DNA from: an uncultured Erysipelotrichaceae bacterium | GTDB lineage: Bacteria; Bacillota_I; Bacilli_A; RFN20; CAG-826 | Length of the DNA: 46,118 nt | Assembly (NCBI GenBank): GCA_900317295.1 | Contig: ONGB01000008.1 | Location: 18,837 to 64,954 of the forward strand | Reading direction: 5' to 3' | Shown: one piece after another, positions 1 through 46,118 of the stretch | Layout: every line of letters begins with the position of its first letter | Numbering within the stretch: the first letter of the stretch is position 1 | Made by a program: the position numbers and the translations under genes | The notes under the pieces: model-generated | Told to the model about the DNA's origin: nothing | Seen by the model: only the letters and a program-made list of their open reading frames with translations | The model's database searches: none

Positions 1-498
1 AGCGGTTTTACTTGTTTCGACTCCTCTGATAATAAACTTGTCATTTTCAAACACGCCATCAGTAGAGGATTCAAAAACATAGCCTTCGTCGAACTCTACG
101 GTAAAAATGGCATCCGTCCCTTTTTCAATGGTCATCGGATTCTCAGACGTTACAGAGTAATGACAATTCTCATATGTTTCGAGAAAAACGGTGACCATCT
201 CTGCGCAATCGATGTGGATGGTCTTAGAGTATTGGACGTTTTCAACGAGCAAATATCCATTGTCAAAAGTCCCGTCGCTAGAATTCTTGTATCCATAGTC
301 GTCATTAAAGGCGAGACCGAATCGCACATCAGAGCCCCGTTTCACCTTTTGGGGGTTGGGGGATTCAATTTGATAGCAATCGCTTTCTTCGACCGCGATA
401 ACGACATTGTCATCGTTGTTGTAATAGATGGTTTCTGTCGTGCACGAACAAAGAAACAACGACAGAACAAATGCGATGACTTTTACAAAGCCCTTCAT
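1..498 (-). CDS. Lipoprotein with internal repeats, 3' end outside window
   Basis: Reading the minus strand from the ATG at 498 gives 166 open codons running off the left edge. The first 20 residues are a lipoprotein signal peptide ending in a lipobox (LFLCSC), so the mature protein should be a lipid-anchored surface protein. The rest carries two repeats of about 60 residues, each with a Gly/Ser-Thr-Asp-Gly-x-Phe-x-Asn motif followed by 'NGYLLVENV' or 'NDKFIIRGV', resembling small beta-rich extracellular repeats. The ATG lies one base after the stop of the SGNH gene (TGATATG), so the two are probably translationally coupled in the acylation operon. Function is unknown; no enzyme motif is visible in the part present. 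Confidence 0.8.
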   Translation of the reverse strand, partial: MKGFVKVIAFVLSLFLCSCTTETIYYNNDDNVVIAVEESDCYQIESPNPQKVKRGSDVRFGLAFNDDYGYKNSSDGTFDNGYLLVENVQYSKTIHIDCAEMVTVFLETYENCHYSVTSENPMTIEKGTDAIFTVEFDEGYVFESSTDGVFENDKFIIRGVETSKTA

Positions 499-499
499 A

Positions 500-1951
500 T
501 CAGTACCTCACGAAGTAGGAGGCGTATGCGCCCCAATAATAATCGGTTGCAAAGTCAGTGAAACAATCGTTGTGGATGAAGATCCTGAAATCTGATGTGA
601 CGTTTTCGATCATGCTCCCAGTATAAGACACGATGATGTCAGAGGGGTGGAAGGTCTCGATATACACGTTTCTTAAAGAAGGACAATTCCCAAAACAACC
701 ATCCATAAGAATACCGATGCTGGTTGGAATTACCACATTGTCTATTTGAGTGCAGTGGGCAAAGGCGTTTTGGCCGATTCCCACTACCCGTTTCCCATTC
801 GCAACTGAAGGAAGGGCGATATTAGAATCGCCTAAATGATCACCACTCACCCCGGAAATAATGAGGGAATCTTCGTATTCTTGATACTCAAAGCAAGCAG
901 CGGTCTCGCTGTCTTCCCCAATTTTCTCCCCCTCAGGATACGCAGGGGTTTCCGGAATGGCAAAAGAAGGTCTCGAACCCTCTTCAAAAACATCGCGATA
1001 AAGGTCTTGAGCAAAAAGCCACGAACGAAGGATTGCGCCAGCGTCATTTAAGTGAAAATTCGAGTCGAAAAAGAAATGCGGATCCATAACGTATTCCTGA
1101 GGATTGCCAATAACTTTGCAAGAAAGGCTCTCTCTAATGGACCAGTAATAATCTGTTGCGGCGGACATGTTTACTACCGCTTTTTCATCGACCGGTGAGA
1201 ACGCGTAAAAGAGCTCGGCTTTTTTCTTTTTGATTTGTTTGTCATAGCCGTTCAAATAATCGAAAAAACCATCACCGATAGTTTCGGCGAAATCAACCAC
1301 CATGGTCGGATCGTAATGTAGGCTCATCCGATTAGCAGCCCTGATGGGAAGGTCGTTCTCGTCTTTTTCTTCGTAGGAGATGTCCCCATATTTGTTAAAA
1401 CTCTTTCGCTGATAAACCCCCGTTGGTTCAATAATCGTCCTTTGTTTGGCTCTATTGGCCACGAAAGAGAAATAGCTCCCAGTCACAGAATCTCGGTTTT
1501 CTTTCGGTAGCTTTTGAAGAATGCTCATATCATCTTCGATGGCTTTGAGGGTTGACTCTGGGCTAAAGAACAAACTGGTTGATTGATTGTTAATTTCAGG
1601 GATAACGAAAACCAAGTCTCCTTTCCCAATGCAATCAAGCGCAAGATCCATCATTATTTTGGTCCCCAGCATCGCATAGAGGCCGAAGTTCACCACTTTA
1701 TATTCGGGGAACTCTTCTTCGATCAGCCGAGAATTGAAACCGAACGCAACATTGGATCCCCCGACCAAAACTATCTTTTTCTGTTTTTTCAGCGTTTGAA
1801 GATTGTGAACTTTATCCACCAAAGCGGCATAGTAGGTTTTCGAATAAATGTGAGGTTGATTCGCCGCTACGGCAAAAAAGATGGCAAAAGGGGATAGAGT
1901 TAGCGCAACCCCAAGCACAAGAAGCGAGATCTTTACCAATACCTTTTTCAT
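500..1951 (-). CDS. SGNH-hydrolase-like membrane protein with C-terminal leucine-rich repeats (MBOAT partner)
   Basis: 483 residues with one N-terminal membrane segment (about 7-30). An SGNH/GDSL-like fold follows: the nucleophile motif appears as GGSNVAFG near residue 65, and a late 'DSNFHLND' near 300 fits the catalytic Asp-x-x-His pair. Proteins of this AlgX/DltD-like kind typically sit beside MBOAT acyltransferases and complete O-acylation of cell-surface polymers outside the membrane. Residues from about 360 carry BspA-type (LRR_5) repeats (NAFAHC..., GCFGNCPSLRNVYI), a common cell-surface module. The gene starts three bases after the stop of the MBOAT frame and ends one base before the next ATG, a tight operon. 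SGNH assignment is by motif and context; substrate unknown. Confidence 0.75.
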   Translation of the reverse strand: MKKVLVKISLLVLGVALTLSPFAIFFAVAANQPHIYSKTYYAALVDKVHNLQTLKKQKKIVLVGGSNVAFGFNSRLIEEEFPEYKVVNFGLYAMLGTKIMMDLALDCIGKGDLVFVIPEINNQSTSLFFSPESTLKAIEDDMSILQKLPKENRDSVTGSYFSFVANRAKQRTIIEPTGVYQRKSFNKYGDISYEEKDENDLPIRAANRMSLHYDPTMVVDFAETIGDGFFDYLNGYDKQIKKKKAELFYAFSPVDEKAVVNMSAATDYYWSIRESLSCKVIGNPQEYVMDPHFFFDSNFHLNDAGAILRSWLFAQDLYRDVFEEGSRPSFAIPETPAYPEGEKIGEDSETAACFEYQEYEDSLIISGVSGDHLGDSNIALPSVANGKRVVGIGQNAFAHCTQIDNVVIPTSIGILMDGCFGNCPSLRNVYIETFHPSDIIVSYTGSMIENVTSDFRIFIHNDCFTDFATDYYWGAYASYFVRY

Positions 1952-1954
1952 AGT

Positions 1955-3611
1955 TTAAAAATCGAAGTATATAAACGCCGATTCGCTCCCTCCCACGGAA
2001 TTCAAGAACATGAAGACGAAAATTGAAACGGAAACAAAAACGACCGTCAGCGAGAACAAAGAAGACGTCTCTACGAACTGGTAATGTTTATTCTTTCCCA
2101 TCCATTTATCTTTGCGTTCCAAAAGGAATTTCAAACCGACAAGGACGGCTACCATTACCAACGCCAGAACAAACAAACCATTGGCTTTGGAAACCGTTGC
2201 ATCCGCAAACACCGAGTAGGAACTTGGTATCCAGAATCTAATCATGTGCCAGCCGAATCGCGCAGCTTCGGTGATCGTGTTAGAACGGAATAAAACCCAG
2301 CCAAAATTAACAAACAGGAATGTACCGACAATCGAAAGAATCCGAAGTACTGGTTTGGGTTCTTTTTCCAAAATGGGTCCCCCCCCCCGCTTTTTTAATG
2401 ACTCTTGGCAAACCGCAAAGAACCAGCAAAACGCCATGGTATAGGCCCCAAACAATAAACGTCCAATTTGCGCCGTGCCATAGGCCGGAAACCAGCCAGA
2501 CGATTAATGTGTTAATCACCCATCGCCAGATCGGGACTCGATTGCCCCCAAGAGGAATGTAGATGTATTTCTTCAACCAAGTCCCCAAAGTGATATGCCA
2601 TCTGCGCCAAAAATCTTGAATGGAGGATGACAAATACGGAGTATCAAAATTCTCTTCTAGCCTAATGCCAAACAGTCCGCTTATGCCGATGGTGATATCC
2701 GCAAAACCAGAAAAATCACAATAAAGCTGAATGGTATAGAGCAGGCTCGTCAAGAGTAAACTACCCCCAAACTGATTTTCGAGGTTTGCATACGAAGCGT
2801 TCACATAAAGATTCAGAACATTTGCAATGGCGATTTTCTTTATCAAACCGATTGAAATCCTAAACAAGGGTTTAAGGTATTCCGTTTCAGTAAACCCATG
2901 TTCGCCAAACAAACCATCCTGTTTTAAGGTGTCATAACTAGAAATCGGACCCTGAAGAATCTTTGGAAAGTAGGAAACGAACAGCAAGAATTTCAAAAGG
3001 TTTTTCTCTGCAATGGTATCGCGTTTACAACAATCGACGTTGTAGGCGATCAAAGAGAATGTATAAAAGGAAATCCCCAAAGGAATAATGAAGTTATAGG
3101 TGGTTAGACTTAGGTGAAACAGGGAGTTCACGCTGCCCGCGAAGAAATTGTAGTATTTCAAAATCGCCAAGGCGGCGACATTTACCAAGACGGCTACGCC
3201 AGTAACAAAGTTTTCATAAAACCTTCGCTCGGTATGAGACTCTATAAAAGTTGGGTGTAAATCGTATTCAACGACCTCCCCTTGCGAAAAGGATTCTTTT
3301 TGAAATAGCCTGTGCTGAGTCAAAAGGGCGGCCAAATAAGAAACAAGCGAACTCGCACCTAAATACACTAAATAAACCCAATTAGATAAACCGTAGAATG
3401 CCAAAGAGGCAACCAATAAAACAGACCATTGAGGAATAATGACCTTTTTTGCGAGTTTATTAAGACCGCGGACGACATAAAACAGAGTGAATGTCGTGGC
3501 GAGTAGTATTAAAAAGTTCAGTGAAAAAAGGTCCACGAAAAGAAAAGTAGCACGAACGCATATAAGCTTCAAGCGCCCGCGCAAAAAACGAATATTTGCG
3601 TACGCACTCAT
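1955..3611 (-). CDS. MBOAT membrane O-acyltransferase, reading frame split at a G10 tract
   Basis: Polytopic acyltransferase of the AlgI/DltB-like MBOAT family, which passes acyl groups across the membrane to extracellular polysaccharides. Family signatures are clear: 'FWRRWHITLGTWLKKYIYIPLGG' spans about residues 335-357, and 'SGLWHGANWTFIVWG' carries the catalytic-type His. The first frame (3611 to 2307) goes off at ten consecutive G residues (minus strand) and would end in unrelated residues. The natural C-terminus (PILEKEPKPVLRILSIVGTF..., down to 1955) continues in another frame; nine or twelve G would join them into one protein of about 551 residues. The start is uncertain: no good ribosome site precedes 3611, and a GTG about 26 codons later would give a more typical N-terminus. 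It heads the acylation operon. Confidence 0.8.
2379..2388. repeat. Poly-C/G homopolymer tract, 10 bases, inside MBOAT gene
   Basis: Ten consecutive C on the plus strand (G on the coding strand) lie exactly where the two MBOAT frames meet. Tracts of this length slip during replication and can switch genes on and off; they are also a classic place for sequencing or assembly errors. Confidence 0.95.
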
Positions 3612-3695
3612 GAAGAAAGCTGAGCAAGGATCGCAGTTTCAACTGTCGCTACTGAATTCTCTGTAATTCAAAGGTACGCTTTTTTGTACTTTGTC

Positions 3696-4811
3696 CTAAA
3701 ACTCATCCACCCTAGGAACATATATCTTCTTCCGTTCCTCTTTGACATCATAGATGGACATACCGGTGTTCTTTTTGAATGTAATAACGATCGCTGACCA
3801 GGGATCATCATATTCCAATAATCCCGTCGCCAATCGGAAAGCATTGTCCACCACTTCAAACTCCGTTAACGAATAACCACAGAAACCATATAGGGACAAT
3901 AACGCATCCTTGTTTATCGGTAGGACTAACCCTGTCAATAGGAGCTCTACTCTTGTAGGCCTTTGCCATACCGCTTTGCCATCTTTCGTCTTGACCGCCT
4001 TCCATTCATATTCCGGCGCATGGCTGGACTTCACTCCCTTAACGTAAGGTAGTGGTTTGCCCTCCCGCTTAGCTAAAGCGATAGAACGGATCATAAAGCC
4101 TAGCTTATCCGCTTGTCGCGCCTTAAATAAGCTCACTAACGCATTGACATTATTCCACGCGTTAGATAAGGCTTCCTTCCTTTTCCTAGGGCTGATCCCC
4201 ACGTAATGATAGATGATGCGCCTAAACAAAGACGCGAAGCTTTCCCCGGGGATCGCCCCCACGGAAAAAAGGAAATAATCCTGTTTAGGCGCATCATCGC
4301 CTACACGGGGATGAGGCAATATCCGATTCAGATCCAAGGGTTTGGATTCATTTTGGAGATCAAGGCAGATATCCATCTCGGGATGCTGTTCTAGGAACGG
4401 GAAAGCCACCCTGCGGAAGATATGATCCGCGATGGAATCCGGATATCCATGATCCCCCGTCCCCAATAAGGGGAATACCACGCGCCGACCTTTATCTACG
4501 GCTTTCTCTAACGCGTCCTGGATGCATTTCTGCAACTGATTGGCGCTAGGATCGAAATGCTCATACGGAACGATGACGTGCAAGATCTTCTTCGCGTGCA
4601 GCCCATAGGCGGAAGTGAAGAAGCTAGACCCAAAAGGCAAGTTCTCCCCATGGGCCTTCACCTGCATCAACAAAGCCTCGGGATCGCTGCAGCAAGATAG
4701 GATGGATTGAAACCACCGCCCGGGCTTATCGATGTTCTTCCCCGCGGATAAGGGATTGACGATGATGTCCGCCTCTAGCTCGGCGATATCCTGCTTGGTC
4801 TTAAGGAACAT
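3696..4811 (-). CDS. Macro-domain (ADP-ribose-binding-like) protein with unknown C-terminal half
   Basis: 371 residues. The N-terminal 160 residues fit a macro domain: 'ADIIVNPLSAG' (14-24) matches the ADIIVN(A/P) motif contacting adenine-ribose, and 'GTGDHGYP' (117-124) matches the phosphate-binding G-x-G-x-x-G-(Y/F)-P loop. Macro domains bind or hydrolyse ADP-ribose and its adducts. The remaining 200 residues are not recognised and contain a basic, alpha-helical stretch (ISPRKRKEALSNAWNNVNALVSLF) and aromatic clusters. The gene is separated from the upstream sigma-4 operon by a terminator and probably has its own promoter. A ribosome site AAAGGAG sits 14 bases before the ATG, rather far. 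Whether it acts with the neighbouring AAA+ operon is not known. Confidence 0.7.
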   Translation of the reverse strand: MFLKTKQDIAELEADIIVNPLSAGKNIDKPGRWFQSILSCCSDPEALLMQVKAHGENLPFGSSFFTSAYGLHAKKILHVIVPYEHFDPSANQLQKCIQDALEKAVDKGRRVVFPLLGTGDHGYPDSIADHIFRRVAFPFLEQHPEMDICLDLQNESKPLDLNRILPHPRVGDDAPKQDYFLFSVGAIPGESFASLFRRIIYHYVGISPRKRKEALSNAWNNVNALVSLFKARQADKLGFMIRSIALAKREGKPLPYVKGVKSSHAPEYEWKAVKTKDGKAVWQRPTRVELLLTGLVLPINKDALLSLYGFCGYSLTEFEVVDNAFRLATGLLEYDDPWSAIVITFKKNTGMSIYDVKEERKKIYVPRVDEF

Positions 4812-4865
4812 ACGTCCCTATGCTACTCCTTTCGCTTAATCTGTCCACACCCCCCTCCCTCCATC

Positions 4866-4894
4866 AAAAAAAGCCCATCATTTCTGGGCTTTTT
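4866..4894 (-). terminator. Rho-independent terminator after sigma-4 operon
   Basis: A perfect 10-bp stem (AAAAAGCCCA / TGGGCTTTTT, 4868-4877 with 4885-4894) closes a 7-base loop and is followed on the minus strand by seven T. It overlaps the last codons of the sigma-4 gene and ends the AAA+ operon. The stem is symmetric enough to work in both directions. Confidence 0.85.
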
Positions 4895-5111
4895 GGGATG
4901 GGGCTTCCACTGCTTTCATCTTGCGGAATGCTTTAGACTCTATCTGACGGACCCTTTCGCGGGTGATCCCTAGGCGCTCCCCCACCTCCTTTAGATCCAT
5001 CGGCTTGCCGTCTTTGATCCCCGAACGAAGCAATAGGATCTCTAATTCCCGCGGGGATAATAGATCCGCATGCTCGCGGAGCAGATCCATCTCTTCTTTG
5101 TTATAGGGCAT
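4878..5111 (-). CDS. Stand-alone sigma-70 region 4-like DNA-binding protein
   Basis: 77 residues made almost wholly of a sigma-70 region 4 helix-turn-helix: 'LSPRELEILLLR' then 'LKEVGERLGITRERVRQIESKAFRKM' (residues about 40-66), the segment that reads the -35 box in housekeeping sigma factors. Regions 1-3 are missing, so it cannot replace a sigma factor; it may bind RNA polymerase beta-flap or DNA as a small regulator. It is the last gene of the AAA+ operon, 4 bp after the preceding gene, and its 3' end is inside the terminator. Fold assignment is confident, role is inferred. Confidence 0.85.
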   Translation of the reverse strand: MPYNKEEMDLLREHADLLSPRELEILLLRSGIKDGKPMDLKEVGERLGITRERVRQIESKAFRKMKAVEAPSQKAQK

Positions 5112-5115
5112 ATAG

Positions 5116-5337
5116 TCACTTTAACTCCTTTTCTATGGCTTTGATCAGTTCTTCATCGCTTAGGGACGCGTGTTGTTTGTCTAGGTAGAATCCTAGGGCT
5201 CCTAATATCGCCTCATAGGCATTACGCGTGATTCTCTTCGCCTGGAAGGCCCTCGTCATCCCTAGGGCGATATCCTCATCGCTTATTCCTTTTTTCCGAT
5301 AGGCGGCGATCACTTCATCGAATTCTTGTTGGTTCAT
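5116..5337 (-). CDS. Small conserved-looking protein of unknown function (73 aa)
   Basis: Unrecognised 73-residue, mostly helical protein with no membrane segment. It has two similar acidic stretches, 'KKGISDEDIALGMTRAF' and 'LSDEELIKAIEKEL', and a central 'ITRNAYEAILGALGFYL' that resembles helices seen in small phage-type proteins. It lies 4 bp before the sigma-4 gene and 15 bp after the preceding gene, with an AAGGAT-like ribosome site, so it belongs to the same transcript. Reality is supported by tight packing in the operon; function unknown. Confidence 0.65.
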   Translation of the reverse strand: MNQQEFDEVIAAYRKKGISDEDIALGMTRAFQAKRITRNAYEAILGALGFYLDKQHASLSDEELIKAIEKELK

Positions 5338-5352
5338 CTGTTTATATCCTTC

Positions 5353-5556
5353 TTATGCTTTGGGCAGATAGGGCTTGATCAATTCATACACGAACTCGTC
5401 ATTGAATACGAACTTGATGCTATGGACATCCATTTCCCTTTGTCCATTCAGGGCTTGCTGGGTGGCCCGATAGAACCCCACGAGCACCGCTTCTAAATAG
5501 TATTCCCCGATGGAATCTTCTAATAACTCCGCCGCTTTTTTCGCTTTGTCGGTCAT
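5353..5556 (-). CDS. Small protein of unknown function (67 aa), AAA+ operon
   Basis: The start is placed at the ATG at 5556 because AAAGGAG lies 7 bases before it; an in-frame ATG five codons upstream overlaps that ribosome site and has none of its own. The product is a helical, soluble protein (MTDKAKKAAELLEDSIGEYY...) with a C-terminal 'VYELIKPYLPKA'. No family is recognised. It sits between the AAA+ ATPase and the 73-residue protein with short gaps (33 and 15 bp), so it may be an adaptor or partner of the ATPase; that is inference from position only. Confidence 0.65.
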   Translation of the reverse strand: MTDKAKKAAELLEDSIGEYYLEAVLVGFYRATQQALNGQREMDVHSIKFVFNDEFVYELIKPYLPKA

Positions 5557-5589
5557 TTTTTCTCCTTTCATTGTTTGTCCGCACGGGGA

Positions 5590-6417
5590 TCAGCCGATCT
5601 CCGCGAAGGGATCATGGATATCGTTAGCGACCGCTTGGATCATCTCGACGGAGATCGGCGTTCCCCGATATCGGTTCCTGGCGTTGCAACGGTCCAAGAT
5701 CTCTAACGCCGCATCGGGGTTAGACGAGAAAGCGGATAGGCCTAAGGATTCCGCGTATATCGCTTCTAGCAGGCTTTCGTCTACATCCTTCTCGATCTTC
5801 TTGGCGAATTCCCGTAACGCGGAGAGGGTGTTCTCTTTCTCCGGGGCTTCCACTTTGATCACCGAGAAGCGTCGCATGAAGGCCTTATCCGCCAACACCT
5901 TCCTTTTGAACTCCTTTGGGGTCGTCGCCCCGACGATGATGATGCGGCCATCCGCCAAATAGGGCTTAAGGATATCGTTAAGCGAAGCGGTCCCATTGAA
6001 CGCCGAGCCATTAAGCCCCCAGAGGGCATGCACCTCATCGACGAAGAGGACGATCTTCGCCGGCATATCCTTTTGCCTGTTATAACAGGATACGTACTCC
6101 AATAGGTCATTGATCTTCTCTTCCACCATCCCAATCAGGGTGCACCCGGATACCAATAGGCTCAGATCAAGCTCAAAGAACCCGAACTTCCTCGTCTTTT
6201 GGGCGGCCTTCCTCACCAGTTGGGTCTTCCCGCATCCGGGCTCGCCCACCAAGATGAGGCTTTGACTCCGCGCCCTGCATAGGCATTCTAGGATCTGGTT
6301 GATCTCCTTTTCCCTTCCCGAGAAATAGGGCACGGGCATCTCCATCTTCCTGACGAAATCGCCATCCTTTCCTTCAAAGAATGTCTCCATATAGGTATTG
6401 GGCGTCATTTTTGACAT
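5590..6417 (-). CDS. Lone ClpA/ClpB D1-like AAA+ ATPase
   Basis: 275 residues from the ATG at 6417, chosen because AAGGAGG precedes it by 11 bases; an upstream TTG would add 16 residues. It resembles the first AAA+ ring domain of Clp chaperones without their N-domain, second ring or ClpP loop. The order is 'YFSGREKEINQILECL' (box before Walker A), Walker A GEPGCGKTQ (about 58-66), Walker B 'IVLFVDEVHAL' (123-133), sensor-1-like 'IIIVGATTPKEF', and an arginine-finger region 'AFMRRFSVI'. A C-terminal lid with 'RYRGTPISVEMIQ' follows. It is likely a hexameric motor or switch ATPase. It leads two small proteins and a sigma-4-like protein in one operon, so a regulatory or defence complex is possible but unproven. 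Confidence 0.8.
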   Translation of the reverse strand: MSKMTPNTYMETFFEGKDGDFVRKMEMPVPYFSGREKEINQILECLCRARSQSLILVGEPGCGKTQLVRKAAQKTRKFGFFELDLSLLVSGCTLIGMVEEKINDLLEYVSCYNRQKDMPAKIVLFVDEVHALWGLNGSAFNGTASLNDILKPYLADGRIIIVGATTPKEFKRKVLADKAFMRRFSVIKVEAPEKENTLSALREFAKKIEKDVDESLLEAIYAESLGLSAFSSNPDAALEILDRCNARNRYRGTPISVEMIQAVANDIHDPFAEIG

Positions 6418-6531
6418 ATCACGGCTTTCCTCCTTGCGCTTTTCGCTTCCATATATACTCGCCAAACCCTTCCTTTTCTTCCGTTTTCCGCGGAAGAATA
6501 GATTTCTTCCCTTTAGGGAATATGCGTCAGC

Positions 6532-6726
6532 TTAAGGCGCATATTTCGCGATAAGCACCAAAATGACGATGGCGACCACCACCACTCTGCCTAGTAAGCC
6601 CAATAAGAAGCCTTTGACGTTAGGTTGGACTTCCGGAACGAGGACGAAGAGTCTGAATAGCCCCCATTCCGTGATCAATAAGCCGATGAAGAACCAACCG
6701 ACGAAGCTGCCGCGTTTCGTAGACAT
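6532..6726 (-). CDS. Small two-helix membrane protein (64 aa)
   Basis: Two strongly hydrophobic segments (about 8-30 and 40-61) joined by a short loop, with a positively charged N-terminus (MSTKRGS). A strong ribosome site (AAAGGAGGGG) lies 7 bases before the ATG. No family recognised. It lies 114 bp upstream of the AAA+ gene on the same strand and may share its transcript, but no linking promoter or terminator evidence was found between them. Confidence 0.65.
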   Translation of the reverse strand: MSTKRGSFVGWFFIGLLITEWGLFRLFVLVPEVQPNVKGFLLGLLGRVVVVAIVILVLIAKYAP

Positions 6727-6837
6727 AAATGGCCCCTCCTTTCTTCCTTTCTAGCCTAACCCCGGTTTCTTTTTCTTTTTCCCTCCAACACGGAAGAATC
6801 CCACGCTCCCTATGGGGAGTGGGCCTATCTCCGATAC

Positions 6838-6865
6838 AAAAACCTCCCATAGGGAGCATGGGAGG
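6838..6865 (-). terminator. Hairpin plus T5, part of nested inverted repeats
   Basis: On the minus strand an 8-bp stem (CCTCCCAT / ATGGGAGG) with a 7-base loop is followed by TTTTT. The loop and 3' arm (6846-6857, CCCATAGGGAGC on the plus strand) are an exact 12-base inverted repeat of 6805-6816 (GCTCCCTATGGG), so a second fold is possible. It lies upstream of the 64-residue membrane protein gene. Confidence 0.55.
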
Positions 6866-6902
6866 GTGGGGGGTGTAGACAAGGTTTTCACCTAGGCCCA
6901 AT

Positions 6903-7083
6903 AAAAAAATGAGCATCAATTCGGGCTCCAATTGCCGTCACTGAATGCTCTACCGTTCGAACGTGTACCTTTTTATGGGCCTGGCATTCTCTTCGCCACT
7001 CTTTTTTGGGAGCGTCCATAACTCAAGAGGCCGTTTATAAGTACGGCTTTGGATGGCTGGCCATATCGTACGCCCAACGGCCA
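6903..7083 (-). ncRNA. Structured RNA-like element, copy 1
   Basis: About 180 bases shared with 12349-12541 and partly with 10069-10175, in the same orientation. In 5'-3' order on the minus strand it has a hairpin (arms TGGCC/GGCCA, 7083-7058), the conserved 'GCCATCCAAAGCCGT', a hairpin GCCGT-loop-ACGGC, 'GGACGCTCCC', 'CCCATAAAAAGGTAC' and 'TTCGAACGGTAGAG'. A last hairpin GAGCAT/ATGCTC (6950-6911) is followed by seven T, like an intrinsic terminator. No long reading frame is conserved between copies, while stems keep pairing when bases differ. I do not recognise a named RNA family. It could be a small RNA, a cis-regulatory leader or a mobile repeat. Confidence 0.55.
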
Positions 7084-7125
7084 TAAAAGCAAATAGGATT
7101 AATTGCGCACCTGCCCGGATTTTTG

Positions 7126-7699
7126 TGTTAGCTGTCAGATGATGTGAGACGCCTTCCGAGCTTCGGGCACCTGATCTCGCCTGTAGTTAACAACAGTTCC
7201 CTCAACTTTGCAAACTCGACCTGGTCCGGCGTCTTCAGGCCAAGCGCCATCCTGGGGGTCGAGTTGTACCTCTTCATCCACCTGGATCCCTGCTCCCTCA
7301 GGTCCCCGAGGGAATGGAAGGAGAGGGTTCGGTAAAACCTCTCCTGGTCGATCCTGTGGCTCCGCTCCACCTTGCCGTTGTGCTCCGGGGTCCTGGGCCT
7401 TATGAGTTTGTGGACGATCCCCTGCCTTTGGCAAAAGGAGTCGAGGAGGCAGCCCCCTCCCCTAGCTCGTCGAAGCGCCTGAGCCATTGGTAAAGCGAAG
7501 ATCTTTTGACGCGGTAATAGGGAAGGACCTTCCATACCTCCCAATGGGTTGGCAAAGATGGGGCGTGTAATTCCTTGCCCCGGGTTGTGGTAGACTATCC
7601 GTGGCATCCTCCTTCTTTGTGTTCCTGGACAGAAACATTGTAAGGTCAGATGCCTTTTTTGCTTTGCGGATTTTGTCTCACATCATTTGGAATAGAACA
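7126..7699 (-). mobile_element. Internally deleted, inactive copy of the window's IS
   Basis: Both ends match the complete element at 17945-19098: TGTT...ATGATGTGAGAC at the left and its inverse at the right. It is 574 bp instead of 1154 bp. The transposase is destroyed. The N-terminal part is frameshifted several times, about 185 central codons holding the first two catalytic Asp are gone, and only the C-terminal part from 'CLLD(S)FCQRQGI' (with HNGKVERSHR) is open. No target duplication is visible around it, and its left end abuts the 5' side of RNA-like element copy 1, so the site has been rearranged. Confidence 0.85.
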
Positions 7700-7845
7700 T
7701 CTGTTAAATCTGGCAAACGGTAGTGTCGGCGCTTAAATGGCGGGGAGCGCGTTCCAACAGTCTCGAAAATCCAATCTCGTTTTTCTTGAACATTAGTCCT
7801 TCAGATTGTCCAACCCCTCCCAAATGTTTAGGATGGTCGTTCAGG
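7700..7845 (-). pseudogene. Remnant of a second AlbA_2-type gene (operator plus C-terminal tail)
   Basis: Just downstream of the AlbA_2 gene, two copies of its operator repeat (7829-7837 and 7842-7850, plus-strand [TC]AGGATRGT, 13 bases apart) are followed on the minus strand by a decayed frame reading 'DWIFETVGTRSPPFKRRHY'. This resembles the intact gene's end 'LNWIFQISEKSPALTVKRK'. It looks like a tandem paralogue collapsed by deletion before the IS relic. The match is short, so this is tentative. Confidence 0.35.
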
Positions 7846-7849
7846 ATAG

Positions 7850-9568
7850 TCATCGGGATTGTTTTCTTTTGACGGTCAACGCTGGGGATTTCTCAGAAAT
7901 CTGGAAAATCCAATTCAGATCCTCCACATTTCTTGGCAAATACCCGCATAAAAGCATTGCTCCCTTAAACTGCCCGTTTGTTAAATAGGTGCCATCATAA
8001 TCCTGGAGCGTATGCTTTAAGCCATAGGATGTGTGTTTGTCGTTATAGGTTCGCGTGCGAATAAAATACCGGGAGCACCATTCGATTGCCTTGGTTTGTT
8101 CCTCCACGCTTAAGGACCTAAATTCCGCAGGACGATCAATATCATTCACAACTTCAAAATGACCATGGGCAGCACTTCCGCGACGACGGATCAAACACGC
8201 CTCCTTCATAACGATCATGATGTATTTGACTCCCCCCAAGGATAAGCCCGTTTCCCTTTGGATGTCGGAATACTTTGCAAAGGGGAACCTTTTAATCAAA
8301 TCTTCAATCAACTTATATTTGGGGTTGGATTCGTATAATTCTCCTCTAGTCAAAAATTCATTTGTCCGAGGGATGGTAAACAAAGCTGGTTTGCTTTCTT
8401 TTTCCGCAACAAACGAGCTGTAGGAAAACATCTTATTCTTGAGAACGAGCGTGAACGAGTCGTGCAGCGACTTATAGCGAGGAGCATAACGTTCGTCCAA
8501 AAGGCGATAGTCCGAGAGAATCAAATCAAAGCCTGACCCCCGCTCCTCCATCAAGCCACATCTGGCAAGCATGGCGCAGATGATAGGGTTTCTACGATCG
8601 GATTCTACGCTTTCCAATAATCCGTCTTTAACAAATCCCACCGATCGCATCGATCCAGGGGAAGTCAATTCAATTCGGTTCGGATAGCATTGGAGGGCAA
8701 TCTCGTTGCCAATAATACGATAGTCACGATGTGCAACCGCATTCACGACGGCTTCGCGCAATGAAGCGGAAGAAAAAGAGCCAATCTCTTCTGTGACCAT
8801 CCCTACTTTCATTCCCCCAAATTGATAGTGATTCACGGACCAAACGTATTCGATCATCTCTTTTATCAACGTCAGGATGGAACCTTTGTATTTTTTTGTA
8901 TCCGAAAACCTTTTCCCGCCTTTGTCTTCGCCTGGCCAAGTCGTACAGCAGACATTGGCATTCGCGTAATCGCTATCATCACAGAACAAATACCCTGCGA
9001 TGGTGAGAAAGCCTTTTTTATCAACTAGTCCAAAAGAAACAAGATCCCTATCGTTCAACTTTTTCGTTGGGTTTTTTCTATTGTAATAATCCTCAAGCTC
9101 ACGGAACGAAACATCGTCCGCCCGAATGCCTATGCTAACGGAATCATATGTTTCCGAAGATGCCGCGAGGAGCCTATCTTGCATTTCTTCAACGGTGGCA
9201 GGCAACGTTTGTCTTTCTTCTCTGACATAGGCTAGGGGGCTATGTTCAAAAGGCGTAAGCCAAGTTATTTCTTTTCTTGGTAATATTTCGAAAATAATGC
9301 CTCTTTTTTCAGGAAAACCTGGCCGATCATCATAAGAAACCGAATACTGAACCATTGGGCTGGAAAGGCGTCTGAATTGTTGCACCGCGTAACGCACCTC
9401 ATCATCGACGGTTTCAATGGGCAATCCGCGGAAACTTCCATCGTCCCCGTACCCAACCATAAGCCGTCCGCCTTGAGACATAGCAAAAGCGCAAACGGTC
9501 TTCATCCAATGATCTGGATGGTTTCGATCTAAGATTGTTTTAAACTCGATTTCCTTCGATTCATCCAT
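7850..9568 (-). CDS. AlbA_2/Schlafen-type DNA-binding protein with HATPase-like domain
   Basis: 572 residues from the ATG at 9568, chosen for its GAGGA ribosome site; an upstream ATG would overlap the promoter. The N-terminus (ESKEIEFKTILDRN...CAFAMSQGGRLMVGYGDDG, about 1-60) is the AlbA_2 (AAA_4, Schlafen-like) domain. The middle has the ATP-binding C-terminal module of COG2865 proteins: 'LREAVVNAVAHRDYRIIGNEIALQCYPNRIELTSPGS' then 'RNPIICAMLARCGLMEERGSGFDLI'. A helix-turn-helix-like segment follows (FAKYSDIQRETGLSLGGVKYIM). Such proteins are often regulators or defence/stress-linked, sometimes called RecG-like, but lack helicase motifs. Its promoter is covered by three tandem repeats, suggesting autoregulation. 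Confidence 0.8.
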   Translation of the reverse strand: MDESKEIEFKTILDRNHPDHWMKTVCAFAMSQGGRLMVGYGDDGSFRGLPIETVDDEVRYAVQQFRRLSSPMVQYSVSYDDRPGFPEKRGIIFEILPRKEITWLTPFEHSPLAYVREERQTLPATVEEMQDRLLAASSETYDSVSIGIRADDVSFRELEDYYNRKNPTKKLNDRDLVSFGLVDKKGFLTIAGYLFCDDSDYANANVCCTTWPGEDKGGKRFSDTKKYKGSILTLIKEMIEYVWSVNHYQFGGMKVGMVTEEIGSFSSASLREAVVNAVAHRDYRIIGNEIALQCYPNRIELTSPGSMRSVGFVKDGLLESVESDRRNPIICAMLARCGLMEERGSGFDLILSDYRLLDERYAPRYKSLHDSFTLVLKNKMFSYSSFVAEKESKPALFTIPRTNEFLTRGELYESNPKYKLIEDLIKRFPFAKYSDIQRETGLSLGGVKYIMIVMKEACLIRRRGSAAHGHFEVVNDIDRPAEFRSLSVEEQTKAIEWCSRYFIRTRTYNDKHTSYGLKHTLQDYDGTYLTNGQFKGAMLLCGYLPRNVEDLNWIFQISEKSPALTVKRKQSR

Positions 9569-9590
9569 ATATGATTCCTCGTTCAACAAG

Positions 9591-9628
9591 AGTATAGGAT
9601 AGTGGTTTAGGATGGTCAATAGGATAGT
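9591..9628 (-). promoter_or_regulatory. Promoter with three tandem operator repeats for the AlbA_2 gene
   Basis: Minus strand: -35 TTGACC (9619-9614), 17-bp spacer, -10 TATACT (9596-9591), 22 bases before the ATG. Three near-identical nonamers, plus-strand TAGGATRGT at 9595-9603, 9608-9616 and 9620-9628, recur every 12-13 bp and overlap both promoter boxes, as expected for a repressor bound along one face of the helix. Confidence 0.7.
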
Positions 9629-9785
9629 TAAAAAACGCCTTATTTACAGACATTTTTTACTAATTTGTTGGAAAGTTCACATTGAATCGATATTTTGGGA
9701 CCGTTTCCGTTGTCATGTTTTAAAAGGTCTCATTGGACCACATGAAACGAGCCATCAAATGATGCCAATGTCACTTGCACACTTA

Positions 9786-9829
9786 AGTTGTTGTGGGGTC
9801 AAAGGTTATCCTTTGACCCCACAACAACT
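9786..9829. repeat. Perfect 20-bp inverted repeat with 4-base loop
   Basis: Arms 9786-9805 and 9810-9829 are exact reverse complements (starting AGTTGTTGTGGGG) around TTAT. There is no T tract on either side, so it is not a standard terminator. No gene lies in 9629-9896; this hairpin is the only clear structure in it. Confidence 0.9.
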
Positions 9830-9896
9830 ATCTCTCCAAAGCGTTTTATTCTTGTCCCTTCAACGATGATGAAACCACACCCCGTTCGAATAAACA

Positions 9897-10068
9897 TCAA
9901 TGCCGTAGATTATGCTTGGCATAATGCTTTGCCTTCTCGCCATGCATCATCGCATCGGCGTCCTTCATCATCGCCGATATCTCTTTATCGCCAACTTGAT
10001 CATAGGCATAGCCGATGGCACAGCTATAGGTATGGCCCTCGACATTGGAGACGATCATCTTGATAAGA
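9897..10068 (-). pseudogene. C-terminal remnant of a GGDEF (diguanylate cyclase-like) protein
   Basis: About 57 codons read 'MIVSNVEGHTYSCAIGYAY' then 'ISAMMKDADAMMHGEKAKHYAKHN', the end of a GGDEF domain (the S-x-G-x-A strand and the A-D-x-A-M-Y-x-x-K helix). The GG(D/E)EF loop and everything before it are missing: the frame starts inside the RNA-like element copy 2, joined near 10069. It cannot make cyclic di-GMP. Confidence 0.65.
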
Positions 10069-10175
10069 TTCTTCGCCACTCTTTTTCGGGAGCGTCCATG
10101 TCAAGAGGCCGTTTATGGATACGGCTTTGGATGGCTGCCTATGTTTCTATAGGGCCCGATGGGATTAGCAAGGCG
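10069..10175 (-). ncRNA. Structured RNA-like element, copy 2 (3' half lost)
   Basis: Nearly identical to the 5' half of copy 3: 'CGCCTTGC', a hairpin CCTAT/ATAGG (10153-10138), 'GCCATCCAAAGCCGT', hairpin GCCGT/ACGGC and 'GACGCTCCCGAAAAAGAG'. At about 10069 the homology stops and GGDEF-gene sequence begins, so the terminator half is gone. Confidence 0.55.
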
Positions 10176-10179
10176 GAAT

Positions 10180-10245
10180 CTAGGGCTTCAGGAGGGGATA
10201 GATCAAGGGCAGGGATTTTATAGAGCTAGATTCCGGTTCAGAGGA
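10180..10245 (-). pseudogene. Tail of a paralogue of the membrane protein at 13598-14794
   Basis: The last codons read SSEPESSSIKSLPLIYPLLKP then TAG, matching the C-terminus of the intact gene (SSDPESSSIESLPLIYPLL...). Nothing else of the gene remains. It lies directly 5' of RNA-like element copy 2. Confidence 0.7.
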
Positions 10246-10295
10246 AGAACGCCAGTAGGCCGAGAATTTGATTCGAGCGTAATAATGCCACTTTT

Positions 10296-11396
10296 CTATA
10301 TGATTATTCCGTCCAATAAAGGCATCCGCAAATCCTCGGGAAGATTAGATTCGTCAGTCGAATCTCCCAAAAGCTTTAGCGCGGAATCGCGTTCGCCCAA
10401 AAGGAGTAATTTGCATAAGTCGTACCCTTTGCAATCGGAATATGGGGCTAAGGCATTTTCGATATCCTTAGGTTTTATGTCACCCTCGGTTTTCATTTGG
10501 CAATATAGATCCATCGCAGTTACGAGGAAAAGCGAACCCCTCATTGGGACATCCCAACTCATTAAGGTGTCAAAAACATGGCGAGATTCTGCCGGGGTCG
10601 TTTCATAGTATAGATCTATGCAGTCGGCGAGAACCGCCGGGAAGAACGAATATCCCGCTTTCTCGAGCGCGCATTTCAAAAAGCGGAATATTAAATCCTC
10701 GTACTCGTCGAAAAAAGTTGTCAGCCTTTTCTTTTGCATGGGGATTCTTTCTCCGACCTTCAAAGGCTGAAGCCACTTTGCATTTCTCTCATTGACGCGG
10801 CCTTCGGAATGGACAAAGCAGTTTCTGGCAGCCCTGAACGAGGCAAAGGTTTCGCCAAAACCCCGACATGCATCCGGCTCCATTTTCGAAACCCAATCAA
10901 GCACCTCAGGAGAATACTCTTCCACTTCGTTCTGGACGCCGCTATCAAATAGTTGGCAATTGACTAGCATCACCAAAAAGTTTTCTACCTCGATGACGCC
11001 CATGACCAAAATCGAAGTATAAAGGAATTCGAATCTTTCAATCGCTTTAATCACGTTCCGCGCAAGGGCATTAGGAAAGCCGTATTGATTGGTCCGCAGG
11101 TTATACGCTATTTTCCCAGGGCCTAGAAATGATGGTCCGTATGAGAAGGCTTGAATGATCGGACTGTTACAAGCCGAGTTTCGAATCTCCAAAAACTCCG
11201 ATTCGGTCTTTGCATTTTTCAATTTGGCCAAAAGCCTAAATAGTTCATTGCTTTCCGCTTCTATTTTGGAATCTTTATAGATGTTTTTCGCGGCGGTCAG
11301 GTCAACTTCCACGCTTGTTTTCAGCATCATCAGCCGGGATAAGGCTTTAAAAACGGATTGAGCGAAAGAAATACACGTTTGGTCTATAGAATGCAT
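10296..11396 (-). CDS. Large HEPN-type protein (putative ribonuclease), pair partner 1
   Basis: About 366 helical residues. Near residue 195 'FRAARNCFVHSEGRVN' contains RNCFVH, the R-x4-H active-site motif of HEPN ribonucleases, followed by a polar tail as in RiboL-PSP/Apea-HEPN-like proteins. The rest is unrecognised. Start: GAGG lies 6 bases before the ATG at 11396; an earlier ATG at 11408 overlaps the stop of the upstream gene (ATGA) and is the alternative. With the upstream 150-residue protein it forms a two-gene unit inside a gene-poor, rearranged zone, the usual setting of toxin or anti-phage modules. Function inferred from one motif and context. Confidence 0.6.
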   Translation of the reverse strand: MHSIDQTCISFAQSVFKALSRLMMLKTSVEVDLTAAKNIYKDSKIEAESNELFRLLAKLKNAKTESEFLEIRNSACNSPIIQAFSYGPSFLGPGKIAYNLRTNQYGFPNALARNVIKAIERFEFLYTSILVMGVIEVENFLVMLVNCQLFDSGVQNEVEEYSPEVLDWVSKMEPDACRGFGETFASFRAARNCFVHSEGRVNERNAKWLQPLKVGERIPMQKKRLTTFFDEYEDLIFRFLKCALEKAGYSFFPAVLADCIDLYYETTPAESRHVFDTLMSWDVPMRGSLFLVTAMDLYCQMKTEGDIKPKDIENALAPYSDCKGYDLCKLLLLGERDSALKLLGDSTDESNLPEDLRMPLLDGIII

Positions 11397-11404
11397 ATGC
11401 GACC

Positions 11405-11857
11405 TCATTCTGTCGTGTCGATATACACATAAGGGTTTTCGAACACCTTGCCAATAGCAATCATAAATTCATATAAGAAAAGCCAGTTGGTTTCCAAATT
11501 GTCTTCATACCAATACCGCCACTTTCTAAAATTATCCGAAATTACCCCAAGCCATTTTCTGAATTCGGGCGAATCTACGCTCTTGTCCAATAGAGACGGC
11601 ATCCCTTCTACGATGGCACGCCTTACGGATTCTTGGTTCTTATCAAACAATTCGGCTAAAAGGTGCTTTTTCCCATGGTCAATTCCTTGTAACGACAACA
11701 ACGCCTTCAAGCCGAGTTCGCAAGCAAGCGACCCATTCACTACGAATGGCATTAGGTAATCTAATTCGTCACCTTGTTGTTTCGTAAGCATTCTTTCGTA
11801 AAGAAAGACGGCCAAGTCCTTGAATTCATTGAAGGCATATATCCGTGGATTTATCAT
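11405..11857 (-). CDS. Small HEPN-like protein, pair partner 2
   Basis: 150 residues. 'NGSLACELGLKALLSLQGIDHGKKHLLAELF' (about 42-72) closely follows the first helices of HEPN proteins, where an acidic helix is followed by a G/K-rich turn and 'H-x-L-x-x-L(F)'. A late 'FRKWRYWYEDN' matches the R-Y-x-Y-E pattern of the same fold. A canonical R-x4-6-H is not obvious, so it may be the non-catalytic or antitoxin-like partner. Its stop overlaps the next gene's possible start. No strong ribosome site precedes the ATG. Confidence 0.6.
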   Translation of the reverse strand: MINPRIYAFNEFKDLAVFLYERMLTKQQGDELDYLMPFVVNGSLACELGLKALLSLQGIDHGKKHLLAELFDKNQESVRRAIVEGMPSLLDKSVDSPEFRKWLGVISDNFRKWRYWYEDNLETNWLFLYEFMIAIGKVFENPYVYIDTTE

Positions 11858-12348
11858 ATTATTCTGTCCAATCTTCTTTAATGGCGCATCGACTTTACAA
11901 TTGTGTCACCCGTTTGATTTAATCAAGCTTTCACCTATCGAAGGCCCCAGCTCTTCATTATATGGTTTCTTTGATTTTCAAGGCCAGATTGGACATTTGT
12001 TTTGGTGGGAGGCTTTTGATTTTCCTCCGCCACACGCGCAATTCAAAAGCCAGGACGGTAGCCCTTCAGCGATACCAAAACAATCGGATTAACTTCCCCC
12101 CACTTCTTCGAGGGTTCTATTGACTCCTACAATAAGGGCATCGCCCCTTATCTCACAGCCACGATAGGAATATTTATGCCTCGCTGTTCTTGATTATTCA
12201 GGGGTAAGGATGCCCAACTATCGTTTTTTTCTTTGATGACATCCCCGCCCGAAATATTGTGGGTGTTGCATTGTCGCGATCCACCCTAAGGATGACATTG
12301 GCCGCATCCTTCTTAAATCAAAACCAACCGATATCCTCTACAGAAAAT
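11858..12348. other. Gene-poor stretch with decayed sequence
   Basis: About 490 bp with no supportable gene. Short minus-strand fragments such as 'RGDALIVGVNRTLEEVGG' look protein-like but are cut by stops, so old coding sequence is likely. No terminator was identified here apart from the one ending RNA-like element copy 3. Confidence 0.5.
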
Positions 12349-12541
12349 AAAAAAAATGAGAACCGAACGGGGCTCCTGTTAGCCGCCTTGGATTCTCTAC
12401 CGTTCGAAGATGTACCTTTTTATGGGCCCCGTCTTCTCTTCGCCACTCTTTTTCGGGAGCGTCCATGTCAAGAGGCCGTTTATGGATACGGCTTTGGATG
12501 GTTGCCTATATTCTATAGGACCCGTTGAGTTTTGCAAGGCG
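12349..12541 (-). ncRNA. Structured RNA-like element, copy 3 (full length)
   Basis: On the minus strand from 12541: 'CGCCTTGC', hairpin CCTAT/ATAGG (12519-12505), 'ACCATCCAAAGCCGT', hairpin GCCGT/ACGGC, 'GACGCTCCCGAAAAAGAG', 'CCCATAAAAAGGTAC', 'TTCGAACGGTAGAG'. A final stem GAGAAT/GTTCTC follows with eight T. Against copy 1 the final stem keeps pairing through a C-G to A-T change, and the 5' hairpin changes both arms (CCTAT/ATAGG versus TGGCC/GGCCA). That supports RNA structure. Family not recognised. Confidence 0.6.
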
Positions 12542-12606
12542 CAACCCCCAAAAGATAAATCGATGCCCAAGCGGAGATTCACCATCGATGCGATCGGCCC
12601 GACCCT

Positions 12607-13434
12607 TTATCGGGGCTCTTCCTCGGTGGATTCCTTCTTTTTCTGGATGGTCTCCATCAAGGCGCCGTCGCCCTTGGCTAACGCGGTCAAACAAGCGAAT
12701 ATGGCGATATATAGGCCGTAGACCATCGGGGTGACGAGCCAAGGGGCGCGCCCGGCGCGGATCCGATCCGCGATCCCTTCGAACAGGGGGATGCCCCCCG
12801 CGTAGCGATATAACATGAAATCCCAGTCATAGGCGTAGTTCAGCGGGATGGCGATCAGCGAGACCGCGGTATGGAGGATCATCGCGTAAACGATGATGAT
12901 CCAACGGGGTTTGACGTATCGGGTCACCCAAAGGAACAGCCCGGTGAACACCATGAAAAAATGCCAAAGCATCGAATAGAACGCCCCGAAGGTGAAGAAG
13001 GGGTAATACTTCAGGGCTTGCAGGAACAATAGGTTCGATAGGCCCCCGACGATGGCCCCGGTGACGAGCCAGGCTTCGCCGATTTCCTTGAACTTGCCCT
13101 TGCCAAAGCCAGCGAGGAAACAAGCGGGCATCACGATCGAGCAAGTATCCAGCGGGAGCAGGCCCCAATTGAAGCCGCGGCCCGTGGCGATGTCGAAATA
13201 GGATTCCCAGATCGTCTTGATGATGTAAGAGGCGGTGAAGACGATGGCGGCGATGCGGAGATACCAGACGATCTTTTCCTTCTCCGGTTTGCGGAAGGCG
13301 AAGAAAAGGGATAGTCCTAGTAGCAAGGCCAGGGATACCCCCATATAGAGATAACGGCCCATCCCCTGGTAATCCTGCCCCGCATAGCCGGGGATGTTGT
13401 ATTTGTAATCGAAGAACCCGTAGCCGGAGAACAT
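12607..13434 (-). CDS. YwaF/TIGR02206-like integral membrane protein
   Basis: 275 residues with about seven membrane helices. The region 'GFNWGLLPLDTCSIVMPACFLAG' matches the central Leu-Pro-Leu-x-x-C-x-I motif of the YwaF/TMEM164-like family, whose bacterial role is not established. The C-terminus is charged and cytoplasmic (ETIQKKKESTEEEPR). It lies downstream of another polytopic protein with a 163-bp gap. Membrane nature is certain, family fairly likely. Confidence 0.65.
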   Translation of the reverse strand: MFSGYGFFDYKYNIPGYAGQDYQGMGRYLYMGVSLALLLGLSLFFAFRKPEKEKIVWYLRIAAIVFTASYIIKTIWESYFDIATGRGFNWGLLPLDTCSIVMPACFLAGFGKGKFKEIGEAWLVTGAIVGGLSNLLFLQALKYYPFFTFGAFYSMLWHFFMVFTGLFLWVTRYVKPRWIIIVYAMILHTAVSLIAIPLNYAYDWDFMLYRYAGGIPLFEGIADRIRAGRAPWLVTPMVYGLYIAIFACLTALAKGDGALMETIQKKKESTEEEPR

Positions 13435-13597
13435 AGCAGGGGAAACCTAGCACCTTTCCTTCGCCCTTGCAAGACCGGGGGAGGCCCCGATCCCAGTACA
13501 GTTACCCCTTACCACGAAGGGGCCGAGTATGAACGGGGGGAAGTAAGGAAACAAAAAGATTTTAGTTCCTTTATTAAACCTGACTTTTTCTTCTCTA

Positions 13598-14794
13598 TTA
13601 TGGCTTCCATACCCGCAGGAGGGGGTAGATCAGGGGCAGGGATTCTATAGAGCTAGATTCCGGATCGGAAGAGCTTTCCCCGCTCTTCGCGATCATATAG
13701 CAGGCGAATTGGAATAATCCCTCTAGATAGATCGCCGCGACGAGCCCTACCCCCACCGCGGGGATAATGATATCCGGCAAGGGGTTTTGATAGGTTTTCC
13801 GGTAATCGAAGAAAGCGATGAAAGGCAAGATGAATACCATCGCGAAGCAATCGCCTAATCCCCAGGCGTTGGCGGACGCTACCGCCCTAGCGGCCTCTTC
13901 GGGGGTGGGGTTAGAGGAAAAGGTATTGGCCACGATGGCGGAGACGAGGATGAATAGCAAGGCGTCTAGGGCCACCGCGATCCCGACGCTCAGCATCAGG
14001 AAACGGGAGAAATGACGCTTATTCGCGTTGGTGTCTAGGAAGGTTTGGTATTCCTCGATGCTTTTGCCGTTTTTAAGGAAGTGGCGTTCCCTAAGCTTCA
14101 CGAATAAGGCCAAGGCGATGAAGATCAAGAAGGCCACCGGGGGCTTCGTGGTGAGCCAAGGGTATAAGGCAGGGGGCATCAAGATCGCCGCGGTGGAGGA
14201 AAGGATCTTCATCACGATCGAGGCGATCTCATATAGGATCGGGAGCAAAGCGAATAGCCTAAAGGCATATAGGGCCTTCCCTTGGAACAAACGGGTGGGC
14301 CGATAATTCAGGAAGAAGGTTAATAAGGTGCATAAGGCCAAATCGATGAAGATATTGAAGGTGAAGAAGCCTTCTTGGGCGAACAATGCCATCCAGACAG
14401 TGAGGGTATCCGAACCCGACGCCCCAGAGAAGGCGGAGATGATCCCCCCGACGTAATGATAGAAGACGAGATAGAAGGCGGCGGCGATGCCTAAAGCGCC
14501 CCCGACATATAGGAGGATAAGGCGGCGATAGCCATCCTTCGCGGTCAAGACGCGGGCAAAAGCGGCGATGAGGAAAAGAGGCGCCATCAAGGAAGAGAAG
14601 AAGCCTAGGACGTTGGAGGCCGCGGAAAATCCCGAGTCGGTCATCTGCTTGCCGAATAGGGAAAGGATCATCCCGACCTGGGCCAGCGCGAAGAAGAACC
14701 ATCCTAATATCCTAAAATGGCGATAGGAGAAAACCCCGCGGAAGGTGACGTCGTTATGCTGGTCGATCTCGTGGATCGGGGTGCCGCGTTTCAT
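13598..14794 (-). CDS. Polytopic membrane protein of unknown function (398 aa)
   Basis: About nine to ten membrane helices and a polar, Ser-rich C-terminal tail. No catalytic or transport motif recognised. The ATG at 14794 is chosen because an extended -10 (TGCTACAAT) ends 12 bases upstream, so a more distal ATG at 14836 would not be on the transcript. Part of the same coding end is duplicated at 10180-10245, showing that a paralogue once existed 3 kb away. It is followed by the YwaF-like protein. Confidence 0.7.
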   Translation of the reverse strand: MKRGTPIHEIDQHNDVTFRGVFSYRHFRILGWFFFALAQVGMILSLFGKQMTDSGFSAASNVLGFFSSLMAPLFLIAAFARVLTAKDGYRRLILLYVGGALGIAAAFYLVFYHYVGGIISAFSGASGSDTLTVWMALFAQEGFFTFNIFIDLALCTLLTFFLNYRPTRLFQGKALYAFRLFALLPILYEIASIVMKILSSTAAILMPPALYPWLTTKPPVAFLIFIALALFVKLRERHFLKNGKSIEEYQTFLDTNANKRHFSRFLMLSVGIAVALDALLFILVSAIVANTFSSNPTPEEAARAVASANAWGLGDCFAMVFILPFIAFFDYRKTYQNPLPDIIIPAVGVGLVAAIYLEGLFQFACYMIAKSGESSSDPESSSIESLPLIYPLLRVWKP

Positions 14795-14806
14795 AGGGTT
14801 TTGGCT

Positions 14807-14812
14807 ATTGTA
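14807..14812 (-). promoter_or_regulatory. Extended -10 element, nearly leaderless transcript
   Basis: TGC-TACAAT on the minus strand, 12 bases before the ATG of the membrane protein gene, leaves room for only about six untranslated bases. No convincing -35 box. Confidence 0.45.
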
Positions 14813-14864
14813 GCATCCTCGCCCGACCGCATGCACCGAAAAAGCCCGGGTTTTGATCCCCAGG

Positions 14865-15428
14865 CTATTTCAGGTATTTGATGATCTTCGCCGGATTCCC
14901 CCCAACGACCGCGTTATCGGGGACGTCTTTGGTGACCACCGCCCCCGCGGCGACGACGGCATTCTCCCCAATCGTGACCCCCGGGCAAATGATCGCCCCG
15001 ATGCAGATCCAGGCGTTCTTTTTGATCGTGACCTTCTTGAAATAGAACTGATGATGACGGTCCTCCAAATCGTGGTTGACCGTCGCGATCTTGACGTCGG
15101 GGCCGATCAATACTCCATCTTCGATCTCGATGATCCCCGCGGAGAGGAAGGTCGCCCCTTTGTTGATCGTGATGTCCTTGCCGAACCGCATCCTGGCCCC
15201 GTTATCGCAGTAAAAGGGGGATACGATGGAAACCGAGGGGTCTAAGTCGGTTTGGAACAATTCACATAATAACGCGTGATAATCCTCATCCGTCGGATGC
15301 TTCGCGGAGATCTTCAGACTCAGATCATGGGACCGGATGATCTCCTTCAGCGCGTCTTCGAACTCGGGGACGTCATTCCGTCCCTTTCCTTCTTTATCGA
15401 TGATTTCGAAATAACGGTTCGTATTCAT
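14865..15428 (-). CDS. Hexapeptide-repeat O-acetyltransferase (LacA/Maa-like)
   Basis: 187 residues. An N-terminal helical region is followed by left-handed beta-helix hexapeptide repeats (ITINKGATFLSAGIIEIEDGVLIGPDVKI...VTIGENAVVAAGAVVTKDVPDNAVVGGNPAKIIK), typical of acetyl-CoA-dependent sugar O-acetyltransferases. 'ATVNHD' supplies the catalytic His. The ATG at 15428 is chosen because AGAAGG precedes it by about 10 bases; an upstream GTG would add eight residues. It lies 33 bp after the DUF4143 ATPase gene. The acceptor sugar cannot be told. Confidence 0.85.
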   Translation of the reverse strand: MNTNRYFEIIDKEGKGRNDVPEFEDALKEIIRSHDLSLKISAKHPTDEDYHALLCELFQTDLDPSVSIVSPFYCDNGARMRFGKDITINKGATFLSAGIIEIEDGVLIGPDVKIATVNHDLEDRHHQFYFKKVTIKKNAWICIGAIICPGVTIGENAVVAAGAVVTKDVPDNAVVGGNPAKIIKYLK

Positions 15429-15461
15429 CTTGGTTTTTCCTTCTTTTGCCACGCCGCGTTT

Positions 15462-16790
15462 TCAATGGATCAGCCAACGGAGCGCATCGCGATTGAGCAA
15501 AAAATCCTTGAGTCCAATATAGAAAACGCCGTTTTCATCCGCCCATGGTTTGATGGGGCCACGCACTACCACAACTTTTCGGAACGAATCGCGAATCATC
15601 GATAATGAGCGTAGCTCCTGTTGCCGCTTGTCTTCATCAGGAAGCGCATAAGCGGACTGAACGTACACCTTTTCATTGCCTAGATTGCACACGAAGTCGA
15701 CCTCGTATTGTTTAATGGCGTAGACGCCGGCATCATTTTTTGCTTTGGCTTCAACGATTCCGACATCCACTTCATAGCCGCGGACACGAAGCTCGTTATA
15801 GACGATGTTTTCCATGATGTGGGTCGGTTCTTGCTGCCGAAAGCGCAGGAGCGCGTTCCGCAAACCGATATCCGTCCAATAATACTTCGAGTTCGCGCCG
15901 ATGTATTTCCTTCCCTTCACATTGAATCGCTTGGCCTCTTCGATCAAGAAACAATCCTGCAAATAACCCAGATGCCTCGCGATCGTGTCGTGGTGATAAG
16001 CGACACCCCGTTGACTTTGGAACGTGGCTTCGATCTTGGTGGGGTTGGTGAACGAACCGATGTTGGAAGCCAGGACATCCATAAGGACGCTTAGAGAATC
16101 CACGCTTTCGATATCGTAACGATCCACGACATCTTTTTGATAGAGGCTATCCAAAAGGTTCCTGAGGTACTCGGCTTTTCTGGAGTCCTCCCTCAGCGTC
16201 GCGACATAAGGGAGCCCCCCATAGGTCGCATAGGCTTCGAACGCATCGTCGAACGCGCCACCATAAGCTTGAAAAAACTCAGAGAAGGAAAGCGGATTGA
16301 TATGGATTTGTTCCCCTCTGGCGCGGAATTCGGTCGCTACGTCTTTGGATAGGAAACGAGAATTGCTTCCGGTCACGTAAATGTCGTAATTGTCATGCCG
16401 CGTCAGACCGTTGAGGGTTCCCACGAAGTCATCGAGCAATTGCACTTCGTCCAATAGGAGGTAATAACGCGCTTCGCCAACGGCTTTGTCTTTTATATAA
16501 GCCCGAAATTTCTTCGCGTTGACTACATATTTCGTTCTCTTGTTGTCCAAATAGATTTTCGTGGGCTCATCCGGATAATAAGGCGCAATCAAATCGAGAT
16601 CTTCATCGTTGTCGAAGGCGAAAGGAACGATGTGGGAGGCATCCACGGATTCGCTGAGCAAATAATCTCTGAAGAGGTGAAACAAAAGAAAGGACTTCCC
16701 GCATCTGCGGATGCCGGTCACCACCTTAATCAAGCCATCGTTTCGCCTCGCGATAAGGTCGTTCAGGTAATGATCTCGACGAATCACCAT
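15462..16790 (-). CDS. AAA ATPase with DUF4143 domain
   Basis: 442 residues from the ATG at 16790, preceded by GGAGA at about 10 bases and a TATAAT box. Walker A is GIRRCGKS (26-33), Walker B 'YYLLLDEVQLLDDF' (109-122), and 'VYVTGSNSRFLS' is the sensor-1 region, as in archaeal-type AAA_14 ATPases. The C-terminal half is DUF4143 (LYQKDVVDRYDIES..., YYWTDIGLRNALL, 'YEVDFVCN', with a PD-(D/E)xK-like fold). This family is patchy in gut bacteria and of unknown role. A broken homologue is at 19140-19390. Confidence 0.85.
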   Translation of the reverse strand: MVIRRDHYLNDLIARRNDGLIKVVTGIRRCGKSFLLFHLFRDYLLSESVDASHIVPFAFDNDEDLDLIAPYYPDEPTKIYLDNKRTKYVVNAKKFRAYIKDKAVGEARYYLLLDEVQLLDDFVGTLNGLTRHDNYDIYVTGSNSRFLSKDVATEFRARGEQIHINPLSFSEFFQAYGGAFDDAFEAYATYGGLPYVATLREDSRKAEYLRNLLDSLYQKDVVDRYDIESVDSLSVLMDVLASNIGSFTNPTKIEATFQSQRGVAYHHDTIARHLGYLQDCFLIEEAKRFNVKGRKYIGANSKYYWTDIGLRNALLRFRQQEPTHIMENIVYNELRVRGYEVDVGIVEAKAKNDAGVYAIKQYEVDFVCNLGNEKVYVQSAYALPDEDKRQQELRSLSMIRDSFRKVVVVRGPIKPWADENGVFYIGLKDFLLNRDALRWLIH

Positions 16791-16827
16791 AATCGATTTT
16801 TCTCCAAATGGATATTTTTCGCTGATG

Positions 16828-16833
16828 ATTATA
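16828..16833 (-). promoter_or_regulatory. -10 box TATAAT of DUF4143 ATPase gene
   Basis: Perfect TATAAT on the minus strand, 37 bases before the chosen ATG. The -35 region is weak (TTTTCT at about 17 bp). Confidence 0.5.
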
Positions 16834-17045
16834 GCTTTGTTTATTGAGAAAAGAAAGGGCGCGAGCCTAACTCGTGTTCGCCATGAAGTTGCCCGATGCA
16901 TTGTGGCAGATACGAAAGCCCCTCAAAGACGAATTCGATAAATGCAGTTTTATGTTTCGCCTTTTAATGGCTCGGCATTCCTTCGGGGATCTCCACGACG
17001 GTCTCCCCATCGATTGGGTATTCGATTCGGTTTTCCCACGTTAAT

Positions 17046-17104
17046 TACACCCGTGCGGGTATAAATTGAATAATGTTGTGCCATATTACACCCGAACGGG
17101 TATA
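17046..17104 (+). promoter_or_regulatory. Twin palindromic operators upstream of HipB-like gene
   Basis: Two 18-bp sites, TA-N-ACCCG-NN-CGGGT-N-TA, at 17046-17063 and 17087-17104. Centres are 41 bp apart, four helical turns. They end 10 bp before the regulator's ATG and cover the expected promoter, so autorepression by the HTH protein is likely. Confidence 0.8.
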
Positions 17105-17114
17105 TTACTTAACT

Positions 17115-17321
17115 ATGGAAAATCGAATCGGCGCCTTTATAAGGATTCAACGCAAGAAGGCGGGGCTCACCCAAGAAGAGTTCGCGATGCGCAGCAACTT
17201 AGGATTGCGTTTCGTCCGGGAGCTCGAACAGGGCAAACCCACCGTTAGGCTAGACAAAGTCGAGCAGGCCTTGGGGATGTTTTCTTATCATCTAGAACCC
17301 GTTAAAGACAAACGAGAATAA
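17115..17321 (+). CDS. HipB-like (y4mF-type) XRE transcription regulator
   Basis: 68 residues: an XRE helix-turn-helix, 'IGAFIRIQRKKAGLTQEEFAMRSNLGLRFVRELEQGKPTVRLDKVEQALGMF', close to couple-HipB antitoxin-like regulators. The ATG at 17115 lies just after the second operator; an upstream ATG at 17073 would put both operators inside the coding region. No HipA kinase follows. Instead a decayed DUF1016 gene starts within 20 bases, so the regulator is an orphan of a broken module. Confidence 0.8.
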   Translation: MENRIGAFIRIQRKKAGLTQEEFAMRSNLGLRFVRELEQGKPTVRLDKVEQALGMFSYHLEPVKDKRE

Positions 17322-17336
17322 GAAAAGGGTTCTCCA

Positions 17337-17675
17337 CCAGAAATCATCTCGCCATGCGCCAATTCTACGAATTGTTCCCCGAACAGGAAATTACGCAGCA
17401 AGTTGCTGCGCAAATCGCAATGGCGCCTTGGGGCATATTCTTCTCCTCCTCACCAAATGCGGAAACAAAGCCACAAAGGCACTCTTCTACATTCAAAAGA
17501 CCCCTGCTCATTTAACTTCCTGTCGCTAGACAAGGACTACTCGGAGAAAGAACTCAGGGACGCAAAAGGTTTTTCGCCAATGAATCTAAATGCATGCGTC
17601 AATTCCAGAAATCCGGAAAACGAAATCCGTCAACAACTTGTTGACCAAATCGTCATGCTCCTTTGTACGGTTTAG
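17337..17675 (+). pseudogene. DUF1016/YhcG-type nuclease gene remnant, several frameshifts
   Basis: Three frames together spell parts of a DUF1016 (PD-(D/E)xK nuclease) protein. They are 'MRQFYELFPEQEITQQVAAQIAMAPWG', then in another frame 'GHILLLLTKCGNKATKALFYIQKT', then 'SFNFLSLDKDYSEKELRDA'. These match the family's 'RQFY...QLPWGH...LL...RLFYAQKT' and 'F-L-L...ELE.AL' order. A second fragment near 17590-17660 (ENEIRQQLVDQIVML) looks like a repeat of the first motif. Downstream of a HipB-like regulator, it was probably the other half of a toxin-antitoxin-like or mobile locus. Confidence 0.65.
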
Positions 17676-17749
17676 GTATATCACTACCAATTTTGTACAA
17701 AAATGCTTTTTAAGCCATTCCAAGTTGGAAGGCTGATGCTGCGGTTTAA

Positions 17750-17784
17750 AAGAAAAACGTTCCTGATCGATCGGATCAAGAACG
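17750..17784 (-). terminator. Terminator after tRNA-Pro
   Basis: Minus strand: stem CGTTC-TTGATC / GATCA-GAACG with one mismatch, followed by TTTTTCTTTT, 12 bases past the CCA end of the tRNA. Confidence 0.75.
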
Positions 17785-17795
17785 CATTAGCCACG

Positions 17796-17873
17796 TGGTC
17801 GGGATGGCCGGATTCGAACCGGCGATCTTCTGCTCCCAAAGCAGACGCGATAACCAAGCTTCGCTACATCCCG
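17796..17873 (-). tRNA. tRNA-Pro (anticodon TGG), CCA encoded
   Basis: Acceptor CGGGATG/CATCCCG, anticodon stem-loop CTGC-TTTGGGA-GCAG, T-arm GCCGGTTCGAATCCGGC, discriminator A and encoded CCA. Confidence 0.95.
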
Positions 17874-17892
17874 AGCGCGGCTAATATTGTGG

Positions 17893-17915
17893 CGAAAACC
17901 GCCTTGGGTGGCAAG
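17893..17915. repeat. 23-bp repeat, second copy at 19507-19529
   Basis: CGAAAACCG-C-CTTGGGTGGCAAG recurs at 19507-19529 with one mismatch, same orientation. It lies upstream of tRNA-Pro here and upstream of the DUF4143 relic there. Its role is unknown; it may be left over from a duplication. Confidence 0.8.
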
Positions 17916-17918
17916 GGT

Positions 17919-17944
17919 TATCGTTCCCTTTAAGGAAAGCGATG
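17919..17944. repeat. 26-bp target-site duplication, left copy
   Basis: Exactly repeated at 19099-19124, directly abutting both IS ends. The target itself has partial dyad symmetry (TCG-TTCC...GGAA-AG-CGA). Confidence 0.9.
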
Positions 17945-19098
17945 TGTTAGCTGTCAGATGATGTGAGACGCCTTCCGAGCTTCGGGCACCTGATCTCGCC
18001 TGTAGTTAACATCAACTCCCCGAGCTTTGCAAACTCGACTTGGTCCGGCGTCTTCAGGCCAAGCGCCATCCTGGGGGTCGAGTTGTACCGCTTCATCCAC
18101 CTCGCCCCTTGCTCCCTCAGGTCCCCGAGGGAATGGAAGGAGAGGGTTCGGTAAAACCTTTCCTGGTCGATCCTGTGGCTCCGTTCCACCTTGCCGTTGT
18201 GCTCCGGCGTCCTCGGCCTGATGAGCTTGTGCTCTATCCCTTGCCTTTGGCAAAACGCGTCGAGCAGGCACGGCCCCTCCTTCGCGTGCCTGGCCCCGGG
18301 CCTGGCGAACGTCCTGTCCGTGAACTCGATCCCGTTGTCCGTCTGGAGGGCCTTGGGGGCGTAGCCGAAGAACGCGATCGCCGCGCCCAGCGCCCTGACG
18401 GACTCGAACATGGAGTGCTCGTCGGCGAACCAGAGGAAGCGTTTCCTGCTGGCCTCGTCGAGGACGGTGTACTGGTAATAGGATTTGTCCGCGGGCAGCT
18501 TGGGCGATTTGCATTCCGCGGGGACGAACTTCACGTCCATCTGCCATTTGTCGCCGGGGAACGGCGGGGTGTGGTATTTCTTCGAATGCCTTTTGGGGTT
18601 GGTTTCGTAGGGCTTGTACCCCTCCAGCCTCTTCAGGTACCTCAGGGCGGTGGAATAGGAGATGGGGAATCCCGAGGAGACGACCTTGACCCATATGTCC
18701 ACGGAGCTCCACCCGTGCCTCTTCGATTGGTCGTGGAAGCACTTGACCTTGTAGGCGGCCTTGGGGCAAATCGTCGACGGATGCGGGGTTTTCGGCTTGT
18801 GGGAACGGTCCCTCAGGCCTTCCTCCCCGAGCTCGTCGAAGCGCCTGAGCCAGCGGTAGACCGAGGGCCTTTTGACGTGGTAGTAGGAAAGGACCTTCCG
18901 CATCGGCCAGTTCGACTCGCGGATCCTCCTGCAGCTGTGCAGCCTGGTTTCGTATAGGTGGGGAAGGTAATTTCTCTCCCCGTGTTGTGGTAGACTATCC
19001 ATGGCATCCTCCTTCTTTGTGTTCCTGGACAGAAACATTGTAAGGTCAGATGCCTTTTTTCTTTATGGATTTTGTCTCACATCATTTGGAATAGAACA
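17945..19098 (-). mobile_element. Complete insertion sequence, IS481/IS1202-like, 1154 bp
   Basis: Ends are imperfect 25-bp inverted repeats, TGTT-N9-ATGATGTGAGAC, with only the outer four and inner twelve bases conserved. One intact DDE transposase gene fills it. A 26-bp direct repeat abuts both ends. TG...CA termini and a single-ORF rve transposase fit the IS481 group; the long duplication resembles the IS1202 group. A deleted copy is at 7126-7699. Confidence 0.85.
17947..19002 (-). CDS. DDE (rve) transposase, intact
   Basis: 351 residues from the ATG at 19002, preceded by AAGGAGG at 6 bases. The N-terminus has a helix-turn-helix (MRKVLSYYHVKRPSVYRWLRRFDELGEEGLRDRSHKP). The integrase core has D156 in 'WQMDVKF', D222 in 'LQTDNGIEF' and E273 in 'EHNGKVERSHR', a complete DDE triad. 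Its stop codon lies inside the left terminal repeat. GC-rich codon use (GTC, CTC, GGC) differs from neighbouring accessory genes, which suggests recent arrival. Confidence 0.9.
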   Translation of the reverse strand: MDSLPQHGERNYLPHLYETRLHSCRRIRESNWPMRKVLSYYHVKRPSVYRWLRRFDELGEEGLRDRSHKPKTPHPSTICPKAAYKVKCFHDQSKRHGWSSVDIWVKVVSSGFPISYSTALRYLKRLEGYKPYETNPKRHSKKYHTPPFPGDKWQMDVKFVPAECKSPKLPADKSYYQYTVLDEASRKRFLWFADEHSMFESVRALGAAIAFFGYAPKALQTDNGIEFTDRTFARPGARHAKEGPCLLDAFCQRQGIEHKLIRPRTPEHNGKVERSHRIDQERFYRTLSFHSLGDLREQGARWMKRYNSTPRMALGLKTPDQVEFAKLGELMLTTGEIRCPKLGRRLTSSDS

Positions 19099-19124
19099 TA
19101 TCGTTCCCTTTAAGGAAAGCGATG
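19099..19124. repeat. 26-bp target-site duplication, right copy
   Basis: Identical to 17919-17944 and immediately adjacent to the right IS end. Confidence 0.9.
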
Positions 19125-19139
19125 CAGAGGGAATCCTCT

Positions 19140-19390
19140 GCCACTCCACTGGTCAGTCGAAAAGCCTCCTGCCGATGATGAAATCCATCAGGTTCGCGTG
19201 AATGATACCGCTCCGAAGTTGTTGATGACGTAATCCCTGACGAGATCGAAGGTTGCCGTCTTCCTGATGACCGCTCTCTTCTTGATGTCTTTCTTGAAGA
19301 TCTCGTCCATGACGCCTTTCGCGTACTAATGCTTGTCGCGGAGGTCATCGATGAGAACCGCGTGGGGGAAGCCGCCTTCGTTGATGCAAC
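19140..19390 (-). pseudogene. DUF4143 ATPase remnant
   Basis: The minus strand reads 'CINEGGFPHAVLIDDLRDKH', then a TAG stop, then 'YAKGVMDEIFKKDIKKRAVIRKTATFDLVRDYVINNFGA', then further breaks. This matches the middle of DUF4143 ATPases (EGGFP..., YxxxIYxKDIxxR..., LxxYLxxNxG). The AAA core and the rest are lost. 19391-19608 holds no gene; inverted repeat ACTAAACC (19432-19439) / GGTTTAGT (19463-19470) may be its old operator. Confidence 0.6.
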
Positions 19391-19608
19391 AATTCAGTTC
19401 AACACAGGGAAATCGCGTTAAACCCAATCATACTAAACCGATTTTTGCTCTTTTTTCGTTTTGGTTTAGTTTGTCCGCGTGTTTCTTCGATTGAAAAAGG
19501 TGGTCACGAAAACCGGCTTGGGTGGCAAGCAAAAAGGAACCCAAGGTCTTGATATTCGCTTAGGACCCGATGCGAACGGCCAAAGGCATCACGAATGAGA
19601 GGCGGACG

Positions 19609-20934
19609 TCAAATCAGGACTTTCCAATATCCCGTTTTGTTGGAACCGATTCTTGCGAGGATCCCCTTGGTTTTTAAATTGGCGAGATAGCGCTGCACGC
19701 TGCGGAAGGGGATCTTCAAAGAACAGGAGAGCTCCTGCGCCGACAAAGAAGGGTTGGTCTCCACCGCTCCGAGGATGGCGTTTTCCTGTCGATTCATCCC
19801 TCCATCGGAACCGCTGATGGAGGCGCTTATCCCTCCGTGGTTGGCCAAGACCTCCTTGTTAAAAGGGATGATGACGTTGATGTGGTTTGGTTGGATATCA
19901 AACACCCCCTCCCCATATTTTTGGAGGATCATCGGGATGCCATGGCCGGTATGCTCAGCGATACCAAGGCGTTGGAAGATCTCCGTCAATTGGGTGTTTC
20001 TGGGTCGGCTGATGCCTTGGAAGAATTCTTCTTTGCTTAGCCCCGCTGGCAGTCCCCCATGGGAAAGGATTTCCAACCGGTCATCGAAAAAGCAAACCAA
20101 CGGGCTCGCGATCCGGTAATCGTTATGGATTAGCGCGTTGATGAGGGCTTCGTTCACCGCGTCGGCATCATAAAGGTAGATATCCTTCCTCGGACGGACC
20201 GAGGTGATGGTCTTGCAGATATTCTCGAGCTCGAGCCGCCCCTTCATTTTCTCGTAGGCGAGGGCGAGGCATTGATTCCCGTAATCGGTCCGCTCCGAAT
20301 AGGAGGCTTTGGTGAGCCCTTTGAATTTGGCGAAGATCAAAGAAGTCGAGTTCGTGTCGGAGAGCAGCTCCGCCAAAACGTTATATTCCCCATTCAACGT
20401 CCTCAGTTTGAGGTTTTTCTCATAGTTCGCTTCTTCCAAGTGGCATCCGCGCTCTAATAGAAGCATCTTCAATATTCGGAAAGAGATATCGCCGTAATAA
20501 GAAGGCATCTGGACCATGAGGTCGCGCTTGGCGAGCCCTTTCTCAAACCGTTCCTTGATCATCGAGAGGGTCATCGATTTGCAAGTGGTGCCGACACGGA
20601 GATGGCACCCACTAGGCGAAAAACCGTATTTTTTGATGCAGTAAAGGGAAGAAAACCCCTTGGTGATGTTGATCTTGATGACCACCTTCCCATCATCGAA
20701 GATGACCTCAGGCTGGACGCAGTCGATGGCGCTCGGCTCGATTTGGTCGGACACGACATCGGAGATTCTCCTTAAGGCGATGTCCAATTGATCGACGCCC
20801 ACGACGTTTCCCTCATCAGTCACTCCCAAATAGATCGCCCCGCCTTCGGTGTTGAGGAAGGCCTCGATCTCTTTGGCGATCTGATCGTTCCATTTCTCTT
20901 TCAGCTCGACCTTTTCGGTTTCGAGATAGTTCAT
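19609..20934 (-). CDS. AlbA_2/Schlafen-type DNA-binding protein with HATPase-like domain, second gene
   Basis: 441 residues from the ATG at 20934 (GGGGAG 9 bases upstream; an earlier ATG has no spacing to it). The N-terminal AlbA_2 domain reads 'ETEKVELKEKWNDQIAKEIEAFLNTEGGAIYLGVTDEGNVVGV'. The ATP-binding module has 'VNEALINALIHNDYRIASPLVCFFDDRLEILSHGGLPAGL' and 'RNTQLTEIFQRLGIAEHTGHGIPMI'. A winged-helix tail follows (NPSLSAQELSCSLKIPFRSVQRYLANLKTKGIL). Same family as 7850-9568 but only distantly similar in sequence. Confidence 0.85.
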   Translation of the reverse strand: MNYLETEKVELKEKWNDQIAKEIEAFLNTEGGAIYLGVTDEGNVVGVDQLDIALRRISDVVSDQIEPSAIDCVQPEVIFDDGKVVIKINITKGFSSLYCIKKYGFSPSGCHLRVGTTCKSMTLSMIKERFEKGLAKRDLMVQMPSYYGDISFRILKMLLLERGCHLEEANYEKNLKLRTLNGEYNVLAELLSDTNSTSLIFAKFKGLTKASYSERTDYGNQCLALAYEKMKGRLELENICKTITSVRPRKDIYLYDADAVNEALINALIHNDYRIASPLVCFFDDRLEILSHGGLPAGLSKEEFFQGISRPRNTQLTEIFQRLGIAEHTGHGIPMILQKYGEGVFDIQPNHINVIIPFNKEVLANHGGISASISGSDGGMNRQENAILGAVETNPSLSAQELSCSLKIPFRSVQRYLANLKTKGILARIGSNKTGYWKVLI

Positions 20935-20984
20935 TCTTCTCATCTCCCCGCCATCATAATTTCAGGGAAGCCAACAAGCAAGAT

Positions 20985-21026
20985 TTATTACGCCATTATT
21001 ACGCCACTTTAATCTTTTTTGGCGTA
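20985..21026 (-). promoter_or_regulatory. Iterated operator upstream of second AlbA_2 gene
   Basis: TTATTACGCCA occurs twice in direct order (20985-20995, 20996-21006; period 11) and an inverted TGGCGTA follows at 21020-21026. A possible TTGCTT-17-TATGAT promoter lies between this array and the gene. Confidence 0.55.
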
Positions 21027-21153
21027 GAATCGCTGCCTTGGCGGAGGGATATGACGGCTATATTGGTTTCTTTTTGCCCTCACTCTCCTATACAAAGGGA
21101 AAAGGAAAAACGGCGAAACCGGTTCGATATCTTCTTTGAAGATAAATTAAGGA

Positions 21154-22917
21154 TTAGGAAATGGTGACCGAACGCGAGGATTGGGTCCAGGATAGCACCG
21201 CGCTATCCCCGCGGCTTAAGGCGTAGCTCGCCCCTTGGACCATCGCGGAGGAATAGATAAGGAAGCTCCCGTAACGGTAGTCGTTGACGAAGGAGACGTC
21301 GATCCCTTCCCCAGAGAGATGGTATTGCCCCGCCTCGAGGGCCAACGAGGATTGGCTGCCGCCTCCCCCGCCCGGACCCGGGCGTCCCCAAGGATTCCCC
21401 TGGGAGGAAGAGGAAGTCGATGCGTAATAGATCGAAGAAGAGGTCGAGGGGGCGCTTTCTAGCCCATTGAAGGCGATCAAGGTGCCGCCGCTCATCGAGG
21501 AGGTCCCATCGACGTCTAAGCCCGTCGACATCCGGTTGAGCATCGTCCCGGGCGCCCCGCGGGTGACGATCGTCCCGCCAGAGAGGGTGAAGTCCCCATT
21601 GGAGTCGATGCCGTCGACGTCATTGCCGTCGATCGCGATATCCAAATACCCGCCGGTCATCGTGAAGGAATGCGAGGAGAAATCCTTGTTGGCCGCGTTG
21701 ACCCCGTCATCGCTGCCATAGACATAGCTCTCCCCGCCGGTGATGAGGATGTCCGAGCCTTCTAGGCCTTCCACCGCCCCGGTGACGACGAGTTTGCCCC
21801 CATTGATGGTCAGCGTCTTATCGGCGTGGAGCCCATCGTCGCCGCTGGCGATTTGGATGAGCCCGCCATCGATGGTGATATTGCCTAAGCCCGTTCCCCT
21901 GGAAGCGATGGCATCGCCATAATTGGCGTGCACCGCATCGTCGCTGCAGGATAAGCCGATCGTGCCGCCGCGAATGGCGATCTCATTGGCGGCCTTTAGG
22001 CCTTTCTCGCTATCGGCGGAAAAAGAGGAAGAATAGAAAGAGGACTTCTTCCCGGTTTTGACCACGAGGGTGGTCGGGGTCCCCGCGGCGGCTTCTTCGA
22101 CGATGAGGTCATAGGCGGCGTCTAGCCCATCGTGGAGCGAATCGACGTAGACCTCGCCGCCTTGGATGGCGATGGAGCCCCGCTGCTTCCCTTTCGCGGA
22201 AAGGTCGGTGTCATCGGTTTTGATGCCATTGCCGGTCTTCGCATACGCCTGGACGATACCGGAGGCGATGGTGACGCTGGCTTTGCCCTTGAGGGCGTTA
22301 TTGTAGCCCGTCGCTTTCAACGAGAGCTTTTGGATGGTCAGGTCTTTGGTGGTGTGGACCGCGTTATTGTAATCCCCGGTGACGATCAGGGTACCCGCCC
22401 CTTTGAGCTTGAGGTCGCATTTGGCGTGGATCGCCCCTTCGCCCTTGGTGGAATCGTCGACGGTCTTGGGCGAACGGAGGTCGTGGATCTCGTTGCCGGT
22501 GTTCTTCTTCGCGGAGATCTCCACCTTATCCGCGGAGATCGCCTTGATCGGGGAATCCTGGTCATAGGAAATCGAGGCCCCGTTCAGTTCGAGGACGACT
22601 TCGTCTTCCTCCCCCGCGGCGATGAGGATCTGCCCCTGAAGCGCCCCCTGGAGGGCGTAGGTGCCGCCCGCGGTGATGGTATAGATCCCGCCTTCTTCGG
22701 TGAATGTTCCATCCGCGGTGGTCAAGGCGAAATCGCCTTCCACCGATGGGACGGAGATCTCCGTGGGCTCGGGGATGGAGACTTCGGAATTGTAGTCATA
22801 GGCCGAGCCATAGGATTCCTCCGTGGAGAAAGCCTCGCTTTGCTTCGGGGTCGATGCGCAGGAGGCTAGACCGAGCAAGGAGAGGAACGATAAGGTGAAC
22901 AGAATATGTTTTTTCAT
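21154..22917 (-). CDS. Cthe_2159-like (DUF4353) carbohydrate-binding beta-helix lipoprotein
   Basis: 587 residues. Signal peptide with lipobox LASC, then a Ser/Glu/Pro-rich linker and a long parallel beta-helix. Repeated 'G-x-(I/L)-x-(I/V)-x-G-G' rungs include 'KTGNGIKTDDTDLS', 'GSIAIQGGEVYVDSLHDGLDA' and 'GNITIDGGLIQIASGDDGLHADKTLTINGG', with Asp-Asp-Gly/Asp-Ala calcium-type motifs. The family prototype binds polygalacturonate. A Gly/Pro-rich insert (GRPGPGGGGG) precedes the last strand. Start has AAAGGGGG as ribosome site. Beside amylase and CotH genes, it is likely a surface polysaccharide-binding protein. Confidence 0.8.
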   Translation of the reverse strand: MKKHILFTLSFLSLLGLASCASTPKQSEAFSTEESYGSAYDYNSEVSIPEPTEISVPSVEGDFALTTADGTFTEEGGIYTITAGGTYALQGALQGQILIAAGEEDEVVLELNGASISYDQDSPIKAISADKVEISAKKNTGNEIHDLRSPKTVDDSTKGEGAIHAKCDLKLKGAGTLIVTGDYNNAVHTTKDLTIQKLSLKATGYNNALKGKASVTIASGIVQAYAKTGNGIKTDDTDLSAKGKQRGSIAIQGGEVYVDSLHDGLDAAYDLIVEEAAAGTPTTLVVKTGKKSSFYSSSFSADSEKGLKAANEIAIRGGTIGLSCSDDAVHANYGDAIASRGTGLGNITIDGGLIQIASGDDGLHADKTLTINGGKLVVTGAVEGLEGSDILITGGESYVYGSDDGVNAANKDFSSHSFTMTGGYLDIAIDGNDVDGIDSNGDFTLSGGTIVTRGAPGTMLNRMSTGLDVDGTSSMSGGTLIAFNGLESAPSTSSSIYYASTSSSSQGNPWGRPGPGGGGGSQSSLALEAGQYHLSGEGIDVSFVNDYRYGSFLIYSSAMVQGASYALSRGDSAVLSWTQSSRSVTIS

Positions 22918-23055
22918 AAGAAAACCCCCTTTGGGCTTTCACACAATAACGGCAAAACGGTTTTCATGTAAGGGATTATTTTCTCGATTTGGCAAATCTA
23001 TGCGCGCGGATATAATGAAAAGTAATCTTCCATCCGCCCCAAAGGAGGCACCCCC

Positions 23056-25821
23056 ATGAAAAAGAAGGCGATTTTCTTCTCTTCCCTCGCGCTTTCCGGC
23101 GCGTTGGCTTTAGGCCTCATCGCCGTGATGTCAAGCAAAGCCGGCGTCCCCGCCCATTCGGAGGTCTCCGCCTATACGCTGACCCTATCTTCCTATTCCT
23201 CCCTTCAAAACGGGGCCTACACCACCCTAGGGAACCGCATCGACTTTTCCTTCGATAACGCTTCCTCCTCCGGGGGCAAGATCGCCTTGGAAAGCGGAGG
23301 CAATCTCTATAACGAGACGGCGATCTCCGGCATCTCCGCGGTGCGGGTGAGGTTATCCTCCGGCTCGGTCTCTTTGTATTACGGGACGACCTCGAACGCC
23401 TCCTTTACCTATGCGGCCACCGCGGATAGCTATGATTTCTCTTCGATCCGCCCGAACTACGTCAAGATCGTCGCCGAAAGCGCCGCCCTCATCGATGCGA
23501 TCGAGATCGATTACGCCTGCTACGACTACCAAGCTGCCGCGGCGGAGGAAGGCTACGCCCTCTACCTCAATGACCGCCAAGTCGACGCGGTGGCAATCGA
23601 CGCGACCAAGGAAGGGGAAGGCTATGACCAGCAGGTCAAATGGACCCTCGACCTCCTCCCGGGCGACGTCCTTAGCTTCACCAAGGATTCCTCCGGCATC
23701 TACCCCACCGCTTCTGGCGATGGCAATAACGCGGAGAAGACCGATGGGCGCGGATATCTTCTGGTCAAAGACGAAAAGAAAGGCGCGGACGTCTACTTAA
23801 AGCGAACCGGGAATAACTACGATGTCTGGCTCACCGGCAAAGGCGGGGCGAAGCGTAAATCTTCCATCCCCGATGGCACGATCCTCCACGCCTGGAACTG
23901 GTCGGTCTCTAGTCTATTAGGCTCCGGCGTGCTCCAGGGCATCGCCGATGCGGGCTACCGTGCGATCCAGCTCTCCCCGATGCAGATCAAGCCCTACGTC
24001 ACCACTTCCGACACCTGGGCGAAATGGTGGGAGCTCTATCAGCCCTTCGGCTTCGATTTGGCCGTGAATTCCAACCAATCCGTCATCGGGACCAAGGACC
24101 AATTGAGGACCCTATGCGCGAACGCGAAGGCCCTGGGGATCTCGATCATCATGGACGTCGTCGTGAACCACCTCTGCGGGGAGAACGTCTACACGCTTAA
24201 CGGAGGGGTCAACACCTACGAGTCCGAGATCTATAACCACAAGGCGGATTACGTCCATAATCTTAGGACGATCAGCAACTATAACGACGACGAAGAGATC
24301 ATCCACGGGGCCTTAGGAGGGCTCCCCGATCTCAAGACGGAGAACTTCTACATCCAAGAACGCGCGCTTTCCTTATTCAAGCAATGCCTCGACTTGGGGG
24401 TCGAAGGCTTCCGCATCGACGCGGCAAAGCACATCGAATCCCCGAAAGACGAATATCCTTTGTCCTCCTCCTTCTACCCCTACCTCATCAATGGGGCGAA
24501 GCGTTACGCGGAATCGAAGGGTTATGAAATCCCCTACTTCTATGGCGAGATCATCGGGGCGACCGACGGGGGGAGGAACGCCTCCTACTTCACCCCCTAT
24601 ATGTCGATCACCGAGGGGATCAACGACACCGACCTCCGTGATGGGCTAAGCGGGCCGAACGTCTCCAAGATCTCCGGGAATTATTTCGCGGGGACGGAGG
24701 CGAGCAACCTCGTCCTTTGGGTCGAATCCCATGACGATTACCAAGCTGACACGAAGAATTGGCTCTCCGAGGAGATCGCGAATAAGGGCTATGCGATCCA
24801 AGCCTCCAGAAGCGAGGCCACCGCGCTTTACCTCGCCCGTCCGAGTGACGGCAACACGAAGATGGGGGCGATCGGTTCCACCGCCTATAAGTCGAAAGTC
24901 GTCGCCGCGGCGAATGAACTCCATTCCCGTTACGCGGGGCAAGGGGAATATATCGACGTCAACTCCACCACCCAAACCTTCGTCAATGTGCGCGGTTCTG
25001 GCGAGGAAGCGGGCGCGATGATCGTCAACATCGCCCACACCGACTCGAGCAAAAACGTCTATCTCCCCAATATGGCTAACGGCACCTACCGCGATTTGAT
25101 CAGCGACCGCGAATTCACCGTCTCCTCGAACCGCGCGACCGTTTCCTTCACCAACGGGGTCTGCGTTTTGGTGCCTTCCTCCCCCGCCTCCTATTACATC
25201 GTCGGCAACACGACCTTCACGGGGACCAGTGCCTCTTGGACCGCGGAATCCGGCTTATTGATGAACAAGACCTTAGAAAACCTCGCCGAGCTAGAGGACG
25301 TCGAAATCACCACCGGCGCGGAAGTGAAGATCATCAAGCAGCGCGGCGGGGACACCACCTGGTATGGCAACCTTGGCACCACCTATAACTTCGCCTCCGT
25401 CAATGGCGGCGGAAACATCGAATTCAGCCAAAGCGGAACCTATAACTTCTTCTTGAACACCGAGGGGAACATCTATCTCGTCAAGCAAGGAGGCGCAGAG
25501 CCCGAACCCGAACTCACGGGGGACGTGACGGTGAATTTCACCGCGAACATCAGCGCGGACACCGCATATGGGCAAGCCGTCTACATCATCGGCGACTTCT
25601 GCGGCTGGAACATCTCTTCGGGGGTTCGCCTGAATTACGCGAGCACGAAGAAGTGGACGGGCACGATGACCAAAGCCTCAGGGACCTCGATTTCCTACAA
25701 ATTCGTCATTGGCACTTATGACAGCCCATCCGGCGTCATCAAATGGGAAAGCGGCGGCAACCGCAGCCTGACCTTCGATGGCAATACGACGCAGGTCACC
25801 GCGACCGTGACTTGGCAATGA
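23056..25821 (+). CDS. Secreted GH13 alpha-amylase with CBM20-like C-terminal domain
   Basis: 921 residues; ribosome site AAAGGAGG 8 bases before the ATG. N-terminal signal peptide (about 1-38). Residues about 40-270 form beta-rich accessory domains. The GH13 barrel follows with its four conserved regions: DVVVNH (367-372), GFRIDAAKH with nucleophile D455, acid/base E498 in 'YFYGEIIG', and 'ESHDD' (H559, D560, D561). A beta-sandwich region and starch-binding CBM20-like module close it ('GQAVYIIGDFCGWN...KKWTGTMTK...ISYKFVIGT...IKWESGGNRSLT', about 826-921). It should hydrolyse alpha-1,4 glucans outside the cell. It is the only plus-strand gene in this block and diverges from the beta-helix gene. 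Confidence 0.95.
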   Translation: MKKKAIFFSSLALSGALALGLIAVMSSKAGVPAHSEVSAYTLTLSSYSSLQNGAYTTLGNRIDFSFDNASSSGGKIALESGGNLYNETAISGISAVRVRLSSGSVSLYYGTTSNASFTYAATADSYDFSSIRPNYVKIVAESAALIDAIEIDYACYDYQAAAAEEGYALYLNDRQVDAVAIDATKEGEGYDQQVKWTLDLLPGDVLSFTKDSSGIYPTASGDGNNAEKTDGRGYLLVKDEKKGADVYLKRTGNNYDVWLTGKGGAKRKSSIPDGTILHAWNWSVSSLLGSGVLQGIADAGYRAIQLSPMQIKPYVTTSDTWAKWWELYQPFGFDLAVNSNQSVIGTKDQLRTLCANAKALGISIIMDVVVNHLCGENVYTLNGGVNTYESEIYNHKADYVHNLRTISNYNDDEEIIHGALGGLPDLKTENFYIQERALSLFKQCLDLGVEGFRIDAAKHIESPKDEYPLSSSFYPYLINGAKRYAESKGYEIPYFYGEIIGATDGGRNASYFTPYMSITEGINDTDLRDGLSGPNVSKISGNYFAGTEASNLVLWVESHDDYQADTKNWLSEEIANKGYAIQASRSEATALYLARPSDGNTKMGAIGSTAYKSKVVAAANELHSRYAGQGEYIDVNSTTQTFVNVRGSGEEAGAMIVNIAHTDSSKNVYLPNMANGTYRDLISDREFTVSSNRATVSFTNGVCVLVPSSPASYYIVGNTTFTGTSASWTAESGLLMNKTLENLAELEDVEITTGAEVKIIKQRGGDTTWYGNLGTTYNFASVNGGGNIEFSQSGTYNFFLNTEGNIYLVKQGGAEPEPELTGDVTVNFTANISADTAYGQAVYIIGDFCGWNISSGVRLNYASTKKWTGTMTKASGTSISYKFVIGTYDSPSGVIKWESGGNRSLTFDGNTTQVTATVTWQ

Positions 25822-25827
25822 ATGAAC

Positions 25828-25854
25828 AAAGCGGCCCCAACCGGGGTCGCTTTT
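25828..25854 (+). terminator. Terminator after amylase (bidirectional)
   Basis: AAAGCG-G-CCCC loop AACC GGGG-T-CGCTTTT directly after the amylase stop, and just past the CotH gene end on the other strand. Confidence 0.8.
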
Positions 25855-25868
25855 CATGTCTAATCCAA

Positions 25869-27977
25869 TCAGGCCTTGGTGACTTGGTAGTTATACCGCC
25901 TGCTATTGGGGGAGAGGGTGATCTTCACCGTGTCGCCGGGATAGGCGCCTTGGATGATGAAGTTTTCCAATTCGATATCATAATGGGCGAAATCATCGGT
26001 GCAGATGAGCATGTGGGGGTGGTCCTTTTCCACGCCGATTTGTTGCCCGATCGTCCAATCGCTCCCCACCACGTTGCGGAAGGAGAAGACGATGGTCCCT
26101 TCTTCGAAAGCGCCCGGATAAGAAGGCTCGCCGACCTGGAAGACCGTTTCATATTCCTGTTCGTTGGTCGGGGAAGGGTAAACGAAATATCCTTCCGCAT
26201 CGGTGAAACTGGTGTAATCGTTGCCGAAGGCGTTGAAGGAAGAGGCCACATAGAAATTCGCTAGATCGGTATACGGAAGCGGGGTTTGATCGATGGGCTT
26301 TATATCCTCTTTGGAGGAATCCTCGCTGGAGGATTGCCCGCCTTGGGCTTCGCGTTCGATCGATTGAAGCTTCTTCTGGATGTAGGAGGCGAAGGAGATG
26401 TTGTCCTCGCCGCCACTAAGGTTGAAATCATAGGAATATTCGTCATAGGTGGCCCTGGCCACTTCGAAGAGGGAAGCGAAGGTATTGGGATCCACCCAGG
26501 CGGAGGAGGCGATCTTCCCGATCGTATCTAGATAGAGGGCTTTCGCTTCGTTATCCCCGGAGGCGAGGATCGTCTTGGTGAAGAGGGCGTTCCTTTCGTA
26601 ATTCCCGGAGACGTCATAGGGACTGCTCGGGGTGGTGTTGATATCCGCGGAGAAATAGACGCCTTTATCCCAGGTATGGCCGATGCCGAAGGTGCGGTCG
26701 TTATCGATCGGGACGAAGACCATCTTCCCGTCGGTGCGGCGGATGTAGATCATGTAGTTGTTGTAGTTATAGCGCATGTCGTCGGGATTGCCGACGAAAT
26801 AGGCGACGGCTTCTTCGATGGCGAAATAGGTGAGGTCCACCACTTTCTCGATGTCCCCGTAGGACTTCTTTACGATGGTGTTCACCGCGGATTTCAATAG
26901 GCCATCGTCATATTCGTCATCTTTGTTGGTCTTCCGTTCGTAGGCGGGGTAATCGTTGCCCCAGATGTCGGTTTTCACCCCAACGCGGTTACCATCGATC
27001 GAATCCAAAGACAAATCGCCGCCCCCGTTGGCGCCATTCCCATTGCCATAGGTGACTTTATAGAAATCGCCGTATTTCTTATCAGGGACGCCATAGGTGC
27101 CGGATTTCTCCTGCTTCCAAGTGGGGCAGTTGATATAGTCTTCGCCTGAGGAGAAGGCGCGCTTAATGAAGGATTTGCTGGTCTGCTCATAGACGAAGCA
27201 AAGGCCGAAATCGGCGATCTTATCACCGTAATCGATGGTCAGGGCCGATAAGCCGACGCGCTGGGCGAGGACGCCGCAGGCGCGGTAGAGTTCATTGGCG
27301 TAGATCTCTTTGATGTGGGTGCTGTCCCAGTTGCGGTTCCATTTGAAATCGAGCCCGGTCATCCCGAGGAATTCGCGGTCGCCGCGCGCCTCGTCGCCAT
27401 GGAGGGCGATAAAATCCGCATCGTACATCTCCGGATCGGTGAAGGTCTCGTCGAAGGAGAGCTTGTAATGGTTATTCGTGTTGAGGTTATCGCCATAAAA
27501 GATGCGGTCGCGGGACATGTTGCCCTTTTGACGGATCCCGACGTCTTCTAGTTCCCAAACGAAGGTGTTGTCCCCGTTAACGAGGGAGATCGTGACCTTC
27601 TTCGCGTAGCGATAGACTTCGGGCTTATGGCCGCGTTCATTATCCTCTTGGATCTTCTCAAGTTCTTCTTTGTCGATATCGATGGCGACGCTTAGGTGAT
27701 TATGGAGGTTGAAGAGGTCTTCGAAGATCACATCATCCTTGCTCGCGCGGATCGGCGCGGGGGCGGAGAAATCCGGGAGGGCGATATCGCGTTCCTCTTG
27801 GCCAGATTGGCTCACGTCCCCCTGCGAGGTCGAGGAACCATCGGGAGAGGAGGTGGCGATGGGATCGCTTCCGCTGCTAGAAGGCGTTTTGCTATCGGGC
27901 TCGATGACCGAGATATTGCAGGACGTCAAAACCAGCGGGGAAAGGGTCAATAACCAAGGGAGCAATCTTTTTTTCAT
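25869..27977 (-). CDS. CotH-family kinase-like lipoprotein
   Basis: 702 residues, AAAAGGAG before the ATG, signal peptide with lipobox LTSC and a Ser-rich linker. The CotH core has 'VGIRQKGNMSRD' (R-x-K-G-N-S/M-S motif), 'HYKLSFDETF', 'DADFIALHGDEARGDREFLG', and the metal/catalytic part 'YFVGNPDDMRYNYNNYMIYI' with 'MVFVPIDNDRTFG'. CotH proteins are atypical protein kinases; in non-spore-formers they often sit on the surface with polysaccharide-related partners. The C-terminal 140 residues (LANFYVASSFNAFGNDYTSF...) resemble SusE/F- or pullulanase-type starch-binding modules, which fits the adjacent amylase. Confidence 0.85.
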   Translation of the reverse strand: MKKRLLPWLLTLSPLVLTSCNISVIEPDSKTPSSSGSDPIATSSPDGSSTSQGDVSQSGQEERDIALPDFSAPAPIRASKDDVIFEDLFNLHNHLSVAIDIDKEELEKIQEDNERGHKPEVYRYAKKVTISLVNGDNTFVWELEDVGIRQKGNMSRDRIFYGDNLNTNNHYKLSFDETFTDPEMYDADFIALHGDEARGDREFLGMTGLDFKWNRNWDSTHIKEIYANELYRACGVLAQRVGLSALTIDYGDKIADFGLCFVYEQTSKSFIKRAFSSGEDYINCPTWKQEKSGTYGVPDKKYGDFYKVTYGNGNGANGGGDLSLDSIDGNRVGVKTDIWGNDYPAYERKTNKDDEYDDGLLKSAVNTIVKKSYGDIEKVVDLTYFAIEEAVAYFVGNPDDMRYNYNNYMIYIRRTDGKMVFVPIDNDRTFGIGHTWDKGVYFSADINTTPSSPYDVSGNYERNALFTKTILASGDNEAKALYLDTIGKIASSAWVDPNTFASLFEVARATYDEYSYDFNLSGGEDNISFASYIQKKLQSIEREAQGGQSSSEDSSKEDIKPIDQTPLPYTDLANFYVASSFNAFGNDYTSFTDAEGYFVYPSPTNEQEYETVFQVGEPSYPGAFEEGTIVFSFRNVVGSDWTIGQQIGVEKDHPHMLICTDDFAHYDIELENFIIQGAYPGDTVKITLSPNSRRYNYQVTKA

Positions 27978-28046
27978 GGGATCTCCTTTTCAAGGCAAAA
28001 AGCCATTTTTCTATGTCAATGTTAACGAATTTCTAAAGAAAAGGAA

Positions 28047-28340
28047 TTAGAAAGCGGTTAAATCCCGATAAGCGGAGAGGACGAGCTCCCCCACTTCCTT
28101 CGGGGACTCGGAATCGACGAGGAGCATGCTCTTGCCCGTCGGGTAAGGGATCTCCTCTTTGAGATGGTAGGGTTCTAGGGACGGGGTTTTCTTCAATAGG
28201 AAGCGGTTATCATAGATGCCGCCGAAAAGGACCCCGTCTTTGGAAAGGAGGTATTCCCCCATCATTTTCTTATAAGAAATACCGGGGATTTCCCGTAATA
28301 AATCGAGGACGAAGTATAGATAATCCTGGGAACTCGCCAT
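28047..28340 (-). CDS. TfoX N-terminal domain protein
   Basis: 97 residues nearly all matching the TfoX_N domain: 'YKKMMGEYLLSKDGVLFGGIYDNRFLLKKTPSLEPY', with the family's conserved M-G-E-Y and F-G-x-I-Y-D-N/D. Small TfoX-N proteins are widespread in gut Firmicutes; their function is unclear and not proven to concern competence. The ATG overlaps the stop of the upstream broken gene (TGATG), so both once formed one operon. Confidence 0.85.
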   Translation of the reverse strand: MASSQDYLYFVLDLLREIPGISYKKMMGEYLLSKDGVLFGGIYDNRFLLKKTPSLEPYHLKEEIPYPTGKSMLLVDSESPKEVGELVLSAYRDLTAF

Positions 28341-28780
28341 CAGCAGGTATGGTACACCGTGACGCTATTGACGTGAATAGAGTCGAGTTTTTCTTCGTGG
28401 ATGGCGATGGAATAGGCGTTCTTCCCCTTCATCGTTGAATTCGGTGCAGGTTTTCGTTCCGAAAGAACCAACTAGAACGACGCTCACCGGGTCAACGATG
28501 GCGCGCAAGGTGAAACTGATATTGAAATAGCCAGAGCCGCCCGTGCCGGTCGCGTGCATAATAGACCCCTCATATCCCACTCATGCGTTAGTCCACGCCT
28601 TCGCGCCCATATCAAAGGCGCCGACGAGTTCAAAACCGGTGACGGTGTTTTTCTTGAGAAACCCATGTTTTCTATGTTCGCCAACATCGCGGTCCCACTG
28701 GGCGTCCCCCGGCGCATAAACGACTTGATACGGGGTGGTCCCGGCTTCGGCGAAGGCGTATTCGCCGTCATTTACACAAT
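28340..28780 (-). pseudogene. Unrecognised gene broken by an in-frame TGA and a frameshift
   Basis: One frame reads 'CVNDGEYAFAEAGTTPYQVVYAPGDAQWDRDVGEHRKHGFLKKNTVTGFELVGAFDMGAKAWTNA', then TGA (28583-28581), then continues in frame as 'VGYEGSIMHATGTGGSGYFNISFTLRAIVDPVSVVLVGSF'. Near 28430 a frameshift leads to the natural-looking end 'NAYSIAIHEEKLDSIHVNSVTVYHTC'. The 5' end is unclear and may be cut. No family recognised; it looks like a beta-sandwich of about 140 residues. Confidence 0.6.
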
Positions 28781-28844
28781 ATTTTGGACAATCCCAAAGG
28801 CTGAAATCCTCCCTGCATAGAATAAAGGAAAGGAGCCAAAAAAC

Positions 28845-29405
28845 ATGAAACGAATCCAAACGGTTCTTCTGCCCTTCGCATTGTTACTTGTTTCCTGTGG
28901 AGGAAGCACGAATAACGAAAATGGGACCTACGACTATCCGAAAAGCGACAAACAAAAGGTAATTGATTACCTCCGGACGAAAGGGTCGGATTACACAATC
29001 GGCTCTTCCTCAACGAGCGATAGCGGGGTGAAGATCACCGATATGATTTGGTATGACGTGAAGGAAGACAATTTCACCACCACCAGTTTCGTTTCAGCAA
29101 CAGGCACCTCTTCATCCATAAGTTTCTTCGGTGGCATCACTTGGGAATGGGGAGAGTTCCGATATGGAACCGCAATCGGCAGCGCGACCTATAAATCTTC
29201 CGCAACGTTCACGAATTCTTTTTCCTTTTCCATAACCTTCAGTTCTTATCCCTCCTTTACGATCAAATCGTATGCCGTCTTCAAAGAAGAACTTCCTTCC
29301 TCGGTATCCGACGATGTGAGCATTGCTGCCAGCTGCCTGAAAAGGGCGATCAAAAATATGATTGATATGGCGCCCGTGATGGGGGCCCAATCGAATCTTT
29401 GGTAA
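28845..29405 (+). CDS. Small lipoprotein of unknown function
   Basis: 186 residues with AAGGAG 9 bases before the ATG. Signal peptide and lipobox LVSC (Cys about 18), then a Ser/Thr-rich, beta-type domain with aromatic repeats (ITDMIWYDVKEDNFTTTSFVSATG, GSATYKSSATFTNSFSFSITFSSYPSF) and a short helical end. Not recognised; surface-anchored by lipid. Confidence 0.75.
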   Translation: MKRIQTVLLPFALLLVSCGGSTNNENGTYDYPKSDKQKVIDYLRTKGSDYTIGSSSTSDSGVKITDMIWYDVKEDNFTTTSFVSATGTSSSISFFGGITWEWGEFRYGTAIGSATYKSSATFTNSFSFSITFSSYPSFTIKSYAVFKEELPSSVSDDVSIAASCLKRAIKNMIDMAPVMGAQSNLW

Positions 29406-29455
29406 TCAACGTTTCCCCACCTTAATCAAAGGCTTTTTAGGGCAATCGCTTGCTC

Positions 29456-29504
29456 ATGGGCAATTTAGAAATTCAAAAAACCGTGTACTTTTGAAATTGC
29501 CCAT
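29456..29504. repeat. 11-bp perfect inverted repeat
   Basis: ATGGGCAATTT (29456-29466) and AAATTGCCCAT (29494-29504), with inner CAAAA/TTTTG extending the stem. It lies in the gap between the lipoprotein and the acyltransferase relic and may be a weak convergent terminator. Confidence 0.6.
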
Positions 29505-29547
29505 TAGGGAAAACCCATATTTGGGCAAAATAGTCATTTTGAAAACG

Positions 29548-30666
29548 CTATTCCTTGAAGCAAAGCGCGTAGATTTTATCGAATAGCTTGTTGATCCCGA
29601 TCGCGGTGCCTTTCGCCCCGAGCGTGGTCAATCTGGCCAAGGTCTCTTTGTAGACCACCGCGAGGAGGAAGCCGGCGATGAACATGAATAGCCCGCAGAC
29701 GAGCTTTTAGGCGACCGCGATGGCGTTGCCGAAGGTCGCGTAGGCCCAATAGTAATAATTCACCCGGGTGATGGCCTTAATAGGAAGTTCTCGTGGATGA
29801 CGTAGACGAATAAGGAGCATCCGCTTAGGTAGGAGATGAACTTATTCTCGAATCGCATCTGCTCGAACAGGTTGAATAACCCGAGGAAGGCGATGACCAA
29901 AAACGGGGAGAAAATGGGGATCCTGCCAGTCAAGGCGCTTGGCTCACCGAATAGAAGGGAGAGATAGATCCCCGCGTAGCATAGCGATAATCCGATGAGG
30001 AACATCAAAAAGTTCGCTAGCTTATGGGTGGCCAAAGAGGGGACATGCCATTTCACGAAGGCCACGAGGTTCAGGATATAGAAGAACTGCAATAGATTCG
30101 ACCCGATGGGCGGTAGGCCTAAGAGGCTTAACCCCCCGTAAACGAGCAAGGAAGCGATGGTGAAGACGAAATGCTGTTTCTTCGTGAAATGCTTTAACCC
30201 GATCACCGCGATGGGCGAGAGGAGATAGAAGATCGCGTAGCACGGGACGAACCAATTCAAGGCGAAGACGTCGGGGAAGATCTGCTGGATGATCGTATCG
30301 ACGGATAAAGGCTCGGGGCTGATGAGGAAACCGATGAGGATGCAAAGGGAAATCAAACTCGAATCCATCAGGATGTTGATCGCCTTCTCCGTGCGGCTTC
30401 TCGTCTTGTCGACCAGGAAATAGCTAGAGCAGATCACGAACAAGACGTTCCCGAAGGTCCCAAAGGGAGTTAACCCGATCGATAGGAGGCTCGCGAAGGA
30501 ATAAGGGGTGAATTCGCTGACGGAGGCGAAGGTCTGATTCGCGTGGGAGAAGCAAATCAAAAACAAGGCGATGATCCTAAGAAGATCGATCCCCGAATGC
30601 CTTTTCTTTTCCGGCTTGACGGGAGGGTTCTCCGGATTGCGGGGTTTGATTCACCACTTCTTCCAT
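29548..30666 (-). pseudogene. Acyltransferase-3 (OafA-like) gene, multiply broken
   Basis: A polytopic acyltransferase with 'SGIDLLRIIALFLICFSHANQ' (N-terminal helix with the family's R and H), 'LTPFGTFGNVLFVICSSYFLV' and 'NWFVPCYAIFYLLSPI'. Three lesions are visible. The natural start (ATG 30666, MEEVVNQ) is out of frame with 'KPRNPENPPVKPEKK'. A frameshift lies near 29780 after 'HENFLL'. A TAA at 29709-29707 interrupts the last helices (NYYYWAYATFGNAIAVA-stop-KLVCGLFMFIAGF). The tail ends 'FDKIYALCFKE'. It would have O-acetylated surface glycans. Confidence 0.8.
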
Positions 30667-30708
30667 ATCGAAAACGCTTCTCTAGATGAATGGGTTCCTA
30701 CTTATTCA

Positions 30709-31641
30709 TCATACATCGATTAGGGGATGAAAGGAAAATCCAAGGCAGTGACCCGCCTTGGATATGTACTTGATTCCCTTTTTTACGTAATTGATATCGC
30801 TATTGGAAAGAAGAGGAACCATCTTTTGGATCTTCTTGATGGGCAGGTTCCACCACTGTAATTTCTCCAATAACTCAATCATTTCATCATCAAATCTTTT
30901 TCTTATGACTTTGGCAGGATTGCCCACCACAACCGAATAAGGTGGAATATCAGAAGCCACAACGGTATTGGCGCCGATAATACATCCATCTCCTACATGA
31001 ACCCCTGGCAAGAACGTGACGTTTTGGCCGATCCAAACATCATTGCCAATCACGGTATCTCCTTTGTAAGGAAGATCTTCTTTTTTGGGAGGCTCTTGCT
31101 CCCATCCTTTAAAGATATAGAAAGGGTAGGTGGAAACACTATTCATTTGGTGATTAGCCCCATTCATAATGAATTCCACATTTCTTCCGATTTGACAGAA
31201 TTTGCCGATAATCAATTTGTCACCAATAAAGTCATAATGATGCGTTACTCTGCTGGTGAAGTTTTGCCCATCATAATATGTATATTCCCCAACTTTAATA
31301 TTTGGATAGCCAATCAAAGTTGGTTTTATGTAAGTCACGCTTTCATCTTTGGATTTCAGCGGATGGATTCTCTTCCAATCCGGCTTATCGGCCTTTTGAG
31401 CTTCGTCCATCAAGTGATTCGTTTCCGCATCGGAGAGATCCAAAAATTCCGCGGCATTGACGTTGAATTCGAGGATCAATCGGATGACCTTATCGAAGGA
31501 AATGTCAGTTTGTCCCGTTTCGATTTTGTTGACCATCGATTTATGGGTATAACCCAAAGCCTCCGCGAATTCTTGCTGGCTCATGTTATTCTCTAAACGA
31601 ATCTTTTTAATTCTGTCGCCTAATACTTTGTATGCCGGCAT
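30709..31641 (-). CDS. XRE helix-turn-helix fused to Vat/CatB-type hexapeptide acetyltransferase
   Basis: 310 residues from the ATG at 31641, preceded by GGGAGA at 6 bases. Residues about 1-65 are an XRE DNA-binding domain ([50 protein letters not shown]). From about 105 an intact xenobiotic-type acetyltransferase follows: '[24 protein letters not shown]', catalytic '[14 protein letters not shown]', then hexapeptide rungs '[55 protein letters not shown]' and the 'LLEKLQWWN' helix. This class acetylates streptogramin A or chloramphenicol, or sugars. Fusion to a DNA-binding domain is unusual; there is no internal break. Confidence 0.85.
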
Positions 31642-31704
31642 ATTTGTCTCCCTTTTAACCTCGTCGAATTCGACCACGTTAAACCCGGCCCGATTTCAAT
31701 GGGC

Positions 31705-32529
31705 TTATTTCTTTTCAATTCTCTTTATTGGTTTAATGTTATTTCTATTAAATAACTCTTTTTCCCTATTCGCTTCTTTATTAAGAAGAATCAGTCTTTC
31801 TTTTTGATCAATCTTTTGAGGGATAAACATCGAATTCAGATATTCAAGGTTACTTAAAATTGCTAGTTCTATAGTGTTAGCGTAGTCTCTAATGTTGCCA
31901 TCTTTATCAGGATTTTCATCTCGCCACTCTTTGGCGGTCTTGCCAAACAATGCAACATTTAGTAAATCGGCTTCATTTGCATAAATATAACCCTTTTGCT
32001 CATTTGATAATTCAATTGGAACAAGATGCTCTTTTACTGCATCAGTATGAATAAGATAGTTAAGCTTTGTAAGAAGCCTTTTTCCATTCCACTCAAGTTG
32101 TTCCGATTCTTGGACTTTTAATCTTTGGAATTCTTTAATGATATAGAGTTTGACTTCAGGTGAAATCCAAGAAGCAAATTCTAAGGCAATATCACGATGG
32201 GCGAACGTGCCGCCACCATATTTCCCTGACTTAGTTTTAAAGCCTATTGCGTTCGTTTTTGCCACCCATTTAGTTGGAGTCATGACAAAATAATTGTATC
32301 CTGCCTCATTTTTAAACGCGTCGAATTCCACGCGGTTAAAATTCGGGTTGTTCAGTGTTTCCCACAGTCCAATAAAAGCAATTGTACTTTTTAGTCTCAT
32401 CCAGTTTTGAATCGGATATCGCGGATCTTCTTGATTTAATAGTCTTGCCATGTCAGTCAAACTAACATAATCATCATCGCTAATTCCTGTTATGCTAATA
32501 TCAATATTTTTAACTGTAATTTTGTTCAT
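31705..32529 (-). CDS. KilA-N domain protein
   Basis: 274 residues from the ATG at 32529 (GGAGGAG 8 bases upstream). The N-terminal half is KilA-N: 'DDDYVSLTDMARLLNQEDPRYPIQNWMRLKSTIAFIGLWETLNNPNF...PTKWVAKTNAIGFKTKSGKYGGGTFAHRDIALEFASWISPEVKLYIIKEFQRLK'. A helical C-terminal part ends in a Lys-rich tail. KilA-N proteins are DNA-binding and common in phages and mobile DNA. The gene is clearly more AT-rich than its surroundings, suggesting horizontal acquisition. Confidence 0.9.
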   Translation of the reverse strand: MNKITVKNIDISITGISDDDYVSLTDMARLLNQEDPRYPIQNWMRLKSTIAFIGLWETLNNPNFNRVEFDAFKNEAGYNYFVMTPTKWVAKTNAIGFKTKSGKYGGGTFAHRDIALEFASWISPEVKLYIIKEFQRLKVQESEQLEWNGKRLLTKLNYLIHTDAVKEHLVPIELSNEQKGYIYANEADLLNVALFGKTAKEWRDENPDKDGNIRDYANTIELAILSNLEYLNSMFIPQKIDQKERLILLNKEANREKELFNRNNIKPIKRIEKK

Positions 32530-32553
32530 AAAAGGCACTCCTCCATCATTTTT

Positions 32554-32559
32554 ATTCTA
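32554..32559 (-). promoter_or_regulatory. Extended -10 (TGG-TAGAAT) of KilA-N gene
   Basis: TAGAAT with a TG dinucleotide one base upstream, 24 bases before the ATG; -35 weak. The rest of 32560-32777 is AT-rich with no gene found. Confidence 0.45.
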
Positions 32560-32777
32560 CCATAACTTAATTTATTGTTCTACTTCTAGAATTACAAATT
32601 GTTTAATTGTTGCTTTAGTTCAAGTCCGCCTTATCGAAGTGTCGATATAGTTGCACTTTAAGTTATTTATCTAATGGTATGCTGCGCGAACCTTACGAGC
32701 GAACCATCGGATGATGCTTTTTCGCCTTCTGGAGTCGCTTACGAAGCTTAAGAACGTTGAAAAAGTGCCTAAATATA

Positions 32778-32812
32778 ATAAAAACGAGATGATTCTTGGT
32801 TTCATCTCGTTA
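32778..32812 (-). terminator. Terminator after tRNA-Arg
   Basis: 10-bp perfect stem AACGAGATGA / TCATCTCGTT, followed on the minus strand by TTTTTATTAT. Confidence 0.8.
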
Positions 32813-32821
32813 TCTTTTGAA

Positions 32822-32898
32822 TGGCGCGCCCGGAGGGACTCGAACCCGCAACCCCCAGATTCGTAGTCTGGTACTCTATCCAGTTGAGCTACGGGCGC
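32822..32898 (-). tRNA. tRNA-Arg (anticodon ACG), CCA encoded
   Basis: Acceptor GCGCCCG/CGGGCGC, D-arm GCTCAACTGGATAGAGT, anticodon loop CTACGAA, T-arm GCGGGTTCGAGTCCCTC, discriminator G and CCA. Confidence 0.95.
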
Positions 32899-32967
32899 AC
32901 TGCTCCGAAGAGCCTTGCTAATATAGTCTTTTTATAAACGCCATTCAACTAAAATTGAACAAACCCA

Positions 32968-33927
32968 TCATTCTTTGATGGTGATGGTGATATTGCCGGT
33001 GCGCGTGGAGATTTCCGCGAGGCCTCCCTCCGTGGAATGAGGGACGTTGACTTTCCCCGTGGAGGTGGTCGCGTAGAAGATCTTCGGACTCAGCAACACC
33101 CCGGTGACGTTCCCCGTGGAGGTCTTGACCTTCATCGTGTCGCAGTCGGCCTCGTCGAATCGGACGTTGCCGGTAGAGGTCTCCGCCTTCAATTGCCCGG
33201 AGCAGACGGAATGGGAGAAGGTGATGTTCCCCGTCGAGGCATGGGCATCGAAGCTATCCGCTTCCATGTTCTCCAATCGGGTATTCCCCGTGGAGGAAGA
33301 GGTCTTCAACGCTCCCCCGACGGTGCCGTTTTTTAGGGTGATGTTCCCCGTGGAGACGCTCGCGTTCAAAGAGGACGGGGACATCTTATCGACGAGGATG
33401 TTGCCCGTGGTGTTCTTTAGTTCGGCTTCTCCTACTACCCCGCAGGAAAGGGAGAGATTCCCCGTGGTGGACTTCGCCTTCATCGAAGAGAAGACGAAAC
33501 CTTCGGGGATCGATAGATTGCCGGTGGTGCATTGGAAATCCATCGCGTTATAGATCCCCGCGGGGAGATAGACGGTCACGCGGTAGTCGTAACCGAAATC
33601 GGCGAGGTTCTCGATCCAGGATTTTTTATTCACCTGGGTGATGGTAAGCGTCCCACCGCTATTCTCGACCGTGTGGTAGACCTTCTCCGTTTCGCGGCAT
33701 TCGATTCTCGCGTTGCCGTCTTCCGCCACCTTGAAGGCGACGTCTGAGGTCGTCAAAGCGAACTTGAAGGACTGCAACGGGGTGACGAGCCCCAGGTCAT
33801 GGGTTTCGATTTTCTTGGGAATCGCCGCGTTCATGATCGCCGAGACGCCGAATAGCGACCCGCCGACGACCACCGCGGTGCCCAAAACGCCACCGATGAT
33901 GATGGGGATCCAAAGCGCTTTATGCAT
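32968..33927 (-). CDS. DUF4097-type beta-helix protein with TGN repeats, membrane-anchored
   Basis: 319 residues. One N-terminal membrane helix (about 6-32), then an extracytoplasmic DUF4097-like domain. From residue about 130 there are ten repeats of roughly 20 residues, each with (S/T)-T-G-N-(I/V/L)-x-(L/F/V) (for example TTGNLSI, STGNITL, STGNVRF, RTGNITI), predicted to stack as a beta-solenoid. The ninth repeat has TGK instead of TGN. It ends 'TITIKE', typical for the family. Its role is unknown, with links to envelope stress in related proteins. It lies 11 bp after the MscS gene, same operon. Confidence 0.85.
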   Translation of the reverse strand: MHKALWIPIIIGGVLGTAVVVGGSLFGVSAIMNAAIPKKIETHDLGLVTPLQSFKFALTTSDVAFKVAEDGNARIECRETEKVYHTVENSGGTLTITQVNKKSWIENLADFGYDYRVTVYLPAGIYNAMDFQCTTGNLSIPEGFVFSSMKAKSTTGNLSLSCGVVGEAELKNTTGNILVDKMSPSSLNASVSTGNITLKNGTVGGALKTSSSTGNTRLENMEADSFDAHASTGNITFSHSVCSGQLKAETSTGNVRFDEADCDTMKVKTSTGNVTGVLLSPKIFYATTSTGKVNVPHSTEGGLAEISTRTGNITITIKE

Positions 33928-33938
33928 ATGACGTTCCT

Positions 33939-34991
33939 TTAGTTGTTCTTGTTGGTGTCGATGGGGATGTCTTGTGAGGCGGCTTTCTGCTCCTCGAGGA
34001 ATTCCTTCGCCTCCGCGACGTCTTTCTTCGAGGGTTTCTGAAAGTCCTTGGGCTGATTGATCGTGACTTGGTTGAAGGGGATGCCGACGTCGTTTTCATC
34101 AAAGATGAGCTTCAATTCGCGGCGCATGTCGCGCTCCACTTGGAAACGCTTCTGCTCTTGGCATTGGGCGATGAAGGCGAGGGTGACACCGGATGCGCCA
34201 AGATCGGAGACGCCGATATAGAAGGGGCCCTCGAGGATGTCGGGGATGTTCTTCTTCATGCGGTCGAGGTTGCCCTTGATGACGCTTTCGACGCGCTCGA
34301 CGGATTCGCCATATTCGACGTCGACGGTGACGAAGGCGGTTTTGATTTCGCTGGTCATGTTGACGAGGCTGCGGATATCGGAGTTATTGACGATCTTGAT
34401 GTTGCCGGCCCAGTCGACGATCTGGGTGGTGCGCACCCCGATCTCCTTGACGGTGCCGCGGAAGTCATCGATGACGATGATGTCGCCGATGTTATAGACA
34501 TCCTCGAACACGATGAATAGCCCGGCGATGACGTCGCTGATGAGCGACTGGGCGCCAAGGCCGATGACGAGGGAGACGACCCCGGCGGAGACCAACAAGG
34601 TGACGGTGTCGACGTGGAAGGCGGAGAGGATGAGGAAGATCAAGACGATGACCGCGGCGTATTTGATGATCGAGGCGGTCAATTTGAGGACGGCCCCGCC
34701 CTTCTTGAACGCCTTGGAGATCAATTCAAGGACCAAGCGGACGACGAAGCTGACCGAGAGGACGAAGAAGATGAGGCTTAGGGAACGAAGCCAGGGATTG
34801 GGATCCCCCGCGCCGGAGAATAGATAGATGGCCCGGTCGAATTCGTTGACCTCCTGCCCCGTATAGAACTTCGAGAAGGCGAGGAAGAAAAACACGTAAT
34901 AGACGATGACGAGCGCGAGCGCCGCCATCTCTAGGCCAAAGGCGAACCATTCTTGGCCATTGGCGGGTTTTTTGAAGAAATCTTTTCTCAT
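33939..34991 (-). CDS. MscS-family small-conductance mechanosensitive channel
   Basis: 350 residues; ATG at 34991 is 7 bases after AGGAGGA. Three to four membrane helices are followed by the pore-lining helix 'VTLLVSAGVVSLVIGLGAQSLISDVIAGLFIVFED' and the signature of the beta-domain 'YNIGDIIVIDDFRGTVKEIGVRTTQIVDWAGNIKIVNNSDI'. A typical MscS C-terminal vestibule and an acidic/lysine-rich extension (KPSKKDVAEAKEFLEEQKAA) follow. It releases solutes on osmotic downshock. It is flanked by the surface protein upstream (15 bp) and DUF4097 protein downstream. Confidence 0.93.
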   Translation of the reverse strand: MRKDFFKKPANGQEWFAFGLEMAALALVIVYYVFFFLAFSKFYTGQEVNEFDRAIYLFSGAGDPNPWLRSLSLIFFVLSVSFVVRLVLELISKAFKKGGAVLKLTASIIKYAAVIVLIFLILSAFHVDTVTLLVSAGVVSLVIGLGAQSLISDVIAGLFIVFEDVYNIGDIIVIDDFRGTVKEIGVRTTQIVDWAGNIKIVNNSDIRSLVNMTSEIKTAFVTVDVEYGESVERVESVIKGNLDRMKKNIPDILEGPFYIGVSDLGASGVTLAFIAQCQEQKRFQVERDMRRELKLIFDENDVGIPFNQVTINQPKDFQKPSKKDVAEAKEFLEEQKAASQDIPIDTNKNN

Positions 34992-35006
34992 AGTCATTCC
35001 TCCTGG

Positions 35007-36755
35007 TTATTCTACTATGAAATTCCCTTGGAAAATCGTCATGTCGTTGAAGATGATGCTCACTTCGTAAGTCCCCGTGATGACGTTGAGGCTATAGCCG
35101 GGGGTCTCCTGGCCGACGACGGTGCCAGAAGCCAAATTGATGTCCGCGGAGGGGCTGTCCGCGGAGAAATAGATATCGACGACTTCGTTGTCGTAGATGT
35201 TCTCGGATACGCTCGCGTCGGGATCGGGGTTCTCTTTCTCGCAATAGAAATAGGCGTTATACCCCGCGCCCGTCGGGTCGACGAGGTAATCCCCGCTGAC
35301 CTGGGTGATCGTGACCACCTTCGAAGAAGGCTCATAGGCGAAGGAGAATTCCGGACGAGCGGGGCCTTCGAGGGTGACGGTCTTATTCAAAATGGGCTCA
35401 GTGACGAAGCCATCGTCATTGATGATGCCGAATTGCAGGGTGTATTCATCACCAAAATAGGGGCTGCGGAGGTCGCTAGTCGCGCTATCCGTGCCTTCGA
35501 AGAACCCAAAGGCGGGGACGGCGTCATATTCGTCCATCAAGGTGAAGCCTAATGGTTGCTCGTTTTGCCCCTTTTCCGCGTAGAAAGACGGCGACATAGT
35601 CGCGGTCAAGGCATCCGCGGTCTGGGTGATGGAGATCGTGTCTTCGGTCTGGAATTCGTATTCATGGCAGACCCTGCCATATTCGTCAAGGAAGGTCGCG
35701 GTGTAGGAAGTGTTGGGCTCAAGGTCATCCATGTAGAAGGAGAAGGTATTACCCCCTTCGCGATAGGCAATCGCGGATTCCGTGACGTCTTTGAAGTCGC
35801 ATACAACGGTCATCAAGGAAGCGTCGAAGCTTTCTTCCGGATCATTCATCGTCGCCTCGAAGGTGGCGGAAACGGAGTGATAAGAGATGTATGGGTCGCC
35901 TAAAAGCGTTAACGAATAGACGGGATTGGGTTCGGGTTCGGGGCCATCGCCCTGCGGCTCTAAGAGAATATAGGCAAGGTTATTCCCCGCGGCTTCGACG
36001 GTCACCGAGAGGAAGGCATCCGTCGGGAGGTTCTCTAGGTGATAGGATTTCTCGACGCCGTTCCAGTCATCGCTTAGATAGACTTTGCCCCCATCGGAGA
36101 CTCTGGTGGTCAAGAAGGGATAATTTCCCTCCACATAGACGGAGAAATCGAGCATCCCGTCTTCGTAATTAAGGATCTCGATGCCGGCTTCGCCCGAATA
36201 GGCGGCGGTGCGGTAGGTCCTAGAGAAAATGGAGACGGGTTCTTTCGCGCTTGGCTCATCCGCTTCCGCGAGGGCATCCGCGTATTGGAGGATGCCAAGG
36301 CGGTATTCCCTGGATTCTTCTAGTTCATAGAAAGGAAGGAAGCCCCCGTTGCTTAAATCCATCGACTGCAATAGCTCGGCTCCGTCATAAAGCTCGGCGA
36401 TCAATAGATCGGTCTCGGGGAAGTTATGGGCTTTGACCTCAAAGGCGAGCATGTTCGCCCCCTTCGCGGTCAAGTTGACGTCGACATAGGCGCTTTGGGT
36501 GACGGCGACGTAACCGACGACCCCGGAGGCCGCAGTGGCGGCGCCTAGCACCAAAACGGAGAGGGTTTTGCCGGCCTTTTTCTCGGTTTTGCCCTTTAAG
36601 GGATTGGAAAACGGCGGGCGGAATCCACTGCTTTTCGCCTTGGACTCATTGGTTTCTTTGGGATGATAGAAATCCACTTTGGATTCCTTGGGATTTTCGG
36701 ATGCGGAAAAATGGTCCTTGGGCTCAAATTGGTTGGGGTCCCATTTTCGGCTCAT
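35007..36755 (-). CDS. Single-pass surface protein with Fn3-like repeats
   Basis: 582 residues from the ATG at 36755; an extended -10 box ends seven bases upstream, so longer versions would not be transcribed. The N-terminal 62 residues are polar, cytoplasmic (MSRKWDPNQFEPKDHF...). One helix (about 65-88, TLSVLVLGAATAASGVVGYVAVT) follows, then a large outside part of about five beta-sandwich units. They contain 'L-x-P-x-T-x-Y' and 'G-x-Y-x-(V/L)' motifs as in fibronectin-type repeats (LEPNTSYTATFLDEYGR; GTYEVSIIFNDMTIFQGNFIVE). An acidic Pro-Glu spacer lies in the middle. No enzyme motif seen; function unknown. Confidence 0.75.
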   Translation of the reverse strand: MSRKWDPNQFEPKDHFSASENPKESKVDFYHPKETNESKAKSSGFRPPFSNPLKGKTEKKAGKTLSVLVLGAATAASGVVGYVAVTQSAYVDVNLTAKGANMLAFEVKAHNFPETDLLIAELYDGAELLQSMDLSNGGFLPFYELEESREYRLGILQYADALAEADEPSAKEPVSIFSRTYRTAAYSGEAGIEILNYEDGMLDFSVYVEGNYPFLTTRVSDGGKVYLSDDWNGVEKSYHLENLPTDAFLSVTVEAAGNNLAYILLEPQGDGPEPEPNPVYSLTLLGDPYISYHSVSATFEATMNDPEESFDASLMTVVCDFKDVTESAIAYREGGNTFSFYMDDLEPNTSYTATFLDEYGRVCHEYEFQTEDTISITQTADALTATMSPSFYAEKGQNEQPLGFTLMDEYDAVPAFGFFEGTDSATSDLRSPYFGDEYTLQFGIINDDGFVTEPILNKTVTLEGPARPEFSFAYEPSSKVVTITQVSGDYLVDPTGAGYNAYFYCEKENPDPDASVSENIYDNEVVDIYFSADSPSADINLASGTVVGQETPGYSLNVITGTYEVSIIFNDMTIFQGNFIVE

Positions 36756-36762
36756 CGGCAAA

Positions 36763-36768
36763 AGTATA
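36763..36768 (-). promoter_or_regulatory. Extended -10 (TGC-TATACT), leaderless transcript likely
   Basis: The box ends seven bases before the ATG at 36755, so transcription should start at or next to the start codon. No ribosome binding site precedes the gene. Confidence 0.5.
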
Positions 36769-36880
36769 GCACTTGGGCCCTTTTATGCGCGGGGAAAAAC
36801 TGAACAAAAGAGATTAAAGCATATCTATTTCAGGGGAAAAGCTCCCCCTTATTTGAGTTCGTTTATAATCTTGCGGACAT

Positions 36881-36951
36881 AAAAAGGCGAGACTATCTCT
36901 CGCCGTGGGTGGACCCCTTTCGGCGTCCTATCAAGAGGTTGCCCTTTTGAC
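36881..36951 (-). ncRNA. Small structured RNA candidate with own promoter and terminator
   Basis: About 71 bases. Three hairpins follow one another. The first has arms TCAAAAG and CTCTTGA around GGCAAC. The second has arms GGAC-G-CC and GG-G-GTCC around a GAAA tetraloop. The third is an intrinsic terminator, GGCGAGA-GATAG-TCTCGCC plus TTTTT. A promoter with TTGTTT-16-TATATT (extended TG) sits at the right distance. No open frame fits. Family not recognised. Confidence 0.5.
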
Positions 36952-36957
36952 GATGAA

Positions 36958-36985
36958 AATATAGCAATTGTGTGAGGAAAAACAA
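36958..36985 (-). promoter_or_regulatory. Promoter of small RNA candidate
   Basis: -35 TTGTTT (36985-36980), 16-bp spacer, TGC-TATATT -10 (36963-36958). Confidence 0.5.
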
Positions 36986-37018
36986 TGTCCATCCAACATA
37001 AAGCGCGGGGGAACGCAC

Positions 37019-37056
37019 AAAAAAAGGCTCGACTCTTGCGAATCAGGCCCTTTTTT
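37019..37056 (-). terminator. Terminator after tRNA-Cys
   Basis: Imperfect stem AAGG-GC-CTGATTC / GAGTC-GA-GCCTT around GCAA, then seven T on the minus strand, four bases past the CCA end. Confidence 0.7.
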
Positions 37057-37059
37057 CAA

Positions 37060-37133
37060 TGGAGCATCCGGCCGGATTTGAACCGACGGTAAGGGAGTTG
37101 CAGTCCCTGGCCTTACCACTTGGCTACGGATGC
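37060..37133 (-). tRNA. tRNA-Cys (anticodon GCA), CCA encoded
   Basis: Acceptor GCATCCG/CGGATGC, anticodon stem AGGGA-CTGCAAC-TCCCT, T-arm with GGTTCAAATCC, discriminator T typical of tRNA-Cys, and CCA. Confidence 0.95.
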
Positions 37134-37173
37134 GCAAGACGGATTATAAGACGAGCAGGCTAACCCTTCAAGC

Positions 37174-37203
37174 AAAAACGGGGCATCCGCGAGGACGCCC
37201 CGT
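37174..37203 (-). terminator. Terminator of the PAI-like gene
   Basis: Stem ACGGGGC-G-TCC / GGA-T-GCCCCGT with TCGC loop and TTTTT on the minus strand, 24 bp after the stop. Confidence 0.85.
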
Positions 37204-37226
37204 ATCGGCTTATATATCTATATAGA

Positions 37227-38576
37227 TTAGAAGAAGCGCTCGATGAGGTCGCGGGAGTATTCGACGGTCTCATCCATGTCGCCGAAGGCCATGATCTCGC
37301 CGGCGTAGTAGGTGCTGTGATTGCCCTGCTTCGCCTCGACCTTCTCATACCACCCGGCGGCGTAGTCTTCCGCGAAGACGTGCGGGAAGTAATACCACTT
37401 GCCTTCGTTGATGATTTCCTTCATCGGGCAGCCGAGGGCGGCCATGTCTTTCTTGACCTGTTCCTTGGTGGCTTCGTAGTCGAGTTCCTTGCTGTTTTTG
37501 TGCTTGCGGAGGACATAGGTGACCAAGGGCTGATCGCTTTCGGGCCAGCGATGGTAGTAAACCATGACGTGGCCAAGGGTCTCGGGGGTCATGTAGTCGA
37601 CGATGTAGCGGGAGCGATCGGGGTAGTTCTCCGGATTGGTGAGGAAGGCCATGGTGTCATAGCGTTCGTAGTCGATCTTGGAGAAGAGCTCCTTCTCTTC
37701 TTCGTCGGCGTCGGCGTATTCGGGGAAGTACTGAAGCGGCGCGGTGACGATGAGCTTATCGAACTTCTCCTCTTTGCCGTTGACGGTGAGGACGACGCCC
37801 TCTTCGGAGCGGACGACTTTCTCGATGTTTTGCTCAAGCAAAGCGGGGTGTTTCAGCTTGGCGTTGAGGGCTTCGTAGATCGACTGGGTGCCGTCTTTCC
37901 AGGTCCAGAGGTTGACGTGCATGAAGTTCATCATCGTCTGGAAGTCGAGGTATTTGAGGACGTAGGCGGCGGGGATTTCGTCGAAATAGCCATAGCCGAA
38001 CGAGGTGAACGGCTGGATCCAAACCTCGCGGACGAGCGGGACGCCGAGCTTGTCGGTGAAGTCCTTGAACGTCATGCAGAGGTCTTTGAGCTTTGGGTTC
38101 TCGCCTTCGACGTGGTGGCGGTCTTCGGCGACGGCATAGCCTTCATAGCGGCCTTCGGAGACGCCGCGGTGGCCGCAGATGTCATAGCCCTTATAGTCCG
38201 CGCGGAGGATTTCGCCGAACTTCTCGATCTGCTTCTTGAGCTTGAGGAGGTGCGGGAGGTTCCAGATGCGCTTGGTGGAGAACTGATGGTCCATCTTGCC
38301 ATTGGGCTTTTGATAGTCGCGGTTTAGCGCCGGGCCATCGTGGGTGATGCCCGCGAAGACTTCGATGTCGTGGACGGCGTAATAGGAAGGCACGCCCATG
38401 ATGGCGCCCATCTCATAACGCTTCCCATTGTGGAAGGGGGAATGGCACTTGCCGCCGACGTGATCGGATTTCTCGTAGATCACATAGTTCTCGTAGCCCT
38501 TCTGCTCGAGATACATGCCAGCCGAAAGACCGGCCGGGCCTCCGCCGATGATGGCGATGCGGATATTCTTATCCAT
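37227..38576 (-). CDS. PAI-like flavoprotein, putative polyunsaturated fatty-acid double-bond isomerase
   Basis: 449 residues of the flavin amine-oxidase fold with N-terminal FAD motif IIGGGPAGLSAG (9-20) and 'EKSDHVGGKCHSPFHNGKRYEMGAIMGVPSYY'. From memory this matches Cutibacterium acnes PAI along its length, including 'PAAYVLKYLDFQTMM', 'LWTWKDGTQS', 'LGHVMVYYHRW', 'WYYFPHVFAEDYAAGWYEKVE' and 'YYAGEIMAFG'. PAI converts linoleic acid to trans-10,cis-12 conjugated linoleic acid without redox cofactors besides FAD. That is the basis for the call; substrate here may differ. Divergent from the acyl-ligase/ACP/thioesterase operon with 107 bp between, so co-regulation in lipid modification is likely. 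Confidence 0.85.
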   Translation of the reverse strand: MDKNIRIAIIGGGPAGLSAGMYLEQKGYENYVIYEKSDHVGGKCHSPFHNGKRYEMGAIMGVPSYYAVHDIEVFAGITHDGPALNRDYQKPNGKMDHQFSTKRIWNLPHLLKLKKQIEKFGEILRADYKGYDICGHRGVSEGRYEGYAVAEDRHHVEGENPKLKDLCMTFKDFTDKLGVPLVREVWIQPFTSFGYGYFDEIPAAYVLKYLDFQTMMNFMHVNLWTWKDGTQSIYEALNAKLKHPALLEQNIEKVVRSEEGVVLTVNGKEEKFDKLIVTAPLQYFPEYADADEEEKELFSKIDYERYDTMAFLTNPENYPDRSRYIVDYMTPETLGHVMVYYHRWPESDQPLVTYVLRKHKNSKELDYEATKEQVKKDMAALGCPMKEIINEGKWYYFPHVFAEDYAAGWYEKVEAKQGNHSTYYAGEIMAFGDMDETVEYSRDLIERFF

Positions 38577-38625
38577 ATTTATTTTGTCAGTCTCCTTTCA
38601 GAGTATGTCTTGACTAACATGGTTA

Positions 38626-38672
38626 AGTTTACCCCCACTTCCTTTCCATTTCAAAGGGTGGCGTAGTAAAAT
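38626..38672. promoter_or_regulatory. Overlapping divergent promoters between PAI-like and acyl-ligase genes
   Basis: Minus: -35 TTGAAA (38654-38649), 17 bp, -10 TAAACT (38631-38626). Plus: -35 TTCCAT (38644-38649), 17 bp, -10 TAAAAT (38667-38672), only 11 bases before the ATG. Because the boxes overlap, one regulator could control both directions. Just left lies CTAAC-ATG-GTTAAG (38614-38627), an imperfect palindrome. Confidence 0.5.
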
Positions 38673-38683
38673 GGGCAGGTCCG

Positions 38684-40018
38684 ATGGAACGCCGTTTCAA
38701 AACCTTCACCTCGATGCTGCTAGATCCGTTAGCGAAAAACGGGGGCTTTCATTATGATGACGGGGGGGAAATCCATTTTTTGCCTTACCGCGATTTCGCC
38801 GCGTCGCTCCATGATGTTTCTATAAAGCCCGGCGCCTCGATCGGCATCTTCTGCGACGGGACGCTGGATTGCCTAAGGAAGATCTTCGCCTACGTCGAAG
38901 CGAAGAAGCAGGTCGTTTTGCTCGATCCATTGACGGACATCGAGATCCTCAAAAAGCAAATCCACGCGACCCATATCGATGTTTTGGAAGGCCCCGCGCC
39001 TCTAGTTAAGTCATTAGAAGGCGAATTGGAACCCGCTTCCGTCAAAGGGAATAGCATCCTCTTCTTCACCTCGGGGACCACGAGTTCCTCGAAAGCCGTC
39101 GAGCTAAGTGAAGAGAAGCTTTGCTCTTCCGCATATAACGGCTCCGCGTTGCTTCCTTTGGAAACCGAGGACATTTTGTTGTCCTTGCTCCCCTGGAACC
39201 ACGTCTATGGCTTCGTCTGCTGCTTGCTTTGGCCGCTTTATTGCGGCGCGTCGATCGCCTTGGGCAGAGGACGCCGCCACTTCTATGACGACCCCTACTA
39301 TTTCCGCCCCACGGCGATGTGCCTCGTCTCCCAGATGGCGGGGTTCTTGCTGATGCGCGATCTTTATAACCCCGAATGCCGCCTCATCCTCATCGGCGCG
39401 GGCGATTGCCCCGATTCGATCATGGAGGGGATCCAAAACAAAGGCATCCGTTTAAGCTTCGGCTACGGGTTGACCGAGACTTCCTCCGGGGTTGCCCTTT
39501 CCTTAGGAGACGACCCACGGAAGATGACGATCTGCCCCGAAGCGAAGATCATCATCGCCGAAGACGGGGAGATCCTCATCAAGGCCCCGCGGGTGATGAT
39601 GAAGGGCTATTACGAAGATAAGGCCCATACCGATGAGGTCCTCATCGATGGCACCCTCCATACCGGCGACCTCGGCAGGATCGATAAGAAAGGACAGCTG
39701 AGCATCATCGGCAGGAAGAAAGAAATCCTTCTCCTCAACGATGGGACGAAGGTGTTCCTCCCCGAATTCGAGGCGGAGCTTAAGACCCTCTTCCAGACCA
39801 ATGAGCTCGCGGTGCTGCAAGACGAAATCAACCTACTGGTCCTCGTCTTTTCCGAAATTCCGGCGGATTACGAGAAGAAGATCGAATCCTTCAATGCCCG
39901 CCACCCCTATGGGGAAAGGATCAGAAGGGTCATCGCCCTCCACGAGGAGCTGCCGAAGACCGCGACCGGCAAAATCAAGCGCTACGCGATACCGTTAGAT
40001 AACAAAAAAGGGGAATAA
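38684..40018 (+). CDS. Acyl-AMP/acyl-ACP ligase (ANL superfamily)
   Basis: 444 residues. 'ILFFTSGTTSSSKAVELS' (about 125-142) is the phosphate-binding A3 motif. 'FGYGLTETSSGVALS' is A5, 'LHTGDLGRIDKKGQLSIIGRKKEILLLNDGTKVFLPEFEAEL' spans A7-A8, and 'LPKTATGKIKRYAI' carries the catalytic Lys (about 428). It should activate a carboxylic acid as acyl-AMP and load it on the phosphopantetheine of the ACP encoded 2 bp downstream. The N-terminal domain is shorter than in fatty acyl-CoA ligases, as in stand-alone ligases that load carrier proteins. First gene of a three-gene operon diverging from the PAI-like gene. Confidence 0.88.
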   Translation: MERRFKTFTSMLLDPLAKNGGFHYDDGGEIHFLPYRDFAASLHDVSIKPGASIGIFCDGTLDCLRKIFAYVEAKKQVVLLDPLTDIEILKKQIHATHIDVLEGPAPLVKSLEGELEPASVKGNSILFFTSGTTSSSKAVELSEEKLCSSAYNGSALLPLETEDILLSLLPWNHVYGFVCCLLWPLYCGASIALGRGRRHFYDDPYYFRPTAMCLVSQMAGFLLMRDLYNPECRLILIGAGDCPDSIMEGIQNKGIRLSFGYGLTETSSGVALSLGDDPRKMTICPEAKIIIAEDGEILIKAPRVMMKGYYEDKAHTDEVLIDGTLHTGDLGRIDKKGQLSIIGRKKEILLLNDGTKVFLPEFEAELKTLFQTNELAVLQDEINLLVLVFSEIPADYEKKIESFNARHPYGERIRRVIALHEELPKTATGKIKRYAIPLDNKKGE

Positions 40019-40020
40019 CC

Positions 40021-40266
40021 ATGGAAAGAAAAGAAATCCAAGAACGCATCGTCAAGATATTGAAGTCCTCGCTTCCCGAGCTCGCCGAACGGGAATTGAC
40101 CGAAGAGAGCACCGTTAACGAAGACAAGGGCCTCGATTCGATGACCTTCACCTGGATCATGTGCCAGATCGAGGACGAATTCTCCGTCACGATCCCCCAG
40201 AAGAAATGGCGGAAGCTTTCCAAGCTCGGCGATCTGATCTCCGCGGTGGAGCAAGAACTCGCTTAA
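40021..40266 (+). CDS. Acyl carrier protein, dedicated to the cluster
   Basis: 81 residues, acidic four-helix ACP. The phosphopantetheine site is Ser40 in 'KGLDSMTF', close to the D-S-L/M consensus. It is not in a classical fab operon; it follows the ligase by 2 bp and precedes the thioesterase by 1 bp, so the three form a load-carry-release set. It has more basic residues late in the chain (PQKKWRKLSK) than housekeeping ACPs, which may give partner specificity. Confidence 0.92.
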   Translation: MERKEIQERIVKILKSSLPELAERELTEESTVNEDKGLDSMTFTWIMCQIEDEFSVTIPQKKWRKLSKLGDLISAVEQELA

Positions 40267-40267
40267 T

Positions 40268-40969
40268 ATGCACGAACTCACTTACCAAGAGAAAATCCTC
40301 ACCGAGCATTGCGATCCGAAGAAGGACCTGCGCCTTTCTTCGTTGCTCCGCCTCGTCCAAGAGGCCTCCATCCGTTCGGTGGAGGAGTTAGGCTACCCCC
40401 GCGAGAAGACGCTGGACCGCGGCATCCTTTGGGTGGTTGGGAAACAACGTTTTGAGATTTCCCGCCTCCCCGTCTATGACGAAGAGGTTCAAGTTTTGAC
40501 TTATCCAGGAAAGAAAATGCACTTCTTCTTCGAACGTCACACTTCCCTTTCGGACAAACAAGGAAACCCCTTGGTCAAATGCAACGCGATCTGGACCCTC
40601 ATCGACATGAATAAGCGCAGCATCGTCAATCCTTCCGCCTATGGCATCGAGATCCCCGAAGACCATTTCGAAGGCGAGCTCCCCTTCCCCGCGGGCTTCC
40701 GCATGGAGAAGGAAGGCGAAGAGGCGACGATCGAGGCCAAATGGAGCGATTGCGACCTCAATGGCCACCTCAATAACGCGGCCTATTTGGACATCGTCGA
40801 AGACTTGATCCCCATTGAGTTCTTGAAGAGCCATCGTTGCAAAGCCATCGACATCTCTTATAAGAAAGAGATCCCCTTAGGCGAAAAGGTGGGGCTCCGT
40901 TATGTCTATGATGCCCCCTTCTACTACTTCGAAAGCGACCACTTCAGCTTGCGCTTAGAATACGAATAA
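40268..40969 (+). CDS. Acyl-ACP thioesterase (FatA/B-like double hot-dog)
   Basis: 233 residues with two hot-dog repeats. First: 'MHELTYQEKILTEHCDPKKDLRLSSLLRLVQEASIRSVEELG'. Second: 'AKWSDCDLNGHLNNAAYLDIVEDLIP', with the N-x-H-x-x-N/D catalytic pattern (N-G-H-L-N-N). Acyl-ACP thioesterases release fatty acids from ACP. Last gene of the operon; its product would free the modified acyl chain. The stop lies inside the first of two 65-bp direct repeats, whose hairpin is the operon terminator. Confidence 0.9.
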   Translation: MHELTYQEKILTEHCDPKKDLRLSSLLRLVQEASIRSVEELGYPREKTLDRGILWVVGKQRFEISRLPVYDEEVQVLTYPGKKMHFFFERHTSLSDKQGNPLVKCNAIWTLIDMNKRSIVNPSAYGIEIPEDHFEGELPFPAGFRMEKEGEEATIEAKWSDCDLNGHLNNAAYLDIVEDLIPIEFLKSHRCKAIDISYKKEIPLGEKVGLRYVYDAPFYYFESDHFSLRLEYE

Positions 40970-41028
40970 TCCCCTTATTTCTCGGATGGATTAGAAAGGC
41001 GCGTCCAAATGGGCGCGCTTTGTTTTCG
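40964..41028. repeat. 65-bp direct repeat with terminator hairpin, left copy
   Basis: Begins GAATAATCCCCT and matches 41954-42018 at most positions. The hairpin centre CGCGTCCAAATGGGCGCG (T-rich after it) is the exact reverse complement of the centre in the other copy. It ends the thioesterase operon and, in reverse, the HepT gene. Confidence 0.9.
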
Positions 41029-41031
41029 TTT

Positions 41032-41373
41032 TTATTTGCCTGTTGTTTCGAATAGTTTCTTCAGGAGGAAGATATCCCGAGAGGCAATCTCATAGACGAT
41101 GATGTAGTCGGTTTTTCCATACTCATGGACAAGCCCGTTTCGAAAGCCGATGATCTCGCCCCAGGGTATGTCTGAATGGACGGCTTTATAGTCTTCGGAA
41201 AGGAATTTGATTTGTTCGACCATTTGAATCATTCGAAATAAAATGCCATCCAAGCGCATGTCATCTTTCACGAATTCATCGTAGTCGTTAATCCCCTCCA
41301 TGTATTTGATGATGATGTTGATTTCGTTTAACGCTTTTGCAATGTAATACCCATCGCTTTTCTCGTTATCCAT
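41032..41373 (-). CDS. HepT-type HEPN toxin
   Basis: 113 residues, DUF86/HepT family, with active-site R78-NGLV-H83-E-Y85 (R-x4-H-x-Y). HepT is a ribonuclease toxin neutralised by MntA, which AMPylates the Tyr of this motif. The start overlaps the MntA gene by 8 bp, the normal arrangement. The stop is four bases from the left 65-bp repeat. Confidence 0.88.
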   Translation of the reverse strand: MDNEKSDGYYIAKALNEINIIIKYMEGINDYDEFVKDDMRLDGILFRMIQMVEQIKFLSEDYKAVHSDIPWGEIIGFRNGLVHEYGKTDYIIVYEIASRDIFLLKKLFETTGK

Positions 41374-41845
41374 AGATCTTTATGCCTTCCTTCATAATCT
41401 CATTAAGAATGGTCATATTGTCACCCAGATCTCCTAAACGCAGGACGTCTACCCTTTTATGGAGGGCGACCCGTAGCTTTTCACATAAACCCATGAATCG
41501 CATGCCCTTCAAGGTGGTAGACACGCATAAGTCGACATCGCTATCCCCTTTGGCGTATCCCTTTGCATAGCTACCGAATAAATAGCAGAACGCCACCTCT
41601 TCTTTGTAGTCTTCCGATATCACTTTAGAGACGATCTCAGAGATTTTCTCCGTCGTCAGCAAACCCTGGGTTTCGGTGATCTCACATTGGGCGTTCAGCC
41701 GACGGATCATCATTTCCCTTTTCAATGGATCGCCGTGGCCTTCATCGTTTTCGTAACGAATATAGCTCCGCAAAGGAACGCCGACGAGCTCCGAGGCTTT
41801 TTGGACGGACAACCCATATTCTTTTCTTAGTTCTTTTAAACCCAT
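41366..41845 (-). CDS. MntA-type nucleotidyltransferase antitoxin with N-terminal HTH
   Basis: 159 residues. The first about 50 form a helix-turn-helix (LKELRKEYGLSVQKASELVGVPLRSYIRYEND). Residues 85-150 are a minimal nucleotidyltransferase with G91-S92...D103-x-D105 (GSYAKGYAKGDSDVDL), the fold that AMPylates HepT. The fused DNA-binding domain is a useful extra: it can repress the module at the palindromes found just upstream. GGAG precedes the ATG by 5 bases. Confidence 0.88.
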   Translation of the reverse strand: MGLKELRKEYGLSVQKASELVGVPLRSYIRYENDEGHGDPLKREMMIRRLNAQCEITETQGLLTTEKISEIVSKVISEDYKEEVAFCYLFGSYAKGYAKGDSDVDLCVSTTLKGMRFMGLCEKLRVALHKRVDVLRLGDLGDNMTILNEIMKEGIKIYG

Positions 41846-41860
41846 ACTTGCTCCGAGATC

Positions 41861-41941
41861 ATTATATCATGTTGGCACTTTAATGAAATCCTTTTGTGCC
41901 ATTTTGGCATAGTCTAACTAATTGAGTATGCCATTATGACA
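41861..41941 (-). promoter_or_regulatory. Promoter and palindromic operators of the MntA-HepT module
   Basis: -10 TATAAT (41866-41861). TGCCA-TTT-TGGCA is a perfect palindrome at 41897-41909, a one-mismatch copy (TGCCA-TTA-TGACA) lies at 41929-41941, and a half-site TGCCAA sits next to the -10. Palindrome centres are 32 bp apart. Best candidate ligand is the HTH of the antitoxin. Confidence 0.7.
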
Positions 41942-41953
41942 TGCCCATAAAAT

Positions 41954-42018
41954 GAATAATCCCCTAATTTCTCGGGTGGATTAGAAAAGCGCGCCCATTT
42001 GGACGCGCTTCGTTTTGC
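41954..42018. repeat. 65-bp direct repeat with terminator hairpin, right copy
   Basis: Pair of 40964-41028; the hairpin centre reads CGCGCCCATTTGGACGCG, the reverse complement of the left copy's. It lies at the 3' end of the flavin/2Fe-2S reductase gene, whose terminator it is. Confidence 0.9.
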
Positions 42019-42024
42019 TTTGGC

Positions 42025-43218
42025 TTAGAGGATGTTCGTGATGATCTCGCAATCGCTAAGCGGGTAGGTGGAGCAGGAATGGACATAGCCATATTCCTTA
42101 TCGGCGTAACGCCTGCCATCGCCTTCCTTCGGGATGAAGACCTCGCCGGAGACGAGCTTCACGCGGCAGATGCCGCAGGTGCCGGAACGGCAGCCTGACT
42201 TCACCAAGATGCCCGCGCGCTCCATCGCGACGAGCAAGGGTTCGGAAGCCTTCGCTTCGATGACAGTCTTGTCGAGCCCGCGGACGACGGTGAGCTTATG
42301 GACTTTGGTCTCCGCGCCCTTGGGATAGCCTTCCGCTTTGGTGATGTCGCGCGGGGCCCCAAAGGTCTCCATGCGGATGCGGCGCGGCTTGACTTTGAGT
42401 TTGGCGAGCTCCTTCTCGAGGAAGAGATACATCGGAAGCGGGCCGCAGACGAAGTAGGTCACGTCCCCTTCTCCGGCGTATTTCTTGATGATTTCGGCGC
42501 TCAAATAGCCTTTTTCGCCAGGATAATCCGGTTCCCCGGAGATGACGTGGACGAATTTCACGCGCGGGGATTTCACCTCGGCGAGCTGTTTCTCGAGGAT
42601 GATGTCTTTGGAAGACACCGAGCCATAGAGGACGGTGAGGTCGGCGTCTAAGGTGCCGTGTTCGATTTCCTTCGCCATCGCGAGGAAGGGCGTGATGCCG
42701 CTGCCACCGGCGAGGCCGAGGATCTTCTTAGAGTCGCGAAGCGGCTCGATATAGAAGTGGCCGAAGGGCAGATGGGCCGTATAGACCTCCCCTTCTTTGA
42801 CGTTGGCGTAGAGGTAATTGGCGACGAAGCCGTCGTCTTTGCCGTTGCGCACCGTGATGGCGACATGAGGATGCTCTTCTAGGCGCGCTTCATAAGGCGC
42901 GGAGCAGATCGAATAGGCGCGGGTGGTGCGGGTCTCGCCGATCTTGACGTCGATCTCCAGGCACTGGCCGGCCTCGAAGGGCGGGAGCTTGCTGCCGTCT
43001 TCGTTTTCGAAGGTGAAGCGCTTCGCCGTGGGGGAGACTTCTTCCACTTTCGTGACGATGAGGCGGTTATAGAGGGGGTGGAGTTCGTCCGCCACCTCGC
43101 GGATCGGGTCGGAGTATTCCGAGCTCGCGGAGGCGTTTTTGATCGCGGTTTTGCGGCGTTTTTCCGCGCGCATGGACCCGGTGATGTCCTTCAGGAATCC
43201 TTTGATTTTGACTTTCAT
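42025..43218 (-). CDS. Flavin oxidoreductase with C-terminal 2Fe-2S ferredoxin domain
   Basis: 397 residues from the ATG at 43218 (AAGGAGG 10 bases upstream; the longer frame overlaps the previous gene and is rejected). A ferredoxin-NADP reductase-type FAD domain has 'TRAYSICSAP' (R-x-Y-S). The NAD(P) domain has 'ILGLAGGSGITPFLAMA' and 'YFVCGPLPMY'. A plant-type [2Fe-2S] domain has C-R-S-G-T-C-G-I-C plus a late Cys in 'VHSCST'. It would pass electrons from NAD(P)H to a partner. It follows the CrtI-like gene with only one base between, so that flavoprotein or a lipid enzyme is the probable acceptor. Confidence 0.9.
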   Translation of the reverse strand: MKVKIKGFLKDITGSMRAEKRRKTAIKNASASSEYSDPIREVADELHPLYNRLIVTKVEEVSPTAKRFTFENEDGSKLPPFEAGQCLEIDVKIGETRTTRAYSICSAPYEARLEEHPHVAITVRNGKDDGFVANYLYANVKEGEVYTAHLPFGHFYIEPLRDSKKILGLAGGSGITPFLAMAKEIEHGTLDADLTVLYGSVSSKDIILEKQLAEVKSPRVKFVHVISGEPDYPGEKGYLSAEIIKKYAGEGDVTYFVCGPLPMYLFLEKELAKLKVKPRRIRMETFGAPRDITKAEGYPKGAETKVHKLTVVRGLDKTVIEAKASEPLLVAMERAGILVKSGCRSGTCGICRVKLVSGEVFIPKEGDGRRYADKEYGYVHSCSTYPLSDCEIITNIL

Positions 43219-43219
43219 C

Positions 43220-44785
43220 TTACTTGCCCTCCTTCGCTTCGTGTTCCCATTCCATGACGACTTTGGCGGCGATGCGACCGTTGTTGATGTTGATGGCGAC
43301 GCCATCGCCGGTCAACGCGTGGGCCGCAGCCCAGGTGAGGCCGTGGATGTAATGCTCTTTGCCATAACGGGGGAGCCTGGCGACGATCGAGTCTTCCATG
43401 TGGTGCTGATAGCCATAGACGCAGCCGCGGTACATCCCGGTGTAATGGGCGACGGACATCGGGGCCTCGATCTCGAGGTCGATGATGTGGTCGAGCAGGT
43501 TGACGCCGAGGTGCTTGGAGACGCGCTCGATGAGTTCTTTCGCGAGTTTGCGCTTTGTCTCGCGGTAATTGTCCGCGGTGACGCCGAAGAAGGCTTCGGG
43601 CAAGGGCAACGCGGTGATCGAGAGGGAGGTCGTCCCTTCGGGGATGCCTTCGGGATTGGCAAAGTTCAAGCAGATCGTGGTGAGGAAATCCCAGCCGCCG
43701 AGCTTCTTGCTGCCTTCCCAGAATTTGTCGGTGTCGAAATGGGAATCCGCGGAGAAGACGGAATAATCGTGGATATTGAGGTCTTCGGGTTTCCCTTCGA
43801 GTTGGAGGATGACCGAGAAGACGGAGACGCCTAGACGCCTTCCGTTGACGAGCTTGAAGGCTTCGGGGGGCACTTCGGAAGCCGGTTCGATCATCTTCTT
43901 ATAGACGGTGTCCTGATAGGGGGCGGAGACCACGTAACGGGAATGGATCTCATCGCCGCGGGAAGTGCGGACGCCATAGACTTGGCGATTCTTGACGAGG
44001 ATCTTATCGACGTTTTGTCCGTATTCGATCTGCACGCCGAGCTCGCGGGCCTTCTCCGCCATCGCGACGGCGAGTTCGTGGGAGAAGCCGCGGAGAACAT
44101 AGGAACCGCCGGTCATGTAGTCGCCCATCAAGAAGGAATAGATCGTGAAGGGGAGGGTGCTGATCGGCTGGCCGACGTAGATCCAATAGGCCGAGAGGCA
44201 GGATTGCACCACTTCGGGGATCTCAAAAGCGTCCATGACTTCCTTCGCCGAATAGCCGGCGGTTTTGGCCATGCCCTCATGCTCTTTCAAAAGCGTGAGT
44301 TTGGAAGGGTTATGGTCATTGAGGTAAAGCGTGGTGTTATAGACTTCCTCGCAGAGCTTGAGGAGGCGGTCGACCTTCTCGAGGTTACCGGGGTACTTCT
44401 CCTCGATCTCCTTCGCGGCGAGGAAGACGCCGTTTTCGTCCTTCCCCGCGTGGAGGGTGACGTCGATTTTGTCTTCGGGGACGTAAAGGCGATAGGCCTC
44501 CGGGACGCGGAGCCAATCCAAATCGATCCCGATCTCCTCCAAATACTCGCGGATGAACAAAGGCTTCTCTTTGGGCCCAATCGACATCATCTCGTGGAGG
44601 GTCGCCTCCATCTCGACGCCCGAGCGGGAGAAGCTCGTGACCACCCCGCCGGGGAGGTTATGGCGTTCTAAGATGAGGACTTTCATCCCCTCGCGGGCGA
44701 GGTTGATGGCGCAGGCCATGCCCGCCACCGCGCCGCCGATGACGATCGCGTCATACTGGTCGGCGTAGAATTTCTTTTCCGGCAT
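43220..44785 (-). CDS. CrtI/retinol-saturase-like FAD oxidoreductase
   Basis: 521 residues. N-terminal Rossmann motif 'YDAIVIGGAVAGMACAINLAREGMKVLILERHNLPGG' and the CrtI-type 'GVVTSFSRSGVEMEATLHEM'. The C-terminal FAD loop is 'YIHGLTWAAAHALTGDGVAININNGRIAA'. This family includes phytoene desaturases, retinol saturases and fatty-acid-related desaturases or isomerases. No phytoene synthase, GGPP synthase or other carotenoid gene is in the window, whereas lipid-handling genes surround it, so a fatty-acyl substrate is preferred. A 19-bp palindrome lies 24 bp upstream of the start. Confidence 0.88.
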   Translation of the reverse strand: MPEKKFYADQYDAIVIGGAVAGMACAINLAREGMKVLILERHNLPGGVVTSFSRSGVEMEATLHEMMSIGPKEKPLFIREYLEEIGIDLDWLRVPEAYRLYVPEDKIDVTLHAGKDENGVFLAAKEIEEKYPGNLEKVDRLLKLCEEVYNTTLYLNDHNPSKLTLLKEHEGMAKTAGYSAKEVMDAFEIPEVVQSCLSAYWIYVGQPISTLPFTIYSFLMGDYMTGGSYVLRGFSHELAVAMAEKARELGVQIEYGQNVDKILVKNRQVYGVRTSRGDEIHSRYVVSAPYQDTVYKKMIEPASEVPPEAFKLVNGRRLGVSVFSVILQLEGKPEDLNIHDYSVFSADSHFDTDKFWEGSKKLGGWDFLTTICLNFANPEGIPEGTTSLSITALPLPEAFFGVTADNYRETKRKLAKELIERVSKHLGVNLLDHIIDLEIEAPMSVAHYTGMYRGCVYGYQHHMEDSIVARLPRYGKEHYIHGLTWAAAHALTGDGVAININNGRIAAKVVMEWEHEAKEGK

Positions 44786-44809
44786 GAAATGCTTTCCTTT
44801 CTATGAATT

Positions 44810-44828
44810 CCTAAACGTGGTGTTTAGG
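44810..44828 (-). promoter_or_regulatory. Palindrome CCTAAAC-GTGGT-GTTTAGG upstream of CrtI-like gene
   Basis: Perfect 7-bp arms with 5-bp spacer. A weaker similar site, CTAAC-ATG-GTTAAG, is in the divergent promoter at 38614-38627, hinting at one regulator for both halves of the cluster. Confidence 0.5.
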
Positions 44829-44892
44829 CTGACCCGTTTATCTTAGTCCCCTATGTGCGCGCATGTCAAAGAAAGGCGGCGAAAAGCCGGCC

Positions 44893-45948
44893 TCAACGCG
44901 CTTTGACGTAACGCGCGTTCTTGAAAGTCCCGATTTTCTTGATTCTCCCCTGCTTCTGCAATTTCGATAAGGCAGCTTCGATCGTCGTGACGGACACATC
45001 GGGGACGAATTCGGCGATATCCGCTTTCGACAAAGGGACGATGGAACCTAGGATGATGGCCTCCACCCGTGAGGCTTTGCCTTTTTTCCCACCTTCGATC
45101 ACCACGAGTCGGCGGTTCATCTCCTTATAGCATTGATAAAGGATTTGGAAAGTGAAGGTGATGAACGGCTCATAGGTGTTCGCGTTATCGTTCCAGCCGC
45201 GCTGGCTCTTTTCTAGCGCCTCATAGTAATTGAAGCGGAATTTATCGATCATCCCCTCAAAGGAAAGGTATTTCCCAACGTCATAACCAGCCTTATATAA
45301 GAGCAGTAGGGTCAATAGGCGCGACACCCTGCCGTTGCCGTCGGAGAAGGGATGGATAGAAAGGAAATCCACGATGACGCAGGGGATAAGAAGCAGCGGA
45401 TGTATCTCGCTGTCGTCCCTAGCGGAAGCGTAAGCGAAAAACCATGCCTTCATCGCTTCTTCGGTCTCTTTGGCGGAAACGGGTTCGAACAAAACACGAA
45501 CGATATCTCCATCCTCGTTTTTTTCCGCGATGAGATTGTCCGCTTTCTTATATACGCCACCGCGATACCCGTGATGGCGGGCGGTGAGGAGACGATGGAT
45601 TTCGTTAACGGTTTCTTCGTTGAGGTCCAAATCCTCATAATGTTCGGAGACAAAGACGATCGCGTCGTGGTAGCCGGCGATTTCTTCTTCATTATGCCCA
45701 AGGGGGGCGGCGTCTTTCTCCACGATTTCCTTGATGCGCTCCGCGGTCGCGACGATGCCTTCGATCGCGTTGCTGCCCTTAACGGATTCCACGATGGCGA
45801 TCGTGCCGAGCTTCTCAAAGATGCCTGTATCCGTTTTCTTTCGCTCATCCGTACGGGATTTTAGATCCGTGATGACGTTAGAAAGTGAAAACAAAGAGGG
45901 GGCGACCCCATCTTTTTTGAGGAATTGGTAGGAGAACTTTCTTTTCAT
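44893..45948 (-). CDS. Fic-family AMP transferase, class II
   Basis: 351 residues. The Fic motif H199-PFSDGNGR207 is complete. An N-terminal inhibitory motif S59-NAIE63-G fits class II Fic proteins, which hold themselves off by pointing Glu into the active site. A Fic/DOC N-terminal region precedes (residues 1-60), and a C-terminal winged-helix follows (LSKADIAEFVPDVSVTTIEAALSKLQKQGRIKKIG). Such Fic-HTH proteins AMPylate unknown targets and may regulate themselves. The ATG overlaps a 13-bp operator arm. A weak GC-rich hairpin near 44863-44886 may terminate it. Confidence 0.92.
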   Translation of the reverse strand: MKRKFSYQFLKKDGVAPSLFSLSNVITDLKSRTDERKKTDTGIFEKLGTIAIVESVKGSNAIEGIVATAERIKEIVEKDAAPLGHNEEEIAGYHDAIVFVSEHYEDLDLNEETVNEIHRLLTARHHGYRGGVYKKADNLIAEKNEDGDIVRVLFEPVSAKETEEAMKAWFFAYASARDDSEIHPLLLIPCVIVDFLSIHPFSDGNGRVSRLLTLLLLYKAGYDVGKYLSFEGMIDKFRFNYYEALEKSQRGWNDNANTYEPFITFTFQILYQCYKEMNRRLVVIEGGKKGKASRVEAIILGSIVPLSKADIAEFVPDVSVTTIEAALSKLQKQGRIKKIGTFKNARYVKAR

Positions 45949-46006
45949 TTACTGCATATATTTTAGCGTTTTATATGCAGTAAATTCAACGGGAATATGC
46001 AGTAAA
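45948..46006 (-). promoter_or_regulatory. Large palindromic operator and promoter of the Fic gene
   Basis: Arms TTTACTGCATATA (45948-45960) and TATATGCAGTAAA (45972-45984) are exact inverses; a third copy ATATGCAGTAAA lies at 45995-46006. Between them -35 TTGAAT and -10 TAAAAT (18 bp) point to the start codon, 11 bases away. The Fic protein's own winged helix is a candidate binder. Confidence 0.7.
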
Positions 46007-46029
46007 AGAAGCGTCATTTTAATAATTAT

Positions 46030-46053
46030 CCACCGGACAATCCGGTGGTTTTT
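46030..46053 (+). terminator. Orphan plus-strand terminator near right edge
   Basis: CCACCGGA-CAA-TCCGGTGG followed by TTTTT. No plus-strand gene precedes it, and the Fic gene reads away. No gene is supported in 46007-46118. Confidence 0.7.
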
Positions 46054-46118
46054 CATATTCGGGCAAGTAAGCCCTCTGGTACCAGCTGCCGCAAATCGCG
46101 GCCGCGGAACGGACCAAC

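Follow-up and report, generated by a model that had tools for sequence, protein, structure and literature searches.

A four-gene operon encoding a lone Clp-type AAA+ ATPase, two small proteins and a free sigma-70 region 4 is followed by a macro-domain gene in a metagenome-assembled genome of 1.6 Mb (G000) from a gut bacterium. Three of these five genes, those for the 67-aa, 73-aa and macro-CTD proteins, recur in ADP-ribose clusters, including a second cluster of the same genome; therefore, the operon probably represents a new variant among accessory ADP-ribose systems, likely an anti-phage one. More specifically, we tentatively read the operon and the downstream macro gene as a single accessory module linked to ADP-ribose and related, as a variant, to the conflict clusters of the order that centre on ADP-ribose, and give this reading slightly less than an even chance. 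In the literature found, host measures against viral ADP-ribosylation are predicted and hardly tested. The operon suggests a motor-driven countermeasure to ADP-ribosylation, provides small, testable partner proteins, and brings a macro-domain clade without the known catalytic motifs.

The operon and its surroundings

The window, that is, the whole stretch of 46,118 nucleotides that was analysed, is part of contig C49 of G000. The four open reading frames of the initial annotation were found on the minus strand as described (Table 1). They are transcribed in the order AAA+, 67-aa, 73-aa, and sigma-4, with intergenic gaps of 18, 15, and 4 nt. All four frames are intact, each has a Shine-Dalgarno-like sequence, and the base composition of the operon is that of the window. 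For the 67-aa gene, AAAGGAG precedes the start at 5556; this reading was preferred over the 72-aa ORF because a paralogue on contig C59 begins at the equivalent methionine. A terminator had been proposed at the end of the operon, and the minus-strand RNA of positions 4840-4905 indeed forms a strong one, with a 10-bp stem and a U run after it (z = -2.6). The macro-domain gene said to come next is on the same strand and begins 66 nt past the four-gene operon, beyond the terminator.

Table 1. The operon, its terminator, and the following macro gene (positions in the window).
Feature	Position	Strand	Basis or remark
AAA+ ATPase P0001, Clp/Hsp100 D1 type, lone, 275 aa	5590..6417	-	matches to Clp D1
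67-aa protein, family unknown	5353..5556	-	start 5556; 72 aa from alternative upstream ATG 5571
73-aa protein P0003 (p73 family), small, helical	5116..5337	-	profile family
77-aa sigma-70 region 4 protein	4878..5111	-	PF04545 2.1e-16
Intrinsic terminator overlapping the sigma-4 stop codon	4868..4895	-	10-bp stem and U run
Macro domain and C-terminal helical domain, P0005 (macro-CTD family), 371 aa	3696..4811	-	PF01661 1.3e-12

Upstream of the operon, two IS-type transposase ORFs (7128-7607 and 17947-19038) of near-alike sequence and the same orientation, the first being shorter, flank approximately 10 kb of accessory genes. An AlbA_2/RecG-C-terminal-like (Schlafen-type) regulator at 7850-9619 has a weak PADLOC match to Argonaute-associated models, and a second regulator of this type at 19609-20943 was judged by sequence alone. 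Neighbouring proteins of 370 and 150 aa are encoded at 10296-11857, the latter with a sub-threshold HEPN match.

Relatives of the small proteins and the macro protein

The 67-aa protein has a single paralogue in G000, encoded on contig C59 (38% identical, E = 1.4e-8); no relatives were found in the 145 other genomes of the family. The C59 paralogue belongs to a cluster on one strand, which encodes an N-formylglutamate-amidohydrolase-like protein, an ADP-ribosylglycohydrolase (ARH; PF03747, 2.8e-35), an 86-aa protein, the macro-CTD protein P0009, a Sel1-like protein, the 67-aa relative, a 154-aa protein, and two long genes resembling an AddB/AddA pair; the Sel1 and AddBA names were assigned by reading the sequence. 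P0009 is 33% identical to P0005 over the full length, and the 67-aa and macro-CTD paralogues are each single in the genome. The ARH genes of G000 are located on C59 and C66, and C49 has none.

A genus mate (G017) has a cluster resembling that of C59, in which a SIMPL protein and a microbial PARG (TIGR02452) are also encoded. The G017 macro protein shares 48% identity with the C59 copy and 39% with P0005, and the G017 counterpart of the 154-aa protein has a match to the 73-aa family (2e-7). A direct BLAST of P0003 against P0007 was not significant; the link runs through the G017 homologue and the profile. From these relationships, the C49 operon would seem to be a second cluster that has diverged.

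By profile search, the 73-aa family occurs in 20 of the 279 genomes of the order. Its genes adjoin macro-CTD and/or ARH genes in G128, G080, G151, G100, G017, and G028; the remaining loci examined have no macro-CTD or ARH gene near or lie on contigs too short to judge, and loci without ADP-ribose genes are about as numerous as those with them. In 5/20 genomes, an ARH and a 73-aa-family gene lie no more than 10 kb apart, a count that is biased upward by a query alignment drawn largely from members near macro genes. The corresponding chance probability is approximately 2e-5, a rough background estimate that assumes one ARH per 1.2 Mb and a 20 kb span and ignores kinship. ARH is present in 42 of the 146 genomes of the family. 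Relatives of the ATPase, the 67-aa protein, and the 73-aa protein were all missing from 40 other ARH loci; hence, the tie is to clusters combining ARH with divergent macro-CTD genes, not to ARH generally. The single-sequence model of the 73-aa protein is all-helical (mean pLDDT 72) and matched no solved fold. A SHOCT match in Pfam was obtained for one family member out of 14 (7e-4), and P0003 itself had none.

Other settings of the 73-aa family were also observed. In G170, the gene is located between an apparent sigH and secE/nusG/rplK, a housekeeping setting (L109:7821-8057). In three genomes of another bacterial family, 470-aa DUF2130-like proteins adjoin the 73-aa-family genes (L107, L108, L116). 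Three neighbouring genes of G151 (L111:8487-11151) encode a 228-aa protein with a 73-aa-type domain, a macro-CTD protein, and another protein with such a domain; a second macro-CTD gene and an ARH lie a few kb from this trio.

P0005 has the macro fold and the GTGxxGY-type loop of MacroD-type ADP-ribose hydrolases. Unlike those enzymes, which carry NAAN and GGGGVD, the whole clade of P0005, P0009, and their relatives in G017, G080, G128, G134, and G151 has lost both motifs in the alignment with canonical relatives and has an extra C-terminal helical domain; the second glycine-rich loop is mostly kept. The structural model of the macro-CTD protein is modest (mean pLDDT 66) and matches solved macro domains, and its C-terminal helical domain is mostly of fair confidence. 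When genome contigs were scanned with the macro family, one close relative was returned, on a G017 contig; the eight other matches were distant macro domains. In other parts of the class, canonical macro-CTD genes of many families pair with a TerF-like vWA gene at 16/20 loci by an eye count (L136-L150, L154); the one vWA partner tested against Pfam scored 4.9e-4, under the curated cut-off. DruE-like (Druantia) helicases stand in the same strand run as macro-CTD genes at L073:10710-16985 and L077:8470-13833.

A phage origin was considered and rejected, as PHROGs gave the small proteins no match better than 0.02. No relatives of the ATPase, the 67-aa pair, the 73-aa set, or P0007 turned up in scans of viral contigs, and the macro-CTD scan yielded just two distant macro matches. 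Among plasmids, searching with the macro protein returned a pair of distant macro domains and nothing else.

The recurrence of three genes in a second cluster speaks against the view that unrelated small genes and a Clp fragment were gathered by chance in an IS-bearing accessory region and have no joint function. The patchy distribution, the presence of the gene set in one genome only, and the two transposase ORFs would suit such an assembly. However, the frames are intact and closely spaced (4-18 nt) with ribosome-binding sites, the base composition matches the window, and the ATPase has retained its motifs despite strong divergence. We consider a chance assembly unlikely.

The ATPase and the sigma region 4 protein

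The D1-type assignment of the AAA+ protein was confirmed by matches to ClpA (1.1e-33), VI_ClpV1 (4.9e-35), and ClpC1 structures (approximately 1e-25). The best matches of P0001 are Clp/Hsp100 D1 domains, at roughly 35-40% identity. Alignment with 36 Clp D1 sequences shows that P0001 retains all motifs required for ATP hydrolysis: Walker A (GEPGCGKT), Walker B (FVDEVH), sensor 1 (GATT), and the RRF arginines. In the same alignment, the pore loop is CTLIGMV, as against the AKYRGEF type, so that the canonical tyrosine is replaced, and a segment of about nine residues ahead of the strand preceding the pore loop is missing. P0001 therefore resembles the D1 ring of ClpA, ClpC, and ClpB in its Walker motifs, sensor 1, and arginine fingers, but Clp/Hsp100 proteins have two rings, an N-domain, and an aromatic pore loop, none of which was found in this 275-aa protein with a D1 match alone. 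Clp proteins dock on ClpP by D2. P0001 ends after D1, with neither an N-domain nor a second ring; therefore, it cannot dock on ClpP in the usual way. The initial annotation was also right that no protease or chaperone partner is encoded in the neighbourhood; an ordinary two-ring Clp is present elsewhere in the genome (C62).

No orthologue of P0001 was detected in 395 genomes of the class (search levels including 146 of the family), at the 40 other ARH loci, or in the other macro clusters examined, and the suggested linkage of the ATPase to homologues of the small proteins was not borne out. The other strong matches examined were parts of longer Clp proteins, contig-end genes, or a split gene, all at 111 bits or less against a self score of 609. 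One candidate for a second lone ATPase (G054:C8, L115) was rejected as a Clp gene split in two. By these searches, P0001 is an orphan, and its functional tie therefore rests on one operon.

The sigma-4 protein contains a free region 4, as had been noted: the Sigma70_r4 match (2.1e-16) covers residues 18-66 of 77, and no other sigma region is present. The protein shares 49% identity with region 4 of the RpoD encoded in the same genome and keeps the -35 recognition helix TRERVRQIESKA. Sigma-70 factors also have region 2, for core binding and -10 melting, and region 3. The stand-alone protein has neither; lacking region 2, it is therefore not a sigma factor. Linkage of a sigma-4 gene to these small proteins has a single, partial parallel. 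It comes from G080, where a gap of 46 nt separates a 73-aa homologue from the following gene on that strand, which encodes an 879-aa protein whose short sigma-4-like HTH scores 28.5 bits with Sigma70_r4 (cut-off 24.1); no other parallel to the gene order of the operon was found.

This parallel, the preserved recognition helix, and the tight operon spacing are what an RNA polymerase regulator would predict, in which the sigma-4 protein docks on the flap or on -35 DNA and recruits the AAA+ ring to remodel the transcription complex, with the small proteins as adaptors and the macro gene a mere neighbour. Yet the other linked genes are ADP-ribose genes, the pore loop of the ATPase is replaced, and no second AAA+/sigma-4 pairing was found in the 395 class genomes, which makes a plain polymerase regulator distinctly unlikely.

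The best NCBIfam match of the sigma-4 protein is MzaA of the anti-phage system MZA, and it involves the HTH part alone (54/726 positions, 55.8 bits against a cut-off of 800). PADLOC found no other Mza protein among the eight proteins scanned. With the AlbA_2 and possible HEPN proteins among the accessory neighbours, this match could point to an anti-phage effector, the AAA+ ring and small proteins being toxic or abortive and the sigma-4 protein their repressor. In domain scans, however, the operon showed no toxic domain, whether nuclease, protease, or other. As for IetAS, the IetA-type match of P0001 is a weak, general AAA similarity, and the neighbours scanned contain no protease (subtilase IetS) domain. 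An effector of this kind is very unlikely.

Proposed function and comparison with ARG-centric systems

The initial annotation had suggested a motor acting on RNA polymerase or a defence module. This proposal is partly supported. Repeated linkage was found for the 67-aa, 73-aa, and macro proteins, with ADP-ribose genes as the partners, and not for the ATPase; therefore, the evidence leans to an ADP-ribose-linked conflict module. Counted against such a module are the lack of ARH on C49, the terminator that splits the four genes from the macro gene, the many 73-aa-family loci free of ADP-ribose genes, the 40 other ARH loci that lack the small proteins, and the union of the AAA+ and the sigma piece in one operon only.

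In the ADP-ribose module that we favour, the macro-CTD protein would read ADP-ribose on a modified molecule without MacroD-type catalysis, and the 67-aa and 73-aa proteins would serve as adaptors. Using ATP, the AAA+ ring would remodel the target, modified or misfolded, or pull it apart. The sigma-4 protein may bind -35-like DNA and/or the RNA polymerase flap, which could autoregulate the operon or deliver the ring to the polymerase. The roles given to the ATPase and the sigma piece are guesses. The purpose would likely be to counter ADP-ribosylation by phage or rival enzymes. RNA polymerase is a classic target of phage ADP-ribosyltransferases. In the boldest version, the sigma-4 protein steers the single-ring Clp-type ATPase to polymerase that an invader has ADP-ribosylated, the macro-CTD protein recognizes the modification, and the ring and its pair of adaptors strip or rebuild the polymerase as an ATP-driven repair machine; we regard this version as a highly improbable speculation. 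No ADP-ribosyltransferase or sirtuin was found among the proteins scanned with Pfam, a subset of the neighbours.

In the literature found for this gene set, one survey is directly relevant (Iyer et al., 2022; PMC9503650). It predicts operons centred on ARG (ADP-ribosylglycohydrolase), which have a proposed role in undoing viral ADP-ribosylation and contain peptide-binding chaperones (vWA, SseB), macro or NADAR domains, REases, and helicases. Those systems, as far as they are described there, and this genome have in common ADP-ribose genes, macro domains, predicted chaperones, variable helicases, and a patchy, rapidly evolving character. That description is matched by the clusters of C59 and G017 and by related loci with CpXC-SseB (L076), TerF-like vWA, and DruE-like helicases (L073, L077). 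Neither the Clp D1 ATPase nor the sigma-4 protein is named as a component in this text, and, against the regulators it covers, no Nudix or WYL regulator was seen in the window operon. Of the accompanying chaperone and macro components in that account, the macro gene is present in the window, and the Clp-type ATPase may count as a chaperone; the AAA+ ring would then take the slot of the peptide-binding chaperones. The feature by which the same text defines the systems, the ARG gene (PF03747), is absent from the window operon and present in the C59 cluster. On that definition, the window operon is therefore classed not as an ARG-centric member but as a related variant.

Follow-up and report, generated by a model that had tools for sequence, protein, structure and literature searches.

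A HepT/MntA-like module between directly repeated terminators with inverted hairpin cores: a candidate insertion with long target duplication

Introduction

How do small addiction modules move without a transposase or an integrase? This question is raised by a locus in an uncultured Erysipelotrichaceae bacterium, at which two genes resembling a toxin-antitoxin pair lie between two copies of a terminator, with an acyl-ACP thioesterase gene on one side and a convergent reductase gene on the other. The stretch of DNA analyzed, referred to as the window, has a length of 46,118 nucleotides and is located on C49, one of the 91 contigs that make up a draft genome of 1.6 Mb.

Results

Repeats and gene content

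The two direct repeats, copies A and B (Table 1), have a start-to-start spacing of 990 bp and are identical at 55 of 63 bp (87%), the match being extendable to 68 to 73 bp. Outside of a hairpin core, the copies are direct and agree at 39 of 43 positions; this 9% divergence of the flanks indicates that the event was not recent and that its boundaries are, hence, blurred. An earlier note on this DNA had described direct repeats of 65 bp whose 18-bp hairpin centers were exact reverse complements, an arrangement that was confirmed with corrected lengths of 63 bp for the repeat and 20 bp for the core.

The only genes present between the repeats encode a HepT-like and an HTH-MntA-like protein, both on the minus strand and with an overlap of 8 bp. 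Family matches for the antitoxin were to PF18765/PF01909 (Polbeta/NTP_transf_2), and its MntA part exhibited a weak match to the solved MntA-family antitoxin 5yep, while a search of PDB by sequence produced no match for HepT. Neither MntA (49.6 bits) nor HepT (31.9 bits) reached the NCBIfam equivalog cut-off of 60 bits, and the proteins are, therefore, filed as MntA- and HepT-like and not as equivalogs. As judged from families and motifs, the pair would represent a type VII-like toxin-antitoxin system with presumptive toxin and antitoxin activities. Searches with MntA detected no match in plasmids and, among phages, one unannotated 10.6-kb faecal record with 45% identity. A putative operator array of TGCCA/TGGCA palindromes is located 5′ of the MntA gene; similar arrays precede the sister genes, indicating that autoregulation through the antitoxin HTH is likely.

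Table 1. Features of the module and of its surroundings in the window
Feature	Position	Strand	Details
Amine-oxidase-like gene	37227..38576	-	heads CrtI-reductase operon in relatives
Acyl-ACP thioesterase, left neighbor	40268..40969	+	PF01643/PF20791
Repeat copy A	40964..41026		thioesterase terminator (+); last codon and stop (GAATAA) included
Hairpin core of A	40999..41018	+	GCGCGTCCAAATGGGCGCGC; RNA dG (kcal/mol) -19.0 (+, thioesterase transcript), -11.3 (-)
HepT-like toxin, 113 aa	41032..41373	-	PF01934, E 4.5e-17; RX4HXY (RNGLVHEY) at residues 78-85
MntA-like antitoxin with N-terminal HTH, 159 aa	41366..41845	-	PF18765, E 9.9e-13; HTH_3, E 1.6e-5; GSX10DXD at 91-105
Putative operator array of HTH antitoxin	41870..41941	-	TGTTGGCACTT 41870-41880; GTGCCATTTTGGCA 41896-41909; TGCCATTATGACA 41929-41941 (plus-strand letters); by eye
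Repeat copy B	41954..42016		reductase terminator, read on minus strand; direct repeat of A; thioesterase 3′-end GAATAA retained
Hairpin core of B	41989..42008	-	GCGCGCCCATTTGGACGCGC, exact inversion of core A; RNA dG (kcal/mol) -19.2 (-, reductase transcript), -13.5 (+)
FAD/NAD/2Fe-2S reductase, right neighbor, convergent with thioesterase	42025..43218	-	PF00175, PF00111, PF00970; probable start 43218
CrtI/phytoene-desaturase-like oxidoreductase, upstream gene of reductase operon	43220..44785	-	

Evidence for insertion and sister modules

The GC contents of the HepT gene (41%), the MntA gene (46%) and the region upstream (35%) are below those of the adjoining lipid genes (52 to 59%). Sister HTH-MntA genes were detected in 23 of 31 genomes of the genus. 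In three related species (L240, L241 and L242), an HTH-MntA module is present between queH and rpsJ; this module is absent from the next relatives (L243 and L244), and none was found in the flanks examined of 26 other queH genomes. A HepT gene was not detected beside MntA in L241. As its GC content differs from that of the flanking lipid genes and as its distribution in the genus is patchy and polymorphic by site, the module in the window looks inserted. Without the module and one of the repeats, the convergent gap would be 65 bp, as compared to a genome median of 58.5.

Long direct repeats were present around 5 of 26 MntA loci, including the window locus and excluding four loci at contig ends, but at none of 169 control loci (0/26 thioesterase loci, 0/29 reductase loci and 0/114 random windows of relatives). 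In the genome of the window, 2 of 264 windows had such repeats, both of which were apparently coding. The repeats at queH/rpsJ consist of module-borne operator arrays, missing from the empty sites, with operator-like arrays flanking the module on both sides in L240 and L242, while those of L063 and L071 belong to a multicopy terminator family found near peptide-precursor-like genes. Since the flanking repeats vary among sites and do not have a single cause, this statistic supports modules ending between repeats and not one shared mechanism.

Gene order of the lipid cluster

Genus genomes with the cluster have reductase, CrtI and amine oxidase genes on one strand and AMP-ligase, ACP and thioesterase genes on the other, an order also observed in G172 and G024. 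In the window, the CrtI and reductase genes lie beyond the thioesterase gene and convergent with it. Analysis of 30 reductase loci indicated that CrtI precedes the reductase at every locus and that a thioesterase gene occurs less than 1.5 kb from the reductase in the window alone. The empty site proposed as a check in the earlier note, with one repeat, no module and the same neighbors, was, accordingly, not present in any relative. Gene order is also different in the nearest relatives, as defined by protein identity (48% for the thioesterase and 63% for the reductase), and the thioesterase protein had no match in the genome-contig collection. In relatives, the operon formed by reductase, CrtI and amine oxidase is found on the other side, and the thioesterase-reductase junction is, therefore, itself derived. 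The proposal of the earlier note that the module interrupts the lipid cluster thus held in part: the module looks inserted, on the grounds of GC content and patchiness, but it is not simply an intrusion into an ancestral cluster that was intact, the order in relatives being different. Directly 5′ of CrtI-reductase, on the same strand and beside the rearranged junction, is a Fic-domain gene (SoFic-like; 44893-45948).

This derived order raises the possibility, which we consider rather unlikely, that the rearrangement bringing CrtI-reductase to the thioesterase made the junction, with the terminators acting as short homology and the module arriving with the incoming DNA. In its favor, amine oxidase, CrtI and reductase form one operon in relatives, and the genomes with the cluster have the AMP-ligase, ACP and thioesterase genes on the other side of it. 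The scenario is consistent both with trees in which fully supported groups join CrtI to G208 and the reductase to G208/G007 and with the association of restriction-modification insertions with inversions or translocations (PMC3031569). A crossover at a shared terminator would, however, leave one hybrid copy rather than two, and the trees of CrtI, the reductase and the amine oxidase, the last of which did not resolve, failed to show that the cluster is a mosaic.

Uniqueness and origin of the repeat

Other genomic copies of the repeat, for which the earlier note had proposed a search, were not found: the entire 1.6-Mb genome contains two copies, A and B (E value of 2e-16 for the match versus chance), indicating that the repeat is not a common genomic terminator and ruling out a dispersed one. 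No counterpart was detected in 224 family genomes, in which matches were at most short and weak, and matches to Rfam were all subthreshold. The left half of the repeat, for which shuffles predict no matches, was absent as an exact pattern both from 85k genomes, a collection from which near-identical genomes were possibly omitted, and from 2.9 million IMG/VR viral contigs. Similarly, the repeat does not recur at other MntA loci; carriage of the repeat as part of a mobile module was ruled out for the window site, as relatives of the module (50 to 58% identity) are without it. Copy B includes the final codon and stop of the thioesterase, which gives the repeat the appearance of target DNA, and targeting of the terminator by the insertion is plausible.

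Overlap of the repeat with the 3′ end of a gene, together with a small inverted pair within it (TAATCC/GGATTA), would also fit a reading of the repeats as attL and attR of a site-specific island that targeted the thioesterase 3′ end and then lost its integrase. This explanation is improbable, since the segment between the repeats encodes HepT and MntA but no recombinase, and no further full site was found in the same genome, the 224 family genomes or, as an exact pattern, the genome and viral contigs. Two other types of element were rejected: an insertion sequence or transposon, as there is no transposase between the repeats and the duplication is 63 bp and not short, and an integron cassette array, as there are only two genome copies and, by reading, no GTTRRRY in either.

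Even less probable is a later copying of the terminator, by local tandem or ectopic duplication, around a module that was already present and thereby became insulated. Other local intergenic duplications do occur in the genome (e.g., 118 bp in L206 and 49 bp in L186), as detected in a survey of genome stretches that sum to 1.35 Mb and of which a few overlap the contig of the window, but this order of events is opposed by the retention of thioesterase codons in copy B and by the typical convergent gap obtained on removal of the module.

Inverted hairpin cores and terminator direction

The cores of copies A and B are exact reverse complements at 20 of 20 bp, and inclusion of the flanks extends the inverted match to 23 of 23 bp (40999-41021 and 41986-42008). 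At the observed flank divergence, a single inversion followed by no change has a probability of 0.14, whereas the probability that four point changes fell precisely on the four asymmetric positions is ∼2e-7. The hairpin flipping put forward in the earlier note is, therefore, far likelier than point mutation, and, from this comparison of the copies, inversion of the core in one of them appears well supported. The core is reverse complemented in place and the flanks are direct, as in template-switch inversion.

The same note had read the repeats as terminators, in agreement with the strong RNA folding (∼-19 kcal/mol) of each copy towards the adjacent lipid gene. Folding of each copy on both strands (Table 1) predicts a preference for the thioesterase transcript in copy A and for the reductase transcript in copy B. 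The strand difference stems mostly from one T.G pair, present as a wobble in the RNA of one strand but as a C-A mismatch in that of the opposite strand. For copy A, this difference (7.7 kcal/mol) is above the 95th percentile (6.3) for 53 strong hairpins in the convergent gaps of the genome. Due to the one G.U wobble in the stem, inversion would reverse the strong direction of the terminator such that each lipid gene ends in a hairpin fully paired in its own transcript, and terminator polarity may have been subject to selection. Acquisition of opposite cores through ordinary substitutions selected for terminator direction would fit the agreement of the polarity with the neighboring genes but is highly improbable given the above probability, the two loop changes that were not needed and a path passing through a perfect C-G pair, which is best in both directions and at which selection would stop.

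Other repeats in the window and the genus

Several other repeats were observed. Three local copies of a 70- to 76-bp repeat with 90 to 97% identity (6990-7059, 10070-10145 and 12437-12512) bound two accessory gene groups (7850-9619 and 10296-11857) in the window, with no copy elsewhere in the 713 kb compared. The right copy of a 57-bp direct repeat (10189-10245 and 13616-13672; 89%) falls within gene 13598-14836, at its 3′ end, a gene 3′ end being duplicated at a distance as with the thioesterase. An exact 26-bp near-palindromic direct repeat (17919-17944 and 19099-19124) surrounds an integrase-like transposase gene (17947-19038); part of the same gene is also present at 7128-7607. A repeat of ∼50 bp (GACGATTG.ATCAAGAACGTATTA.TCA.ATGGC) was found at 17749-17797 of the window, at three positions in L163 (5788-5836, 9371-9420 and 10666-10715) and in 18 of 31 genus genomes. 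A terminator repeat of ∼80 bp forms local arrays on one strand in L063 (457-534 and 2087-2164), L071, G016:C4:55872-58686 and G003:C52, the G016 array comprising six copies in 3 kb; in L063 and L071, small genes whose product resembles a leader peptide are found close to this repeat. The 118-bp direct repeat of L206 (11972-12089 and 15236-15353; 97%), whose copies are ∼3.3 kb apart, includes a terminator and what appears to be the 3′ end of a gene.

Discussion

The reading that we favor, with a probability of about 0.6, is insertion of an addiction module with a long target duplication combined with one in-place hairpin inversion. Initially, the thioesterase gene and the convergent reductase gene would have been separated by one bidirectional terminator of ∼65 bp. 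A ∼0.92-kb HTH-MntA/HepT addiction module would then have entered at this terminator in a transposase-free event, such that a complete terminator, together with the final codon and stop of the thioesterase, came to lie on each side of it. At some point, the core of one of the two hairpins would have undergone inversion in place, for which a template switch in the near-palindrome is the simplest route, with the outcome that both lipid genes close with a hairpin fully paired in their own transcript. The insertion, its mechanism and the order of these events are what we infer from the arrangement of the locus. An extension to the whole genus is tentative and, in our estimation, unlikely: small addiction modules would spread transposase-free by copying the terminator of a host gene, with inversion of the palindrome re-aiming a duplicated bidirectional terminator such that each neighbor keeps full termination.

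A unique and apparently target-derived duplication of a terminator, together with a polarity-reversing inversion, provides a concrete, testable footprint of module movement without a transposase. Predicted folding further suggests that terminator direction can be changed by flipping a hairpin in one step, in contrast to the plastome cases of PMC6824564, in which both orientations had the same folding energy.

The locus appears to combine, in an unusual manner, two processes of known type, an insertion and a tiny hairpin inversion, and is not a new kind of element. For restriction-modification systems, insertion with a long target duplication, on the order of 100 bp, is described (Nobusato et al. 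2000, via PMC1643837, PMC3874152 and PMC3031569), as is an association of such insertions with rearrangements (PMC3031569). The window likewise has an addiction-type pair between long direct repeats that are apparently target-derived, no transposase and a link to rearrangement, but differs from those systems in that the pair is a type VII-like toxin-antitoxin, the apparent target of duplication is a terminator of the bidirectional type and no empty allele was seen here. Inversion of hairpin loops through template switching has been documented, including in bacterial rRNA (PMC8794818), and small inversions in plastomes often occur between tail-to-tail genes (PMC6824564). These cases share with the window an exact in-place inversion of the hairpin center with unchanged flanks, whereas the window inversion includes the stem wobble, such that predicted terminator strength changes direction, and is seen between duplicated copies and not between orthologous alleles. 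The polyadenylylating MntA-HepT pair of type VII is defined by the RX4HXY and GSX10DXD motifs (PMC7641770); adjacent genes for a PF01934 toxin and a nucleotidyltransferase antitoxin with these motifs are present in the window, where, in addition, the antitoxin starts with an HTH, an operator-like array precedes its gene and the scores are below the NCBIfam equivalog cut-offs. Finally, like the variable segments found between direct repeats (PMC2884548), the module is a small accessory segment that could drop out by recombination, but the repeats reported for such segments are mostly <30 bp, while that of the window is 63 bp and contains a terminator.
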